Assembly: GCA_017540175.1 (NCBI GenBank)
Contig: JAFYBN010000077.1
Location: 1-52,936 of the forward strand
Reading direction: 5' to 3'
Length of the DNA: 52,936 nucleotides
DNA from: Clostridia bacterium
GTDB taxonomy: Bacteria; Bacillota; Clostridia; Oscillospirales; CAG-272
Each line of letters starts with the position of its first letter. Position 1 is the stretch's first letter. The translations under genes and the position numbers were made by a program. The notes under the pieces are model-generated. The model saw only the letters and a list, made by a program, of their open reading frames with translations. It was not told the origin of the DNA and did no database searches. Positions 1-52,936 of the stretch are shown here, in pieces.

Positions 1-57
1 GCGCCCGTTCTGGACGGCCGTTCCATCATCGTGGTCGTTTCGCCGATCAAGAAATGA
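1..57 (+). CDS. infC: Translation initiation factor IF-3, C-terminal end (partial)
   Basis: Only the last 18 codons and the stop (55-57) are in the window. The reading PVLDGRSIIVVVSPIKK matches the conserved C-terminal strand of the IF-3 C domain, which binds the 30S platform and prevents premature subunit joining. The identification rests on this short tail plus the immediately following rpmI and rplT, the universal infC-rpmI-rplT order. The start lies upstream of the window. A small hairpin (CGGCA/TGCCG) lies at about 65-78 in the gap to rpmI, with no T-run, so read-through into rpmI is expected. Confidence 0.85.
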   Translation, partial: APVLDGRSIIVVVSPIKK

Positions 58-161
58 TCCGCCGGCAGTCATGCCGCACATGTGAAAGAACAATAATTAC
101 CGCGTGAACCGTTCCCGTTCGCCGCGGCATATTGATAGAATATCGAAAAGGAGACAAGAAA

Positions 162-356
162 ATGGGAAAAGTCAAAACACATAGAGCCTCAGCCAAAAGG
201 TTCTCCGTAACCGGAACCGGCAAAGTCAAAATGTTCCACAACCAGCATCGTCATAAAACCGGTCTGAAGTCCTCCAAACGGAAGAGAAATCTCCGCAAGG
301 GCGCTTACATGAGCGAAGCACTGGCCAAGAACTACAGGGCCATGATCCAGGAATAA
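162..356 (+). CDS. rpmI: 50S ribosomal protein L35
   Basis: A 64-residue, very basic protein starting MGKVKTHRASAKRF, the hallmark N-terminus of bacterial L35. Its length is the usual one. L35 is a structural protein of the large subunit. The ATG at 162 is chosen because AAGGAG at 147-152 precedes it at a good distance; an in-frame TTG at 132 would add ten non-conserved residues and lies before that Shine-Dalgarno sequence. The gene sits between infC and rplT with a 21-nt gap to rplT, so co-transcription is expected. Confidence 0.97.
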   Translation: MGKVKTHRASAKRFSVTGTGKVKMFHNQHRHKTGLKSSKRKRNLRKGAYMSEALAKNYRAMIQE

Positions 357-377
357 TCGGCAAGGGAGGATACAGAA

Positions 378-731
378 ATGGCAAGAATCAAAGGCGCAAT
401 GATGACGCGCAAGAGAAGAAATAAAGTCCTGAAGGCAGCCAAAGGCTACTGGGGAGCAAAATCGAAGCATTTCAAGATGGCTAAACAAGCCGTCATGAAG
501 AGCGGCAACTACGCATTCGCTGGCCGCAAGATGAAGAAGAGAGACTTCCGTTCTCTCTGGATCACCCGCATCTCCGCGCAGGCGAAGGTCAACGGGATGA
601 ACTATTCGACCTTTATGCACGGTCTGAAGCTCGCCGGCGTCGACCTCAACCGTAAGATGCTCGCCGAAATCGCAGTTTCCGACAAGGACGCCTTCGCGGC
701 GCTCGCCGAAACGGCAAAAGCGGCGCTTTAA
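378..731 (+). CDS. rplT: 50S ribosomal protein L20
   Basis: A 117-residue basic protein, [19 protein letters not shown] onward, full length for L20. L20 binds 23S rRNA early in large-subunit assembly and in many bacteria represses its own operon through the infC leader; that leader would be upstream of this window. AAGGGAGG at about 361-368 is the ribosome binding site. The gene is followed at once by an intrinsic terminator, so it ends the infC-rpmI-rplT operon. Confidence 0.98.
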
Positions 732-741
732 TCGAACAATC

Positions 742-779
742 GGGGTGTTGCGGCACGGTAACACCCCTTATATTTTTAT
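742..779 (+). terminator. Intrinsic terminator after rplT
   Basis: Perfect 8-bp stem GGGGTGTT (742-749) / AACACCCC (760-767), 10-nt loop, then TTATATTTTTAT. It lies between the rplT stop and the next start and marks the end of the ribosomal-protein operon. The next gene begins almost on its T-tract, so partial read-through may drive it. Confidence 0.85.
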
Positions 780-780
780 C

Positions 781-1629
781 ATGGATCGAGAACGACTGAT
801 GAGAGAATGGCGCGCGGATTACCTGTCCTCGCGCTCAAACCCCCGCGTTGCCGCGGCGGCAAAGCTCGCGGACAAAAAGGAGCGCGAACGGCAGGCGGCC
901 TTCCTCGCCGAGGGGATCAAGCTTGCGCGGGAGGCGCTTTCCTCCGCACCCCGGTTTGTGAAGGAGATTTTTGTCTCGGAGAGCGCGGCAGAGACTTCGG
1001 AGGGCGTCCGGGCGCTCGCTTTGGAGGCGGCGGAAGCCGGCGTGCGCGTCACGCTCCTCTCCGAGCCCGCGTTTGAGAAGATTTCGACGGAGAAATCGCC
1101 CGAGGGCGTGATCGCCGCCGTCGGGTATCTGACAGAACTGCATGTCCGCGGGGATCTCTCCCGCTGGCAGGAGAACAAGCGGCTTCTGATGCTCGACGAG
1201 ATCCGCGATCCCGGCAACCTCGGCACGATCCTGCGCTCCGCGGAAGCGCTCGGCGTCCACGGCGTGATCCTGTCCCGGTGCGCGGACCTCTATCAGCCGA
1301 AGGTCGTCCGCGCGGCGATGGGGACGCTTTTCCGCCTGCCCGTATTCCTGACGGACGACGGTGAAGCCGCCGCGCAGGCGCTGAAGGCTGCGGGCAGACG
1401 GGTGCTCGCCGCGTCGCTCGGCGAACACGCGCTCACCCTCGGCTCCTACGAGATAAAGGAATCCGACTGCCCCGTCATCGGCAACGAGGGGCACGGACTC
1501 TCCACAGCGATGCTTGAGTCGGCGTCGGCGTCGGTGCGCATCCCCATGAGCGGCGGCACGGAAAGCCTCAACGCGGCGGCCGCTGCCGCTTGCTTCCTCT
1601 GGGAATACGCCCGCCGCGAGGCGAACTGA
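781..1629 (+). CDS. TrmH/SpoU-family RNA 2'-O-methyltransferase
   Basis: 282 residues. An N-terminal substrate-binding part (about 1-110, containing SRSNPRVAAAAKL and FLAEGIKLAREAL) precedes the SPOUT domain, whose three signatures are visible: DPGNLGTILRSAEALG, IGNEGHGLS and IPMSGGTESLNAAAAAA. The family methylates the 2'-OH of a rRNA or tRNA nucleotide using S-adenosylmethionine bound in a trefoil knot. The target cannot be told from sequence; the architecture resembles RlmB and TsnR-like proteins placed beside rplT in many Firmicutes. Start choice is uncertain: ATG 781 or ATG 799; neither has a strong Shine-Dalgarno sequence, and the terminator T-tract abuts 781. A GTG at 745 lies inside the terminator and is unlikely. 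Confidence 0.88.
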   Translation: MDRERLMREWRADYLSSRSNPRVAAAAKLADKKERERQAAFLAEGIKLAREALSSAPRFVKEIFVSESAAETSEGVRALALEAAEAGVRVTLLSEPAFEKISTEKSPEGVIAAVGYLTELHVRGDLSRWQENKRLLMLDEIRDPGNLGTILRSAEALGVHGVILSRCADLYQPKVVRAAMGTLFRLPVFLTDDGEAAAQALKAAGRRVLAASLGEHALTLGSYEIKESDCPVIGNEGHGLSTAMLESASASVRIPMSGGTESLNAAAAAACFLWEYARREAN

Positions 1630-1645
1630 GATACGGGAGAACACG

Positions 1646-3259
1646 ATGGAAGACGAAAGAATCTATTGGATCTGGCTGGCGGAGGCGCTCGGGCAGGGAA
1701 GCGTCGCGGCGTCCCGTCTCGTGCGGCGCTTCGGCTCTCCCCGCGCCGTGTTCGAAAACGGAGTGGGCGGGCTCGAACCCGACCATGATTTCGGCGAAGA
1801 TACGCTTGCCATGCTTCGGCAGAGGCTGCGCAAGCCCTCCCTCGAGCTCGCCTCGGGCATCCTCGCGCGGTGCGAGTCAAGGGGCATTTCCGTTCTGACC
1901 TTCGAGTCGGAGGAATATCCCGCCCCGCTTAGAACCCTGCGCGATTTCCCCCTGGTGCTCTACACCGTCGGGAAGCTGCCGGACTGCTCGTCCCGCCTGC
2001 TCACCGCGTGCGTCGGCACGAGAAAGATGACGGATTACGGCAGACGTGTCGCCTATTCCCTCGGCGCCGGGCTGGCGTTCGGCGGCGCGGTCGTCGTCAG
2101 CGGAATGGCGCTCGGCGCGGACAGCATGGCGCTCATCGGCGCGCTGGACGCGGGCGGGCAGGTCATCGCCGTGCTCGGCTCGGGCGTCGACGTGGTCTAT
2201 CCCGCCGATCACCGGGAGATCTACCGCCAGATCGCGCGCGCCGGAGCGGTCATTTCGGAATATCCGCCGGGCTCGCCGCCCGTCGGCAGTCATTTTCCCG
2301 TCCGCAACCGCATCATGAGCGGGCTGTCGGACGCGACGGTCGTGGTCGAGGCTCCGCAGGGAAGCGGCGCGCTCATCACGGCGAAGCACGCCGTAGAGCA
2401 GGGCAGGGTGATTTTCGCGGTCCCCGGCAACGTGGGAGATCCCGGCGCAGAGGGCACGAACGCCCTGATCCGGGATATCGCGCTCCCCGCGCTCTGCGCG
2501 GAGGACATTCTCAGCGAGTTTTCGCGGCTGTACGAAAAGACCGTGAGCGTCGACACGTGCCACGCGGCGATGCGCGATCTCGATCTTGACGCGCTGTCCT
2601 TTGCCGCCATGAACCGCGCCCGCGTCGGCACGGGAGGCAGGAGCAATCTCTACGGCAGGGGCTCGCTCGGCGGACGGGCGAGCGACTTCAAGGTCTCACC
2701 GCGTGAAGAGGCGGATCGGAAATTCAGAAAGGCGCACGAAGGCGGCAGCGCCGCACAAGCCCTCCCGAAGGACTCCGAAAAGCCGCAGCCCGCCGCCGGG
2801 GAAACTCCGAAACCGGAGAGAACGAAGGCAGAACCCGCGCCCGCGCCGAAGCCCGCCGGGGAAACTCCGAAACCGGAGAAAACGAAGACGGAACCCGCGC
2901 CCGCGCCGAAGCGGACCGAAAAGAAGGAGGGAGAGACCTCCCGCGGGGCCGTCCGCGCTTCTCAAAAAGAAAAAGTTTTTGAGAAAAGTGAAGAACAGAG
3001 TGTAAATTCCGGCGAAAACTTCGTTCCGGCGAAGAAAATAGAGCTGGATATGCTTGATGAAAGCGAAATCAAGGTATATAATAAGATGAAACCATCCGTC
3101 CCCTGCCTCCCCGACGAGCTGGTGGACGCGGAGTTTTCGATCAGCTCGGTCATGTCCGCCCTCACGGTCCTCGAAATGGCGGGCGCGGTGGAGTCCGGCG
3201 GAGGCGGGTATTTCATGCGCGTCTCACCCGACGACCTCGCCGAGTCCCCGAACGACTGA
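1646..3259 (+). CDS. dprA: DNA-processing protein DprA (Smf) with long charged linker
   Basis: DprA binds incoming single-stranded DNA in natural transformation and loads RecA. 537 residues, against roughly 290-370 usually. An N-terminal SAM-like part (1-60) is followed by the Rossmann-like core (about 95-310) with VGTRKMTDYGR, VVSGMALGADSMA, VLGSGVDVVYP, FPVRNRIMSGL and VVVEAPQGSGALITA. Residues about 355-460 are a Pro/Lys/Glu-rich linker with a 20-residue tandem duplication. A DprA winged-helix C-terminus (about 465-537) follows. The core is intact, so the gene looks functional. It lies 16 nt after the methyltransferase and upstream of topA. The linker and C-terminal coding DNA is AT-rich relative to its surroundings and holds a palindrome and a promoter-like sequence, listed separately. 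Confidence 0.95.
   Translation: MEDERIYWIWLAEALGQGSVAASRLVRRFGSPRAVFENGVGGLEPDHDFGEDTLAMLRQRLRKPSLELASGILARCESRGISVLTFESEEYPAPLRTLRDFPLVLYTVGKLPDCSSRLLTACVGTRKMTDYGRRVAYSLGAGLAFGGAVVVSGMALGADSMALIGALDAGGQVIAVLGSGVDVVYPADHREIYRQIARAGAVISEYPPGSPPVGSHFPVRNRIMSGLSDATVVVEAPQGSGALITAKHAVEQGRVIFAVPGNVGDPGAEGTNALIRDIALPALCAEDILSEFSRLYEKTVSVDTCHAAMRDLDLDALSFAAMNRARVGTGGRSNLYGRGSLGGRASDFKVSPREEADRKFRKAHEGGSAAQALPKDSEKPQPAAGETPKPERTKAEPAPAPKPAGETPKPEKTKTEPAPAPKRTEKKEGETSRGAVRASQKEKVFEKSEEQSVNSGENFVPAKKIELDMLDESEIKVYNKMKPSVPCLPDELVDAEFSISSVMSALTVLEMAGAVESGGGGYFMRVSPDDLAESPND
2794..2911 (+). repeat. 60-bp tandem duplication inside dprA linker
   Basis: Two adjacent 60-bp units, in frame, encode nearly the same 20 residues (GETPKPE-TK-EPAPAPK). 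They differ at only a few bases, so the duplication is recent. It expands a disordered linker and leaves the DprA fold untouched. Confidence 0.9.
2959..2985. repeat. Perfect AT-rich palindrome within dprA
   Basis: TTCTCAAAAA (2959-2968), 7-nt loop, TTTTTGAGAA (2976-2985): a perfect 10-bp inverted repeat of A/T-rich sequence inside a GC-rich gene, in the linker just before the winged-helix domain. It is in frame (SQKEKVFEK). It may be a small inserted repeat or a transcription attenuator within the gene. Confidence 0.75.
3054..3082 (+). promoter_or_regulatory. Candidate intragenic sigma-A promoter for topA operon
   Basis: TTGATG (3054-3059), 17-nt spacer, TATAAT (3077-3082), lying in the last 200 bases of dprA and about 240 bases before topA. 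Only one base differs from each of the two consensus boxes combined. The same bases encode conserved DprA sequence (LDESEIKVYNK), so chance is possible. Confidence 0.5.
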
Positions 3260-3322
3260 ACGGGACACAGACCGATCCCTCAAACAACGGAAACATTCTA
3301 CGGAAGGAAACACAGCCTGAGC

Positions 3323-5599
3323 ATGACAAACCTCGTGATAATGGAATCTCCCCCGAAGGCGAACACCGTCAAGAGCTATCTCGGCTCGTCCTATAAGGTC
3401 GTCGCGTCCAAGGGGCATATCCGCGATCTGCCGAAATCGACGCTCGGCATCGACATCGACAACGGCTTTGAAGCGCATTATATCAACATCCGCGGGAAGG
3501 GCGACCTCATCCGCGATCTGAAAAAGGAAGTCAAAAACGCCGACCGCGTCTTCCTTGCGACCGACCCCGACCGCGAGGGCGAGGCGATCGCGTGGCACCT
3601 CGTGGCGGCGCTGGACATCCCGGCCGACAAGGTGAAGCGCGTGACGTTCAACGCGGTCACGAAAAGCGTCGTGAAGGAGTCCATCAAGCACCCCCGCGAC
3701 ATCGACATGAACGTCGTCAACGCCCAGCAGACGCGGCGTCTTCTCGACCGCATCGTGGGCTACAAGCTCTCCCCCTTCCTCTGGAAGACGGTGAAGAGCG
3801 GGCTCTCGGCGGGACGGGTGCAGTCCGTGGCGACGCGCATCATCGTCGACCGGGAGAACGAGATCCGCGCCTTTGAGCCGAAGGAATACTGGACGATCGA
3901 GGCGACCCTCGCCGCACCCGACGGCAGGACCTTTGAGGCGAAATTCTTCGGTACGGCGGGCTCGGAGGAAAAAACCGAACTCACCTGCGAGGCGGACGCG
4001 AAGAAGGTGTACAACGCGGTGCTCGGCAAGCGCTTTGAAGTCACCGACATCCGCCGCGGCAAGAAGCTCAAGAGCCCCGCGCCGCCCTTTACCACCTCCA
4101 CGCTTCAGCAGGAGGCGTCCCGCAAGCTGAATTTCCAGTCCCAGCGCACCATGCGCGTCGCGCAGGAGCTTTACGAAGGCGTCAACGTCGGCTCGGAATT
4201 CGGCGGCGCGCAGGGTCTCATCACCTATATGCGTACCGACTCCCTCCGCATCTCCGACGAGGCGCGCGACGCGGCGAAGGACTATATCGTCAAAAAATAC
4301 GGAACGGAATACTACCCCGAAACCGCCCGCGTATATCGCTCCAAGGCGAACGCGCAGGACGCCCACGAGGCGATCCGTCCGTCCGGGGCGATGCTTGAGC
4401 CCCAGCTCATCCGCAAGCAGCTCACGCCCGATCAGTACCGTCTTTACAAGCTCATCTGGGACCGCTTCATCGCGAGCCAGATGGAGTCCGCGGAGCTCTC
4501 CACGATGCAGACCGACCTCGAGGCGGGCGGGTATCTCTTCCGCTCGAGCGGCTACACCGTGAAGTTCCCCGGCTATATGGCGCTGTACGAGGAATCGACG
4601 GACGACAGGAATCCGGACGACGAAAAGAGCGCCCGTCTGCCCGTGCTGAATCAGGGCGATCTGCTCGACGCGCGGGAAATCACCCCGAACCAGCACTTCA
4701 CCGAGCCCCCGCCGCGCTACACCGAGGCGTCGCTCGTGAAGCTGCTCGAGGAAAAGGGCATCGGCCGTCCGAGCACCTATACCACCATCATCACCACCAT
4801 CGTGTCCCGCGGGTATGTGAAGCGCGAGGGCAAATCCCTCGTCCCCACCCCGCTCGGCGAGGTGACGACCCGCCTCATCTGCGAGAACTTCCCGGACATC
4901 GCGGACTCGAAGTTCACGGCGCAGATGGAGGACCGCCTCGACGACATCGAAAACGGCAAGAACAATATGCTCGACGTGCTGAACGGCTTTTACGGCAATT
5001 TCTCCGAGGAGCTGGACCGCGCGCTCGGCAGCGTGGGCGCGCGCGAGGTCGAGGTCCCCGCGGAGGAGACCGACATCATCTGCGAAAAATGCGGCAGCCG
5101 GATGGTCGTCAAGAACGGGCGCTACGGCAAATTCGCCGCGTGCCCCAATTATCCGGCGTGCAAGAACACCAAGCCCCTCGCGAAAACCACGGAAGGGCTC
5201 GTGGAGAAAAAGGTCGAGATCGCGGACGAGAAATGCGAGCTCTGCGGCGCGGACATGATCCTGCGCTCCGGGCGCTTCGGCAGCTTTTACGCCTGCTCCC
5301 GCTATCCCGCCTGCAAGAACACGAGACAGAAGGTCCGCTCCCTCGGCGTGAAATGCCCGGAATGCGGCGCACAGCTCGTGACGAAGCTCGGCAAGAACCG
5401 GACGGTCTTTTACAGTTGCTCCCGCTACCCGGAATGCAAATTCTCCTCGTGGGATCTGCCAACGAACGAGAAGTGCCCGAGCTGCGGCGGCATGCTCTAC
5501 CGCAAAAAAGGAAAGAACCAGCTCGTCTGCAAGACGGAGGGCTGCGGCTATAAAGCGGACCTTCCCGCAGAGCCGGAGCCGGACGGAGAGAACGAATGA
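3323..5599 (+). CDS. topA: DNA topoisomerase I (type IA)
   Basis: Relaxes negative supercoils by cutting one strand through a 5'-phosphotyrosine. 758 residues. The Toprim domain holds Glu8 (VIMESPPK) and the DxDxE triad Asp81-Asp83-Glu85 (ATDPDREGE). The active-site tyrosine is Tyr302 in ITYMRTDS. The C-terminus (about 585-750) carries four zinc-ribbon units: CEKC...CPNYPAC, CELC...CSRYPAC, CPEC...CSRYPEC and CPSC...CKTEGC. The last ends in a CxxxxC variant. Many bacterial enzymes have three such ribbons, so this one is at the long end. The ATG at 3323 follows GGAAGG at about 3302-3307 with rather long spacing. The stop overlaps the trmFO start as ATGA, implying translational coupling. Confidence 0.98.
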
Positions 5600-6990
5600 G
5601 CGCCCTCGGCCCGGACGGAGGCGTCCTCATCGTCGGGGCGGGGCTCGCGGGCTGCGAGGCGGCATGGCAGGCGGCAAAGCGCGGCGTGAAGGTGCGGCTC
5701 TGTGAAATGAAGCCGGAGAAGAAATCGCCCGCCCACCGCGCGGACACTTATGCCGAGCTCGTCTGCTCCAACTCCCTGCGCTCGAATGAGCTGACCAACG
5801 GCGTCGGTCTTCTGAAGGAAGAACTGCGCCGCTTGGGCTCGCTCATCATGGAAGCCGCCGACGCGACGAGAGTGGCGGCGGGCGGCGCGCTCGCGGTCGA
5901 CCGGGAGCGCTTCTCGGCGTATATCACCGAAAAGATCCGCTCGTCCCCGAACATCGAAATCGTCCCCGGCGAGGTGACACAGCTGCCCGCCGAGGGCGTG
6001 CGGATCATCGCGACCGGACCCCTCACGTCCGACGCGCTCGCGGAGAAAATCTCAGAGCTCGTCGGCGGGAAAAGCCTTTATTTCTACGACGCCGCCGCGC
6101 CCATCGTGGACGCGGAGAGCGTCGACATGACGAAAGCCTTTTTCGCCTCCCGCTACGGCAAGGGAGGCGCGGACTACATCAACTGCCCCATGACCGAGCC
6201 GGAATACAAGGCGTTTTACGACGCCCTGATCCACGCCGAGGAAGCCGAGCTCCACGATTTCGAGAAAGGAGAGAGGCTGAAGGTCTTCGAGGGATGCATG
6301 CCCGTGGAGATCATGGCACGGCGGGGCGAGGACACGCTCCGCTTCGGTCCCATGAAGCCCGTCGGCATCCGGCATCCCGTGACGGGGAAGGAATTCTACG
6401 CCGTCGTACAGCTCAGACGGGAAAACGAAGCCGGGACGATGTACAACCTCGTCGGCTTCCAGACCCACCTGACCTGGGGCGAACAGCGGCGCGTCTTCCG
6501 GATGATCCCGGGGCTCGAGAACGCGGAATTTCTGCGCTACGGCGTGATGCACCGCAACACCTTCCTCTGCTCGCCCGAGCTTCTGGAAGCGGATTATTCC
6601 CTCCGCACGGACCGCAGTCTTTTTTTCGCCGGTCAGATGACGGGGGTGGAAGGCTATATCGAGTCTGCCGCGTCCGGCTTTGCGGCGGGTGTCAGCGCGG
6701 CAAGCCGCGCGCGGGGCGGGGAGCCGTATTTCTTCCCGGAAACGACCATGATCGGCGCGATGGCGGCATACGTCTCGCGCGGGGACAAGACGGCGTTCCA
6801 GCCCATGAACGCGAATTTCGGCGTCATGCCGCCCCTTGAAAAGCGCGTGAAGGGCGGAAAGAGACTTCGGAACGAGGCGCTGGCAAACCGCGCCCTCGGA
6901 GAGATCGACCGGATCGTCTCGGAGAACGGATGGGACGGCGCGGGAGCGGACCGCGAGGGAGCGGGACTGTCTGACGGGAGAGAATCATGA
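5596..6990 (+). CDS. trmFO: Methylenetetrahydrofolate-tRNA-(uracil-54 C5)-methyltransferase TrmFO
   Basis: Folate/FAD-dependent enzyme that forms ribothymidine at position 54 of tRNA in most Gram-positive bacteria. 464 residues. The FAD-binding GxGxxG is [11 protein letters not shown] near residue 12; the TrmFO signatures [15 protein letters not shown] and [12 protein letters not shown] follow; [14 protein letters not shown] lies toward the C-terminus. It overlaps topA and plsX by 4 nt at each end (ATGA), so the three genes form one tightly coupled transcription unit. Confidence 0.96.
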
Positions 6991-8006
6991 ACATTATCAT
7001 TGACGCAATGGGCGGGGACAACGCGCCGGACGAAATCGTCCGCGGCGCCGCTCTCGTCCTGAAAGAAACAAAAATCAAGCTCACGCTCGTCGGCGACCGG
7101 GAGAGGATCGAATCCTGCTTCGCACAGTGCGGCGCGGATCCCCGCATGGCGGAGATCGTGCACACCTCCGTCGCGGTCTCGATGGACGACGACCCGATGT
7201 GTGTCGTGCGCGCCAAAAAGGATTCCTCGATGGGAACGGGACTGCACCTCCTCAAGGAAAGAGGGGACGCCATGGTCTCCGCCGGGAATACCGGCGCGCT
7301 TCACCTCGGCTCGTCCCTGATCGTGCGCTCCATCAAGGGCGTGCAGCGGGCGGGCATCGCGACGGTGCTTCCGTTCGTGCGTCCCGTGCTGCTGCTCGAT
7401 TCCGGCGCGAACGTCAACGTCACCGCCGAATACCTCGCGCAGTGGGCGATCATGGGCTCGATCTACATGAAAAACGTGCTCGGCGTCGAAAAACCGACGG
7501 TCGGGCTTCTCAACAACGGCACGGAGGATCACAAGGGCACGCAGATCGAAATCGACGCGTACCGAAAGCTCTCTTCGATGGAGAACATCCGCTTCATCGG
7601 AAACGTCGAAGGCAAGGACCTTCCGTTCGCGCCCTGCGACGTGCTCGTGACCGACGGCTTTACCGGAAACATCGCCTTAAAGCTCATCGAAGGCATGGCA
7701 AAATTCTTCTTCGGCAATCTCAAGACCCTGTACAGCAAAAACGCCGCGACAAAGCTTTCCTTCCTCGCCATGAAGGACGGGCTCAAGCGGATGAAGAACG
7801 ATTTCGACGCCTCCGAATACGGCGGAGCGCCCCTGCTCGGGCTGGCGAAGCCCGTAATCAAGGCGCACGGAAGCTCGGACGCGCGGGCGATCTTCAACGC
7901 CGTCCGTCAGGCGGAGGCGTTCGTGCGGACCGGCGTGACCGATCAGATCTCGGAGCAGCTGCGGGTCTATCGCGAAGCGGACGCGCAAGCCGAGGAAAGC
8001 AAGTAA
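6987..8006 (+). CDS. plsX: Phosphate acyltransferase PlsX
   Basis: Converts acyl-ACP and phosphate to acyl-phosphate, the donor for PlsY in the first step of phospholipid synthesis; a peripheral membrane enzyme. 339 residues, usual length, starting [18 protein letters not shown], the family signature. Other conserved stretches are [13 protein letters not shown] and [16 protein letters not shown]. It starts by ATGA overlap with trmFO. In many Firmicutes fabD, fabG and acpP lie between plsX and rnc; here rnc follows 16 nt later with no acyl-carrier gene between. Confidence 0.97.
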
Positions 8007-8022
8007 GACGGGAGGTCGACCG

Positions 8023-8766
8023 ATGTTGAACCACGACGAGCCGAGAGATTCGAGAGAGCTTGAAGAAAAGATCGGCTATCAGTTTCAGAATCAGGAGCTT
8101 CTCAGGGAGGCTCTCACGCATTCGTCCTATCACAACGAAATGAAGGGAAAGGGAGAGCGGGCGGCGTTCAACGAACGGCTCGAGTTCCTCGGGGATTCCG
8201 TGCTTTCCGTCATCGTCTCTTCCTATCTTTTCGAGCGCTACCGCGCGAAGCAGGAGGGCGACCTCACGAAGATCCGCGCGGCGGTCGTGTGCGAAAAGGC
8301 GCTGTCCAAATACGCGGGCGAGATCGGGCTCGGGGAGTACATGTACCTCGGGCACGGCGAGATCATGAACGCGGGACGCCGCCGTCCCTCGATCACCGCG
8401 GACGCCTTCGAGGCGCTGCTCGCCGCCATGTATCTCGATTCCGGGGAGTCCTTCGAGAGCGGACGCCGCTTTGTTCTCCCCTTTGTGGAGCGGGAGATCG
8501 CGGAGGTGCTGAAAAACGGCGTCTTCATGGATTACAAAACATCCCTCCAGCAGCTCGTCCAGCAGGCGGGCGGGGAGGTCCTCGAATACATCCTCGTCGG
8601 CGAGGAGGGTCCGGATCACGACAAGGTCTTTTCCGTCGAGGCGCGGCTGAATTCCAACGTGGTCGGGCGCGGCGCGGGCAAGACCAAGCGCGAGGCGGAG
8701 CAGAAGGCGGCGCGGGAGGCGCTGATTCTGTTCGGCGAAGTGGAGGACGGATTCGGGAATGAATGA
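8023..8766 (+). CDS. rnc: Ribonuclease III
   Basis: Double-strand-specific endoribonuclease that processes rRNA precursors and some mRNAs. 247 residues. The catalytic domain (about 10-155) has the signature NERLEFLGDSVLS and the later metal-binding stretch ITADAFEALLAAMYLD. A double-stranded-RNA-binding domain (about 165-240) ends in KTKREAEQKAAREAL. It sits between plsX and smc as in other Firmicutes. GGGAGG just upstream serves the ATG at 8023. Confidence 0.97.
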   Translation: MLNHDEPRDSRELEEKIGYQFQNQELLREALTHSSYHNEMKGKGERAAFNERLEFLGDSVLSVIVSSYLFERYRAKQEGDLTKIRAAVVCEKALSKYAGEIGLGEYMYLGHGEIMNAGRRRPSITADAFEALLAAMYLDSGESFESGRRFVLPFVEREIAEVLKNGVFMDYKTSLQQLVQQAGGEVLEYILVGEEGPDHDKVFSVEARLNSNVVGRGAGKTKREAEQKAAREALILFGEVEDGFGNE

Positions 8767-8799
8767 CAGAACATCCCATAAAGGAGAAATTCAGTCCGG

Positions 8800-11700
8800 A
8801 TGTATTTAAAATCACTTGAGCTGCACGGATTCAAATCCTTTCCGGACCGCACGGTTTTGAAGTTCTCGGGCGGCACGACCGTCATCGTCGGTCCGAACGG
8901 AAGCGGCAAGTCGAACATCACCGACGCCATGCGCTGGGTGCTCGGGGAGCTTTCCTCGAAGAACATCCGCGGAAGCAAAATGGAGGACGTGATTTTCGCA
9001 GGAGCGGACGACGTCAGGCCCATGAGCTTCGCGGAGGTCTCCGTGACCTTCGACGACAGTGCCGAGCCGCGGACTTTGCGCTGTCCTTACGAGGAAGTGA
9101 CCGTCACCCGCCGGTATTACCGCAGCGGCGACAGCGAATATTTCATCAATCGCAAAAAATGCCGTCTGCGCGACATCGTCGAGCTGTTTCTGAACACCGG
9201 CGTTGGGCGCGAGGGCTATTCCATCATCGGACAGGGGCGCATCGCCGAGATCATCTCGAAAAAGAGCGAGGATCGGCGCGGCGTCTTTGAGGAGAGCGCG
9301 GGCATTTCGCGTTTCCGCTGGCAGAAGAGCGAAAGCGAAAAGAAGCTCGCCGAAACCGAGGCGAACATGGAGCGCGTGGGCGACATCGAAAACGAACTCG
9401 CCGCGCGCGTCGGTCCCCTCGAAAAGGAAGCGGAAAAAGCACGCCGCTATCTGGATCTCTACGCGGAAAAGAAGAAAACGGATGTCTCCCTCTGGCTTTA
9501 CGACGAGGAGAGGCTGAAAACGGCGATCCGAAAGAGCGAGGAGGATACCGAGCTCTCCGCGCACGAGCTCGAAATGGCGCAGGATTCGCTCGGCGTCACC
9601 GCCGCTCAGATCGAACGGCTCTACGAGCAGTCCCACAGCAACAAGGAGGCTTCCCGCCGCAATTACGAGCAGACGACCGAGACGGTGAAGCGCATGAACG
9701 AAGCGCAGTCCGACGCGAAGGTTCTCGAGCGGGAGAGGATCCACGCCGAGAGCGCGCTCGAAGGCGAAAACAAGCTGATCGAAGCGGCTGAAAAGACCCG
9801 CGCGCAGGAGGCGGACCGCCTTGCCGCGGCGCGCGAGCGGATCGCGTCTCTCGACGCGGACGCCGCACAGATCCGTCAGGCGGCGGACGAGCTCTCCGAA
9901 AAGCTCGCCGTGCTCGAAAACGCTATCCGGGAGCGGGACGCCCTCCTCGAGAAGATGCTCGCCGACCGGCAGGAGAAGACCGAGGGGCTGAACGATCTCA
10001 GGGTCCGGCTCCGCGTGCTCGAAAACAGTGTGGCCGATCAGAAAAAGCGTTCCGCGACCATCGGCTCCGATATCGCGGGCTACCGGAAGGAAATCGAGGA
10101 GCTCGACAAGGTTTGCCGGGGAGCGGAGGAGCAGATCGAAAGCTACCGCGCGGCGATCCGGGAAATCGACGCCGCGGGTGAGAAAGCAGCCGAGGAGACG
10201 AAGGGTCTGCGCGACGAATACGTCGCGGCGGACGCGGAGGCGCGGGCCGCCCGCGCACAGCTCGATTCGCTCGACAGCCGCATCGCCGCGCTCGCTCGGA
10301 TGGAGGAGCACTTCGACGGCTACAACAACAGCGTCCGCTATGTGATGAGCGAGGCGCGGGACGGTCGGCTCACGGGCATCCGCGGACCGGTCTCGACCCT
10401 GATCACGGTTCCGAAGGAATACATCGTCGCCGTCGAGGTCACCCTCGGCGCGGCGCTGCAGAATATTGTCACAGACGACGAATACGCGGCAAAGCGCGCC
10501 ATCGAGGCGCTGAAGCGGTCGGGCTCCGGCCGCGCCACCTTCTATCCCCTGACGACGATCCGTCCGCAGGAGCGCGGACGCGACTACGACGGCATGGAGA
10601 GAGCGGCGGGCTTTATCGGCTGGGGGGACGAGCTGGTCTCCTCCGACGACGCTTACCGGCCGATCGTCAAATCCCTGCTCGCGCGCGTGGCGGTGTTCGA
10701 CACCCTCGATCACGCCATGGACGCGGCGAGAGCGCGGGGCTGGCGCGTTCGCGCGGTCTCCCTCGACGGCCAGCAGGTCAACGCGGGCGGCTCGCTCACG
10801 GGCGGGCAGGTGAAGCGGGACAGCGGCATGCTCTCGCGCGGCGCGCAGATCGCGGCCATGCGCAGGGACGAAGAAGCCGCGAAAAAAACGCTTTCCGATC
10901 TGCTCAAAAAGGTGAAAGCCGCGGAAGAAAAGATCGCCCTCGCCGAAACGGAAAGCCGGGAACGCGAAGAGCGCCGGGGTCTGATCGGCGCGCTGATCTC
11001 CGCGGAATCGGGCACCTTCGGCGACGCGGACAGCAGAAGGCGCGCGCTCGGCAAGCTCGTCTCGGATATGCTCGCGGATTCGGAAAACCTCGCCGCGACG
11101 GAGGCGAAGAGCGCGGACGACATCGCCGGCATGAAAAAACGCATCGAAGACGCGGAGCGCGAAATCGCGTCCCTCACGGACGAACGCGGCAAAATCGCCG
11201 CGCAGAGGGGCGAGGTGGAGCTTGACGCGTCTGAGATCACCGAAAAGCTCGGGGATATGAAGATCCGCCTCGCGGAGATCACGCGCGACCGGGAAGCGGC
11301 GCTCGCCGCAGCCGGGGAAACAGAGGAGCGGATCGCCGCCGCCGAGGCGGAGCTCGGACAGAGGCGGGACAACACCGAGGACTTTGACGCGAAGATCCGC
11401 GAGCTCGGCGAAAAAGCCGGGGCGCGCGGGAATGAGGCGGCACAGCTCTCGGCGCGGATCGACGCGCTGCGCGAACGGCAGAAAACGCTGGACGACGCGG
11501 GCGACGAGATCGAGAAGAAGATCACCGACCTCCGCGCCCTCGAAAAGGAGCAGACGGCGAAAAAGGAGCTCGTCTTCACGGCGCACTCGAAGAACGAGGC
11601 GAAGCTCGCCTCCCTCCGCTCGGACGAGGAAAAGCTCGCCGCACGGATGTGGGAGGATTACGAGCTGACCTACGCGACGGCGGTGCGCTACGCGGAGGAA

Positions 11701-12399
11701 AACGACTGCGGCGTGATCGCGGACGGCGAGCGGACGAAATACCAGACCCGGCAGAACGAGCTGAGAGGCAAGCTCCGCGCGCTCGGACACGTAAACGTCG
11801 ACGCCATCGAGGAATACAGCGAGGTGAAGGCGCGCTACGAGCAGATCCACACCCAGCTTGAGGACCTGCGCGCGTCGCGGGAAAATCTGATCCGCATCCT
11901 CGCCGGGATCGAGGACGACATGAAACGCCTCTTCCTCGACGCGTTCGGGAAGATCAATACCTATTTCGGCGAGGTGTTCCGCGAGCTCTTCGGGGGCGGG
12001 CACGCGGAGGTGATCCTCACCGATCCGGACAACGCCCTCGAATCGGGAATCGAAATCAACGCCGCGCCTCCCGGGAAGACGATCAAGAATCTGAGTCTTC
12101 TCTCCGGCGGGGAGCAGGCGTTCATCGCCATCGCGCTTTTGTTCGCGCTGATCAAGGTCAATCCGTCGCCGTTCTGCATCTTCGACGAGATCGAAGCCGC
12201 GCTCGACGAGGTGAACGTGAACCGTGTGGGGCGCTATGTGAAAAAGGTTGCCGAAAGCATGCAGATCATCATGATCTCCCACCGGCGGGGCACCATGGAC
12301 ATCGCCGACACCCTCTACGGCGTCACCATGCCGAAGAGCGGCGTGTCGAAGGTGTTCACCCTCGGGGCGGGAGAAGAGAAGGAAGCCGTTCTCGGCTAA
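8800..12399 (+). CDS. smc: Chromosome segregation protein SMC
   Basis: Condensin ATPase that organises and segregates the chromosome with ScpA and ScpB. 1199 residues. Walker A is GPNGSGKSN (31-39); two long charged coiled-coil arms (about 165-500 and 675-1030) flank a hinge at about 506-670 containing TGIRGPVSTLI and AGGSLTGG. The ABC signature LSLLSGGEQAF is near 1097 and Walker B FCIFDEIEAALD near 1125. All ATPase parts are present. AAGGAGAAA ahead of 8800 is the binding site. A near full-length open frame on the opposite strand is a composition artefact. Confidence 0.98.
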   Translation: MYLKSLELHGFKSFPDRTVLKFSGGTTVIVGPNGSGKSNITDAMRWVLGELSSKNIRGSKMEDVIFAGADDVRPMSFAEVSVTFDDSAEPRTLRCPYEEVTVTRRYYRSGDSEYFINRKKCRLRDIVELFLNTGVGREGYSIIGQGRIAEIISKKSEDRRGVFEESAGISRFRWQKSESEKKLAETEANMERVGDIENELAARVGPLEKEAEKARRYLDLYAEKKKTDVSLWLYDEERLKTAIRKSEEDTELSAHELEMAQDSLGVTAAQIERLYEQSHSNKEASRRNYEQTTETVKRMNEAQSDAKVLERERIHAESALEGENKLIEAAEKTRAQEADRLAAARERIASLDADAAQIRQAADELSEKLAVLENAIRERDALLEKMLADRQEKTEGLNDLRVRLRVLENSVADQKKRSATIGSDIAGYRKEIEELDKVCRGAEEQIESYRAAIREIDAAGEKAAEETKGLRDEYVAADAEARAARAQLDSLDSRIAALARMEEHFDGYNNSVRYVMSEARDGRLTGIRGPVSTLITVPKEYIVAVEVTLGAALQNIVTDDEYAAKRAIEALKRSGSGRATFYPLTTIRPQERGRDYDGMERAAGFIGWGDELVSSDDAYRPIVKSLLARVAVFDTLDHAMDAARARGWRVRAVSLDGQQVNAGGSLTGGQVKRDSGMLSRGAQIAAMRRDEEAAKKTLSDLLKKVKAAEEKIALAETESREREERRGLIGALISAESGTFGDADSRRRALGKLVSDMLADSENLAATEAKSADDIAGMKKRIEDAEREIASLTDERGKIAAQRGEVELDASEITEKLGDMKIRLAEITRDREAALAAAGETEERIAAAEAELGQRRDNTEDFDAKIRELGEKAGARGNEAAQLSARIDALRERQKTLDDAGDEIEKKITDLRALEKEQTAKKELVFTAHSKNEAKLASLRSDEEKLAARMWEDYELTYATAVRYAEENDCGVIADGERTKYQTRQNELRGKLRALGHVNVDAIEEYSEVKARYEQIHTQLEDLRASRENLIRILAGIEDDMKRLFLDAFGKINTYFGEVFRELFGGGHAEVILTDPDNALESGIEINAAPPGKTIKNLSLLSGGEQAFIAIALLFALIKVNPSPFCIFDEIEAALDEVNVNRVGRYVKKVAESMQIIMISHRRGTMDIADTLYGVTMPKSGVSKVFTLGAGEEKEAVLG

Positions 12400-12417
12400 A
12401 CGGCATCGGGAGAAACT

Positions 12418-13377
12418 ATGGGATTTTTAGACAAACTGAAAGCCGGTCTCTCAAGGACCAAGCAGGCCGTGTTCGGACAGTTCAACGACGTTGTGAAGAA
12501 CTTCCGCAAGGTGGACGAGGAACTGCTCGAGGAACTCGAGGAGGTCATGATCACGTCGGACATGGGCGCGGTGACCACGGAAAAGGTCCTCGACGAGCTG
12601 CGCGAGCGCATCAAAACGAAAAACATCAAGGACGCCGACGTCGTGAAGAACGAGCTTGCCGATATCCTCCGCTCCGAGATCGGTGAGGGCGCGCCGCTCG
12701 ACCTTTCGACCACACCGTCCGTCATCCTCGTGATCGGGGTCAACGGGGTGGGGAAGACCACTTCCATCGGCAAGATCGCGCATAACCTCAAACAGAGCGG
12801 CAAGAAAGTCATCGTCGCCGCCGCGGACACCTTCCGCGCCGCCGCCATCGAACAGCTTGCCGTGTGGTGCGAGCGCGCGGGCGTCGATCTCATCGCCCAG
12901 AAGGAAGGCGCGGACCCCGCTTCCGTGGTGTTCGACGCCATCGCCGCGGCGAACAAACGGCGCGCCGACGTGCTCATCATCGACACGGCGGGACGGCTGC
13001 ACAACAAGAGCAATCTGATGGAAGAGCTCGCGAAGATCAACCGCATCATCAAGCGCGAGCTGCCCGACGCCGCGCGCGAGACCCTGCTCGTGCTCGACGC
13101 CACGACGGGACAGAACGCCGTCATGCAGGCGAAGAAGTTCAAGGAAGCCGCGGACATCACCGGCCTTGTGCTCACGAAGCTCGATGGCACGGCAAAAGGC
13201 GGCGCGGTGTTCTCGATCAAGGAAGAGATCGACCTCCCGGTGAAATTCATCGGCGTGGGCGAGCAGATCGACGACATGCAGCCGTTCGACGCGCAGATGT
13301 TCGTCGACGCGCTGATGTGCGACGACGAGCGCGTCACCAACATCAACTGGGACGAGGAAAACTGGGAAGACGCATGA
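12418..13377 (+). CDS. ftsY: Signal recognition particle receptor FtsY
   Basis: SRP GTPase that docks ribosome-SRP complexes at the membrane. 319 residues: N domain (1-95), then G domain with GVNGVGKTT near residue 107, DTFRAAAIEQL, DTAGRLHNKSNLMEEL and TKLDGTAKGG. The acidic N-terminal A domain of enterobacterial FtsY is absent, leaving a short amphipathic start, as usual in Firmicutes. It follows smc by 18 nt and overlaps the next start by ATGA. Confidence 0.97.
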   Translation: MGFLDKLKAGLSRTKQAVFGQFNDVVKNFRKVDEELLEELEEVMITSDMGAVTTEKVLDELRERIKTKNIKDADVVKNELADILRSEIGEGAPLDLSTTPSVILVIGVNGVGKTTSIGKIAHNLKQSGKKVIVAAADTFRAAAIEQLAVWCERAGVDLIAQKEGADPASVVFDAIAAANKRRADVLIIDTAGRLHNKSNLMEELAKINRIIKRELPDAARETLLVLDATTGQNAVMQAKKFKEAADITGLVLTKLDGTAKGGAVFSIKEEIDLPVKFIGVGEQIDDMQPFDAQMFVDALMCDDERVTNINWDEENWEDA

Positions 13378-14054
13378 AAACGCTCGTTTTGGCATCCAAT
13401 AACCGGAAAAAAATCGCGGAACTTGAAACTTTTCTCGCCTCCGCGTCGTCTAAAGAGATAAGCGTCCGGTCCCTCGGCGAGATCGGATGGACACAAGAGA
13501 TCGAAGAAAACGGCTCCTCCTTCGAGGAAAACTCCCTCATCAAGGCGCGCGTTCCCGCTTCCCGCGGCTATATCGGCATCGCGGACGATTCGGGACTCGC
13601 GGTCGACTGCCTCGGCGGCGCGCCCGGCATTTACTCCGCGCGCTACTCGGGAGAGGGCACGGACGCCGCAAACCGGAAAAAGCTGCTCCGGGAGCTCGAC
13701 GGCGTCCCGGCCGAAAAACGGACGGCACGCTTCGTATGCGCGGCGTCCGCGGTCTTCCCGGAATGCTCCGGCATCGTCGTTCCCGAGGCGTGGCGCATCC
13801 CCGCTGAGCTTGCCGAAAAACTCGGCGTCGCGCCCGAGCGCGCGATGACGGTGCGCGGGGAATGCGAGGGCGTGATCCTCACCGAGGAACGCGGAGAAGG
13901 CGGCTTCGGCTACGACTCGCTGTTTTTCTACCCTCCCTTCGGTGGGACCTTCGCCGAAATCGAACAGGAAAAGAAGAATCTCGTCTCGCACAGAGGACGC
14001 GCCATGCGGGAATTCATGGCGCGCCTGACTGCGCTTCTGAACGAAGAAAGGTAA
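13374..14054 (+). CDS. rdgB: Non-canonical purine NTP pyrophosphatase (RdgB/HAM1 family)
   Basis: Hydrolyses dITP, ITP and XTP to monophosphates, keeping deaminated purines out of nucleic acids. 226 residues. Family motifs: LASNNRKKIAELE at the N-terminus, FEENSLIKAR, ADDSGLAVDCLGG and GEGGFGYDSLFFYPP. The start at 13374 overlaps the ftsY stop as ATGA; a longer upstream frame inside ftsY has no homology. The C-terminus SHRGRAMREF is typical. Confidence 0.95.
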   Translation: MKTLVLASNNRKKIAELETFLASASSKEISVRSLGEIGWTQEIEENGSSFEENSLIKARVPASRGYIGIADDSGLAVDCLGGAPGIYSARYSGEGTDAANRKKLLRELDGVPAEKRTARFVCAASAVFPECSGIVVPEAWRIPAELAEKLGVAPERAMTVRGECEGVILTEERGEGGFGYDSLFFYPPFGGTFAEIEQEKKNLVSHRGRAMREFMARLTALLNEER

Positions 14055-14058
14055 ATCC

Positions 14059-14358
14059 ATGCTAAGCGGAAAACAAAGAGCGACGCTGCGCTCCGCGGCG
14101 TCGAAGATCGACGCCATCTTCCAGATCGGCAAGGGCGGCGTCGGCGACGCCGCCGTCAAGTCCATCGGCGACGCGCTCGAAGCGAGGGAGCTCGTGAAGA
14201 TCACGGTGCTCGACAACACCGACATCGATCTGCGGCAGACCGCCGACGAGCTGGCCGCGCGGACGGGCTCGGAGGTCGTCTCCGTCATCGGGCGCAGGAT
14301 CATTTTGTTCAGAGTCTCCTCAAAACCCGAAAAGCGCGTGATCTCCGCCCTGCTCTGA
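14059..14358 (+). CDS. yhbY: YhbY/CRM-domain RNA-binding protein
   Basis: A 99-residue single CRM (CRS1-YhbY) domain: MLSGKQRATLRS, FQIGKGGVGDAAVKSI, ELVKITVLDN and IGRRIILFRVS. The family binds pre-50S ribosomal particles. It lies 4 nt after the ITPase gene and 1 nt before nadD, so it is part of the same operon. Full length. Confidence 0.93.
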   Translation: MLSGKQRATLRSAASKIDAIFQIGKGGVGDAAVKSIGDALEARELVKITVLDNTDIDLRQTADELAARTGSEVVSVIGRRIILFRVSSKPEKRVISALL

Positions 14359-14359
14359 G

Positions 14360-14977
14360 ATGGAACAGAAGAGGATCGGGATCTTCGGCGGGACCTTCGC
14401 GCCCCCCCACCTCGGGCACGTGCTCGCCGCCCGGGCGTATCTCGACGCCGTGAAGCCCGAGCGGCTGTATATCGTTCCCACGGGGATTCCGCCCCATAAG
14501 GTCGCCGAGGGCACTCCCGCGGCAAGGCTCGAAATGTGCCGCGCCGCGTTCGGGAATCTGCCCCGCACCGTGATCTCGGATTACGAGATCAAAAAAGAGG
14601 ACGTGAGCTATACCGTGCTGACGCTCGAGCATTTCGCCGAAAGCGGCGCGGCGCTCGATCTGCTCTGCGGAAGCGACATGTTTCTTTCGCTTTCGCGGTG
14701 GCGTCGTTCGCGGGACATCTTCCGCCTCGCGCGCATTGTCGGCGTCTCCCGCGGAACGGAGAACATCTCCCTGCTAGAAGAGAAAAAAGCCGAATACGAA
14801 GCGGCGTTCGGCGCGGACGTTCTCCTTCTGTACGCCGAACCGTACCCCCTGTCGTCCACGGAGATCCGCCGCCGCATCGCGGAGGGGAGCTCCCTCGAGG
14901 GCGGCCTGCCCGCTTCCGTGATCGAGATCGTGGAACGGGAACATCTTTACGCCGATGGAAAAAACGGATATGAATGA
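14360..14977 (+). CDS. nadD: Nicotinate-nucleotide adenylyltransferase
   Basis: Makes nicotinate adenine dinucleotide from NaMN and ATP in NAD synthesis. 205 residues. The nucleotidyltransferase signature GIFGGTFAPPHLGHVLAAR carries the HxGH motif, and PLSSTEIRRRIAEG carries the C-terminal SSTxIR motif. The 3' end overlaps yqeK by 23 nt, a common coupling of these two genes. Confidence 0.96.
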   Translation: MEQKRIGIFGGTFAPPHLGHVLAARAYLDAVKPERLYIVPTGIPPHKVAEGTPAARLEMCRAAFGNLPRTVISDYEIKKEDVSYTVLTLEHFAESGAALDLLCGSDMFLSLSRWRRSRDIFRLARIVGVSRGTENISLLEEKKAEYEAAFGADVLLLYAEPYPLSSTEIRRRIAEGSSLEGGLPASVIEIVEREHLYADGKNGYE

Positions 14978-15629
14978 ATGTGTTTGGACGGAAGAAAAGC
15001 TTTCCGAACTGCGGGAACGCGTCGCCCCCTATCTGACCGGGCAGAGACTGCGCCATACCCTTGCCGTCGAAAAGGAGATCGCGAAGCTCGGCGCACTCTA
15101 TCTTCCCGAAAAAACCGGCAAGCTGCGCGCCGCCGCCCTGCTTCACGATATCACAAAGAAGCTGGACGCAGAAAAACAGTTGCAAATCCTCGCGGAATCT
15201 GGTATAATGCCGGATGAGGCCGCCCGCCTCTCCCCCTCCGTCTTCCACGCGATGACGGGAGCGGTCACGGCGGAGAAGGAATTTCCCGAGGCCGACGGGG
15301 AGATCCTTGCGGGCATCCGGTGGCACACCACGGGACGGGCGGATATGACGGTCTTCGAATGCCTCGTCTATCTCGCCGACTATATTGAAGAAACAAGGAC
15401 CTTTGACGACTGCGTGAAACTGCGCCGCGATTTTTACGGCCGCCTTGAGAACAGCTCTGATCCGGCGGACGCGCTCACGGACACCATGATCGAATCTTTT
15501 GATCTGACGATTGCGGGACTCATCGGGGACGGGCTGCCGATTGCCCCCGAAACGGTCGCCGCGCGCAACAGTTTTCTTTTGAAAAAGAACCGACAAGCAT
15601 CGAGATCGGCAACGGAGGGACATGCATGA
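14955..15629 (+). CDS. yqeK: HD-domain hydrolase YqeK (symmetrical Ap4A hydrolase type)
   Basis: 224 residues. HD-domain metal ligands: RLRHTLAVEKE, ALLHDITKK, HAMTGA and IRWHTTGRADMT. YqeK proteins split Ap4A symmetrically to ADP and are regularly encoded between nadD and rsfS. Start: ATG 14955 or ATG 14970 (MNECVWTEEK); both are inside nadD, and the choice is uncertain. A promoter-like sequence lies within the gene at 15180-15208. The 3' end overlaps the next gene by ATGA. Confidence 0.93.
   Translation: MEKTDMNECVWTEEKLSELRERVAPYLTGQRLRHTLAVEKEIAKLGALYLPEKTGKLRAAALLHDITKKLDAEKQLQILAESGIMPDEAARLSPSVFHAMTGAVTAEKEFPEADGEILAGIRWHTTGRADMTVFECLVYLADYIEETRTFDDCVKLRRDFYGRLENSSDPADALTDTMIESFDLTIAGLIGDGLPIAPETVAARNSFLLKKNRQASRSATEGHA
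15180..15208 (+). promoter_or_regulatory. Candidate intragenic promoter in yqeK
   Basis: TTGCAA (15180-15185), 17-nt spacer, TATAAT (15203-15208), about 420 bases before the LCP gene. It could give the lytR-rsfS-leuS part of the operon its own transcript. The bases encode a variable part of YqeK (QLQILAESGIM), so coding constraint does not explain the match. Confidence 0.5.
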
Positions 15630-17185
15630 AACACGACGAACAAATCGACCGGGATATGCTCGGGCAGACGAAAAAACTGCCGGAGATCGTTCCGGAACCG
15701 AAGCGCGCCGAGGAGCCCCAAGGCGTCGACGAATCCTTTGATTTTGAAGATTTTGAGACCACCGACGCGGCCGTGGAAAGCGACGGCACGGACGAGGACG
15801 ACGTCTCCATGTATTATCCCGGAGACGAAGCCGAGGAAGAGCCCTCGCGCGTCCATACCTCCGGCAAGGAGAAGAAAAGCAAGCGCTCCGGCTCGCGTCT
15901 GACGGGCGGACAGATCGCCCTGATCGTCGCCGCCGTCGTTCTCTATACCGCCATCATCGCCATCATCGTCGGGTTTGCGACGAAACTGTTCACGCACAAG
16001 CCCGAGACGTCCTCGGAGATCCCCTTTGACACCGAACCGGTCGTGACCGACCGGCCCACCGGCGACGTTCCTCCGCTCGACGATCCGGTAACTCCTCCCT
16101 CCGGCACGGAACAGAATCCCGATGCTCCGGGCGAGCCGGTCGATAAAACGAACCCGGGCGAGGAGCCGGCGAAGACGGGAGAGGGAGACAGCGCGGGCAC
16201 CGGCACGGATTCGCAGAGCGGCAGCGGGTACACGCCGATCGACGGACTGTACAACGTCCTCGTCGTCGGCATCGACCAGGAGGCACATCTCGCGGACGTG
16301 ACCATGCTCGTCAACGTCAACACGAAGGACAACTCCATCACGGTCATGCAGATCCCGCGCGACACCCTCATCACCACGGGCGTCACCACCAACAAAATCA
16401 ACGCGCAGTTCCCCTCGCTCATGAACGTTGCCTACCATTCCGGCGTCTCGAACGCGACTCTCAGCGCGCTCTCGGATTACGCGAGAATGCTTGAAAAGAG
16501 CCTGTGCGTGAAGATCCACAACGCGGTCGTCGTCTCTCTCGAGGGCTTCCGCGGGATCGTGGACGCGGTCGGCGGCGTGGATATCTACGTGCCGGGCCCC
16601 ATGTATTACGAGGATCCCGAGCAGGATCTCTATATCTCCATCAAAGAGGGCTATACCTGGATGGACGGTGCGACCGCGGAGGGCTTCGTCCGGTTCCGCT
16701 CCGGCTACGTGCAGGGCGACCTCGGACGCGTCAACGCGCAGAAGATCTTCCTCACCGCGCTCTACTCGAAGGTGCTCCAGAAGGTCAAGTCGCTCGACGT
16801 CGCCTCCATCACGGCGCTCGCCAATCAGGTGATCAAGTACACCACGACCGATATGTCCGTCGCGGACATGGTGTTCTACGTGAGATCCTTCGCCAACATC
16901 GGCATGGAAAGCGTGACCATGCTCACCATGCCGGGCGATATGGAGAACTCCGGGAATTACTACGTGATGAACCGCTCGCGCACCCTCGGCGTCATCAACC
17001 AGCACTTCAACATTTACAGCAAATCCATCGAGAATTCGATTTTCGATCCGAAATACATGTTCTGCTTCACCAATCTGCAGTATATCTGCGACGTGTATTT
17101 CTCTTCCGCCGAGTCCGCCTACAGCGCGGAGTACAACGCGGACAAAATCAGCCAGAACAATATTCCGATTCCATTCAACAACTGA
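15626..17185 (+). CDS. LytR-CpsA-Psr (LCP) family wall-polymer ligase
   Basis: LCP proteins transfer wall teichoic acid or other glycopolymers from lipid carriers to peptidoglycan on the outer face of the membrane. 519 residues: acidic cytoplasmic N-terminus (1-90), one transmembrane helix (about 94-122), a Pro/Thr/Glu/Asp-rich linker to about 205, then the LCP domain (about 210-430) with VGIDQEAHLADVTMLV, IPRDTLITT, VDAVGGVDIYVPG and VRFRSGYVQGDLGRVNAQ. The conserved Arg and Asp residues that bind the pyrophosphate lipid are present. It overlaps yqeK by ATGA and precedes rsfS. Confidence 0.93.
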   Translation: MKHDEQIDRDMLGQTKKLPEIVPEPKRAEEPQGVDESFDFEDFETTDAAVESDGTDEDDVSMYYPGDEAEEEPSRVHTSGKEKKSKRSGSRLTGGQIALIVAAVVLYTAIIAIIVGFATKLFTHKPETSSEIPFDTEPVVTDRPTGDVPPLDDPVTPPSGTEQNPDAPGEPVDKTNPGEEPAKTGEGDSAGTGTDSQSGSGYTPIDGLYNVLVVGIDQEAHLADVTMLVNVNTKDNSITVMQIPRDTLITTGVTTNKINAQFPSLMNVAYHSGVSNATLSALSDYARMLEKSLCVKIHNAVVVSLEGFRGIVDAVGGVDIYVPGPMYYEDPEQDLYISIKEGYTWMDGATAEGFVRFRSGYVQGDLGRVNAQKIFLTALYSKVLQKVKSLDVASITALANQVIKYTTTDMSVADMVFYVRSFANIGMESVTMLTMPGDMENSGNYYVMNRSRTLGVINQHFNIYSKSIENSIFDPKYMFCFTNLQYICDVYFSSAESAYSAEYNADKISQNNIPIPFNN

Positions 17186-17199
17186 CAGGAGGACAAACC

Positions 17200-17616
17200 A
17201 TGGACAGCGAAAAGACCAAGCTCCCGATCGAAGAAAACCTGACGAAGGAAGCCCTCGCGGATCCGAAAACGCTCGCGGAATTCATCGTCTCCGTGCTTGA
17301 TTCGAAAAAAGCGCGCGACATCCGCCTCCTCCACGTCGAAGACCGCACGATCATCGCCGACTATTTCGTGATTTCGACGGGCTCCTCCCGCACGCAGATC
17401 CGTTCCTTCGCGGACGAGATCGAATTCAAGCTCTCCTCCTACGGCGTCGCTCCCCACCACATTGAGGGCGCGGACACCGGCGTCTGGGTGCTCGAGGACT
17501 TCGGTACGGTCATCGTACACCTCTTCACGCCCGAGGGAAGGGAATTCTACAACCTCGAAAAGCTCTATCAGGACACCACCGAGCACGATATTTCCGCGCT
17601 CATTACGGAAGACTAA
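17200..17616 (+). CDS. rsfS: Ribosome silencing factor RsfS
   Basis: Binds L14 on the 50S subunit and blocks subunit joining when nutrients fall. 138 residues, starting MDSEKTKLPIEENL. Family motifs: ARDIRLLHVEDRTIIADYFVI, split here by position into ARDIRLLHVED and IADYFVISTGSS, plus WVLEDFGTVIVHLF. Start ATG 17200 has AGGAGG at 17187-17192. The frame remains open upstream through the LCP gene but shows no homology there. Confidence 0.95.
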   Translation: MDSEKTKLPIEENLTKEALADPKTLAEFIVSVLDSKKARDIRLLHVEDRTIIADYFVISTGSSRTQIRSFADEIEFKLSSYGVAPHHIEGADTGVWVLEDFGTVIVHLFTPEGREFYNLEKLYQDTTEHDISALITED

Positions 17617-17642
17617 ATCAACAGACATAAGGAAGTCAGCTT

Positions 17643-20042
17643 ATGAAAAACGATTTTGGCGTCATCGAGAAAAAATGGCAGCAGCGCTGGGAGGAAGCGG
17701 GCATTTTCCGCGCCTCGGAGGACCACTCGAAGAAGAAGTTCTACGCGCTCGTCGAATTCCCCTACCCGAGCGGCGCGGGGATGCACGTCGGGCACATCAA
17801 GGCGTATTCCGGACTTGAGGTCATTTCCCGCAAGAGAAGGATGCAGGGCTACAACGTCCTTTTCCCGATCGGGTTTGACGCCTACGGGCTTCCGACCGAG
17901 AACTACGCGATCAAGACGGGCATGCACCCGCGTGTCGTCACCGACCGCAACATCGCGAAATTCACGTCCCAGCTGAAGCGCGTCGGTTTCTCGTTCGACT
18001 GGTCCCGCGTGGTGGACACCACCGACGAGGGTTATTACAAATGGACGCAGTGGATCTTCCGCAAGATGTTCGACGCGGGGCTCGTGTTCCGCGCGACGAC
18101 GCTTGTGAACTACTGCCCGCACTGCAAGGTCGTGCTTTCCAACGAGGATTCGCAGGGCGGCAAATGCGACATCTGCCACAGCGAGATCGTCCAGAAATCG
18201 AAGGACGTTTGGTATCTGCGCATCACCGCGTACGCGGACAAGCTGCTCGAGGGGCTTGAGAAGGTGGACTATCTGCCGAACATCAAGCTCATGCAGCAGA
18301 ACTGGATCGGCCGCTCCGAGGGCGCGTTCGCGGAATTCGCCCTGACCGGTTGCGACGAGAAGCTCCGCATTTACACCACCCGTCCCGACACCATGTTCGG
18401 CGTCACCTTCATGGTCATCGCGCCGGAGCATCCCGTGATCGAGAAATACCGGGACCGCATCTCGAACATCGACGCGCTGGACGCCTACCGCGAGGAGTGC
18501 TCGAAGAAGACCGAGTTCGAGCGCACCCAGCTTGTCAAGGACAAGACGGGCGTGCGGATCGAGGGCATCGCCGCGATCAACCCGGCAAACGGCAAGGAGA
18601 TCCCGATCTACATTTCCGACTACGTCATGATGGGCTACGGCACGGGCGCGATCATGGCGGTCCCCGCGCACGACGAGAGAGACTACGAATTCGCGAAGAA
18701 GTTCGGCATCGACATCGTCGAGGTCATCAAGGGCGGCGATATCTCGAAGGAAGCCTACACCGGCGACGGCGAGATGGTCAACTCCGACTTTCTGAACGGC
18801 ATTCAGACGAAGAAGGAAGCCATCGCGAAAATGCTCGAATTCCTCGAAGAGAAGGGCGTGGGCGAACGCGGCGTTCAGTACAAGATGAAGGACTGGGCGT
18901 TCAACCGCCAGCGTTACTGGGGCGAGCCGATCCCGATCGTGCACTGCCCGAAGTGCGGCATGGTGGGCGTTCCCTACGAAGAGCTCCCGCTGAAGCTGCC
19001 CCCGGTCGAGAACTTCGAGCCGGGCGAGGGCGGCGAAAGCCCGCTCGCCAAGATCGAATCCTTCGTGAACTGCGCCTGCCCGAAGTGCGGCGGCCCCGCG
19101 AAGCGCGAAACCGACACCATGCCCCAGTGGGCGGGCTCGTCGTGGTACTTCCTGCGCTACTGCGATCCGCACAACGACGAAGTATTCGCCTCCCCCGAGG
19201 CGCTGAAATACTGGATGCCCGTGGACTGGTACAACGGCGGCATGGAGCATGTGACCCGCCACATGATCTACTCCCGCTTCTGGCACCGCTTCCTCTATGA
19301 CATCGGCGCCGTTCCGTGCGACGAGCCCTACGCGAAGAGAACCGCGCAGGGACTGATCCTCGGTCCCGACGGCGACAAAATGTCGAAATCCAAGGGCAAT
19401 GTGGTCGACCCGAACGACGTGGTGGACGTGTACGGCGCGGACGTGCTCCGCGTGTACGTGCTCTTCATGGGCGACTACGGCTCCGCCGCGCCGTGGAGCG
19501 AAAGCTCGGTCAAGGGGTGCAAGCGCTTCCTCGACCGCGTTGCCGCGCTGGACGAAATGATTTCCGGCAAGGAAAACCCGAAGCTCGAGGTCGCGTTCCA
19601 CAAGACGGTGAAGAAGGTCTCGTCCGACATCGACGAGATGAAGTTCAACACCGCCATCGCCGCGCTCATGACCCTGCTCAACGACATCTCCGACGCTGGC
19701 AGCCTGACGAAGGAACAGCTCATGACCTTCTTAAAGCTCCTGAATCCCTTCGCGCCCCACCTCACCGAGGAAATGTGGGAGAAGCTCGGGGGCAAGGGCT
19801 TCCTCTCCCTCGCCGCGTGGCCGGAGTGGGACGAGGCGCGGACCGTGGACGACGAGATCGAAATCGCCGTGCAGATATCCGGCAAGCTGAGAGGCACGAT
19901 CCTCATTCCGAAGGATATCTCGAAGGACGACGCGATCGCGCTCGCCAAGGCGGACGAAAAGATCGCCCCGCTGCTCGAAGGCAAGCAGATCGTGAAGGAG
20001 ATCTACGTCCCCGGCAGGATCGTCAACCTCGTGGTTCGCTGA
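17643..20042 (+). CDS. leuS: Leucyl-tRNA synthetase
   Basis: Charges tRNA-Leu. 799 residues, bacterial length. The class I HIGH motif is MHVGHIKAY near residue 47, and KMSKSKG lies near 579. The CP1 editing domain (about 215-390) includes [13 protein letters not shown], the threonine-rich editing site, and [15 protein letters not shown]. Two CxxC pairs (CPHC, CDIC; then CPKC, CPKC) suggest zinc binding. Anticodon-binding domain about 650-770. It is the last gene of the housekeeping run, with no clear terminator after it. No T-box is seen upstream, so it probably follows the shared operon promoter. Confidence 0.98.
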
Positions 20043-20102
20043 GCTTTTGTGAAGCCGAACCTCCGAAAATCAAGTTTTTTCTTCCGAATTTCGGAAAACA
20101 TC

Positions 20103-20131
20103 TTGACAAATTCGCGCGTATCATGTATAAT
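20103..20131 (+). promoter_or_regulatory. Sigma-A promoter of rpsU
   Basis: TTGACA (20103-20108), 17-nt spacer, TATAAT (20126-20131): both boxes match consensus. A short palindrome (TTCCGAA/TTCGGAA, 20082-20096) sits just upstream. It drives rpsU 55 nt downstream. Confidence 0.9.
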
Positions 20132-20185
20132 AACACGAAGATATCGGCATCAAACCTTTGCCGAAAGCGAAGGGAGGGATATAGA

Positions 20186-20362
20186 GTGGCAGAAATCAGA
20201 GTGAAAGAGGGCGAATCCCTGGACAGCGCACTGCGCCGTTTCAAGAGATCGTGCCAGCGTTCCGGCATTCAGGCGGAGCTCCGCAAGAGAGAAGCTTACG
20301 AAAAGCCGAGCGTCAAGAGAAAGAAAAAGTCCGAAGCAGCCAGAAAGCGCAAGTACAAATAA
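20186..20362 (+). CDS. rpsU: 30S ribosomal protein S21
   Basis: 58 residues: [19 protein letters not shown], then a very basic tail ending [13 protein letters not shown]21 joins the 30S subunit late and assists initiation. The start is GTG 20186, preceded by AGGGAGGG at about 20171-20178. Gene length and sequence are typical. It is transcribed alone between a consensus promoter and a strong terminator. The GTG start may lower its translation. Confidence 0.96.
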
Positions 20363-20389
20363 TCGGACGGACCACAGCGCACAGGAAAC

Positions 20390-20427
20390 AAGGAATCGGA
20401 AGAGACACCGGTTCCTTTTCTTTTTTC
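20390..20427 (+). terminator. Intrinsic terminator after rpsU
   Basis: Stem AAGGAATCGG (20390-20399) / CCGGTTCCTT (20408-20417), 10 bp with one G-U pair, followed by TTTTCTTTTTT. Strong and correctly placed. Confidence 0.92.
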
Positions 20428-20457
20428 CGTAATTTTTCCGAAAAATCCCGAAAAAAC

Positions 20458-20486
20458 TTGACTTTCTCTGTTCAGATTGCTATAAT
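20458..20486 (+). promoter_or_regulatory. Sigma-A promoter of the Gfo/Idh gene
   Basis: TTGACT (20458-20463), 17-nt spacer, TATAAT (20481-20486). About 115 nt of GC-rich leader separates it from the start at 20608. Confidence 0.85.
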
Positions 20487-20607
20487 GATTCACGGAAGGC
20501 GGAGGTTTCGCCGGGCGGCGGAGCAGCCGTCAAAGAAAACCGCACGTCCCCCGCGCACCGTCCGGCGGGCTGACGGAGAATACAGGGGCGGAGAAACGGA
20601 GACTGAC

Positions 20608-21606
20608 ATGGCAACAACAAAGGTAGCGTTCATCGGATGCGGCGGACGCAACGGCGCGCACGTGCAGAAGTGCATGGAGAACCTTGACAACATCGAATAC
20701 GTCGGCTTCTGCGATATCGAAGAAGAGAGGGCGTACAAGTACGCGGAGCGCGTCAAAGTCGACCCGGAAGGCAAGATCTTCCGCGACTACCGCGACCTGC
20801 TCGCGAACACCAAACCGGACGCGATCTTTATGGCGGTCCCGCCGCACTGCCACGGCGAGATCGAACCGGCGATCATCGAAAAGGGCATCCCGTTCCTCAT
20901 TGAAAAGCCCGTCGCACTCGATATGGCGACCGCGGAGAGGATCGAAAAGCTGATCAAGGAGAAGGGGCTCATCACCGCCGCCGGCTTCCAGGATCGCTAT
21001 CAGAACCTCACCCAGATCATGAAGGACTACATCAAGGACAAGAAAGTCGGTCTTGTGACCGGCGCGTGGTATGGCGGCATCCCGGGCGTTTGGTGGTGGA
21101 GAAGGATGGAGACCTCCGGCGGTCAGGTCGTCGAGCAGAACATCCACATCTTCGACCAGGCGCGCTACCTCTTCGGCGAACCGCTTTACGTCAACTGCGC
21201 GGGCGCGCGCGGCATCGTGAACGGCGACGAATACGGCTGCCCCGGCTATAACGTCCACGACTATTCCTCGGCGGTCATCAAATTCCAGAGCGGCGTCGTC
21301 TGCACGATCTTCACGGCGTGCTACGCCCAAGGCCCCGGCATGCAGAGCGGCATGAACATCTACTGCCAGGATTCGAAGCTCGAATACGGGCTGAGAAGCT
21401 GGCTGAAGATCACCGACAAGGACGGCGTGCACGAGTACACCCGCGGCAAGGAGCAGACCGGCATTCAGGACGAGGCGTTCATCCACGCGGTCCGCACGGG
21501 CGACACCTCGCAGATCCTCGCGGATTACAGCGAAGCCGTGAAGTCCCTGCGCCTCACCCTTGCCTGCAACGAATCCATCGAAACCGGAAAGACCATTTTC
21601 TTCTGA
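20608..21606 (+). CDS. Gfo/Idh/MocA-family NAD(P)-dependent oxidoreductase
   Basis: 332 residues. The Rossmann nucleotide-binding start is VAFIGCGGRNGAHV, and the EKP motif (FLIEKPVALDMATA) is at about residue 93. The C-terminal substrate domain (about 125-330) has EQNIHIFDQARYLFGEP, where His is the usual catalytic residue. The family oxidises or reduces sugars, inositols and related polyols; the substrate cannot be read from sequence. Start ATG 20608 follows GGAG at about 20600; a longer upstream frame overlaps rpsU and is not homologous. Its own promoter and terminator make it a single-gene unit. The convergent AraC gene with a cupin-like sensor is a plausible partner. Confidence 0.9.
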   Translation: MATTKVAFIGCGGRNGAHVQKCMENLDNIEYVGFCDIEEERAYKYAERVKVDPEGKIFRDYRDLLANTKPDAIFMAVPPHCHGEIEPAIIEKGIPFLIEKPVALDMATAERIEKLIKEKGLITAAGFQDRYQNLTQIMKDYIKDKKVGLVTGAWYGGIPGVWWWRRMETSGGQVVEQNIHIFDQARYLFGEPLYVNCAGARGIVNGDEYGCPGYNVHDYSSAVIKFQSGVVCTIFTACYAQGPGMQSGMNIYCQDSKLEYGLRSWLKITDKDGVHEYTRGKEQTGIQDEAFIHAVRTGDTSQILADYSEAVKSLRLTLACNESIETGKTIFF

Positions 21607-21620
21607 TTCTGAATACAACA

Positions 21621-21663
21621 AGCGGAGGATACCCTGTTGGGCGTCCTCCGCTCTTTTGCTTTT
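21621..21663 (+). terminator. Intrinsic terminator after the oxidoreductase
   Basis: AGCGGAGGA (21621-21629) / TCCTCCGCT (21644-21652), then CTTTTGCTTTT. It lies between convergent genes; on the other strand it is less T-rich. Confidence 0.85.
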
Positions 21664-21712
21664 CGTGAATGCGGGCAAAGCAGCCTGTTTCGGCGTTTTT
21701 TTGCCGCGCCGC

Positions 21713-22546
21713 TTATTTCTTCCGCGAAGACTGGCGGTATTTGTTCGGCGTAACGCCGACGGAATTGCGAAAGGAGGAAGAGAAGTGCTGGGTGTTGGAA
21801 TAATGCAGCAGCGCCGAGATCTCCTTGATCGGCATGAGCGTGCCGGTGAGCAGGCTCTTCGCGATGCCGATCTTTTTTTCGATCAGGTACTGCCCCGGCG
21901 TGATGCCGTAGCGCTTCTTGAACACGCGGATGATGTGCATTTTCGTGACGCCGAACTCCTCCGAAACGGTGTCGAGGGAAATGTCCGCGTACACGTTCGC
22001 GTCGAGATAGGCGTGGATGCGCTCCGGGAGGGAATTGTGCCGCACGAGGGGCGGGAAGAAGGTGTTCTTCGTCGCCGCGGTCAGAATGCGGAACAGAAGG
22101 CAGAGGATCTCCGCGCTTTCTTCGGCGATGTTGTCCGTCACGCGGCTCAGACGGTCGTGGATCTCGAGGAAGAGATCGAGCACCGAAGCCTCCGCGACCA
22201 GCACGTCGTCCGTGCGGAACACGTCGCACATGCGGCCGAGCATCTCTCCGTCCGCATTCAGCCAGATTTTTTCGTAGGGATCGTCAAGATCGGCGTAATA
22301 GGTGACTTCCGCGCCCTTTTTTATCATATAGAACATCCCCGGTCCCACGGCGATTTTTTCGCCGCGCTGCTCGATCCAGCCGTGACCGTCGATGACGTAT
22401 TCGAAGACGTATTCGGACGCGGGATACCGCGTCATTCTGTATTCGGGATTGGGGTTGGTGACGCCCGCGAGCAGGCAGGAAAACACGTCGGAGACGTCGC
22501 GGCTCCCCGCATAGACGATTCTTTCGTTCCGGTCGTTGAGATGCAT
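21713..22546 (-). CDS. AraC-family transcriptional regulator
   Basis: 277 residues. An N-terminal cupin-like sensing domain (about 20-140; YVFEYVIDGHGWI) precedes an AraC DNA-binding domain (about 170-270) with two helix-turn-helix parts: ISLDTVSEEFGVTKMHIIRVFK and the second ending HFSSSFRNSVGVTPNKYR, given here in pieces because of length. Such proteins usually control sugar or carbohydrate genes in response to a ligand. The start MHLNDRNER at 22546 is chosen because GGAGGG precedes it by 6 nt; an ATG 15 codons upstream has no binding site. It converges on the Gfo/Idh gene. Confidence 0.92.
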   Translation of the reverse strand: MHLNDRNERIVYAGSRDVSDVFSCLLAGVTNPNPEYRMTRYPASEYVFEYVIDGHGWIEQRGEKIAVGPGMFYMIKKGAEVTYYADLDDPYEKIWLNADGEMLGRMCDVFRTDDVLVAEASVLDLFLEIHDRLSRVTDNIAEESAEILCLLFRILTAATKNTFFPPLVRHNSLPERIHAYLDANVYADISLDTVSEEFGVTKMHIIRVFKKRYGITPGQYLIEKKIGIAKSLLTGTLMPIKEISALLHYSNTQHFSSSFRNSVGVTPNKYRQSSRKK

Positions 22547-22582
22547 GTTCAACCCTCCGTACACAAAATCGTGATATATGTC

Positions 22583-22611
22583 ATTATACACACATTCTAC
22601 GCCATTTTCAA
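22583..22611 (-). promoter_or_regulatory. Promoter of the AraC gene
   Basis: On the minus strand: TTGAAA (22611-22606), 17-nt spacer, TATAAT (22588-22583). About 37 nt before the start codon. Confidence 0.85.
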
Positions 22612-22707
22612 GTGGTTGACGCCAATTTCCTAAAAAAATAGCGAAAAAATATAATTATTGTCGATTTTGTACGGAAAGCGACCGAAAAATTTTCTGTCCG
22701 GGGGGTA

Positions 22708-22736
22708 TTGACAGTCACGCGAACGTGTGATATAAT
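22708..22736 (+). promoter_or_regulatory. Promoter of the DUF1836-NfeD-flotillin set
   Basis: TTGACA (22708-22713), 17-nt spacer, TATAAT (22731-22736): full consensus. It is divergent from the AraC promoter; about 95 nt separate the two -35 boxes, leaving room for a shared operator. Confidence 0.9.
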
Positions 22737-22772
22737 ATCTGCGACATCAAAAAGGGAAAGGAGAAAGGCGGT

Positions 22773-23381
22773 ATGAACGTGCAGAGAACCTGCCTCCCGG
22801 GGACGGTCTTCCCCGCGGACGACGTCGCGAAAGAGGGCGGGCGGGCGTTTTTCAACAAAGTGTTTTACGTGTCGGAGCACATCATGCTCAGCCACATCCG
22901 CGAGATCACGGGGCTCGACACGATGGCGCTGCAGAACTGGGTGAAGCGAAAATGGGTGCCGAACCCGGAAAAGAAGTATTACAACAGGGAGCACCTCGCG
23001 CGCTTCCTCCTCATCAACATGCTGCGCGACACGGTGCAGATCTCGCGCATCCTCTACCTGCTCCGCTGGCTCAACGGGGAGAACGGGGAGGACGGCGTCA
23101 TCCCGGAATCCGAGCTTTACGAGTACGTCTGCCGGTGCGTGGCGCGGGCGACGGACGGGAAGTTCCCCGGGGTGAACGCGCTCGATCAGATTGTGGAGGA
23201 GGAGACCGCGGACTTCGCAAATCCGGCGGCGGGGGCGCGCAGGCGGCTCATGACAGCGCTGAGGATCATGACCGCCGCGTATGTGTCCGCCCGCATCAAG
23301 CAGGAAGCGGACGACATGCTCGACTCCCTCGGCGCGGCTCCGGATGTGAGACGCGGCAATGTGAACACGCAGAAAGCGTGA
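22773..23381 (+). CDS. DUF1836 domain protein
   Basis: 202 residues. The central part (about 30-135) reads FNKVFYVSEHIMLSHI, LDTMALQNWVKRKWV and REHLARFLLINMLRD, matching DUF1836. That domain has a MerR-like recognition pattern (QNWVKR.WVP) and is common in Firmicutes, so DNA binding is likely but its targets are unknown. It starts an operon at a consensus promoter and is followed 10 nt later by an NfeD gene, so it may regulate the membrane genes downstream or be regulated with them. Confidence 0.85.
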   Translation: MNVQRTCLPGTVFPADDVAKEGGRAFFNKVFYVSEHIMLSHIREITGLDTMALQNWVKRKWVPNPEKKYYNREHLARFLLINMLRDTVQISRILYLLRWLNGENGEDGVIPESELYEYVCRCVARATDGKFPGVNALDQIVEEETADFANPAAGARRRLMTALRIMTAAYVSARIKQEADDMLDSLGAAPDVRRGNVNTQKA

Positions 23382-23391
23382 CGGAGGCTTT

Positions 23392-23994
23392 ATGATCAAC
23401 TGGTGGAATTCCATGGACCTCACAGGGCAGATCTTTGCCCTGATCGCGATCCCCGCGACGCTCGTGCTCGTCGTGCAGACGGTGCTTCTTCTGTTCGGCA
23501 TCGGCGGCGGCGCGTACGGGGTCGACCTCGACGGGGACGGCATCCCCGACACACCGGGTATTGAGGGCGACGGCGACGACGGGCTCGCGCTGTTCTCCCT
23601 GCGCGGCATCATGGCGATGGCGGCGGTCGCGGGCTGGAGCGGACTGGTGATGCACGAGGCGAAAATGCCCCTCGCGCTGACGGTCGTGCTCGCCGCGGCG
23701 TTCGGCTTCCTCGCGATGGCGGGGATCGCCTACATTATGAAGCTCGCCTCAAAGCTTCAGCAGAACGGCAACCTCGACATCGGCGGCGCGATCGGAAAGG
23801 TCGGCACCGTGTACATCCCCATCCCGGCGAACATGAAGGGAACGGGAAAGATCAACCTCACCATTCAGGAACGCTTCATCGAAGTGGAAGCGAAAACCCC
23901 CGCGGACCGCAAGCTCACGACCGGCGAGTCCGTCCGCGTGACGGCAACCGACCCGACGGGCAGCGTGGTGGTGGAGCCGATCGGGAAGGAATGA
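23392..23994 (+). CDS. NfeD-like membrane protein (YuaF type)
   Basis: 200 residues. Hydrophobic segments at about 10-37, 68-84 and 90-118, then a C-terminal beta-barrel domain (about 125-200; GKVGTVYIPIPANMKGTGK, FIEVEAKT) typical of NfeD. NfeD proteins pair with flotillins, and a flotillin gene lies downstream. Between the first two hydrophobic parts is an acidic loop with DLDGDGIPD, a DxDxDG calcium-loop-like motif that I do not expect in this family. CGGAGG precedes the ATG. Confidence 0.85.
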   Translation: MINWWNSMDLTGQIFALIAIPATLVLVVQTVLLLFGIGGGAYGVDLDGDGIPDTPGIEGDGDDGLALFSLRGIMAMAAVAGWSGLVMHEAKMPLALTVVLAAAFGFLAMAGIAYIMKLASKLQQNGNLDIGGAIGKVGTVYIPIPANMKGTGKINLTIQERFIEVEAKTPADRKLTTGESVRVTATDPTGSVVVEPIGKE

Positions 23995-24060
23995 GAAATC
24001 AGAGAGCAAGGTTTGGGTTTCCGAACCTCGCTGCCGCCCCTCCGGACCCTGATGAAAAGA

Positions 24061-24085
24061 GCATTGCCGCACCTCTGCGGCATGC
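24061..24085. other. Hairpin before the small membrane protein
   Basis: GCAT-T-GCCGCA / TGCGGC-ATGC with a 4-nt loop: a 10-bp stem with one bulge, ending about 8 nt before GGAAAGG. No T-run follows, so it is more likely a translation or stability element than a terminator. A weaker pair AGGTT/AACCT lies at about 24009-24028. Confidence 0.5.
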
Positions 24086-24103
24086 GCTCGGAAAGGATGC
24101 TCC

Positions 24104-24616
24104 ATGAAGAAGATTTTTGAGCACGCCCCGTTCTATTTCCTTTACTCCGTCGGAGCGACATATCTCGGACTTCTCGTAATGGTCCTGCTCAATATACCCG
24201 TCAGCTTTCTCTCACAAAATGAATCCCTGCGGAATCTGATCCGCTCGGTCCTGATGGAAATCGCGATATGCGCCGCACTGTTCGTCTTATTCCGAATAGC
24301 GGGGGAGAAACAAACGAAGAAAAATGAAATCGATGCCGGCGCACAGGCGCTGCCCGTCATCCTTGCGCAGGCCGCGAATCTGCTCCTGCACACCGTATTC
24401 ATGCAGACTCTGCCCGGGTCTCTGACAGGTGTGTATTTCACCGCTTTCCTGTATGGAGAAAGCGGTATCGGCACACACAAAACGACCGTTTTCCTCGTCA
24501 TGCTCGCATATGCCGCGCCGAACATTCTGTTCTGCCTGCTCGGATACGTCTCCGGCGCGAAAAAACGCATCAAAGGACGGGCAGCGCTGACGGGCAGCCA
24601 GAGCCCGCAGAACTGA
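24104..24616 (+). CDS. Small integral membrane protein, unknown function
   Basis: 170 residues, not recognised. Four hydrophobic segments: about 10-35, 45-65, 80-105 and 125-148, with basic ends (KKIFEH at the start, GAKKRIKGR at the end). Start ATG 24104 has GGAAAGG 7 nt upstream. Its base composition is less GC-rich and its codon choice less biased than its neighbours. It lies between NfeD and flotillin genes, so a role in the same membrane assembly is possible but unproved. It could also be a later insertion into that operon. Confidence 0.7.
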   Translation: MKKIFEHAPFYFLYSVGATYLGLLVMVLLNIPVSFLSQNESLRNLIRSVLMEIAICAALFVLFRIAGEKQTKKNEIDAGAQALPVILAQAANLLLHTVFMQTLPGSLTGVYFTAFLYGESGIGTHKTTVFLVMLAYAAPNILFCLLGYVSGAKKRIKGRAALTGSQSPQN

Positions 24617-24676
24617 ACCCTCTCGAAACAGCAATCCGATAATCCATGAACCTCAAAAAACTGAAAGGAGCCTCCC

Positions 24677-26104
24677 ATGAAACTCTTTCTCGCCGCGGCG
24701 CTCGATCCCGCCATCGTCATGCTGATTTCCGTCATCGTGCTCATTGTGCTCACGACGGCGATCGTCATCCTTTCCCGGTACCGCAAATGCCCCTCCGACA
24801 AGATCCTCGTGATCTACGGTAAGGTCGGACAGACGCAGGAGGGCATGCAGCGCTCCGCGAAGTGCATCCACGGCGGCGCGTCCTTCATTTGGCCCGTCGT
24901 TCAGGCGTACGAATACCTCGACCTCACGCCCATGTCCATTCAGGTCGACCTCCGCAACGCGCTGTCCAAGCAGAACATCCGCGTGGACGTCCCCTCCCGC
25001 TTCACCGTCGGCATTTCGACCGAAACGGGCGTCATGCAGAACGCGGCGGAGCGCCTGCTCGGCATGAAGATAGACGAGATCAAGCAGATTGCCGAGGACA
25101 TCATCTTCGGTCAGATGCGTCTGATCATCGCGACGATGGACATTGAGGAAATCAACTCCGACCGCGACAAATTCCTTGAGGCGGTGTCGTCCAACGTCGA
25201 AACCGAACTGAAGAAAATCGGTCTCAGACTCATCAACGTCAACGTGACCGACATCACGGACGAGAGCGGCTACATCGTCGCCCTCGGTAAGGAAGCGGCG
25301 GCAAAGGCGATCAACGACGCGAAGATCTCCGTCGCCGAGGCGGAGCGTTCGGGCGCGATCGGCGCGGCTGAAGCGGACAGAGACCGCCGTGTGAACGTCT
25401 CCCGCTCCGATTCCGAAGCGATTTCCGGTGAAAACGAAGCGAAGGCGAGAGTCGCCGATTCCGACGCGACCAGACGCGAGAGAGAAGCCGAGGCTTCGAA
25501 GCGCGCGACCGCCGCAGAGAACATCGCCCGCGCGCGGGCGCAGGAGGAATCCTTCGACGCTCAGAAGAGCGCGGAAGAGGCGAGACGGCAGTATGAGCAG
25601 GCAAAGCTCGAGGCGGACGTCATCGTTCGCACCGAGATCGATAAAAAGAAGAGAGAGCTCGAGGCCGAGGCGGAAGCCGAGCAGATCCGCCGCCGCGCGA
25701 AGGGCGAAGCGGACGCTACCCTCATGAAGATGCAGGCGGAAGCGGACGGCGCGAAGGAGATCCTCATGAAGCAGGCGGAAGGCTTTGCCGAGATCGTGCA
25801 GTCCGCCGGCGGCGACGCGAACGCCGCGATCCGCCTCATGATCGCCGATAAGCTCGAAGAGATCACCCGCATTCAGGTCGAAGCGATCAAGAATCTCCAG
25901 ATCGACAAGATCACCGTCTGGGACTCCGGCGCGAAGACCGGCGACGGCAAGAGCACGACCGCGGACTTCATCTCCGGGCTGTATAAGTCCATCCCCCCGC
26001 TGAACGAAATGTTCGACATGGCGGGCATGAAGCTCCCCGAATACCTCGGCAAGCCGAAGGACGCTCCCGAGGCCGAAGTGAATGAGACCGGCGCCGCCGA
26101 ATAA
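24677..26104 (+). CDS. floT: Flotillin-like membrane scaffold protein
   Basis: 475 residues. An N-terminal membrane anchor (about 8-33) is followed by the SPFH/band-7 domain (about 40-200; SKQNIRVDVPSRFTVGIS, VNVTDITDESGYI), then a long Glu/Ala/Arg coiled coil (about 200-365) with the EA repeats of flotillins, and a C-terminus with LPEYLG. Flotillins form membrane microdomains and scaffold signalling, division and secretion proteins. The upstream NfeD-like protein is the expected partner. AAAGGAGCC precedes the ATG. Confidence 0.92.
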   Translation: MKLFLAAALDPAIVMLISVIVLIVLTTAIVILSRYRKCPSDKILVIYGKVGQTQEGMQRSAKCIHGGASFIWPVVQAYEYLDLTPMSIQVDLRNALSKQNIRVDVPSRFTVGISTETGVMQNAAERLLGMKIDEIKQIAEDIIFGQMRLIIATMDIEEINSDRDKFLEAVSSNVETELKKIGLRLINVNVTDITDESGYIVALGKEAAAKAINDAKISVAEAERSGAIGAAEADRDRRVNVSRSDSEAISGENEAKARVADSDATRREREAEASKRATAAENIARARAQEESFDAQKSAEEARRQYEQAKLEADVIVRTEIDKKKRELEAEAEAEQIRRRAKGEADATLMKMQAEADGAKEILMKQAEGFAEIVQSAGGDANAAIRLMIADKLEEITRIQVEAIKNLQIDKITVWDSGAKTGDGKSTTADFISGLYKSIPPLNEMFDMAGMKLPEYLGKPKDAPEAEVNETGAAE

Positions 26105-26112
26105 AGCGCCGC

Positions 26113-26194
26113 GCCGCCCGGCCGCTCGGCCGTTAGCCGGCCCGGGCGGCAGCTGAAGCATACCGCTTTCCCCGGCAGGCGCGTCCTGCCGGGG
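26113..26194. other. Two strong GC hairpins after the flotillin gene
   Basis: First: GCCGCCCGG (26113-26121) / CCGGGCGGC (26142-26150), with inner GC pairs. Second: CCCCGGCAGG (26170-26179) / CCTGCCGGGG (26185-26194), a perfect 10-bp stem with 5-nt loop. Neither is followed by a T-run. They may protect the flotillin mRNA 3' end or act as weak terminators ahead of the next gene. Confidence 0.6.
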
Positions 26195-26213
26195 ATCCAG
26201 TCGGGGGACTTCG

Positions 26214-27104
26214 ATGAGAGCCAAACGAAAAACCACGGATAAAAACACGGAACGCCTGCTCGATCTCGTCAATCGGGCAAGCGTTTTCGTGCTTCTTGTC
26301 TCCCTTGCCGCGGTCTGGTGCATCACCTCCGTCCGCGCGACCGGAACGGTCGTCCCGACCATGGAATTCTTCGACGGACACGCGACCGTCCGCTTCATCG
26401 ACGTGGGGCAGGGCGACTGCACCCTCGTCACGCACAGGGGCCACGCCGTTCTGATCGATACCGGTCCGACGGACGAGGCGCGCGCCACCGCGGAATACGT
26501 CCGCCTCTACGCGCCGAAGCTCGACGCGGTGATCATCACCCATCCCCACAGCGACCACATGGGCGGCGCGGCGCAGGTCCTTTCCCGCTGCCGCGCGTCG
26601 GCGCTCATCCTCGGCGACGAGGAAAGCACCGAAGCGTTCTATTCCTCCGCGCTCGATGCGGCACAGAAGCGCGGATGCGCCGTCGTGCGTCTCACGGGCG
26701 GCGCGTCCTACCGCTTCGGCGACATTGACGTCGCGATCTTCGACACCTCCGGCTATGATCACGAAGGGAACCTCAACGACGCGAGCCTCGCCGTGCGGAT
26801 CGACGTCGACGGCCTGAGCCTGCTCGCAGCCGGGGACGCGGAGGCAGGGGAGGAAGCATACCTCGCCGGCATGGGCTGCGATCTCGACGTGGATTATCTG
26901 CAGATCAACCACCACGGCTCGAGCACCTCGTCCACGGAGGCGTATCTCGCTGCCGTGACGCCCGAGGTCGCCGTGATTTCCGTCGGACGCGGCAATTCCT
27001 ACGGGCACCCCTCCATGGCCGTGCTCGAATCGCTTGAGGAAGCGGGCGCCGAGATCCGCCGCACCGACCGCGAGGGAACGATCGTCATCCGCGGCAGAGG
27101 ATGA
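26214..27104 (+). CDS. ComEC/Rec2-like metallo-beta-lactamase-fold hydrolase, membrane-anchored
   Basis: 296 residues. One transmembrane helix (about 20-40) then an extracytoplasmic metallo-beta-lactamase fold. Metal motifs: VIITHPHSDHMGG (HxHxDH near residue 106), AAGDAE, and INHHGSSTSST with the later SVGRGNSYGHP. This matches the C-terminal domain of the DNA-uptake channel ComEC, here free-standing. Such solo proteins are common in Clostridia and their substrate is mostly unknown; phosphodiester hydrolysis is likely. No promoter is obvious; transcription may come through the flotillin gene. Confidence 0.88.
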   Translation: MRAKRKTTDKNTERLLDLVNRASVFVLLVSLAAVWCITSVRATGTVVPTMEFFDGHATVRFIDVGQGDCTLVTHRGHAVLIDTGPTDEARATAEYVRLYAPKLDAVIITHPHSDHMGGAAQVLSRCRASALILGDEESTEAFYSSALDAAQKRGCAVVRLTGGASYRFGDIDVAIFDTSGYDHEGNLNDASLAVRIDVDGLSLLAAGDAEAGEEAYLAGMGCDLDVDYLQINHHGSSTSSTEAYLAAVTPEVAVISVGRGNSYGHPSMAVLESLEEAGAEIRRTDREGTIVIRGRG

Positions 27105-27112
27105 CAATGCGC

Positions 27113-27140
27113 TTGACAAAATGAGAAAAAACTGATAGAA
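27113..27140 (+). promoter_or_regulatory. Orphan promoter-like sequence reading into the repeat gap
   Basis: TTGACA (27113-27118), 16-nt spacer, TAGAAT (27135-27140), 9 nt after the hydrolase stop. No + strand gene follows; transcription would cross the repeat at 27.2 kb and run antisense to the 3' end of spo0A. Confidence 0.55.
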
Positions 27141-27195
27141 TACTTCTGAACGGGAATTATGGATACTCCCCGCCTTGCCTGCGAGCCTGAAGGTG

Positions 27196-27300
27196 GGGAG
27201 ACCGACTCCTTCCACCGCTTCGCGGTCCCCCTCCCTCGTGTGCGACTGCGTCGGCACAAGGGAGGCAGAACGGTGAACCAACGTATGGCTCCCCGAAGGA
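27196..27300. repeat. Dispersed intergenic repeat, copy 1
   Basis: Contains CTCCTTCCACCGCTTCGC, then GGTCCCCCTCCCTCG, then the imperfect palindrome GTGCGACTGCGTCGGCAC (27240-27257), then ACGGTGAACC and GGCTCCCC. The same blocks in the same order occur at 36.46-36.58 kb. The palindromic core recurs inside the large elements at 40.4 and 51.8 kb. It fills the gap between convergent genes; no coding sequence seen. Confidence 0.8.
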
Positions 27301-27309
27301 TCCCCTCCT

Positions 27310-28089
27310 TCAGCGGATCTTGTATTTCAGTCTGAGATTATCCGCGATCATGGCGATGAACTCCGAGTTCGTCGGCTTGCCGCGGCTGTTCTGAATGGTG
27401 TAGCCGAAATAGGAATTGAGCGTGTCGACGTCGCCGCGGTCCCACGCCACCTCGATGGCGTGCCGGATGGCGCGCTCGACGCGGGACGTTGTCGTCTGAT
27501 ATTTCTTCGCGACGGAGGGATAGAGCACCTTCGTCACCGAATTGATCACGTCGCTGTCCGAGACCGTCATGAGGATCGCCGTGCGGAGGTACTGATACCC
27601 CTTGATGTGCGCCGGAACGCCGATTTGATGAATGATCCGCGTCACCTGCGTCTCGATGTCCGGCGGAAGACCCTGCCCGCCGTCCGCGCCCGTCCGTCTC
27701 TGCGGGTCCGCTCCCGCGGCGGAGCGGTTCTTTAAGATCGTTTCGATGCCGGAGAGAAGCGCTTCGTAATCCACCGGCTTCTGGAGACAGAGGGACGCGC
27801 CGCTGCGGTTCGCCTCCATGAGCACGCTCGGCGTGGAAACCTGCGTCAGAACGACGAACGAGGGCGCGGGCTTCTGCGATTCCGCCGAGCGGCGGAGAAG
27901 GGTGAGCGCGTCCGCCGACCAGAGGTCGGCTATGACGATCTCGAAGCTCTGACGGAGGATCGCCGTCATCGCCTCGTCGCCGCCCCGCGCTTCCGTGACC
28001 GCGGCTCCCCGCGCCTGCAGCAGGGAGCGGCACCGCGTTCTGAATTCGTTGTTTTCATCCGCAATAAGGATTTTCGTGTCCTTTTCCAT
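27310..28089 (-). CDS. spo0A: Stage 0 sporulation protein A, master response regulator
   Basis: 259 residues. Receiver domain 1-125 with acidic pocket Asp11/Glu12, phospho-acceptor Asp55 ([10 protein letters not shown]) and Lys104 (LCLQKPVDY). A variable linker (125-150) precedes the Spo0A DNA-binding domain (about 150-259) with [36 protein letters not shown] and [19 protein letters not shown]. The receiver is divergent, the DNA-binding domain highly conserved. Phosphorylated Spo0A turns on sporulation genes such as spoIIG, whose first gene is also in this window. spo0A stands alone here; spoIVB, its usual neighbour, is not seen. Confidence 0.96.
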
Positions 28090-28149
28090 CTTTATAAATC
28101 CTGCACCTTTCTGTATGACTGGAAATGCTTGCCAATTAACGGTGTTAGA

Positions 28150-28178
28150 ATTTTACCATAATTTACCAGAAAATTCAA
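28150..28178 (-). promoter_or_regulatory. Promoter of spo0A
   Basis: Minus strand: TTGAAT (28178-28173), 17-nt spacer, TAAAAT (28155-28150), about 60 nt before the start. The surrounding 28.09-28.34 kb gap also serves the divergent MutS-like genes; it holds a TGTCAAA near 28253 that is one base from the Spo0A-box core TGTCGAA, which is weak evidence on its own. Confidence 0.7.
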
Positions 28179-28338
28179 GGGATGCGCGCGAGAAATCCTG
28201 CACGAAAATCAGGGGATCGAATTGGTAATATTTGCCAGTTCCCCCGAATCCTGTCAAAACACGCGCCCCAGGATCGTCCCGATCATCGATCAATCATATA
28301 CGTAAACGCAACCGCAACCGCAAACGGAAGGAGAGATT

Positions 28339-29841
28339 ATGCCGTATCCGTCATTTTTATGGAGCGAACCGCTCGGAGAAGGCGGGGAGCGCGAGGGAAA
28401 GACCCCGGAAAGCACCCTCGCCGACCTGCTCTCCGACAAGGAGCTGCGCGAAAGAAGCCTGCCCCTGCTCCGCATTCCGTGCCGCGCGGAGGAGATCCGC
28501 CGCCGGCAGGAGCTGTTTCAGGCGATGCTTTACGCCGAGGGCTTCGCGGAACGGATCGCCGCGCTCGAGAGAAGGCTTGCCGACACGGAGGAGCTGTACG
28601 GAGAGATGCAGCGAGCCGGGACCGAGGAAGAGAAGACCTTTTTCTTCATTCCCTTCCTGTGCCGCTTCTTTGACGACGCGAAAGCCCTCGCAGAGCTTTC
28701 AGGCGCGCAGGGACACGCGGGGAGGATCGGCGCGTTCTGGCAGGAGTTTGTCGAGAATCCCGACAACCGCATGGCGGAGAAGAGGTGCCGGGATCTTTTG
28801 GAGCGGCACGACGACGCGCTCAAGATCACGGTGCGGGGCTCGCATGTCGAGGTCTGGGAACGGCGCGAGAGCCTGCGGGGCAAGCTCACCGTGATGATGC
28901 GGGACATGGGGCTTGAGGACGCGATCCCGCCCGTCCGTCAGCCCGCGCGGGTCTCCGCGGAGCTCGCGAAGGCCGTATCAAGCGTTTACTATACCTATTA
29001 TCAGGCGGCGGCCGCCTTCCGCGCGGATTACGAAAAGAGTTTCCTCGCCGGGGAGAAGAACATCGCCGCGGTCTTCGGCTATCTGCCCGAGCTGCGCTTC
29101 CTGCTCGATCTCACCGCGTATTTCGTGAGGCTGAAAGAGAACGGCTATCCCCTCTGCTTCCCGGAGGTAACGGACCGGCGGGAATTCCGGCTCACGGACG
29201 CGGTCGACCCGTCCCTCTTGAAACGCGGCGTGAAGGGCGGGGACGTCGTGCCGAACGATCTCGACATGCGGGACGGTGAAGAGCGGCTGACCTTCTACAT
29301 CCTGAGCGGCGCGAACGGGGGCGGCAAGACGACATTTCTCCGGGCGTGCGCGCTTGCCGCGCTGTTCTTCTCGGTCGGCTGTCCCGTCGCGGCGAAAAGC
29401 GGGCGGTGCATGCCGCTCGACGCGGTCTACACCCATTTCCCCGCGGACGAGAGCTTCGAAAACAGCGGGCGCTTCGCAGACGAATCCGTCCGGGCGGACG
29501 AGATCCTCGAGGGCGCGACCGAAAACTCCTTCGCGGTCTTCAACGAAACCTATTCCGGCACGGACGAGAAGAAGAGCGAGGAGTATTCCGCCCGCCTCGC
29601 CGACGCCATGTTCGAGCGGGGGACCTTCGGCATCTACGTGACCCATATCCATTCGCTCACCGGAGGACGGATCCCCACCCTCGCCGCCCTGATCGACGAG
29701 GAGAACGGCAACAGACGGACTTACCGCATCCGCCGCGTCGGAGGCACGTCCTCGTCCTTCGCGCGGGATATTCTTGAAAAATACGGACTGGACCGGGACT
29801 CGCTCGAGGCCCGGCTCAACGCGGGGAAGGGAGGCGTGTGA
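28339..29841 (+). CDS. MutS-like ATPase, first of a pair
   Basis: 500 residues. The C-terminal third is a MutS-type ABC ATPase: Walker A GANGGGKTTF (324-333), a Q-loop/lever region, Walker B-like FAVFNE (Asn402-Glu403), then IYVTHIHSL, the switch histidine. Residues 1-300 resemble the lever and connector helices of MutS (domains II-IV shortened); the mismatch-binding domain I with its Phe-x-Glu motif is absent. The usual Asp of Walker B is Asn, while the catalytic Glu stays. Substrate is unknown: such paralogues are annotated as mismatch repair proteins only by homology. It is followed 1 nt after the stop by a second MutS-like gene. Confidence 0.85.
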   Translation: MPYPSFLWSEPLGEGGEREGKTPESTLADLLSDKELRERSLPLLRIPCRAEEIRRRQELFQAMLYAEGFAERIAALERRLADTEELYGEMQRAGTEEEKTFFFIPFLCRFFDDAKALAELSGAQGHAGRIGAFWQEFVENPDNRMAEKRCRDLLERHDDALKITVRGSHVEVWERRESLRGKLTVMMRDMGLEDAIPPVRQPARVSAELAKAVSSVYYTYYQAAAAFRADYEKSFLAGEKNIAAVFGYLPELRFLLDLTAYFVRLKENGYPLCFPEVTDRREFRLTDAVDPSLLKRGVKGGDVVPNDLDMRDGEERLTFYILSGANGGGKTTFLRACALAALFFSVGCPVAAKSGRCMPLDAVYTHFPADESFENSGRFADESVRADEILEGATENSFAVFNETYSGTDEKKSEEYSARLADAMFERGTFGIYVTHIHSLTGGRIPTLAALIDEENGNRRTYRIRRVGGTSSSFARDILEKYGLDRDSLEARLNAGKGGV

Positions 29842-29842
29842 C

Positions 29843-31423
29843 ATGGGAGAGCGCTTTACCATTTTGGCAAATCATCCGCGGGGCATCCTGTCCCGCGAGG
29901 AGCGCGACGCGGGTCAGAGCGTGCTCTCCGATCTGCAGATCGACCGCGCGATGCGGACGGTCTGCCCCGAGTACACGCTGCGCGACGCCTTTCTCTCGGT
30001 TCTGCTCACGCCTCTGACTGATCCGGAAGAAATCGTCGAGCGCCAGAGGATCCTGCGCCTGTTTTTCGAGACCCCGGAGCTTCTGGACCGCTTGACGGAG
30101 GCGCTGCGCCGCGTGCTGATGACGAAAAACTCCTGGGACGCCGAGCGCTCGCGTCTGATGGCGTCGCGCCGGGTGAATCCGCAGGATAAGAGTCTCGTGC
30201 TCTGGGTCGCGCGGGAAAACCTCGTTTTGACCGCGCATTTCACGCGGATCATCCTCACGGGGCTGCGCGATTTTCACGAGACTCTGAACATGTTCGGCGC
30301 GGCGGGAGGCTGGCTCGACCGTTTGAAGCAAAACGTGTCGAACATCGCCTTCGCGCCGGAGGTCGAAGATCTGCTCGCCTATACAGACAAAATCGAAAAG
30401 GGACTGCCGCAGGCGCACGCGTACACGGCGGAATTCGAGTGCTCGCCCGAACTGCGCGCAAACATCCCGTTCCTCGTCGACTTTGATTTCATCCCGCTCT
30501 CGAAAAAGCCCGACAAGCCGCAGCGGTCGGGGCTGTTCGCCCTGTTCTCGAAGTCCTCGAAAGGTGACGCGAAGGAGATCGCGCAGGCACCGAAGGAAGC
30601 CGGACTGCCCGAGCATCACGTCCCGCTCGAGGGAACGGATGTGGAATGGGGACTGGACACCGCGGCGCGCGCCGTGCAGGAGAGCGACCGCCTTTTGACC
30701 TCGTTTCTCCGCGGCGTCGTGGACCGTTTTACCGGACTCGAGGAAGAGCTCTATTTCTACCAGTGCGCCGTGCTCTATTTGAACCGCTTCCGCGACCGGG
30801 CGGTGCGCTTCGTCTATCCCGAGATCCTCGGGGAAAGCGAAAACACGCTGAGCTTTGCCGATCTCTCCGATTTTCTCCTGCTCACCGAGAGCATGTACGT
30901 CCAGAGCGTGATCCCGAACGACGTGTCCTATTCGAAAGCGGAGGGCGGCGTGTCCGGGATGCTCGTGACCGGGAAGAACAACAGCGGCAAGACGGTTTAC
31001 CTCCGTTCCATCGGGACGGCGGTTCTGCTCGCGCAGTGCGGGCTCCCCGTCCCCGCCCGCGAGGCGCAGATCAGCGTGAGAAGGCGGATCTTCACGACCT
31101 TCGCGCGCGCGGAGGGAGAGCTGATCCCCCAATCCTCCGCCGGACGGTTCGAGGAAGAGGTCGCCGAGATCGCCGAGGTCATCCGGGAGATGGAGCCGAA
31201 TTCGCTCCTGCTGCTCAACGAGACCTTCCAGACGACGGCGTACGACGAGGGCGCGGAGGGGATCATGCCGATCCTTGCCTATCTCTCGTCGCTCGGCTGC
31301 GGGTTCATTTTCGTGACGCATCTGACGCGGCTGATCGAGCAGTATAAAAAAGAACCGGGGGTCACCGTCGTGAAGACGAGCGACGATCCCCGGACAAGGT
31401 ACCGCATCTCCGTGGTCGGGTAA
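29843..31423 (+). CDS. MutS-like ATPase, second of a pair
   Basis: 526 residues. Walker A GKNNSGKTVYL (377 onward), Walker B-like LLLLNE (Asn459-Glu460) and FIFVTHLTRLI. As in its partner, Walker B Asp is replaced by Asn and mismatch-recognition domain I is missing. Residues 1-330 are helical; a Lys/Ser-rich loop at about 220-245 interrupts them. Start ATG 29843 follows GGGAGG and lies 1 nt after the upstream stop; an earlier in-frame ATG lies inside that gene and lacks a binding site. Adjacent, co-translated and similarly altered, the two proteins may act as a heterodimer (inference). Confidence 0.85.
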   Translation: MGERFTILANHPRGILSREERDAGQSVLSDLQIDRAMRTVCPEYTLRDAFLSVLLTPLTDPEEIVERQRILRLFFETPELLDRLTEALRRVLMTKNSWDAERSRLMASRRVNPQDKSLVLWVARENLVLTAHFTRIILTGLRDFHETLNMFGAAGGWLDRLKQNVSNIAFAPEVEDLLAYTDKIEKGLPQAHAYTAEFECSPELRANIPFLVDFDFIPLSKKPDKPQRSGLFALFSKSSKGDAKEIAQAPKEAGLPEHHVPLEGTDVEWGLDTAARAVQESDRLLTSFLRGVVDRFTGLEEELYFYQCAVLYLNRFRDRAVRFVYPEILGESENTLSFADLSDFLLLTESMYVQSVIPNDVSYSKAEGGVSGMLVTGKNNSGKTVYLRSIGTAVLLAQCGLPVPAREAQISVRRRIFTTFARAEGELIPQSSAGRFEEEVAEIAEVIREMEPNSLLLLNETFQTTAYDEGAEGIMPILAYLSSLGCGFIFVTHLTRLIEQYKKEPGVTVVKTSDDPRTRYRISVVG

Positions 31424-31488
31424 GGATGCAAAGACACAACCTCCGAAAGGGAGGGACTGTGCAGGGAAGTTCTCCCGGGACAAGCGGC

Positions 31489-31534
31489 AGCCCACTGCGA
31501 CACTTTGATATAGGCCAAGGTGTCACAGTGGGCT
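31489..31534. other. Long two-part hairpin before the imported acetyltransferase
   Basis: AGCCCACTG / CAGTGGGCT (9 bp), a 1x1 mismatch, then GACACTTTG / CAAGGTGTC (9 bp, one G-U) with a short loop. No T-run follows. It lies between the MutS-like pair and the AT-rich GNAT gene and may be a terminator variant or the end of a mobile segment. A smaller stem CCTCC/GGAGG lies at about 31440-31454. Confidence 0.6.
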
Positions 31535-31643
31535 GAACTCTGTCGGCATGGACTGGCTATGCTGTGGAACAACAGGGTATTCAGCTCGATAAATCGGAGT
31601 TTGTGAGAGTCATATTTATCCTATATTAGAGAGATGTTTTATC

Positions 31644-32171
31644 ATGAACAAAACTAATTATGATGTGCTTAAGGATGAAATGAAAGCAACACATCTTGAA
31701 ACACCCAGGCTATTGATACGGAATTATATTGATTCAGATGAAGATGGTTATTTGACCATTTTTCAAGACGAGAAATCTATGGCTATGGATGGTGATACGG
31801 TTATCATGGAAAAAAACGATGTTTTCTATCACCGCATTGCCATGATAAAGGATCGGGAGTTGATTTTTCTTAGCTTGGCTGATAAGTCCAATAACAGTTT
31901 TATCGGATATGTGTTGCTGAACAAGTATCCCGAGGATCAAGATAATGCAATCACCTTAGGGTGCAGTCTGATTCCGAAATGTCAAAGCAAGGGTTATGGA
32001 TATGAAGCCATAGGAAGCATCCTTTCGGATCTTAAGACCAGTGCAGTTGTAAAGAGGATTCTTGCAAATGCTTATGTTTATAACAAACCATCTCTGGGTT
32101 TGATAAACAAGCTCGGCTTCACATCGGTAGGCATTAAAGAAGGCGAGGAATACTTTATTCTTGAAATATAA
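31644..32171 (+). CDS. GNAT-family N-acetyltransferase, AT-rich
   Basis: 175 residues. RimJ/RimL-like GNAT: LETPRLLIRNYIDSDEDGY at the N-terminus, LGCSLIPKCQSKGYGYEAIG as the acetyl-CoA pyrophosphate-binding part (Q/RxxGxG/A form, QSKGYGYE) and NKPSLGLINKLGF. It transfers acetyl from acetyl-CoA to an unknown amine. The gene is far more AT-rich than everything around it (third positions rich in A and T), which indicates recent transfer. A weak promoter-like TTGTGA...TATTAG lies at 31601-31629. Hairpins flank it on both sides. Confidence 0.88.
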   Translation: MNKTNYDVLKDEMKATHLETPRLLIRNYIDSDEDGYLTIFQDEKSMAMDGDTVIMEKNDVFYHRIAMIKDRELIFLSLADKSNNSFIGYVLLNKYPEDQDNAITLGCSLIPKCQSKGYGYEAIGSILSDLKTSAVVKRILANAYVYNKPSLGLINKLGFTSVGIKEGEEYFILEI

Positions 32172-32220
32172 TGCCCAAATTCCGGTTTGTCGTTTTCGAT
32201 TCGAACAGCATAATGGGAAT

Positions 32221-32255
32221 AGAGGTGCGAGCCGGACTCGTACCTCTTTTCACTT
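32221..32255 (+). terminator. Intrinsic terminator after the GNAT gene
   Basis: AGAGGTGCGAG (32221-32231) / CTCGTACCTCT (32237-32247), 11 bp with one G-U and a 5-nt loop, then TTTTCACTT. Confidence 0.8.
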
Positions 32256-32300
32256 CTCTGCGAAATTCGCCCCAACCGGGGACTGTGTTTTTGTGCCGTT

Positions 32301-34439
32301 TTACAGCGCGAGCAGATACCGGAAGAACACCCACTTGATCGGATTCTTCGACCGGCGCAGTCCGTCCGCGAGCTCCTCGCACGCTTCGTCGAGTTCTTTC
32401 AGCTCGTCGTCCGTGACGGTGTGGGGGCTGAAACGGGCTTTTTCGGCGATTCCGGTGAGCTTGTCCGGGACAGCAGTCTTTGCGTACTTCGCGAGGCGGG
32501 TCAGACGGTGATAGCGCGTGACGGCGCGGCGGTTTTCGTCCCCGCGGGACAAAACGCGCCTGCGGACCGCGCGGACGCCGAAGGGCCACGCGGCGAGCGC
32601 GAACAGAACGGCCGCGATGAGGGGCGCGAGCCCCGTGCGGCGTCTTGCTGCCGTCGCGGGCTGGACCGGCGCTTCGGTTTCTTCCTCTTCGGTTTCGAGC
32701 TCGGGCCTTTCGTAGAGATTCGGCAGAGGAGCGGTCCCGTAGGTTTCGCTTTCCTCGGGCTCCTCCTCCCGCTCCTCGAAGGACGGGGTGACCTCGAGCA
32801 TCCGCCATGAACCGGCTGTCTCGTCGAAATACTCCGCCCACGCGTGCGCGTCCGAGGCGCGGACCGTCGTCCATTCGCCGCCTTCCGCGTCGACGAGATA
32901 TCCCGCCGCGTACCGCGCGGGGATGCCGAGCGAGCGCAGCAGGATCACGGCGGCGGAGGCGAAATGCACGCAGTAGCCCGTGGAGCTTTCGGAGAGGAAC
33001 CACGGGACAAAATCCGCGCCGTCCGGCATCACCGGAGTCGCAAGGCTGTAATTCGCCGACTTCCGCACGAACTGCGCGACCTCGTCGACGAGCGCGGAGC
33101 CGCTTTGAGTAAACCGCTCGAGAATGCCGAGCTCTTTCAGCGCGTCAAGGGTCTCCTCCGGCACCTCGGTATAATAGGTGTGGATGAAGCTGTAATAATT
33201 CCACGTTGCCGGGGCGTAGGGCGCGCCCGGTTCGTACAGCACGCGGTAATAAGCGGAGCCGTTCGCGATGCGCACGAAGCTGTCGCTCGAGACGGACGCG
33301 CGTCCGGGCAGACCGGCGGGCGTGTAGGGCAGATAAAAAACATGCAGCGGCGTTCTCGTCCGCACGATCAGCTCCTTGTGGGGAGCGGAATCGGTCGTGA
33401 AGAAGCTCGAAGGAGGGACGGTCCCCTGCCGGCCTTCCTCCACGGCGGCGGCGCGGTATTCTTCAGTCGTGAACGGTTCCCACGCGCTGCCCACGTATCT
33501 CCCGAAGGTGACACCCTTGAGATAGAGTCTGCGCGCGTCGTCGGAATAGACTTCCATCAAGGCGTCGGGCAGTTCGGTCTCAGGGCCGACGCGCGTGAGA
33601 TCGACCGAGAAGGGACTGCTGTTCCAGTCGTACATGCCGAGCAGACGGATCTCGCCGTCCGCGTCCGGATCGGGGTTTTCGTTCTCCTCGGGGGGTTTCT
33701 TCGCGGGCTTCAGACTGTTCCACAGCTCGATGAGCTCCTCTTTCGCCCGATCCGCCCACGCGGGCCGCTCCGTGCGGTTCACATAGTCGAAGCACAGACC
33801 CGTCACGATCAGAACGGGGACGATCAGGATCAGCGCGAGCCGTCTTGACGGTGCGGTATCCGCCTTCCACGGGAGATGGGCGAGCAAAAACAGGGCGCTC
33901 AGGGAGAGAAGAAGGACCATCCGCAGCGCGGAGGGGAACCGGCTCGTCAGGACGGACAGCAGGACGACGACGGTGAGATCGGCCGCCGCCGGCAGAAAAG
34001 GATTCGCGCGGCGGCGCACCGCGACCGCGGTGAAGTACGCGAGGATGGAGCAGAGGAGAAAAAGGGCTGCCGCGGCCGCTCTGGGGTCGTACAGGGGGGC
34101 GGGCGGCGTATAATCCGGCGCCGCGTTCTGGATCAGAGCGCGTATGGGGGCGGATTTGAAGTAAAGATCCCGGTATAGGATCAGCATGCCGTCCGCGAGC
34201 AGATAGCGGAAGCGGAATACGAGAAGAAGCGCGGGTACGGCCGCCGCGGCGAGCCTGAGAAGCAGGTGGGGAATGAATTCCGCGGCGCTCGCCCACAGCG
34301 CGGCGGCGGCAAGCCCGACGATCAAAACGGTTTTGTTCGCCCCGGCTTCCAGGATCTCGTCGAGACAGATCGCCGTGACATAGGCATAAGCAAAGGCGGC
34401 GAGCGCGGAGACGGAGGCATTCAGGATTTTTTTCTTCAT
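32301..34439 (-). CDS. Membrane transglutaminase-like protein (TgpA/YebA type)
   Basis: 712 residues. Five to six transmembrane segments in residues 1-200, an extracytoplasmic part with a transglutaminase-like core (about 400-580), an acidic Glu-rich stretch, one more transmembrane helix (about 620-640) and a cytoplasmic tail. Catalytic Cys490 is in STGYCVHFAS and His532 in SDAHAWAEY; the third site reads LEVTPSF, as in many relatives. The start MKKKILNAS overlaps the DUF58 stop by ATGA and has GGAGG upstream. MoxR-DUF58-transglutaminase operons are widespread; they are thought to assemble or modify envelope proteins, but the substrate is unknown. Confidence 0.92.
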   Translation of the reverse strand: MKKKILNASVSALAAFAYAYVTAICLDEILEAGANKTVLIVGLAAAALWASAAEFIPHLLLRLAAAAVPALLLVFRFRYLLADGMLILYRDLYFKSAPIRALIQNAAPDYTPPAPLYDPRAAAAALFLLCSILAYFTAVAVRRRANPFLPAAADLTVVVLLSVLTSRFPSALRMVLLLSLSALFLLAHLPWKADTAPSRRLALILIVPVLIVTGLCFDYVNRTERPAWADRAKEELIELWNSLKPAKKPPEENENPDPDADGEIRLLGMYDWNSSPFSVDLTRVGPETELPDALMEVYSDDARRLYLKGVTFGRYVGSAWEPFTTEEYRAAAVEEGRQGTVPPSSFFTTDSAPHKELIVRTRTPLHVFYLPYTPAGLPGRASVSSDSFVRIANGSAYYRVLYEPGAPYAPATWNYYSFIHTYYTEVPEETLDALKELGILERFTQSGSALVDEVAQFVRKSANYSLATPVMPDGADFVPWFLSESSTGYCVHFASAAVILLRSLGIPARYAAGYLVDAEGGEWTTVRASDAHAWAEYFDETAGSWRMLEVTPSFEEREEEPEESETYGTAPLPNLYERPELETEEEETEAPVQPATAARRRTGLAPLIAAVLFALAAWPFGVRAVRRRVLSRGDENRRAVTRYHRLTRLAKYAKTAVPDKLTGIAEKARFSPHTVTDDELKELDEACEELADGLRRSKNPIKWVFFRYLLAL

Positions 34440-35383
34440 TTTTCCGCCTCCTCGCTCCGATCCCGCGCGGCCGGGACGACATAGCACCAGTCGGAGGCGG
34501 GCGGGGCGGCGAATTCCGTCCCGGGAGGCGCCGAGAGGATGGCGGCGAGGCAGTTCTCAAAATCGGAGACGGACGCCACCGTCCCGCAGAAGCCGTCGTT
34601 CTCACAGAAGATCCGGTGCGCCACGTCCCGCCGCAACAGCTCGTCGGAAACGGCAGCAAGACGGTCGAGCGCGAGGTCGTCCGCGTCCCGGTCCGGTGAG
34701 AGACGGATGCGGATGAGGGCGCGGGGATTTAAGGTTTGCTGGGGTTCGCGCACGATCAGCTCGTCGGTTTTCGCGGTGAGCTTCCAGTGCACGCTGCGCA
34801 TCGGGTCGCCCGGCCGGTATTCGCGCAGCTCGTGGATCTCCGCAAATCCTCCCCCCGGCTTCGGTCTGGACGCCGGCGTCGAGAGCGCCGTATAGTCGGG
34901 CGTGGGGGCGGGCGGAGCTGCCGCCGGCAGAACGAGAACGCGCGCGGGCGCGGGGGATTTCAGCCGCAGCGAGAACAGCCCGAGACAGTCATAGACCGCG
35001 GCCTTTGCCACGTCGAGCTGCCAGACGCCGGAATGCGCCGCCGTGAAGGCGATCGCGACGGACGACGAGCGGACGGAATACCGGGTGGGGGTGTCGTCCA
35101 TGAGATCGCGCAGAACGATCCGCATGAAGCAGGGCAGGGCGCAGGGCTGTCCGCGGGAGAGGATCACGGCGGTCAGCTCGGTTTCCGTATTCCGCCGCGC
35201 TTTTTCGGGAACCAACATCCCGACCGTCAGCGAGCGGGCGAAGGGAAGGGAGATCAAAAGGGATAAGAGGGGCAGCGCGAGCGCGAGCACGACAAAGAGC
35301 CGCGAGATCCATCCCGGCCAGAAGATGAAAAACGCGGTGAAGCCTATGAGAAGAAAGAAATAGACGACGCGCCGCCTGATCAT
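34436..35383 (-). CDS. DUF58 domain protein
   Basis: 315 residues. Two transmembrane helices at the N-terminus (about 6-50), then a domain with the DUF58 signature LREYRPGDPMRSVHWK near residue 200 and LIVREP. DUF58 proteins have a von Willebrand factor A-like fold and act with MoxR ATPases. Start MIRRRVVYFF at 35383 lies 1 nt after the MoxR stop. Translationally coupled to both neighbours. Confidence 0.92.
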   Translation of the reverse strand: MIRRRVVYFFLLIGFTAFFIFWPGWISRLFVVLALALPLLSLLISLPFARSLTVGMLVPEKARRNTETELTAVILSRGQPCALPCFMRIVLRDLMDDTPTRYSVRSSSVAIAFTAAHSGVWQLDVAKAAVYDCLGLFSLRLKSPAPARVLVLPAAAPPAPTPDYTALSTPASRPKPGGGFAEIHELREYRPGDPMRSVHWKLTAKTDELIVREPQQTLNPRALIRIRLSPDRDADDLALDRLAAVSDELLRRDVAHRIFCENDGFCGTVASVSDFENCLAAILSAPPGTEFAAPPASDWCYVVPAARDRSEEAEK

Positions 35384-35384
35384 G

Positions 35385-36305
35385 TCAAATCCTCGGCTCC
35401 GGTACGGAGCGCACGATCCCGCGGAGCAGCTCGTCCGCGCTGCCGCTCTGGGCTTCCGGCGCGAGCAGAAGACGGTGCTCGATCGTGCGGGCATAGACGG
35501 TCACGATGTCCTGCGGGACCACGTAGTCCCGCCCGCGGATATAGGCGGCGGCTTTCGCCATCGCGGTGAGAGAGAGCGTCGCGCGGGGACTTGCGCCCCG
35601 CAGGATCATGGGATGCTCCCGCGTCGCGGTCACAAGCCGGATGAGATAACGCAAAAGCTCTTCTTTGATATACACCGAGGTGACCTCCGTCTGCATGGCG
35701 CAGAGGGCGGAGGCATCCGCGACCTTTTCGATCCGGTCGAGCGGATTGCCGTCGAGGCGGTTTTTGACCATGTTCAGCTCCGCGTCCGGATCGGGATAGC
35801 CGAGGGTGAGGCGGATGGTGAAGCGGTCAAGCTGGGAGTCCGGCAGAAGCTGGGTGCCCGCGGCGCCGGTGGGGTTCTGCGTCGCCATGACGAAGAACGG
35901 CTCCGGCAGGCGGTAGGACACGCCGTCCACCGTGACCTGTCCCTCCTCCATCGCTTCGAGCAGGGCGGACTGGGTGCGCGAGGTCGCTCGGTTCAGCTCG
36001 TCCGCGAGAAAGAGATTGCACAGCACCGCGCCCGGCTGATAGACCATCGTGCCGGTCTCCTTACGGTAAACGGAATAGCCGGTGATGTCCGAAGGAAGCA
36101 CGTCCGGGGTGAACTGTACGCGGCCCCACGAGAGTCCGAGCGCGCGGGAAAAGGCGAGGGCGACTGTTGTCTTGCCCACGCCGGGCATGTCCTCGAGCAG
36201 GACGTGACCGCGGGCGAGGATCGCGGTCAGGATCCAGAGCAGCGCCTGATCCTTGCCGGACACCGCCTTGCGCACTTCTTTCAAAATCTGGGGCGCGTAG
36301 TTCAT
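35385..36305 (-). CDS. MoxR-family AAA+ ATPase
   Basis: 306 residues. Walker A EDMPGVGKTTVA, Walker B LFLADELNRA, sensor 1 VMATQNPTG, then the arginine-finger and sensor 2 helices (LPDSQLDRF; SPRATLSL). MoxR ATPases act as chaperones that activate or insert cofactors into partner proteins, often those with VWA-like domains such as DUF58. The start at 36305 is preferred (GGAGG 5 nt upstream); ATG 36308 and 36329 are alternatives. First gene of the MoxR-DUF58-transglutaminase operon. Confidence 0.95.
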   Translation of the reverse strand: MNYAPQILKEVRKAVSGKDQALLWILTAILARGHVLLEDMPGVGKTTVALAFSRALGLSWGRVQFTPDVLPSDITGYSVYRKETGTMVYQPGAVLCNLFLADELNRATSRTQSALLEAMEEGQVTVDGVSYRLPEPFFVMATQNPTGAAGTQLLPDSQLDRFTIRLTLGYPDPDAELNMVKNRLDGNPLDRIEKVADASALCAMQTEVTSVYIKEELLRYLIRLVTATREHPMILRGASPRATLSLTAMAKAAAYIRGRDYVVPQDIVTVYARTIEHRLLLAPEAQSGSADELLRGIVRSVPEPRI

Positions 36306-36353
36306 CATAACCTCCGTTTGACGGGACACGGGATGATTTGATTCTCTTCATAA

Positions 36354-36382
36354 ATAATACACCCGCCGTTCGGCGGTGTCAA
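36354..36382 (-). promoter_or_regulatory. Promoter of the moxR operon with a palindromic spacer
   Basis: Minus strand: TTGACA (36382-36377), 17-nt spacer, TATTAT (36359-36354). The spacer is filled by the inverted repeat CCGCCG-nn-CGGCGG (36363-36376), a likely place for a repressor to bind. Confidence 0.8.
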
Positions 36383-36454
36383 TCGATATTTCGGAAACAA
36401 GGTGTGAACGCGGGGAAAACGGAACTCTGCCACGTCCGCGCTCGGCGACCGGCG

Positions 36455-36580
36455 GGGAGAACGACTCCTTCCACCGCTCCGCGGTCCCCCTCCCTCGGAG
36501 AGGGGCGAAACGATGAACCCTTCGTCAGGCTCCCTTGTGCAAGTGCGACTGCGTCGGCACGGCAGTCGCACATGAGGGAG
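36455..36580. repeat. Dispersed intergenic repeat, copy 2
   Basis: GGGGAGA, CTCCTTCCACCGCTCCGC and GGTCCCCCTCCCTCG (about 36455-36497), then ACGATGAACC, GGCTCCC and the palindrome GTGCGACTGCGTCGGCAC (36543-36560) followed by GGCAGTCGCAC. Same blocks as at 27.2 kb, with the palindrome placed after the GGCTCCC block instead of before it. The gap 36310-36650 holds this repeat, the moxR promoter and the kinase terminator; nothing else seen. Confidence 0.8.
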
Positions 36581-36610
36581 CTGCTGTCCCTTTTCCGAGA
36601 GCTTTTGCCA

Positions 36611-36645
36611 GAGCGGCGGAAGGATGAAAACTCCTTCCGCCGCTC
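36611..36645 (-). terminator. Hairpin after the sensor kinase
   Basis: GAGCGGCGGAAGGA (36611-36624) / TCCTTCCGCCGCTC (36632-36645): a perfect 14-bp stem with 7-nt loop, 7 nt after the kinase stop. The T-run is modest (TTTCTT on +, none clear on -), but placement fits a terminator of the two-component operon. Confidence 0.65.
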
Positions 36646-36651
36646 CGTTTC

Positions 36652-38637
36652 TTACTGCCCGGCGACTCCGGATTCCTCTGTGGGGAATCTCAGCGTCACC
36701 TTGAAGAGATCTCCGTCGATCCCGAGGTCGAGCGAGCCTCCCATCAGCTCGGTCAGGCTTTTCGCGATGGAGAGTCCGAGACCGTTGCCGTCCGTCGCGC
36801 TGCTGCGGGAAGCGTCGCCGCGGACGAAGCGCTCGAGGAATTCGTCCGGCGTGAGGTTCAAAGGATCGCGGGAGACGTTGCGGAAGGTGATGACGGCGAA
36901 TCCCGCCTGCCCAATCCGCTGCTTCTCGAGCGTCAGCCAGACCCGCGTTCCGCTCTGGGCGTATTTCAGAATATTGACAAGGAGATTGTCGAAGACCCGG
37001 TACAGCCGCCGTCCGTCCGCACGGATCGTCACGGGTGTTTCGGGAGCGCTGACGCGCAGTTCCAGTCCCGCCTCTTCCATCCGCGTCCTGTACTCGCCCG
37101 CCGTCTGCTCGAGGAAAACGGCGGCGTCGCAGGGGGCGAGCTGCAGCTCGAGATTTCCGGTCGCCGCCTTGGACGCCTCCACGAGATCGTCGATGAGGCG
37201 TTTCAGCCGTTCACTCTGGCGCAGCAGTACCTCGGCGTATTCCTTCACGAGCGGGTTTTCCGAGGTCTCTTTCGAGAGCAGATCGGCATAGCTCACGATG
37301 GAGGTGAGGGGCGTGCGCAGATCATGGGAGACGTTCGTGATGAGCTCGGTCTTCATCCGCTCGCTCTTCATCCGCATCTCCACCGCGCGTCCAAGACCGT
37401 CGGAGATCCGGTTGAGGTCCTCGCCGTGCCTTTTCAGATCGGAGAACATGCCGTCCGTATTGATCCGGTAGCCGAGATTTCCCTCCGCGAGCATTCTCCC
37501 GCCCGCCTCCAGCCGCTTCAGCTGGACCGCGCGCAGGACGAGGACGACGCCGAGCGCGAGGAACTCGAAAATCACGAAGAAGAAATAGTACTCGATCCGC
37601 GGGAAGAACACGAGAAGCGCGAAGAAATTCAGCACAAGGAGCAAAAAGATCGCAAGCGCCGTGGACCATACAAGCGGGATCGAGCGCAGAAAGGCAAGAA
37701 GGTGCGTGCCGAGCTTTTTGAGTCCGCGTCCGAGAAAGAGCACGATTTTTTTGATCAGTCCGCACAGCCGGAAAATCACGGTGTTTTTCACAAGCGTCCC
37801 CTGCTTGATCCGCGCCGCCGCGCTCATCGACAGCCCGAGAAAGAGGGACAGCAGAAACAGGCCGCACAGCGCGCCGGTGATCGCGACACCGTACATGAAT
37901 TCCGTGTGCTTTGAAAATCCCATGAAGATGAGGAACGCCGCGGCGCCGAAAAAGGCGGAAACCGCGAGCAGAAGATCGAAGGGGACTCCGTTCAGGGGGC
38001 CGGGATACAGTCCTTCTTTTTTCGGCCGCCGCGCCGAGAGCGAGAGCAGCACGACGTACAGAGCGACCACCGCGAGGAACGAGACGATCCCCGCCGGTAT
38101 GATCGCCCAGCGGAGAGCGTATCCCGTCCGGATCAGCCGGTTCGTGAGACGGTAGGCGTCGGAGACGGGGAGCTCTTCGTCCACTTTTCCGTAAAAGACA
38201 TAGTTCTTCGAACCGTACGTCGAGCCCGGCGGATTCGTGAACAGATCCACGTGCGAAGCGGAACTGTTGCTCCGGATGTAAATTGTCGTCCAGCCGGGAT
38301 CGTCCGCACGGAAATCGGATGTGTTCGAGTGCAGGACCTCGCCGTGACTGTCAGTCAGCACGTAGCGCAGATTCGTGTTCGAGGCGTCCCAGCGCTTCCA
38401 CTGCGCGTGCATGTCGGAGCCGTTTTTCTCAAACACGGTCAGCTCGGCGATTTCCTGCGCATCGGGGAGCATCAGATCATGATCGCGGCTTTCGAGGATC
38501 GAGTCGAGGGAATAGACGTAAAAGCTGTTCGCCCGGAAGAGATAGCCGAGGATCACGCAAAGCGCGGCGACCGCGGCGGCGCAGAGGATCGCGAGGAAGA
38601 CGACCGTTTTTCTCGCGGTTCCCGTTGATTCTTTCAT
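36652..38637 (-). CDS. Multi-pass sensor histidine kinase
   Basis: 661 residues. Transmembrane helix at about 10-32, an extracellular region to about 180, then several hydrophobic segments (about 190-215, 225-245, 252-275, 325-350, 355-375), a HAMP-like helix, the HisKA dimerisation domain with His438 (NVSHDLRTPL) and a HATPase domain with N box DNLLVNILKYA and GNGLGLSIAKSL. The usual DxGxG (G1) box is replaced by a stretch reading FRNVSRDPLNL; this pattern is seen in a recognised subgroup of clostridial kinases, so it need not be inactive. Start ATG 38637 follows AAAGGAG. Downstream of and co-transcribed with its regulator. Confidence 0.9.
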   Translation of the reverse strand: MKESTGTARKTVVFLAILCAAAVAALCVILGYLFRANSFYVYSLDSILESRDHDLMLPDAQEIAELTVFEKNGSDMHAQWKRWDASNTNLRYVLTDSHGEVLHSNTSDFRADDPGWTTIYIRSNSSASHVDLFTNPPGSTYGSKNYVFYGKVDEELPVSDAYRLTNRLIRTGYALRWAIIPAGIVSFLAVVALYVVLLSLSARRPKKEGLYPGPLNGVPFDLLLAVSAFFGAAAFLIFMGFSKHTEFMYGVAITGALCGLFLLSLFLGLSMSAAARIKQGTLVKNTVIFRLCGLIKKIVLFLGRGLKKLGTHLLAFLRSIPLVWSTALAIFLLLVLNFFALLVFFPRIEYYFFFVIFEFLALGVVLVLRAVQLKRLEAGGRMLAEGNLGYRINTDGMFSDLKRHGEDLNRISDGLGRAVEMRMKSERMKTELITNVSHDLRTPLTSIVSYADLLSKETSENPLVKEYAEVLLRQSERLKRLIDDLVEASKAATGNLELQLAPCDAAVFLEQTAGEYRTRMEEAGLELRVSAPETPVTIRADGRRLYRVFDNLLVNILKYAQSGTRVWLTLEKQRIGQAGFAVITFRNVSRDPLNLTPDEFLERFVRGDASRSSATDGNGLGLSIAKSLTELMGGSLDLGIDGDLFKVTLRFPTEESGVAGQ

Positions 38638-38688
38638 TTTATACACTCCTTTCGTTTGTCCGGATTTGCCGCAAAGCGGACCGGCGGC

Positions 38689-39426
38689 TCAGCGGTTGTC
38701 CCGCGCGGCGTCGTCGATGCGGTATCCCTGTCCCCAGATGACCTTCAGATATCGCGGCTCCGCTGGGTCGATCTCCACCTTTTCGCGCAAATGGCGGATG
38801 TGAACGGCAACGTTGTTGTCGCTGCCCAGGTATGCGCCGCCCCACACTTCTTCGTAGATCTCGCGCGGCGAGAACACCTTTCCCCGGTGGACCATGAGCA
38901 GGCGCAGGATCTCGTACTCCGTCGGCGTGAGGCTCACCGCCTCCCCGTCGACCGTGACGGACTTCGAACGCTCATCGAGCTCGATCCCGCCGACGGTCAG
39001 GGCCGCTTCCTCCGGCGCCCTCATCCCGTGTCCGCCGAGCTTCAGGTAGCGGCGGAGCTGGGAGCGGACCCGCGCCTTCAGCTCCGCGGGGGAAAAGGGC
39101 TTGGTGACGTAGTCGTCCGCGCCCGCGTTCAGTCCCCGCACCTTGTCCTCGTCCTCGCTCTTCGCCGTCAGAAGAATGACCGGGACGTTCGAGGTTTCCC
39201 GCAGCTTCGTGAGGACGGAGATCCCGTCGATGTCCGGCATCATGACGTCGAGCAGGATGAGGTGCAGCTCGACCTCGGACGCGATCTTCAGCGCCTCGTG
39301 TCCGTCCGCCGCGCCCCAGATCTTGACGTCCCCTTCGGCGTACGGATCGCCGTCCAGGGAGGAAAGATGGATTTTGACGGCGTTCACGATATCCCGCTCG
39401 TCGTCGCAGACCAGAATGTTTTTCAT
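38689..39426 (-). CDS. OmpR/PhoB-family response regulator
   Basis: 245 residues. Receiver domain: VCDDERDI, phospho-acceptor in ILLDVMMPD, and VTKPFSP with the conserved Lys. C-terminal winged helix with SLTPTEYEILRLLM and VAVHIRHLREKVE. It activates or represses genes, probably including its own operon, on signal from the kinase 51 nt downstream. Start MKNILVCDD at 39426 follows GGAAAGG; an ATG 6 codons upstream has no binding site. Confidence 0.95.
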   Translation of the reverse strand: MKNILVCDDERDIVNAVKIHLSSLDGDPYAEGDVKIWGAADGHEALKIASEVELHLILLDVMMPDIDGISVLTKLRETSNVPVILLTAKSEDEDKVRGLNAGADDYVTKPFSPAELKARVRSQLRRYLKLGGHGMRAPEEAALTVGGIELDERSKSVTVDGEAVSLTPTEYEILRLLMVHRGKVFSPREIYEEVWGGAYLGSDNNVAVHIRHLREKVEIDPAEPRYLKVIWGQGYRIDDAARDNR

Positions 39427-39461
39427 GTTGATGTGCCTTTCCATGTGATTTTGCCGGTTTT

Positions 39462-39490
39462 ATTGTACCATGTCCCGTCTCAGCAGGCAA
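39462..39490 (-). promoter_or_regulatory. Promoter of the two-component operon
   Basis: Minus strand: TTGCCT (39490-39485), 17-nt spacer, TACAAT (39467-39462), about 35 nt before the start. Confidence 0.65.
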
Positions 39491-39587
39491 GGGGGGGACG
39501 GATGAAGATTTTATGAAGGTTTCGCCGCCCGCGGGGGAAATATGAGCGCCGCCTCCGCACCCGACAGAATGCGCGCCGCGGCCGGGC

Positions 39588-39593
39588 TATAAT
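39588..39593 (+). promoter_or_regulatory. Candidate -10 box of spoIIGA
   Basis: TATAAT 30 nt before the proposed start and 11 nt before the Shine-Dalgarno sequence; no good -35 box is at 17 nt. The spoIIG promoter of Bacillus is likewise poor at -35 and depends on Spo0A. CCCGACA at 39560-39566 matches the reverse Spo0A-box core TTCGACA at 5 of 7 positions. Tentative. Confidence 0.4.
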
Positions 39594-39617
39594 CGGATCG
39601 ACGGGAGGTGGGGCGCA

Positions 39618-40397
39618 ACGCTCTACGCGGATATTCTGTTCCTCATCAACTTCGCGATGGATTTTCTCACCCTCTGGCTTGCGGGGACGGCGGCGCACAA
39701 ACCGATCGCAAAGAAAAGACTGCTCATCGCGGCGGCGCTCGGCGCGTTCTTCGGCACGCTCGAGAGCTGCGCCGGGATCGGCTTTGGCGCGCTCCGCGTG
39801 TTCTTCGGCTTCCTCCTCTCCCTCGCGATGACGGCGGCGGCGTTCGGAAAGCCCCGTTCGGCAGGGGCCCTGCTCCTCGACAGTGCGGCGGTGTGGGGGG
39901 CGGGCCTGCTCATCGGGGGCGTCATGACCTTTCTCATGAGCGCGGGGGATGGGACCCCTGTCGGGGGAGAGGAGCGGTTTCCGCTGGCGGCCGCGCTGTG
40001 CTTTCTCATCTCGCTCGCCTTTTCCCGCATTGGGAGAAGACGTTCCCGTGCGGGGACGGCGCGGCTCGTGATCGAATCGAACGGTGTGCGGCGCGAGCTG
40101 ACGGCGCTGATCGACTCCGGGCTCACGGCGAAGGAGCCGATCTCACTGCTCCCCGTGGTCCTCGTGACGGCGCGGGGAGCGGGGGAGTTTGCCGCCATGC
40201 TGAAAGCCGAGAATCCCCCGCTTCGGCTGCGGGTCGTGCCGCTCAGAGGCATCGGCGGGGAGCGCGTTCTCTACGGTTTCGTGCCGGAGAAGATCACCGT
40301 CGCGGACAGGGAGACTTCCGCCGTCGTGGCGGTGGATGAGAAGAGCGAATCCTTTGCCGGCACCGATGCGCTCATGCCGTCCGAGCTGATCCCCTGA
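39618..40397 (+). CDS. spoIIGA: Sigma-E processing peptidase SpoIIGA, apparent non-AUG start
   Basis: Membrane aspartic protease that cleaves pro-sigma-E in the mother cell. The conserved N-terminus LYADILFLINFAMDF is encoded from 39621, before the first in-frame ATG (39657). No ATG, GTG or TTG exists in frame between the upstream stop (39543) and that ATG. ACG at 39618 is 7 nt after GGGAGGTG and is the best start candidate; the protein is then 259 residues. Five hydrophobic segments lie in 1-130, and the protease site is Asp166 (LIDSGLTAKEP, DSG form). The C-terminus DALMPSELI looks complete. The partner sigE, normally next, is absent; a 1.4-kb repeat element follows. A base error or mutation of ATG to ACG is an alternative. 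Confidence 0.85.
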   Translation, partial: TLYADILFLINFAMDFLTLWLAGTAAHKPIAKKRLLIAAALGAFFGTLESCAGIGFGALRVFFGFLLSLAMTAAAFGKPRSAGALLLDSAAVWGAGLLIGGVMTFLMSAGDGTPVGGEERFPLAAALCFLISLAFSRIGRRRSRAGTARLVIESNGVRRELTALIDSGLTAKEPISLLPVVLVTARGAGEFAAMLKAENPPLRLRVVPLRGIGGERVLYGFVPEKITVADRETSAVVAVDEKSESFAGTDALMPSELIP

Positions 40398-40419
40398 CGG
40401 GGAATCCCGGGCTTGAAAT

Positions 40420-41830
40420 GGCAACAAACGCTTCGTGTCTTTGGAACGTTGATTTGCCCGGCATGACTGCGTCGATGTGAGTTGACCTCTTGCCTCGCCG
40501 ACGCACGCTTTACTTCAAAGAGACCGTTTTTCCCTTGCCTCGCCGGCGTGACTGCGTCGGCGCGCGTGACGGAGAGGGCTTCTCAGGAGCAAACGCTATT
40601 ACATTTTTACCCTGTGCGGGCGGCGGTGGAGTCTGTTGAAACCGCATGTTCTTTAATGAAACAAACGCTTCGCGTTTGTGGAACGAAGTATTGTCCTACG
40701 CGGACGGCGGCACGGGGGGACCAGCTCAGGCCGCATGGCCCCTGCGCCGACGCAGTCGCGCTGTGCAGGGCCCATTGGCCATTACATCTGTGCTCCTCTC
40801 ACCTTTTCAGCGGCTCCGACTCGTCAGCGGCACTTATCAGCCGAAGTTTTCAGCGACTGCGGCTCTCGAATCGTCAGCTGAAACATTGCAATTCGCGCCT
40901 CGCGCGAATTGCCGCGATCCAAATTCGCGAATTACACGACGCGTTAAGCCTAAGCGAAAACTGAAGTGCGTCTTCGCGAACGTAGCGCCAGCTATAATCT
41001 GCTAAACCTATTTCCGTTTCAGCGCGACGTAAAGTGCGACTCCTGCCGCTCGTATTGCGAACGCGGGTAGAAAATCCTGCGGAGCCGCGGTAAAGCGCTC
41101 ATTGTTTTTTGCTGATGCTGTCGCGAGAATAGGATGCTGTGCTGTTAGGTGGCGCGCTTCAGCGCGGAGTGATTACTTGAAGTTGATGTCGTTCGTGAAG
41201 ACGAACGCGTTTGATTACACGACGCGTTTGGCTGTCAGCGGAAGTCGACGTGCGTCTTCGCGAATTGGAGTTTGCGGTTGTCTGCTGAATTTGTTCGCGT
41301 TTCAGCAGATTATAGCGCCCCCATGTGCGCGAGGCTGTTGAGCGATGACGCTGAAGCTGAACGCGCCCGTGCAATGCGCGTTTATGAGCGCATGAGGAAA
41401 TTCGCGCGGGCGCGAATTTCCAAGTTTCGGCTGCAGAGTATTTAGTTCGCGCTGAATCTGTTCAAGTCCAGTCCCCTTGTCATTTACTGTTCGCCGACAA
41501 GTACCGCTGAATAGGTGAGAGGAGTGAAGATGCACTGTCGGAGCCGCTGAAGAGGATCAAGAACAACAGATTGGATGGCCAAGGTGACCCCACCGGGGGC
41601 GCCACTTTCGCTTGCGAAAGTAGTCGGCCATGAGATGGCGCCCCGTGCCGCCGCCCGCGCAGGGCAATTCAAATCCGTAATTCTCAAACGCGTTAGCGTT
41701 TGTTTCCAAAAAGAACACGCGGTTTCCGCAGACTCCCTGTGCGCCGCCCGCCGCCTCGACGCAGTCAGGTACCTCGACGCAGTCAGGGGGCAATATCTCA
41801 TACCGCAAACGCGTAGCGTTTGTTTCCTAA
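40420..41830 (+). repeat. Large non-coding palindromic element, copy A
   Basis: Fills the whole gap between spoIIGA and the SLH-NlpC gene. Both ends carry related sequence in opposite orientation: blocks near 40614-40720 match the reverse complement of about 41640-41745, including the 7-bp hairpin CAAACGC-ttc-GCGTTTG (40662-40678) against CAAACGC-gtta-GCGTTTG (41685-41702); a further copy of this hairpin is at 41806-41822 and a decayed one at about 40423. Inside are GCAATTCGCG/CGCGAATTGC (40888-40912), AATTCGCGAATT (40922-40933) and GGAAATTCGCG/CGCGAATTTCC (41396-41421). A 16-nt tandem repeat lies at 41754-41787. The element is collinear with copy B reversed. No credible coding sequence. Confidence 0.85.
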
Positions 41831-41875
41831 TAAAGTTTCTTTGTCGGCGATGCGGAGCTTCGCGCTCCCCCGTTC

Positions 41876-43807
41876 TCATTTCAGCTCCACCGCCTTGAGG
41901 AGGGTGCCGGAGAGGTCGAGGGGCTGGATCGCTACGGGCATGCCGCCGATGTAGGCGTGCACGATCGTGGGCGTGCCGTTTTCCTCGCCGAGCCAGATCA
42001 TGACGTGGCCGGGCCGGTAGATCGCGGTCGGGTACCGGAGGGAGCCGAGAAGCGCCGACCGCTCTGCCGCGCCGAGGGAGGAGATGTCCTGGCCGACGCC
42101 GGCGTATTCCCGCTGCTCGCTCGTGTTGCGGGGCAGCTTGACGCCGAAGGAGCGCATCACGGCGCAGACGAAGCCCGAGCAGTCCACGCCCCCGTTCGCG
42201 CCGCCCCAGCCGTAGATCACACCGAGGTATTTGAACGCCTGCTCGTAGAAGTTTTTCACCGTATAGGGCAGAGCCCCCCGCACCGCGTCGGATTTCGGGA
42301 TCCACGCGCGATGCTCGGCGAGACAGCGGTCCGGGGAATAGTCGGACGCCGGCATGACGACGTACCAGCGTTCGTCATCCTCGCCGAGATAGGGCAGGCG
42401 CGCGCCCATGTCGAGCGTGCCGACGAAATCGCCGTTCACCCAGTCCGGCTCGTCGCCGACCGCCCACGTATTCACGGAGGTCACGGTGACGAAATCCTCG
42501 GCAAGCACATATTTGAGCCACACCTCCCGCGTGCAGTAGACCGCTGCGGACGAGGGGATCCAGCCGATGTAGTTCCCGGTCTGGACGAAGAGCTCGCGTC
42601 CGTCCGCGCTCTCGTGCAGAACGGCGACGGGCTCGCCGAGAATGACCTCGGTCTCCTGGATCATGCTGTAATAGACGTCCCCCGCGGCGTAGATGCCGAC
42701 GAGCTCGGTCGGAAGACTCTTCATGTCGCAGCGGGTCGTGACGACCGCCCAGCGGACCGTCACCGTCTCCGGGATCGACGAGAGAGCGCGGTTGTCCAAA
42801 ATCGCCCGCCGCTCGTTCCACGGGATCACCCGACCTTCGAGGTCCCGGTCGCATCCCTCGGGGAAGGCGTAAGCCTCGATGCGCGCCCGGACCTCGCCGC
42901 CGTTCACCGACGACGGGTAGGACACAAGGTCCACCATCGTCGGGCAGGCCGCGGTCATGCGGGCGTTTGCCGCGGCGATCTCGCCGGGGGTGAGCAGAAC
43001 TTCATCCGCCGAGCCCGCGCCGAAGCGCTTTTCGTAATTCGCCGCCCAATACCGCGCGAGCCCGGAAGCGGACGCGGGATCCGTAGGATCGGGGTCGGTC
43101 GGATCGTCGGGAGTGTCGGGAGCGTCGGAAACCGTGAACCGCACGCGGGCGGCCGGATCGGTCATCCGGCTCAGAATCGCCGCGATCTCCGCCCTCGTCA
43201 CGCAAGAATCGGGGGAGACGGCATGGGTCACGGCGTCCGTGCCCTGAATGATCCCGGCGCGCGCCATATGATACACGGCGTCATGCTGGGGATGCGAAGC
43301 GTCCACGTCCGGGAGGGAGCCTTCGGGAAGATCGTTCAGCGCGGGAAAATCCGCTGCGCAGGGGAGGAACAGTTCCATGATCTCAGCGCGGGTCGCGGCT
43401 CTTTCCCATTCGTATGTCTTTGCGATCAGCCCGATCTCAAAGGCGAAGTCCACATAGGTGGAATACCATTTCTCCGCGCCGTTTTCCAGCGCGACCGTCT
43501 CATACAACCCGTCGGCAAGCCGCCGCAGGCAGACCGCGAGCTTGAGCGCTTCGGAAAGGAGCAGATTTCCCTCCGGCTCATACCGGTCGGGGGCGCGTCC
43601 GTTGATCAGTCCCGAGGCGCAGGCACGCGCCACGTCGGCGTAATACCACGCGCCCGGGAGCACGTCGGCAAAGGGCATGGCGGCGGTCGACGGCGCGGGC
43701 GCTGTGAGCGTCTCGCCCGCGTCATCCGCCGAGAAAACGGGCACGGCGGACAAAAGCATGGTGAGCGCGAGCAGCCAGAGCACAGCGGGTTTTCCGTATT
43801 TCTTCAT
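41876..43807 (-). CDS. SLH-domain NlpC/P60 cell-wall hydrolase
   Basis: 643 residues. Signal peptide (1-26; LLALTMLLSAVPVFSA), about three S-layer-homology repeats (about 40-235; PFADVLPGAWYYADVARA, TRAEIMELF, TRAEIAAILSRM), an Asp/Pro/Thr linker, SH3-like regions (about 330-500) and a C-terminal NlpC/P60 domain. Catalytic Cys543 is in GVDCSGF and His601 in RPGHVMIWLG. SLH repeats dock on pyruvylated secondary wall polymer; NlpC/P60 cuts peptide stems of peptidoglycan, so this is a surface-tethered wall remodelling enzyme. Its start is 1 nt after the stop of the preceding gene. Confidence 0.92.
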   Translation of the reverse strand: MKKYGKPAVLWLLALTMLLSAVPVFSADDAGETLTAPAPSTAAMPFADVLPGAWYYADVARACASGLINGRAPDRYEPEGNLLLSEALKLAVCLRRLADGLYETVALENGAEKWYSTYVDFAFEIGLIAKTYEWERAATRAEIMELFLPCAADFPALNDLPEGSLPDVDASHPQHDAVYHMARAGIIQGTDAVTHAVSPDSCVTRAEIAAILSRMTDPAARVRFTVSDAPDTPDDPTDPDPTDPASASGLARYWAANYEKRFGAGSADEVLLTPGEIAAANARMTAACPTMVDLVSYPSSVNGGEVRARIEAYAFPEGCDRDLEGRVIPWNERRAILDNRALSSIPETVTVRWAVVTTRCDMKSLPTELVGIYAAGDVYYSMIQETEVILGEPVAVLHESADGRELFVQTGNYIGWIPSSAAVYCTREVWLKYVLAEDFVTVTSVNTWAVGDEPDWVNGDFVGTLDMGARLPYLGEDDERWYVVMPASDYSPDRCLAEHRAWIPKSDAVRGALPYTVKNFYEQAFKYLGVIYGWGGANGGVDCSGFVCAVMRSFGVKLPRNTSEQREYAGVGQDISSLGAAERSALLGSLRYPTAIYRPGHVMIWLGEENGTPTIVHAYIGGMPVAIQPLDLSGTLLKAVELK

Positions 43808-43808
43808 G

Positions 43809-44915
43809 TTATCGTCCGTCCTTATTCGTTTCTGTTTCTCCCGCAGACCGAGCCCGGACGTTTTCGTCCGAGCCGATGAGCGAGCGCAGGTTCCGCTCCG
43901 CGATCTCCACGACGACGTACTGCGGCGCGGAGCCGTTCGGATCGAGCTCCATCCGGTACGGCATGGCGCGCAGGAACGAGACCTCCTTCACCGCCGCGGC
44001 GAGGGGCGGGATCAGCGCGCTGCCGAAGGAGTCGCGGAAAATCGTGAGCTTTCCGTCCGCTCCGCCGCTCTGCGTGAGGATGCGCATGTCCATCGGCGTC
44101 TTATAGGAGCCTTTGTAGGTAAAGAGGCTTTCGTAAACCCGGACCGTGTCTTCCTCGGTTCTTGAGACGCCGGGATAGAGCAGGGATTCGAGGTCCCCCT
44201 CGGCTTTGCACGTTTCGGCGGAAAGACCGACGGCGACCCGGTCGATGCCGAAGGCGTCAAGGATCGCCTCCGCCGCGATTTCCGCGCCCGCGGCGTTCCA
44301 GTGCGTGTCGCGCCGGTGATAGACGAGCCCTTGTCCGTCCTCCTTTGCCCGCAGAAGCAGGGGCCTCACGTCAAGGAAGGGGATTTCCCGCTCCCCGAGA
44401 AGGGCGAACAGCCGGTCGAGATCGGATTCCCCCGTGTTTCTCGCGTAACGGCCGGGCATTTTCTCGGGGTAGATCGTATTCTTGTTCGGCGCGGGCGCGA
44501 AAAGGAACGCGGCGCCGTTTTCCTGCGCATAATGATACAAGGCAAGGAGCGCGTCCGCGGCGGCGTTCAGCTCCTCCTCCGTCATCGGATCGGAACCCTC
44601 ATAGTCCGCGGTCGTTTCCGCGAAGAAGAGGAAGCCGTCCCGCCCGACGATCACCTGATCGTTTCCGGTGCGAAAGCAGGTCTCGCGCAGGGCGGAAAAC
44701 GCGTCGACGACGTAGGAGCGGTACGCGAAGCTGCGGGAAAACCAGGTTTCAAACGCCTCCCCGAAGCCGCTCTGCAGCTTTCCGTCCTCCACGAGGACGG
44801 GCTTTTCCGCTCCCTCCGCGGCGACGGACGCGCCGGGGATGAGCATGCCCAGGGAAAAGAACGCGCACACGGCGAAGAAGGCGGCGCAGAAGACGACGCA
44901 AAACGCTTTTTTCAT
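43809..44915 (-). CDS. AlgJ/DHHW-like secreted O-acetylation protein
   Basis: 368 residues. N-terminal signal-anchor (about 5-30), then an SGNH-like domain: IVGRDGFLFFAET, FAPAPNKNTIYPEKMP, RRDTHWNAAGAEIAAE (the D-x-H-W motif that names the family) and FRDSFGSALIPPL (the serine-containing block). These proteins accept acetyl groups from an MBOAT protein and pass them to a wall polysaccharide, as AlgJ/AlgX do with AlgI. The MBOAT gene is immediately upstream, 10 nt away, which supports the pairing. The acceptor polymer is not known. Confidence 0.88.
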   Translation of the reverse strand: MKKAFCVVFCAAFFAVCAFFSLGMLIPGASVAAEGAEKPVLVEDGKLQSGFGEAFETWFSRSFAYRSYVVDAFSALRETCFRTGNDQVIVGRDGFLFFAETTADYEGSDPMTEEELNAAADALLALYHYAQENGAAFLFAPAPNKNTIYPEKMPGRYARNTGESDLDRLFALLGEREIPFLDVRPLLLRAKEDGQGLVYHRRDTHWNAAGAEIAAEAILDAFGIDRVAVGLSAETCKAEGDLESLLYPGVSRTEEDTVRVYESLFTYKGSYKTPMDMRILTQSGGADGKLTIFRDSFGSALIPPLAAAVKEVSFLRAMPYRMELDPNGSAPQYVVVEIAERNLRSLIGSDENVRARSAGETETNKDGR

Positions 44916-44925
44916 ACCGCCCTCC

Positions 44926-46353
44926 TCAGAAAATATAATAAATGAAGGGGTTGAACGACGAGGACGCGAGAGTCATGACGCAAAGCGGAAAGAGTACGCA
45001 CAGGGTGAAGACGTACTCCGCCGCCGAAAGTCCCCGCTCCCAGCCGCCGCCCAGCGCCCTTGCCTTTTCCCTGAGCTTCGGGAGGCAGGGCATGGCGAGC
45101 ACGATCCCCGCGCAGAGCATAAAGACGGCATAGGGGGAAAGCAAGCCCGTCACGTCTCCCGCCCCGCCGCGGAAGGAAAACATCGCGCCGATGAAGCGCA
45201 TCGCCGCGCCGATGTCCGACGCGCGGAATACAACGAAGCCGAGACAGACGGCGAGCAGAGTCCCGAGCCGCAGAAGGGGACGCAGCGCGCGCTTTTCTTC
45301 CCATTTTTTCACGGGAAGCGCGCCCTCGAGCATCATGAGCGTGCCGTGCCAGAGCCCCCAGAGAATGAAGGTGAAATTCGCGCCGTGCCAGAGGCCGGAG
45401 AGGAAGAAGACCGTATAGCGGTTGAACGCCGCGCGCTTCTTCGAGCACCGGTTGCCGCCCATCGGGATGTACACGTATTGCTGAAACCACGCGGAGAGCG
45501 AAATGTGCCACCGCTTCCAGAAATCGCGGATCGTGCGCGCGAAATAGGGGTAGTTGAAGTTTTCCCGCAGCTCGAAGCCGAAGACGGACGCAAGTCCGAG
45601 CGCCATGTCGGAGTAACCGGAAAAGTCGAAATAGATCTGGAGCGTGTAGGAGAGTGCGCCGACCCACGCCAGCGCCGCGGACGGGGACGCCGCCGCGAAC
45701 GCCGCGTCCGCGAGAACGGCCGCCGTATTCGAGATGAGCAGTTTTTTCGCAAGTCCGTAGAGGAAACGCCGCACGCCGAGCGCGGTCTTTTCGACGCTCA
45801 CCTCCCGCGCCGCGATCTGCTCCCGGATGCTTTCATAGGTCACGATGGGACCCGCGATGAGCTGGGGGAAGAAGGCGATGTAAAGGAGCAGGTTCGGGAA
45901 ATTCTTCTGCGCCCCGGTCGTTTTCCGGCTCACGTCGAGCACATAGGACAAAATCTGGAACGTATAGAACGAAATGCCCACGGGCATCGTCACGTCCGGC
46001 ACGGGGAGGGAGAGCCCCGCCGCGCCGTTCACAAGCGTCACGAGCCACGGCACGTATTTGAAGAAGGCGAGCGTGCCGATGTTCAGAATCACCGCGAGCG
46101 CGGTCAGCGTTTTTCTCCGCTTATCCCGCTCACCCTCCGCGCTTTTCGCGATCAGAAGCGCGAGGACGTAATTCACCCCCACGGACGCGAGCATGAGAAG
46201 GATGTAGATCGGCTCGCCGTAGGCGTAGAACACGAGGCTTGCCGCCGCGAGCCAGACGTTGCGCGCCGAAAGAAAGCGCTTCGGGATCAGCGTATGGATC
46301 ACCCAGACGGCGGGAAGAAACATAAAGAGAAAAACCGTCGATGAAAAAACCAT
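44926..46353 (-). CDS. MBOAT-family membrane O-acyltransferase
   Basis: 475 residues, about ten transmembrane segments. MBOAT landmarks: QLIAGPIV, FDFSGYSDMALG, RDFWKRWHISLSAWFQQYVY (given to 20) with the conserved Asp/Trp/His region, and FLSGLWHGANFTFILWG with the catalytic His. It moves acyl groups, usually acetyl, across the membrane for the adjacent AlgJ-like protein. Start MVFSSTVFLF at 46353 with AGAGGA upstream; a longer open frame to 46563 is proline-rich, overlaps a terminator and is not homologous. Confidence 0.94.
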   Translation of the reverse strand: MVFSSTVFLFMFLPAVWVIHTLIPKRFLSARNVWLAAASLVFYAYGEPIYILLMLASVGVNYVLALLIAKSAEGERDKRRKTLTALAVILNIGTLAFFKYVPWLVTLVNGAAGLSLPVPDVTMPVGISFYTFQILSYVLDVSRKTTGAQKNFPNLLLYIAFFPQLIAGPIVTYESIREQIAAREVSVEKTALGVRRFLYGLAKKLLISNTAAVLADAAFAAASPSAALAWVGALSYTLQIYFDFSGYSDMALGLASVFGFELRENFNYPYFARTIRDFWKRWHISLSAWFQQYVYIPMGGNRCSKKRAAFNRYTVFFLSGLWHGANFTFILWGLWHGTLMMLEGALPVKKWEEKRALRPLLRLGTLLAVCLGFVVFRASDIGAAMRFIGAMFSFRGGAGDVTGLLSPYAVFMLCAGIVLAMPCLPKLREKARALGGGWERGLSAAEYVFTLCVLFPLCVMTLASSSFNPFIYYIF

Positions 46354-46494
46354 GGAACCAATCCTCTTCTGAACGGATGCTGCGCCGCGCGCAGGTTTCG
46401 GGGGAACGGGAGCCGAAGCATTCACAGGGGGGGCAAAAGCCGGAGCACCCGTATACCCCTCTCCCGGCGGAAGGCTTTGAAAGTTCTCCCCCGC

Positions 46495-46542
46495 CAAAAA
46501 GCCCGGCAGGGCGCGCTCGGGCGTCGGACGCCGAACGGGCTT
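46495..46542 (-). terminator. Terminator between the SLH-transglutaminase and MBOAT genes
   Basis: On the minus strand AAGCCCG (46542-46536) ... CGGGCTT (46505-46499) followed by TTTGG, enclosing GGCGTC/GACGCC. It comes about 18 nt after the SLH-transglutaminase stop, so the upstream pair and the MBOAT group may be separate transcripts. No consensus promoter is visible in the 46354-46495 gap. Confidence 0.65.
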
Positions 46543-46559
46543 GACCGGGCAAAAGCCGC

Positions 46560-48236
46560 TCACTTCACATAGGGCCAGGGAGCGGCGGAATAGGACATGA
46601 GATAGAAATTGTAGTCGTAGCCGCGCGCGCGGTAGGAGGACTCGAGAATGGTATCGAAGATATAGGTTTCCCCGTCGAACACGATCTCGACCCAGCCGTG
46701 CTGCTGATAATCGACGCCGACGAGCCCGCTGATCGCGTCCGCGTCGTAGCCGAGCTGGCGCGCGAGCAGGGCGAACGCTGCGGCATAGCAGTAGCAGTTG
46801 CCCTTGCCCGTTTCAAACATGGTTTTCCCCTCGGCGACCTCCCAGCCCTTCGCGCCCTGATCGTAGAAATTCAGGCGGCGGTACTCGTATCCGTCCCGCA
46901 CATGGACGAAGCAGGTATAGAGCTTCTGCTCCTGCGTCATCTCCGAGGTCGTGATCCGCGCGATGATGTCCTTCACATAGCCGTCGACCGCGCTGTCCCC
47001 GGTGGTATAGCGTCCGTCGGACCCGAACCACAGATGCCCGACCGCGCGGTCCGTTATGAGGGAACCGTTCTCGTCCGCCCAGTACAGATCGTCACCGATG
47101 AAGACGGGACCGGGCGTGTAAAGATTCTGCTCCGCCGGGGGCTCTTCAACCGGCGCCGAAGGCTCACCCGTCGCGGGCACATCAGTCGGGGGCTCGTCCG
47201 CCGGGGCACCGTCTGCCGGGGCACCGTCTGCCGGGGATTCGTCCGATCCCGGCTCGTCCGCCGTCCCGGTTCCGTCGTCGGACTCCGGATTCGCGGCGTA
47301 GGCGACGGAGGAGTTCCACGATTCGCGGCTGCCCTTCACTTCATAGGTATGCCCGATCGTCGCCTCCATGATCTCGTAATACGCCCAGTGCTCCCTCGTC
47401 AGGTCGGCGAAGCGTTCTCCCTGCTCCGCGGCCTGCTTGTCCACGGCCTCCCTGTCGGGCATTCTCGAAAGCGCCCGGTTCATGACCTTCATGACCTCTG
47501 CGCGGGTGATCGTGGCGCCGGGGCGGAAGGTCCCGTCCGGATAGCCGCTCACGATGCCCAGGTAATGCGCCTTCGAGACCGCGCGGTAGAGGGGGTCGGA
47601 CGCGGGAACGTCCGAAAAATCGCTCTTCATCGACACGTAGTCCGGGAAGAACAGCACGATGGCGGAGACGAATTCGCCGCGCGTCATGAGCTCCTCCGGG
47701 CGGGCGCGGTCGTTTTCCACGCCGATCACGCCGTAGGCGGCGAGCAGTCCCACCGCGTCGTAATACCAAGACTCCATCTCCACGTCGGCGAGAAGCGCGC
47801 GGACGGCGGGCCGCTCGCGCAGGAGGTTATAAATGATCTGCGCGGCTTCCGCGCGGGTGATCTGCCCGTCGGGACGCACCGTGCCGTCGTCATAGCCGTT
47901 GATGTAGGCGTCGTGCACGCGGTTGCTCGAAAGAAACTCAAGCCCGAGGTCGGAGAGCTTTTCGATCGCGTACTCCTCCGTTTTCTCGTCCGTGCCGTCC
48001 TGCTTCACGGGGATGACGGTCTCGAGCCCGAGGATCTCATCCAGCCCGAGCGTCTCGGATTCCGGCGCCTCCGTCTCCGGGGCGGGCGCGGCGGTCTCCT
48101 CCGTCTCCTGAACGTCGTCCGTGCTCCGGACGCTCAAAAAGGGGAGCGTGCCCTTCATCACGCCGATCGTGAGAGCGACCACGAGCGCAGCGCTCCCCGC
48201 GAAGGCGAGGATTTTCAGAATTCGCTTAATCCACAT
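46560..48236 (-). CDS. SLH-domain transglutaminase-like surface protein
   Basis: 558 residues. Transmembrane/signal anchor (about 7-30), acidic Thr/Glu linker, three SLH repeats (about 85-290; YINGYDDGTVRPDGQITRAE, TRGEFVSAIV, GYPDGTFRPGATITRAE), an Asp/Pro/Ala linker with a 15-bp DNA repeat near 47200-47245 encoding ADGAPADGAPADE, and a C-terminal transglutaminase-like domain. Candidate triad: Cys481 (GNCYCYAA), His513 (QQHGWVEI) and Asp528 (YIFDTILE). It is probably a wall-bound protease or crosslinking enzyme; exact chemistry unknown. The start overlaps the lipoprotein stop by 11 nt. Confidence 0.9.
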   Translation of the reverse strand: MWIKRILKILAFAGSAALVVALTIGVMKGTLPFLSVRSTDDVQETEETAAPAPETEAPESETLGLDEILGLETVIPVKQDGTDEKTEEYAIEKLSDLGLEFLSSNRVHDAYINGYDDGTVRPDGQITRAEAAQIIYNLLRERPAVRALLADVEMESWYYDAVGLLAAYGVIGVENDRARPEELMTRGEFVSAIVLFFPDYVSMKSDFSDVPASDPLYRAVSKAHYLGIVSGYPDGTFRPGATITRAEVMKVMNRALSRMPDREAVDKQAAEQGERFADLTREHWAYYEIMEATIGHTYEVKGSRESWNSSVAYAANPESDDGTGTADEPGSDESPADGAPADGAPADEPPTDVPATGEPSAPVEEPPAEQNLYTPGPVFIGDDLYWADENGSLITDRAVGHLWFGSDGRYTTGDSAVDGYVKDIIARITTSEMTQEQKLYTCFVHVRDGYEYRRLNFYDQGAKGWEVAEGKTMFETGKGNCYCYAAAFALLARQLGYDADAISGLVGVDYQQHGWVEIVFDGETYIFDTILESSYRARGYDYNFYLMSYSAAPWPYVK

Positions 48237-48609
48237 CTTTCACGGTCTCCGTGTTGTTTTCACGATACGTATAGACGATAAAACCGTAGGTATCGTAATA
48301 GAGGTTTCCGTCCTCCCCGCCGAGGCCCAGACAGCTCGGCGCGTAATCGGAGGAATCGGGCTCGCCGATCGTTTTGTAAAGCTCCTCGGTCGTCTTCCCC
48401 ACGCACCCGAGAGCGGCTTCCTTCGCCTCTTCGGCGGTAAGCGGAGCCGTCTCTTCCCCGCCCTGCGGATTCTCCGCGGCGGGCTCGGCGGCAGCGGGTT
48501 CGGCGGCGTCGGGCTTTTCGGTTTCGCTTCCGGTCTCTCCGCCGCCGCAGGCGGCCGCAAAGAGCGTCAGAAGCAGGATGAGGAACAGGATTCTTATGGT
48601 CTTTTTCAT
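48226..48609 (-). CDS. Small lipoprotein
   Basis: 127 residues. Signal sequence MKKTIRILFLILLLTLFAAAC with lipobox FAAAC, shown here in short form LFAAAC; then a Glu/Ala/Pro-rich spacer (about 24-60) and a folded part with ALGCVGKTTEELYKTIGEP and YYDTYGFIVYTYRE. The last part recalls small SmpA/OmlA-like (BamE-type) folds that sense wall or membrane state, but this is weak. Start ATG 48609; an earlier in-frame ATG precedes the promoter and is rejected. It is translationally coupled to the SLH-transglutaminase. Confidence 0.75.
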   Translation of the reverse strand: MKKTIRILFLILLLTLFAAACGGGETGSETEKPDAAEPAAAEPAAENPQGGEETAPLTAEEAKEAALGCVGKTTEELYKTIGEPDSSDYAPSCLGLGGEDGNLYYDTYGFIVYTYRENNTETVKDVD

Positions 48610-48724
48610 AATCAACTCTCTTTTCTGCGCGGAGCCGGCTCCAGCCCGATCCTCGGGGGATTTGCGGCGGCGCCGCCGAAGCGCTTCGCTGCGCGGCAAA
48701 CTCTCCGTGAGCGGTGTAAACTTC

Positions 48725-48753
48725 ATTATAGCAAACACGCCGCGGCGGTACAA
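48725..48753 (-). promoter_or_regulatory. Promoter of the lipoprotein/SLH operon
   Basis: Minus strand: TTGTAC (48753-48748), 17-nt spacer, TATAAT (48730-48725), giving a leader of about 110 nt before the lipoprotein. Confidence 0.75.
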
Positions 48754-49007
48754 GACCAAAGTGTAAAAAAATCGCAAATGTTTGACGGGGCACGGCAAAA
48801 GTACACGGATTTTTCCCCGCCGCCCGGCCGCCCGGGCTGAGAGTCGGGCTCTGGGCCGGGAAGGAGGTGAAATTCAGCGCGCACGGGCACAAACCGCCAT
48901 TTCCTCATTATTCATTATAGCAGATCGCGCGGCGCCGAGGATGAAGGATTTGTGAATATTTGAGCGCGCCGCGTCCCCCGAATTTTCGGAAAAAACGAAA
49001 ATTACTC

Positions 49008-49036
49008 TTGACAAACCCGTCTTCCCGCGGTATAAT
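49008..49036 (+). promoter_or_regulatory. Promoter of the T-box transcript
   Basis: TTGACA (49008-49013), 17-nt spacer, TATAAT (49031-49036): full consensus, directly before the T-box leader. Confidence 0.9.
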
Positions 49037-49042
49037 ACGGAA

Positions 49043-49367
49043 AATGGCGATGACGGAGAGGGCGCCTGTGCCCCCTCGCCCCAGAGAACGCGGCTTCCGT
49101 TTTCCGGTATCGGATACCGGGCGGAATGGTGTGAGCCGCCGGCGAGGAACAGTGCGCCGTAGCTTCGGAGCCGGAGGAAAGAACGCGGGCGTTTATGCGC
49201 CCGTCAGTAGAATCCTCCCGTCGGACCGCGTGAAGGTCAAAGGCTTGACGGAGCCTGAGCGGCGTTCCCCCGACGAGAGCGGGGGGCGCAATTTGAGTGG
49301 TACCGCGGACAGAGATCGTCTCCGTTCGTCTCAAAGAGCATCTTGATTTCTTTGGGGCGATTTTTTT
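49043..49367 (+). promoter_or_regulatory. T-box riboswitch leader
   Basis: A tRNA-sensing transcription attenuator. Visible parts: GATGACGGAGAG (K-turn side of Stem I, 49048-49060), CAGAGAA (AG bulge, 49082-49088), distal loop TGGTGTGA between GCGGC and GCCGC arms, a long Stem I helix CCTCGCC/GGCGAGG, intermediate hairpins, the T-box AATTTGAGTGGTACCGCGG (49290-49308), and a terminator ATCGTCTC (49315-49322) / GGGGCGAT (49354-49361) with T7. Uncharged tRNA should favour the antiterminator and switch on the gene at 49407. I could not place the specifier triplet with confidence. A hairpin GGCGG/CCGCC sits just before the GGAGG of the gene. Confidence 0.93.
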
Positions 49368-49406
49368 GTCCGGTCAAAACCGGGCGGTGCCCCGCCGGAG
49401 GAAAGC

Positions 49407-51722
49407 ATGAAAACCAATCTCACAGGACTGGAATATCAGATCAAGGGCATGGCGGCGCGTATCGCAGAGCTTCGCGCCATCGAGGGCTTCACGGTTGAGG
49501 AAATGGCGGAAAAGACCGACACCTCCGTGGAGGAATACGAGAGCTGCGAGCGCGGGGAGAAAAATCTCACCTTCGCGTTCATTTACCGCTGCGCCCTCGC
49601 GTTCGGCGTGGACGTGACGGATATCATCGAGGGCGAAAGCCCCACCCTCGCGAGCTATACGGTCACGAAAAAGGCGAAGGGTCCCGTCATCGAAAAGGCG
49701 CACGGAATGACCTACCATTCCCTCGCCGGCGCGTTCAAGAACCGCATTTCCGAGCCCCTTTACGTCGTCGCGGAATACACCCCCGGCGCGGAGAGGCGCG
49801 ACATCGAGCTCACCACCCATGAGGGGCAGGAGATCGACATCGTCATCAAGGGCGCCTTGAAGGTCCAGGTCGGCGGACACAGAGAGATTCTGCACGAGGG
49901 CGACAGCATTTATTACGACAGCGGCACGCCCCACGGCATGATCGCCGTCGAAGGCGAGGACTGCGCGTTCTACGCCATCGTTCTGAATCCCGCGCGCAAC
50001 GCGAAGGGCGACGCGGACATTCCGGAATTCTCCCGCCTCATCGCCTCGAGCGGTCCCGCGCCGGAGATCCCCCTCACCGAGGAGCGCATTTACCGCCGCT
50101 ACACCAAGGTGGAAAAGGACGAGAACCGCACGCCAGTGAAGATCACCTTCCGCAACACGGAGCACTTCAATTTCGCCTTCGACCTGATCGACGAGCTCGC
50201 GAAGACGAAGCCCGACAAGCCCGCCATGCTCTGGGTCGCGGGCGACGGGATCGAGGAAAAGCGCTTCACCTTCTATGAAATGTCCCGCCTGTCCTCCCAG
50301 TGCGCGAACTATTTCAAATCCCTCGGCATCAAAAAGGGCGACCGGGTCATGCTCGTGCTCAAGCGGCACTGGCAGTTCTGGTGCGCCATGCTCGGGCTGA
50401 ACAAGCTCGGCGCGATCGCGATCCCGGCGGTCAACCAGCTTCTCGAGCACGATTTCGAATACCGCTTCCGGGCGGCGGGTGTCTCCGCGATCCTGTGCAC
50501 CGCGGACGGCGACACCGCGCATCAGGTCGAGCTGGCGGCGGAAAAATACGGTCAGCCGCTGACAAAGGTCCTTGTGAACGGATCGCGGGAGGGCTGGCGC
50601 TGCTTCAACGACGAATTCACCCTCTTCTCCCGGCACTTCGAGCGCACGGCGGAGAGCCCGTGCGGCGACGATCCCATGCTCATGTACTTCACCTCCGGAA
50701 CGACGGGCTACCCGAAGATCGCCGTGCACAACCACAAGTATCCGCTCGGGCATTTCCACACGGCGAAATACTGGCACTGCGTGGATTCCTCCGACACGGG
50801 TCTGCACTTCACGATCTCCGACACCGGCTGGGCGAAGGCGATGTGGGGCAAGCTCTACGGGCAGTGGCTCAGCGAGGCGGCGATCTTTGTCTACGATTTC
50901 GACCGCTTCGACGCCTCAAAGATTCTGCCCATGTTCAAGAAATACGGCATCACGACCTTCTGCGCGCCGCCGACCATGTACCGCATGCTCATCAAGGAGG
51001 ACCTCTCGAAATACGATTTCTCCTCCCTGAAGCACGCGACCACGGCGGGCGAGGCGCTCAATCCCGAGGTCTACCGCAAATTCGAGGAGATCACCGGGCT
51101 GCAGATCATGGAGGGCTTCGGGCAGAGCGAGTCCACCTGCATGATCGGCAACCTCATCGGCGCGCCGCACAAGCTCGGCTCGATGGGCCGCCCCACCCCG
51201 ATCTACGACATCCATCTGCTCGACCCGGAGGGAAACGAGGTCCCCGTGGGCGAGAGCGGCGAGATCTGCGTGAACGTGGCGGACGGCGCGCCCTGCGGCC
51301 TCTTCACGGGTTATTACCTCGATCCCGAAAAGACGGCGGAGGTCTGGCACGACGGGTTCTACCACACGGGCGACCTCGCGTGGAAGGATGAGGACGGCTT
51401 CTTCTGGTACGTGGGCCGCGCGGACGACGTCATCAAATCCTCCGGCTACCGCATCGGTCCGTTCGAGATCGAAAACGTCATCATGGAGCTGCCCTACGTG
51501 CTCGAATGCGGCGTATCGGCCGCCCCGGACGAGATCCGCGGTCAGGTCGTCAAGGCGTCCGTGGTGCTTGTGAAGGGGACCGAGGGCACCGAGGAGCTGA
51601 AAAAGGAGATCCAGAACTACGTCAAGAAGAACACCGCGCCGTACAAGTACCCCCGCATTGTGGTGTTCCGGGACGAGCTGCCGAAGACCACGAGCGGCAA
51701 GATCATGAGAAGCAAGTTATAA
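49407..51722 (+). CDS. HTH-cupin-AMP-dependent acyl-CoA synthetase fusion
   Basis: 771 residues in three parts. Residues about 15-70: XRE-type helix-turn-helix (ELRAIEGFTVEEMAEKTDTS). Residues about 120-195: cupin (HEGQEIDIVIKGALKVQVGG, HEGDSIYYDSGTPHG). Residues about 235-771: adenylate-forming enzyme of the acetyl/medium-chain acyl-CoA synthetase type with YFTSGTTGYPKIAVH (near 429), FGQSE, YHTGDLAWKDEDGF, GYRIGPFEIE and catalytic Lys765 (TTSGKIMRSKL). It activates a carboxylic acid with ATP and CoA; the acid is unknown. The T-box in front implies that supply of one amino acid controls it. GGAGGAA precedes ATG 49407. All catalytic motifs are present. Confidence 0.92.
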   Translation: MKTNLTGLEYQIKGMAARIAELRAIEGFTVEEMAEKTDTSVEEYESCERGEKNLTFAFIYRCALAFGVDVTDIIEGESPTLASYTVTKKAKGPVIEKAHGMTYHSLAGAFKNRISEPLYVVAEYTPGAERRDIELTTHEGQEIDIVIKGALKVQVGGHREILHEGDSIYYDSGTPHGMIAVEGEDCAFYAIVLNPARNAKGDADIPEFSRLIASSGPAPEIPLTEERIYRRYTKVEKDENRTPVKITFRNTEHFNFAFDLIDELAKTKPDKPAMLWVAGDGIEEKRFTFYEMSRLSSQCANYFKSLGIKKGDRVMLVLKRHWQFWCAMLGLNKLGAIAIPAVNQLLEHDFEYRFRAAGVSAILCTADGDTAHQVELAAEKYGQPLTKVLVNGSREGWRCFNDEFTLFSRHFERTAESPCGDDPMLMYFTSGTTGYPKIAVHNHKYPLGHFHTAKYWHCVDSSDTGLHFTISDTGWAKAMWGKLYGQWLSEAAIFVYDFDRFDASKILPMFKKYGITTFCAPPTMYRMLIKEDLSKYDFSSLKHATTAGEALNPEVYRKFEEITGLQIMEGFGQSESTCMIGNLIGAPHKLGSMGRPTPIYDIHLLDPEGNEVPVGESGEICVNVADGAPCGLFTGYYLDPEKTAEVWHDGFYHTGDLAWKDEDGFFWYVGRADDVIKSSGYRIGPFEIENVIMELPYVLECGVSAAPDEIRGQVVKASVVLVKGTEGTEELKKEIQNYVKKNTAPYKYPRIVVFRDELPKTTSGKIMRSKL

Positions 51723-51741
51723 TCGAATCCTATGGCTGCGC

Positions 51742-51788
51742 TCCCCCTGTCGGGGTCCGGGATACCGGGCTCCAGCGGGGGGATTTTT
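51742..51788 (+). terminator. Terminator after the synthetase fusion
   Basis: TCCCCC (51742-51747) / GGGGGA (51778-51783) enclosing further GC pairs, then TTTTT. It separates the synthetase gene from element copy B. Confidence 0.75.
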
Positions 51789-51799
51789 GCTGAAGCCGC

Positions 51800-52936
51800 A
51801 TCAAAGGGGCGGCTGTCCCCTTGCCTCGTCGGTGCGACTGCGTTGATGAGAGTTGGCCTCTTGCCTCGCCAGCGCGACTGCCGTGCCGACGCTGTCGCAC
51901 TTGGCGCGTGGGAGAAGTGTCACCGTCGTGAGACGGTGACGGAGAGGGCTTTAAGGAAACAAACGCTTCGCGTTTGTAGTACGAGATATTGTCCTACGCG
52001 GACGGCGCAGGGAGGGGACCAGCTCAGGCCGCAGGTCCCCTCCCTGAGGGTCCCCTTGGCCATTATATCTGTGCTTCTATCACCACCGAAGCGGCTCCGA
52101 CGGTGAAGCTTCACTTCTCTCCCCTATTCAACGGTACTTGCCGGCGAACAGTAAATGACAAGGGGACTGGACTTGAACAGATTCAGCGCGAACTAAATAC
52201 TCTGCAGCCGAAACTTGGAAATTCGCGCCAGCGCGAATTTCCTCATGCGCTCATAAACGCGCATTACACGGGCGCGTTCAGCTTCAGCGTCATCACTCAA
52301 CAGCCTCGCGCACATGGGGGCAGCTATAATCTGCTAAGCTTGTTAGCGTTTCAGCAAATTTCTGCAAACTAACATCTGCGAAGACGCACTTCGACTTTCG
52401 CTGACAACCAACCGCGACCTGTAATCAAACGCGCTCGTCTTCACGAAAGGTTTCAGCTTCAAGAAATCAGGCCGCGCTGAAGCGCGTCACCTTACAGCAC
52501 CGCATCCTATTCTCGCGACGGCAACAGCATAAAACAGCAAGCGCTTTAACGCGGCTCCGCAGGATTTTCACCCGCGTTCGCTGGACATGCAATGAAAGCC
52601 GCATTTTTCGTCGCGCTGAAACGGAAACAGGCATAGCGGATGAAAGTTGACGTCCTGTGCGCGAAGACGCACTTCGACTTCCGCTGACAGCCAAACGCGC
52701 CATGTAATTCGCGAATTTGGATCGCGGCAATTCGCGCTGGCGCGAATTGCAACGTTTCAGCTGACGATTCGAGAGCCGCAGTCGCTGTGAGTTTCGGCTG
52801 ATAACTGCCGCTGACGAGTCGGAGCCGCTGAAAAGGTGAGAGGAGCACAGATGTAATGGCCAATGGGCCCCGCACGGGGGGACCTGCGGCCTGAGCTGGT
52901 CCCCCCGTGCCGCCGTCCGCGTAGGACAATTTCAAA
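51800..52936 (-). repeat. Large non-coding palindromic element, copy B (cut by window end)
   Basis: Inverted and collinear with copy A. Left end: blocks CTCTTGCCTCGCC, GTGACGGAGAGGGCTT and hairpin CAAACGC-ttc-GCGTTTG (51960-51976). Then stem CAGGGAGGGGACC (52008-52020) / GGTCCCCTCCCTG (52034-52046). The core 52133-52333 matches A 41306-41505 reversed. Hairpins GGAAATTCGCG/CGCGAATTTCC (52217-52242), AATTCGCGAATT (52706-52717) and GCAATTCGCG/CGCGAATTGC (52727-52750) follow. The right end has stem GCACGGGGGGACC (52872-52884) / GGTCCCCCCGTGC (52898-52910). By comparison with copy A the element should continue beyond the window. No credible coding sequence. Confidence 0.85.

Follow-up and report, generated by a model that had tools for sequence, protein, structure and literature searches.

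The element in the window

The window analysed here is a stretch of 52,936 nucleotides from a Clostridia bacterium of the order Oscillospirales (contig JAFYBN010000077.1), whose genome is referred to as G000. Repeat and BLAST analysis placed an element copy with mosaic outer repeats (copy 1) at 40420..41830, which upholds the coordinates given in a preliminary description of the window. Its left neighbour is spoIIGA (39657..40397, plus strand; Pfam PF03419, E 3.8e-23; NCBIfam TIGR02854, E 2.4e-11, below the cut-off), and its right neighbour is a gene with NlpC/P60, SH3 and SLH domains (41876..43807, minus strand; Pfam PF00877, PF12913, PF00395). The core of copy 1, common to the other long copies of the genome, spans 40654..41736 (matched query bases ~241-1317), and the outer parts at ~40420-40650 and 41740-41830 are mosaics of further short repeats. 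The left outermost repeat unit (40423..40459, plus strand) is a direct repeat (D1) of an inner unit at 40660..40696 (plus strand), which contains the hairpin ACAAACGC-TTC-GCGTTTGT and forms the outer edge of the left end module. This module (40687..40790, plus strand; 59.6 bits with covariance model R1, 56.6 bits with model R2) is composed of a hairpin P1, a hairpin P2 carrying an extra hairpin, and a pseudoknot tail; its P1, GTCC-TACGC-GGAC, was read from the sequence at 40693..40705 (plus strand), and its pairs were counted in the covariation test. The right module (41567..41671, minus strand; 64.1 bits with R1, 56.3 bits with R2) likewise has P1, a P2 with a hairpin in the loop, and a pseudoknot tail. 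It is followed by the right copy of the AAACAAACGCT hairpin unit (41694..41713, minus strand; I2, D8, I14) and by the right outermost repeat unit (41788..41826, minus strand; I3). In the interior, repeat copy a (40931..41023) is a direct repeat of copy b (41214..41306), with inverted relatives in the other half (D3, D4, D11, I16).

Copy 2 (51836..52936) is inverted relative to copy 1 and is cut by the contig end, which it reaches at 52936. According to BLAST, 52048-52930 on the minus strand corresponds to query bases 271-1171 with 85% identity, and a further match is located at 51836-51870 on the plus strand (91%). Its left module (51985..52071, plus strand) scored 112.1 bits with R1 and its right module (52848..52933, minus strand) 96.0 bits; the left one is among the 11 modules of G000 from which R1 was built with a hand-drawn structure. 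Model R2 comprises 123 modules from ten genomes and was run on part of the 25 genus genomes.

The ends of copy 1 are mutually inverted, with the pairs I2, I3 and I6 being 82-89% complementary, and many inverted repeats were found in its interior. Self-inverted 11-mers numbered 33 in copy 1, with 1.3 expected and a maximum of 7 in 100 dinucleotide shuffles, and 52 in copy 2, with 0.83 expected; two control stretches of the window contained 0 and 1. The core of copy 1 folds with a z of -12.8 as RNA and -12.6 as DNA (20 shuffles each), compared to -0.9 for one control stretch of equal length folded as RNA (20 shuffles). These shuffles and control stretches rule out chance or a low-complexity artefact. 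The four ORFs inside the two copies have no match in Pfam, which rules out a coding element, and the region at 40420-41830 is confirmed as a non-coding quasi-palindrome. The preliminary description had reported a large non-coding region whose ends are diverged inverted copies of each other, with a hairpin-packed interior and a second, inverted copy near 51.8 kb, and on each of these points our data agree with it. The Rfam search that it had proposed returned no match for the window at the gathering score and none for the element at E up to 1; in 12 loci of relatives, Rfam matched only a T-box leader and two tRNAs, all outside the elements. A known RNA family was ruled out on these grounds.

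Conserved pairing in the end modules

A full element consists of two modules in inverted orientation, the left one on the plus strand and the right one on the minus strand. The span of such module pairs is 387-389 bp in G013 (three pairs), 395-410 bp in G004, 421-473 bp in G022, 527-533 bp in G008 (four pairs), 545-675 bp in G018 and G006, 700-725 bp in G017 (eight pairs) and 733-1006 bp in G000 (14 pairs). In the loci taken from G002 and G024, we recognised no more than a single module in each element. The interior differs between species and is itself quasi-palindromic. A consensus fold of the 14 G000 elements contains 100 long-range pairs, in which 1336 of 1400 cells are paired; covariation over the whole element is weak in this genome (16 of 140 consensus pairs and 8 of 100 long-range pairs). 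Full copies are thus shown to be quasi-palindromes in which the same structured module stands inverted at both ends of a species-specific palindromic interior. The two modules of one element often differ in their P2 stems and loops, so that the ends are not simple inverted copies.

Hairpin units were also found outside the modules, such as GTCTGC-GAGT-GCAGAC in G013, and in three aligned G013 copies one hairpin stands at both ends. In the arms of the G017 elements (L135-L142) we observed extra tandem units of the P1 hairpin, ~62 bp long and inverted between the two sides, the number of which differs among copies. When seven G002 modules were aligned with their flanks, an outer hairpin beside P1 was common to all of them; beyond it the flanks are unrelated in four of the seven, and three of the seven have a further stretch, another cap, in common. 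At least two types of outer hairpin cap occur among copies within one genome (L149, L150 and L106 of G022; G002 flanks). The outer caps differ among copies, so that the ends of the element can be placed only approximately.

A set of 47 distinct terminal-part copies was compiled. The module has a size of ~75-125 nt and follows one plan: the P1 hairpin, a linker (GGCG or similar), the long P2 hairpin and a tail. The letters of the P2 stem vary among copies with complementarity kept, and the P2 loop is complementary to the 3´ tail, which makes a pseudoknot. RNAalifold found only 11 pairs in the first module alignment, two of them with compensation, because MAFFT had misaligned the variable P2 stems. 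The P2 pairing was drawn by hand from 11 G000 modules and then tested on others. In 139 distinct modules, 17 of 17 modelled pairs showed changes on both sides, and 96.8% of the cells were paired compared to 67.8% in shuffles, in an alignment that was fitted to the model and is thereby biased towards the structure. Against such a bias, sliding the partner by one to three columns reduced pairing to 41-56%, and the drawing of P1 and P2 had used one genome only. Both sides had changed in 705 cells, compared to 192 in shuffles. The building of a covariance model had also been proposed in the preliminary description. Further pair types showed no excess (46 versus 47.3 in shuffles, a value reached by 412 of 500 shuffles).

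Matches between loop and tail take different forms: GAGCG/CGCTC in G013, GTCG/CGAC in G013 and G022, AGCCGG/CCGGCT in G016 and GCGGC/GCCGC in G009 and G019. The left tail of the G013 elements is unlike the right one, and each fits its own loop. Ten relatives supplied 41 distinct loop/tail sets, for which the pseudoknot score was 11.76 with the own tail and 9.91 with permuted tails (0 of 1000 permutations reached it), and after deduplication to 28 sets it was 11.96 versus 9.88 (0 of 1000). These 41 are part of 110 distinct sets; the other 69, from G000, G002, G006, G018 and G024, were excluded because nearly all of them have GGCC. An earlier test with 107 short-loop modules gave 4.11 versus 3.34 bp (top of 200 shuffles 3.79) and was weaker because most G000-like modules have GGCC in common. 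The fit is poor in nine of ten G017 sets, with only 3 bp, and in both sets of the G009 locus L089, with 2-3 bp. Taken together, the stems and the pseudoknot are shown to hold their pairing while the letters change. An outer AAGGRA spacer was present in 44 of 146 modules and in 3 of 146 cases in the control stretch, and is enriched but not universal.

Some P2 stems of modules in L039, L043 and L047 (for instance L039:11789-11914) are broken by a short palindrome, GCGCGACTGCGTCGGCGC. It looks as if small repeats had inserted into these modules or swapped within them at the interrupted stems.

Covariation of this kind could be expected of a structured-RNA family, in which the module would be a functional RNA domain of two hairpins and an H-type pseudoknot, and the elements would be multiplied RNA genes or untranslated regions. 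The covariation is strong and includes the pseudoknot, and pseudoknots are more usual in RNA than in DNA, which counts against a reading at the DNA level. In addition, A-C cells outnumber G-T cells in the inward reading (100 versus 42 in one count, 54 versus 26 in another), as G-U tolerance on the outward strand would produce, and eight of ten species lean that way in P2. However, few independent stems stand behind this excess, and the two are level in G000 and G024. Furthermore, standard G-U pairs are scarce: with 2187 Watson-Crick, 26 G-T, 54 A-C and 18 other cells, G-U or G-T accounts for 26 of 2213 paired cells. This is ~1%, which is low for an RNA family, and it hints that the pairing is maintained at the level of DNA. 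The modules of an element are also oppositely oriented, so that any transcript would read one of them as antisense, and Rfam has no match. We consider a structured-RNA family rather unlikely. Pairing at the DNA level, which might be kept through recognition of folded DNA or through template switching, is preferred here over an RNA function. In the parts of the literature on it that were available to us, template switching is described as producing multi-base compensatory changes (PMC8794818).

Copy number, distribution and gene context

The preliminary description counted two copies and proposed a search of the genome and its relatives, which found copies in both and showed that two is a large undercount. 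In G000 (3.90 Mb, 125 contigs), copy 1 gave at least 168 BLAST matches, with 40 of 84 first-look candidates scored, and R1 found at least 45 modules. On 18 contigs of this genome, an element match lies at or near the contig end; the repeats thus break the assembly, and copy counts are lower bounds. The copies of G000 are often only 75-85% identical to one another in BLAST, so that much of the spread may be old. Outside G000, the copy 1 query was matched in 7 of 58 relatives (8 of 59 including G000), and nearly all of these matches fall within the two terminal modules (query ~235-331 and ~1156-1288). One of the seven, in G023, was disregarded, being a 23-base stretch that by eye lies within a gene.

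A search of the genus with R1 (E up to 0.001, at most 150 candidates scored per genome) found modules in 15 of 25 genomes, G000 included, with up to 96 per genome. Besides the modules of G000, there were at least 96 in G002, 92 in G006, 50 in G018, 49 in G024, 31 in G017, 26 in G004, 25 in G022, 21 in G013 and 15 in G008, and two to six each in G016, G009, G011, G003 and G019. Ten of the 25 genomes gave no match with R1 among the candidates scored at E up to 0.001, one of which, G007, has 11 modules according to R2. We regard the element as a genuine family with many copies, found widely across the genus, whose end module covaries and contains a pseudoknot.

Beyond the genus, we found weaker versions in further genera and in a second family of the order. 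In the family, R2 matched 10 of 196 genomes (strict filters, 22 candidates scored per genome), namely five of the genus of the window, three of genus g41, one of g66 and one of g7. The g7 match (G120), which resembles a chance hairpin, was excluded from the count of members. A g41 locus (L293 1501-1716) contains a whole element in miniature, ~215 bp long, that has the two modules as well as a hairpin in its centre. In the order, R2 matched 5 of 394 genomes (11 candidates scored), which are G000 and four genomes of genus g157 in family f13. The eight f13 loci represent seven places, since L313 and L314 are one place, and three of them have plus/minus module pairs spanning 379 bp (L306), 390 bp (L310) and 404 bp (L313); by eye, the f13 pseudoknots are weaker.

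A short module pattern retrieved 91 stretches, all of them in four MAG assemblies, RUG10688, RUG12348 and RUG12770, labelled 'uncultured Ruminococcus sp.', and SIG615, labelled 'Oscillospiraceae bacterium'; we take RUG to stand for rumen uncultured genomes. Going by these relatives, the bacterium of the window probably lives in the rumen as well. At E up to 1e-5, copy 1 matched none of 50,697 phage records and none of 72,556 plasmid records, and three short exact patterns had no match in viral contigs, which rules out phage or plasmid cargo.

For 76 classified units located between genes, as called with a simple codon-usage gene caller, 42 lie between tandem, 20 between convergent and 14 between divergent genes, compared to 241, 52 and 56 for all adjacent gene pairs at the same loci; not part of this count are 36 units too close to the edge of a contig or locus and three inside a called ORF, and some weak hits or hits on both strands enter it twice. 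Units between convergent genes show some enrichment and no orientation class is avoided, a pattern that fits insertion wherever no gene gets broken. The 14 units between divergent genes also speak against multiplied RNA genes or untranslated regions.

The place of copy 1 next to spoIIGA could be compared across the genus, in which 20 of 25 genomes have a spoIIGA match. A sigE frame follows within ~60 bases after spoIIGA in 19 of 19 genomes other than G000 (tblastn with the G002 protein, 64-100% identity). At the spoIIGA locus of G000 tblastn found no sigE, and the element follows spoIIGA instead. The sigE gene of G000 is located on contig C71 (L044) at 1522-2244, 82% identical to the G002 protein, directly behind an element copy at C71:150-1425; the SigE proteins of G002 and G000 have SigE models as their best match, below the cut-offs. 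A tRNA suspected by eye to the left of this copy was not confirmed. Thus at least one copy occupies a site that is empty in 19 of 19 relatives, and a copy marks each of the two breakpoints. The operon may have been split by recombination between copies, or else contigs were wrongly joined across the repeat during assembly. G002 and G018 (L115, L173) each have a copy a short way downstream of spoIIGA and sigE, beyond a gene judged by eye to be rpmE; the two may go back to one old insertion.

Copies on both sides of the spoIIGA/sigE break are what a host-kept site of chromosomal architecture or recombination, serving the nucleoid, replication or programmed rearrangement, might also show. However, the family is patchy in the genus, given the ten genomes without an R1 match (G007 with its R2 matches among them), and its copy number varies widely. 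We find such a role hardly credible.

Interpretation and comparison with known systems

The preliminary description left the choice between a mobile element, a structured RNA and a nucleoid or replication site. A mobile element fits best, because of the high copy number, the intergenic places, the unrelated flanks in four of seven G002 copies and the empty place in 19 of 19 relatives; the pairing statistics lean away from RNA towards DNA, and distribution and context gave no evidence for a nucleoid or replication site. The region is probably a copy of a high-copy, non-coding interspersed element, giant, REPIN- or MITE-like and non-autonomous. Its modules would be the recognition ends, which an enzyme supplied by the cell might recognise as folded single-stranded or cruciform DNA, with copies spreading into intergenic sites. 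The pairing might be kept by that recognition together with hairpin-templated (template-switch) correction during DNA replication, and recombination between copies would rearrange the chromosome. Such palindromes might be tolerated because the palindrome nuclease SbcCD has been lost, but this is not supported, since SbcD matches were found in 25 of 25 genus genomes (over the cut-off in 22 of 25).

More tentatively, the element might represent a new class of selfish elements with a conserved shape, in which pseudoknotted two-hairpin ends are inverted around a free-running palindromic interior, spread through two or more families of a single order and mobilised by an enzyme that reads structure instead of sequence. 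It looks like a kind of element that is not described in the sources searched: our search of the open-access literature, which covered few subscription papers, turned up no account of an element like this from these bacteria. It is possible that the module is among the unnamed predictions of large structured-RNA surveys of microbiomes, such as PMC8040213, which was available to us in part.

If the ends are read by shape, the family provides a natural set of hundreds of rewritten, equally folded recognition sites. In that case, whether selection or template switching maintains the stems, the question treated in PMC8794818, would be directly testable. A mobilising enzyme, if new, would be a target for discovery. 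Furthermore, elements at the ends of draft contigs and at the spoIIGA/sigE break bear on the quality of assemblies and perhaps on the rearrangement of genomes.

BIMEs are mosaics of REP and other motifs, and like the element they chain several short repeat families at one intergenic site. The element differs from them in being built as a palindrome with two modules, and in having a span that is typical of the species. With the structured RNA families of Rfam it shares size and dense structure, but it has no Rfam match.

MITEs and the enterobacterial RU elements (PMC2759123) resemble the element in being short and non-coding, with inverted repeats and many intergenic sites, judging from the portion of that work available to us; on the same basis, the element is larger and multi-hairpin, its ends are not simple inverted repeats, and it has no known transposon parent. 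A classical MITE, derived by deletion from a DDE transposon and with terminal inverted repeats that are hairpin-rich by chance, would account for the inverted ends, the absence of genes and the many copies, and also for the hairpin at both ends of the three aligned G013 copies. However, inspection by eye of two copies (L144 and L146), whose ends are uncertain given the variable caps, revealed no target-site duplication, and P2 stems that often differ between the two ends are unlike simple inverted repeats. A classical MITE is very unlikely on these grounds. No gene-bearing copy was seen among the copies met in passing.

The closest outline is that of REPINs, inverted REP doublets moved by RAYT, with REPs of 20-40 bp and a GTAG/CGTC tag (PMC3116915, PMC3733652, as far as these sources were accessible). 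Like the element, they are non-coding, with an inverted palindromic pair that makes the whole unit a hairpin, and have dozens of intergenic copies. If the elements were true REPINs, moved by a RAYT (Y1, HUH) transposase, the corresponding enzyme would be expected beside them. A Y1_Tnp match (PF01797) was found in 8 of 25 genus genomes, six of which also have modules (G004, G007, G008, G009, G017 and G022). However, G014 and G015 have Y1_Tnp but no R1 module, and in a search of incomplete draft genomes there was no match in the five most module-rich genomes (G000, G002, G006, G018 and G024) or in G013. In addition, compared with what the accessible parts of these sources describe, each end of the element carries two hairpins and a covarying pseudoknot in a unit of ~75-125 nt instead of 20-40 bp, by eye without a constant GTAG or CGTC tag, and the whole unit measures ~0.2 to 1.1 kb instead of ~0.1 kb. 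We judge true REPINs to be very improbable. Since the tag and, in the genomes with most modules, the Y1 enzyme fail, the element is not filed as a REPIN; it is REPIN-like in outline.
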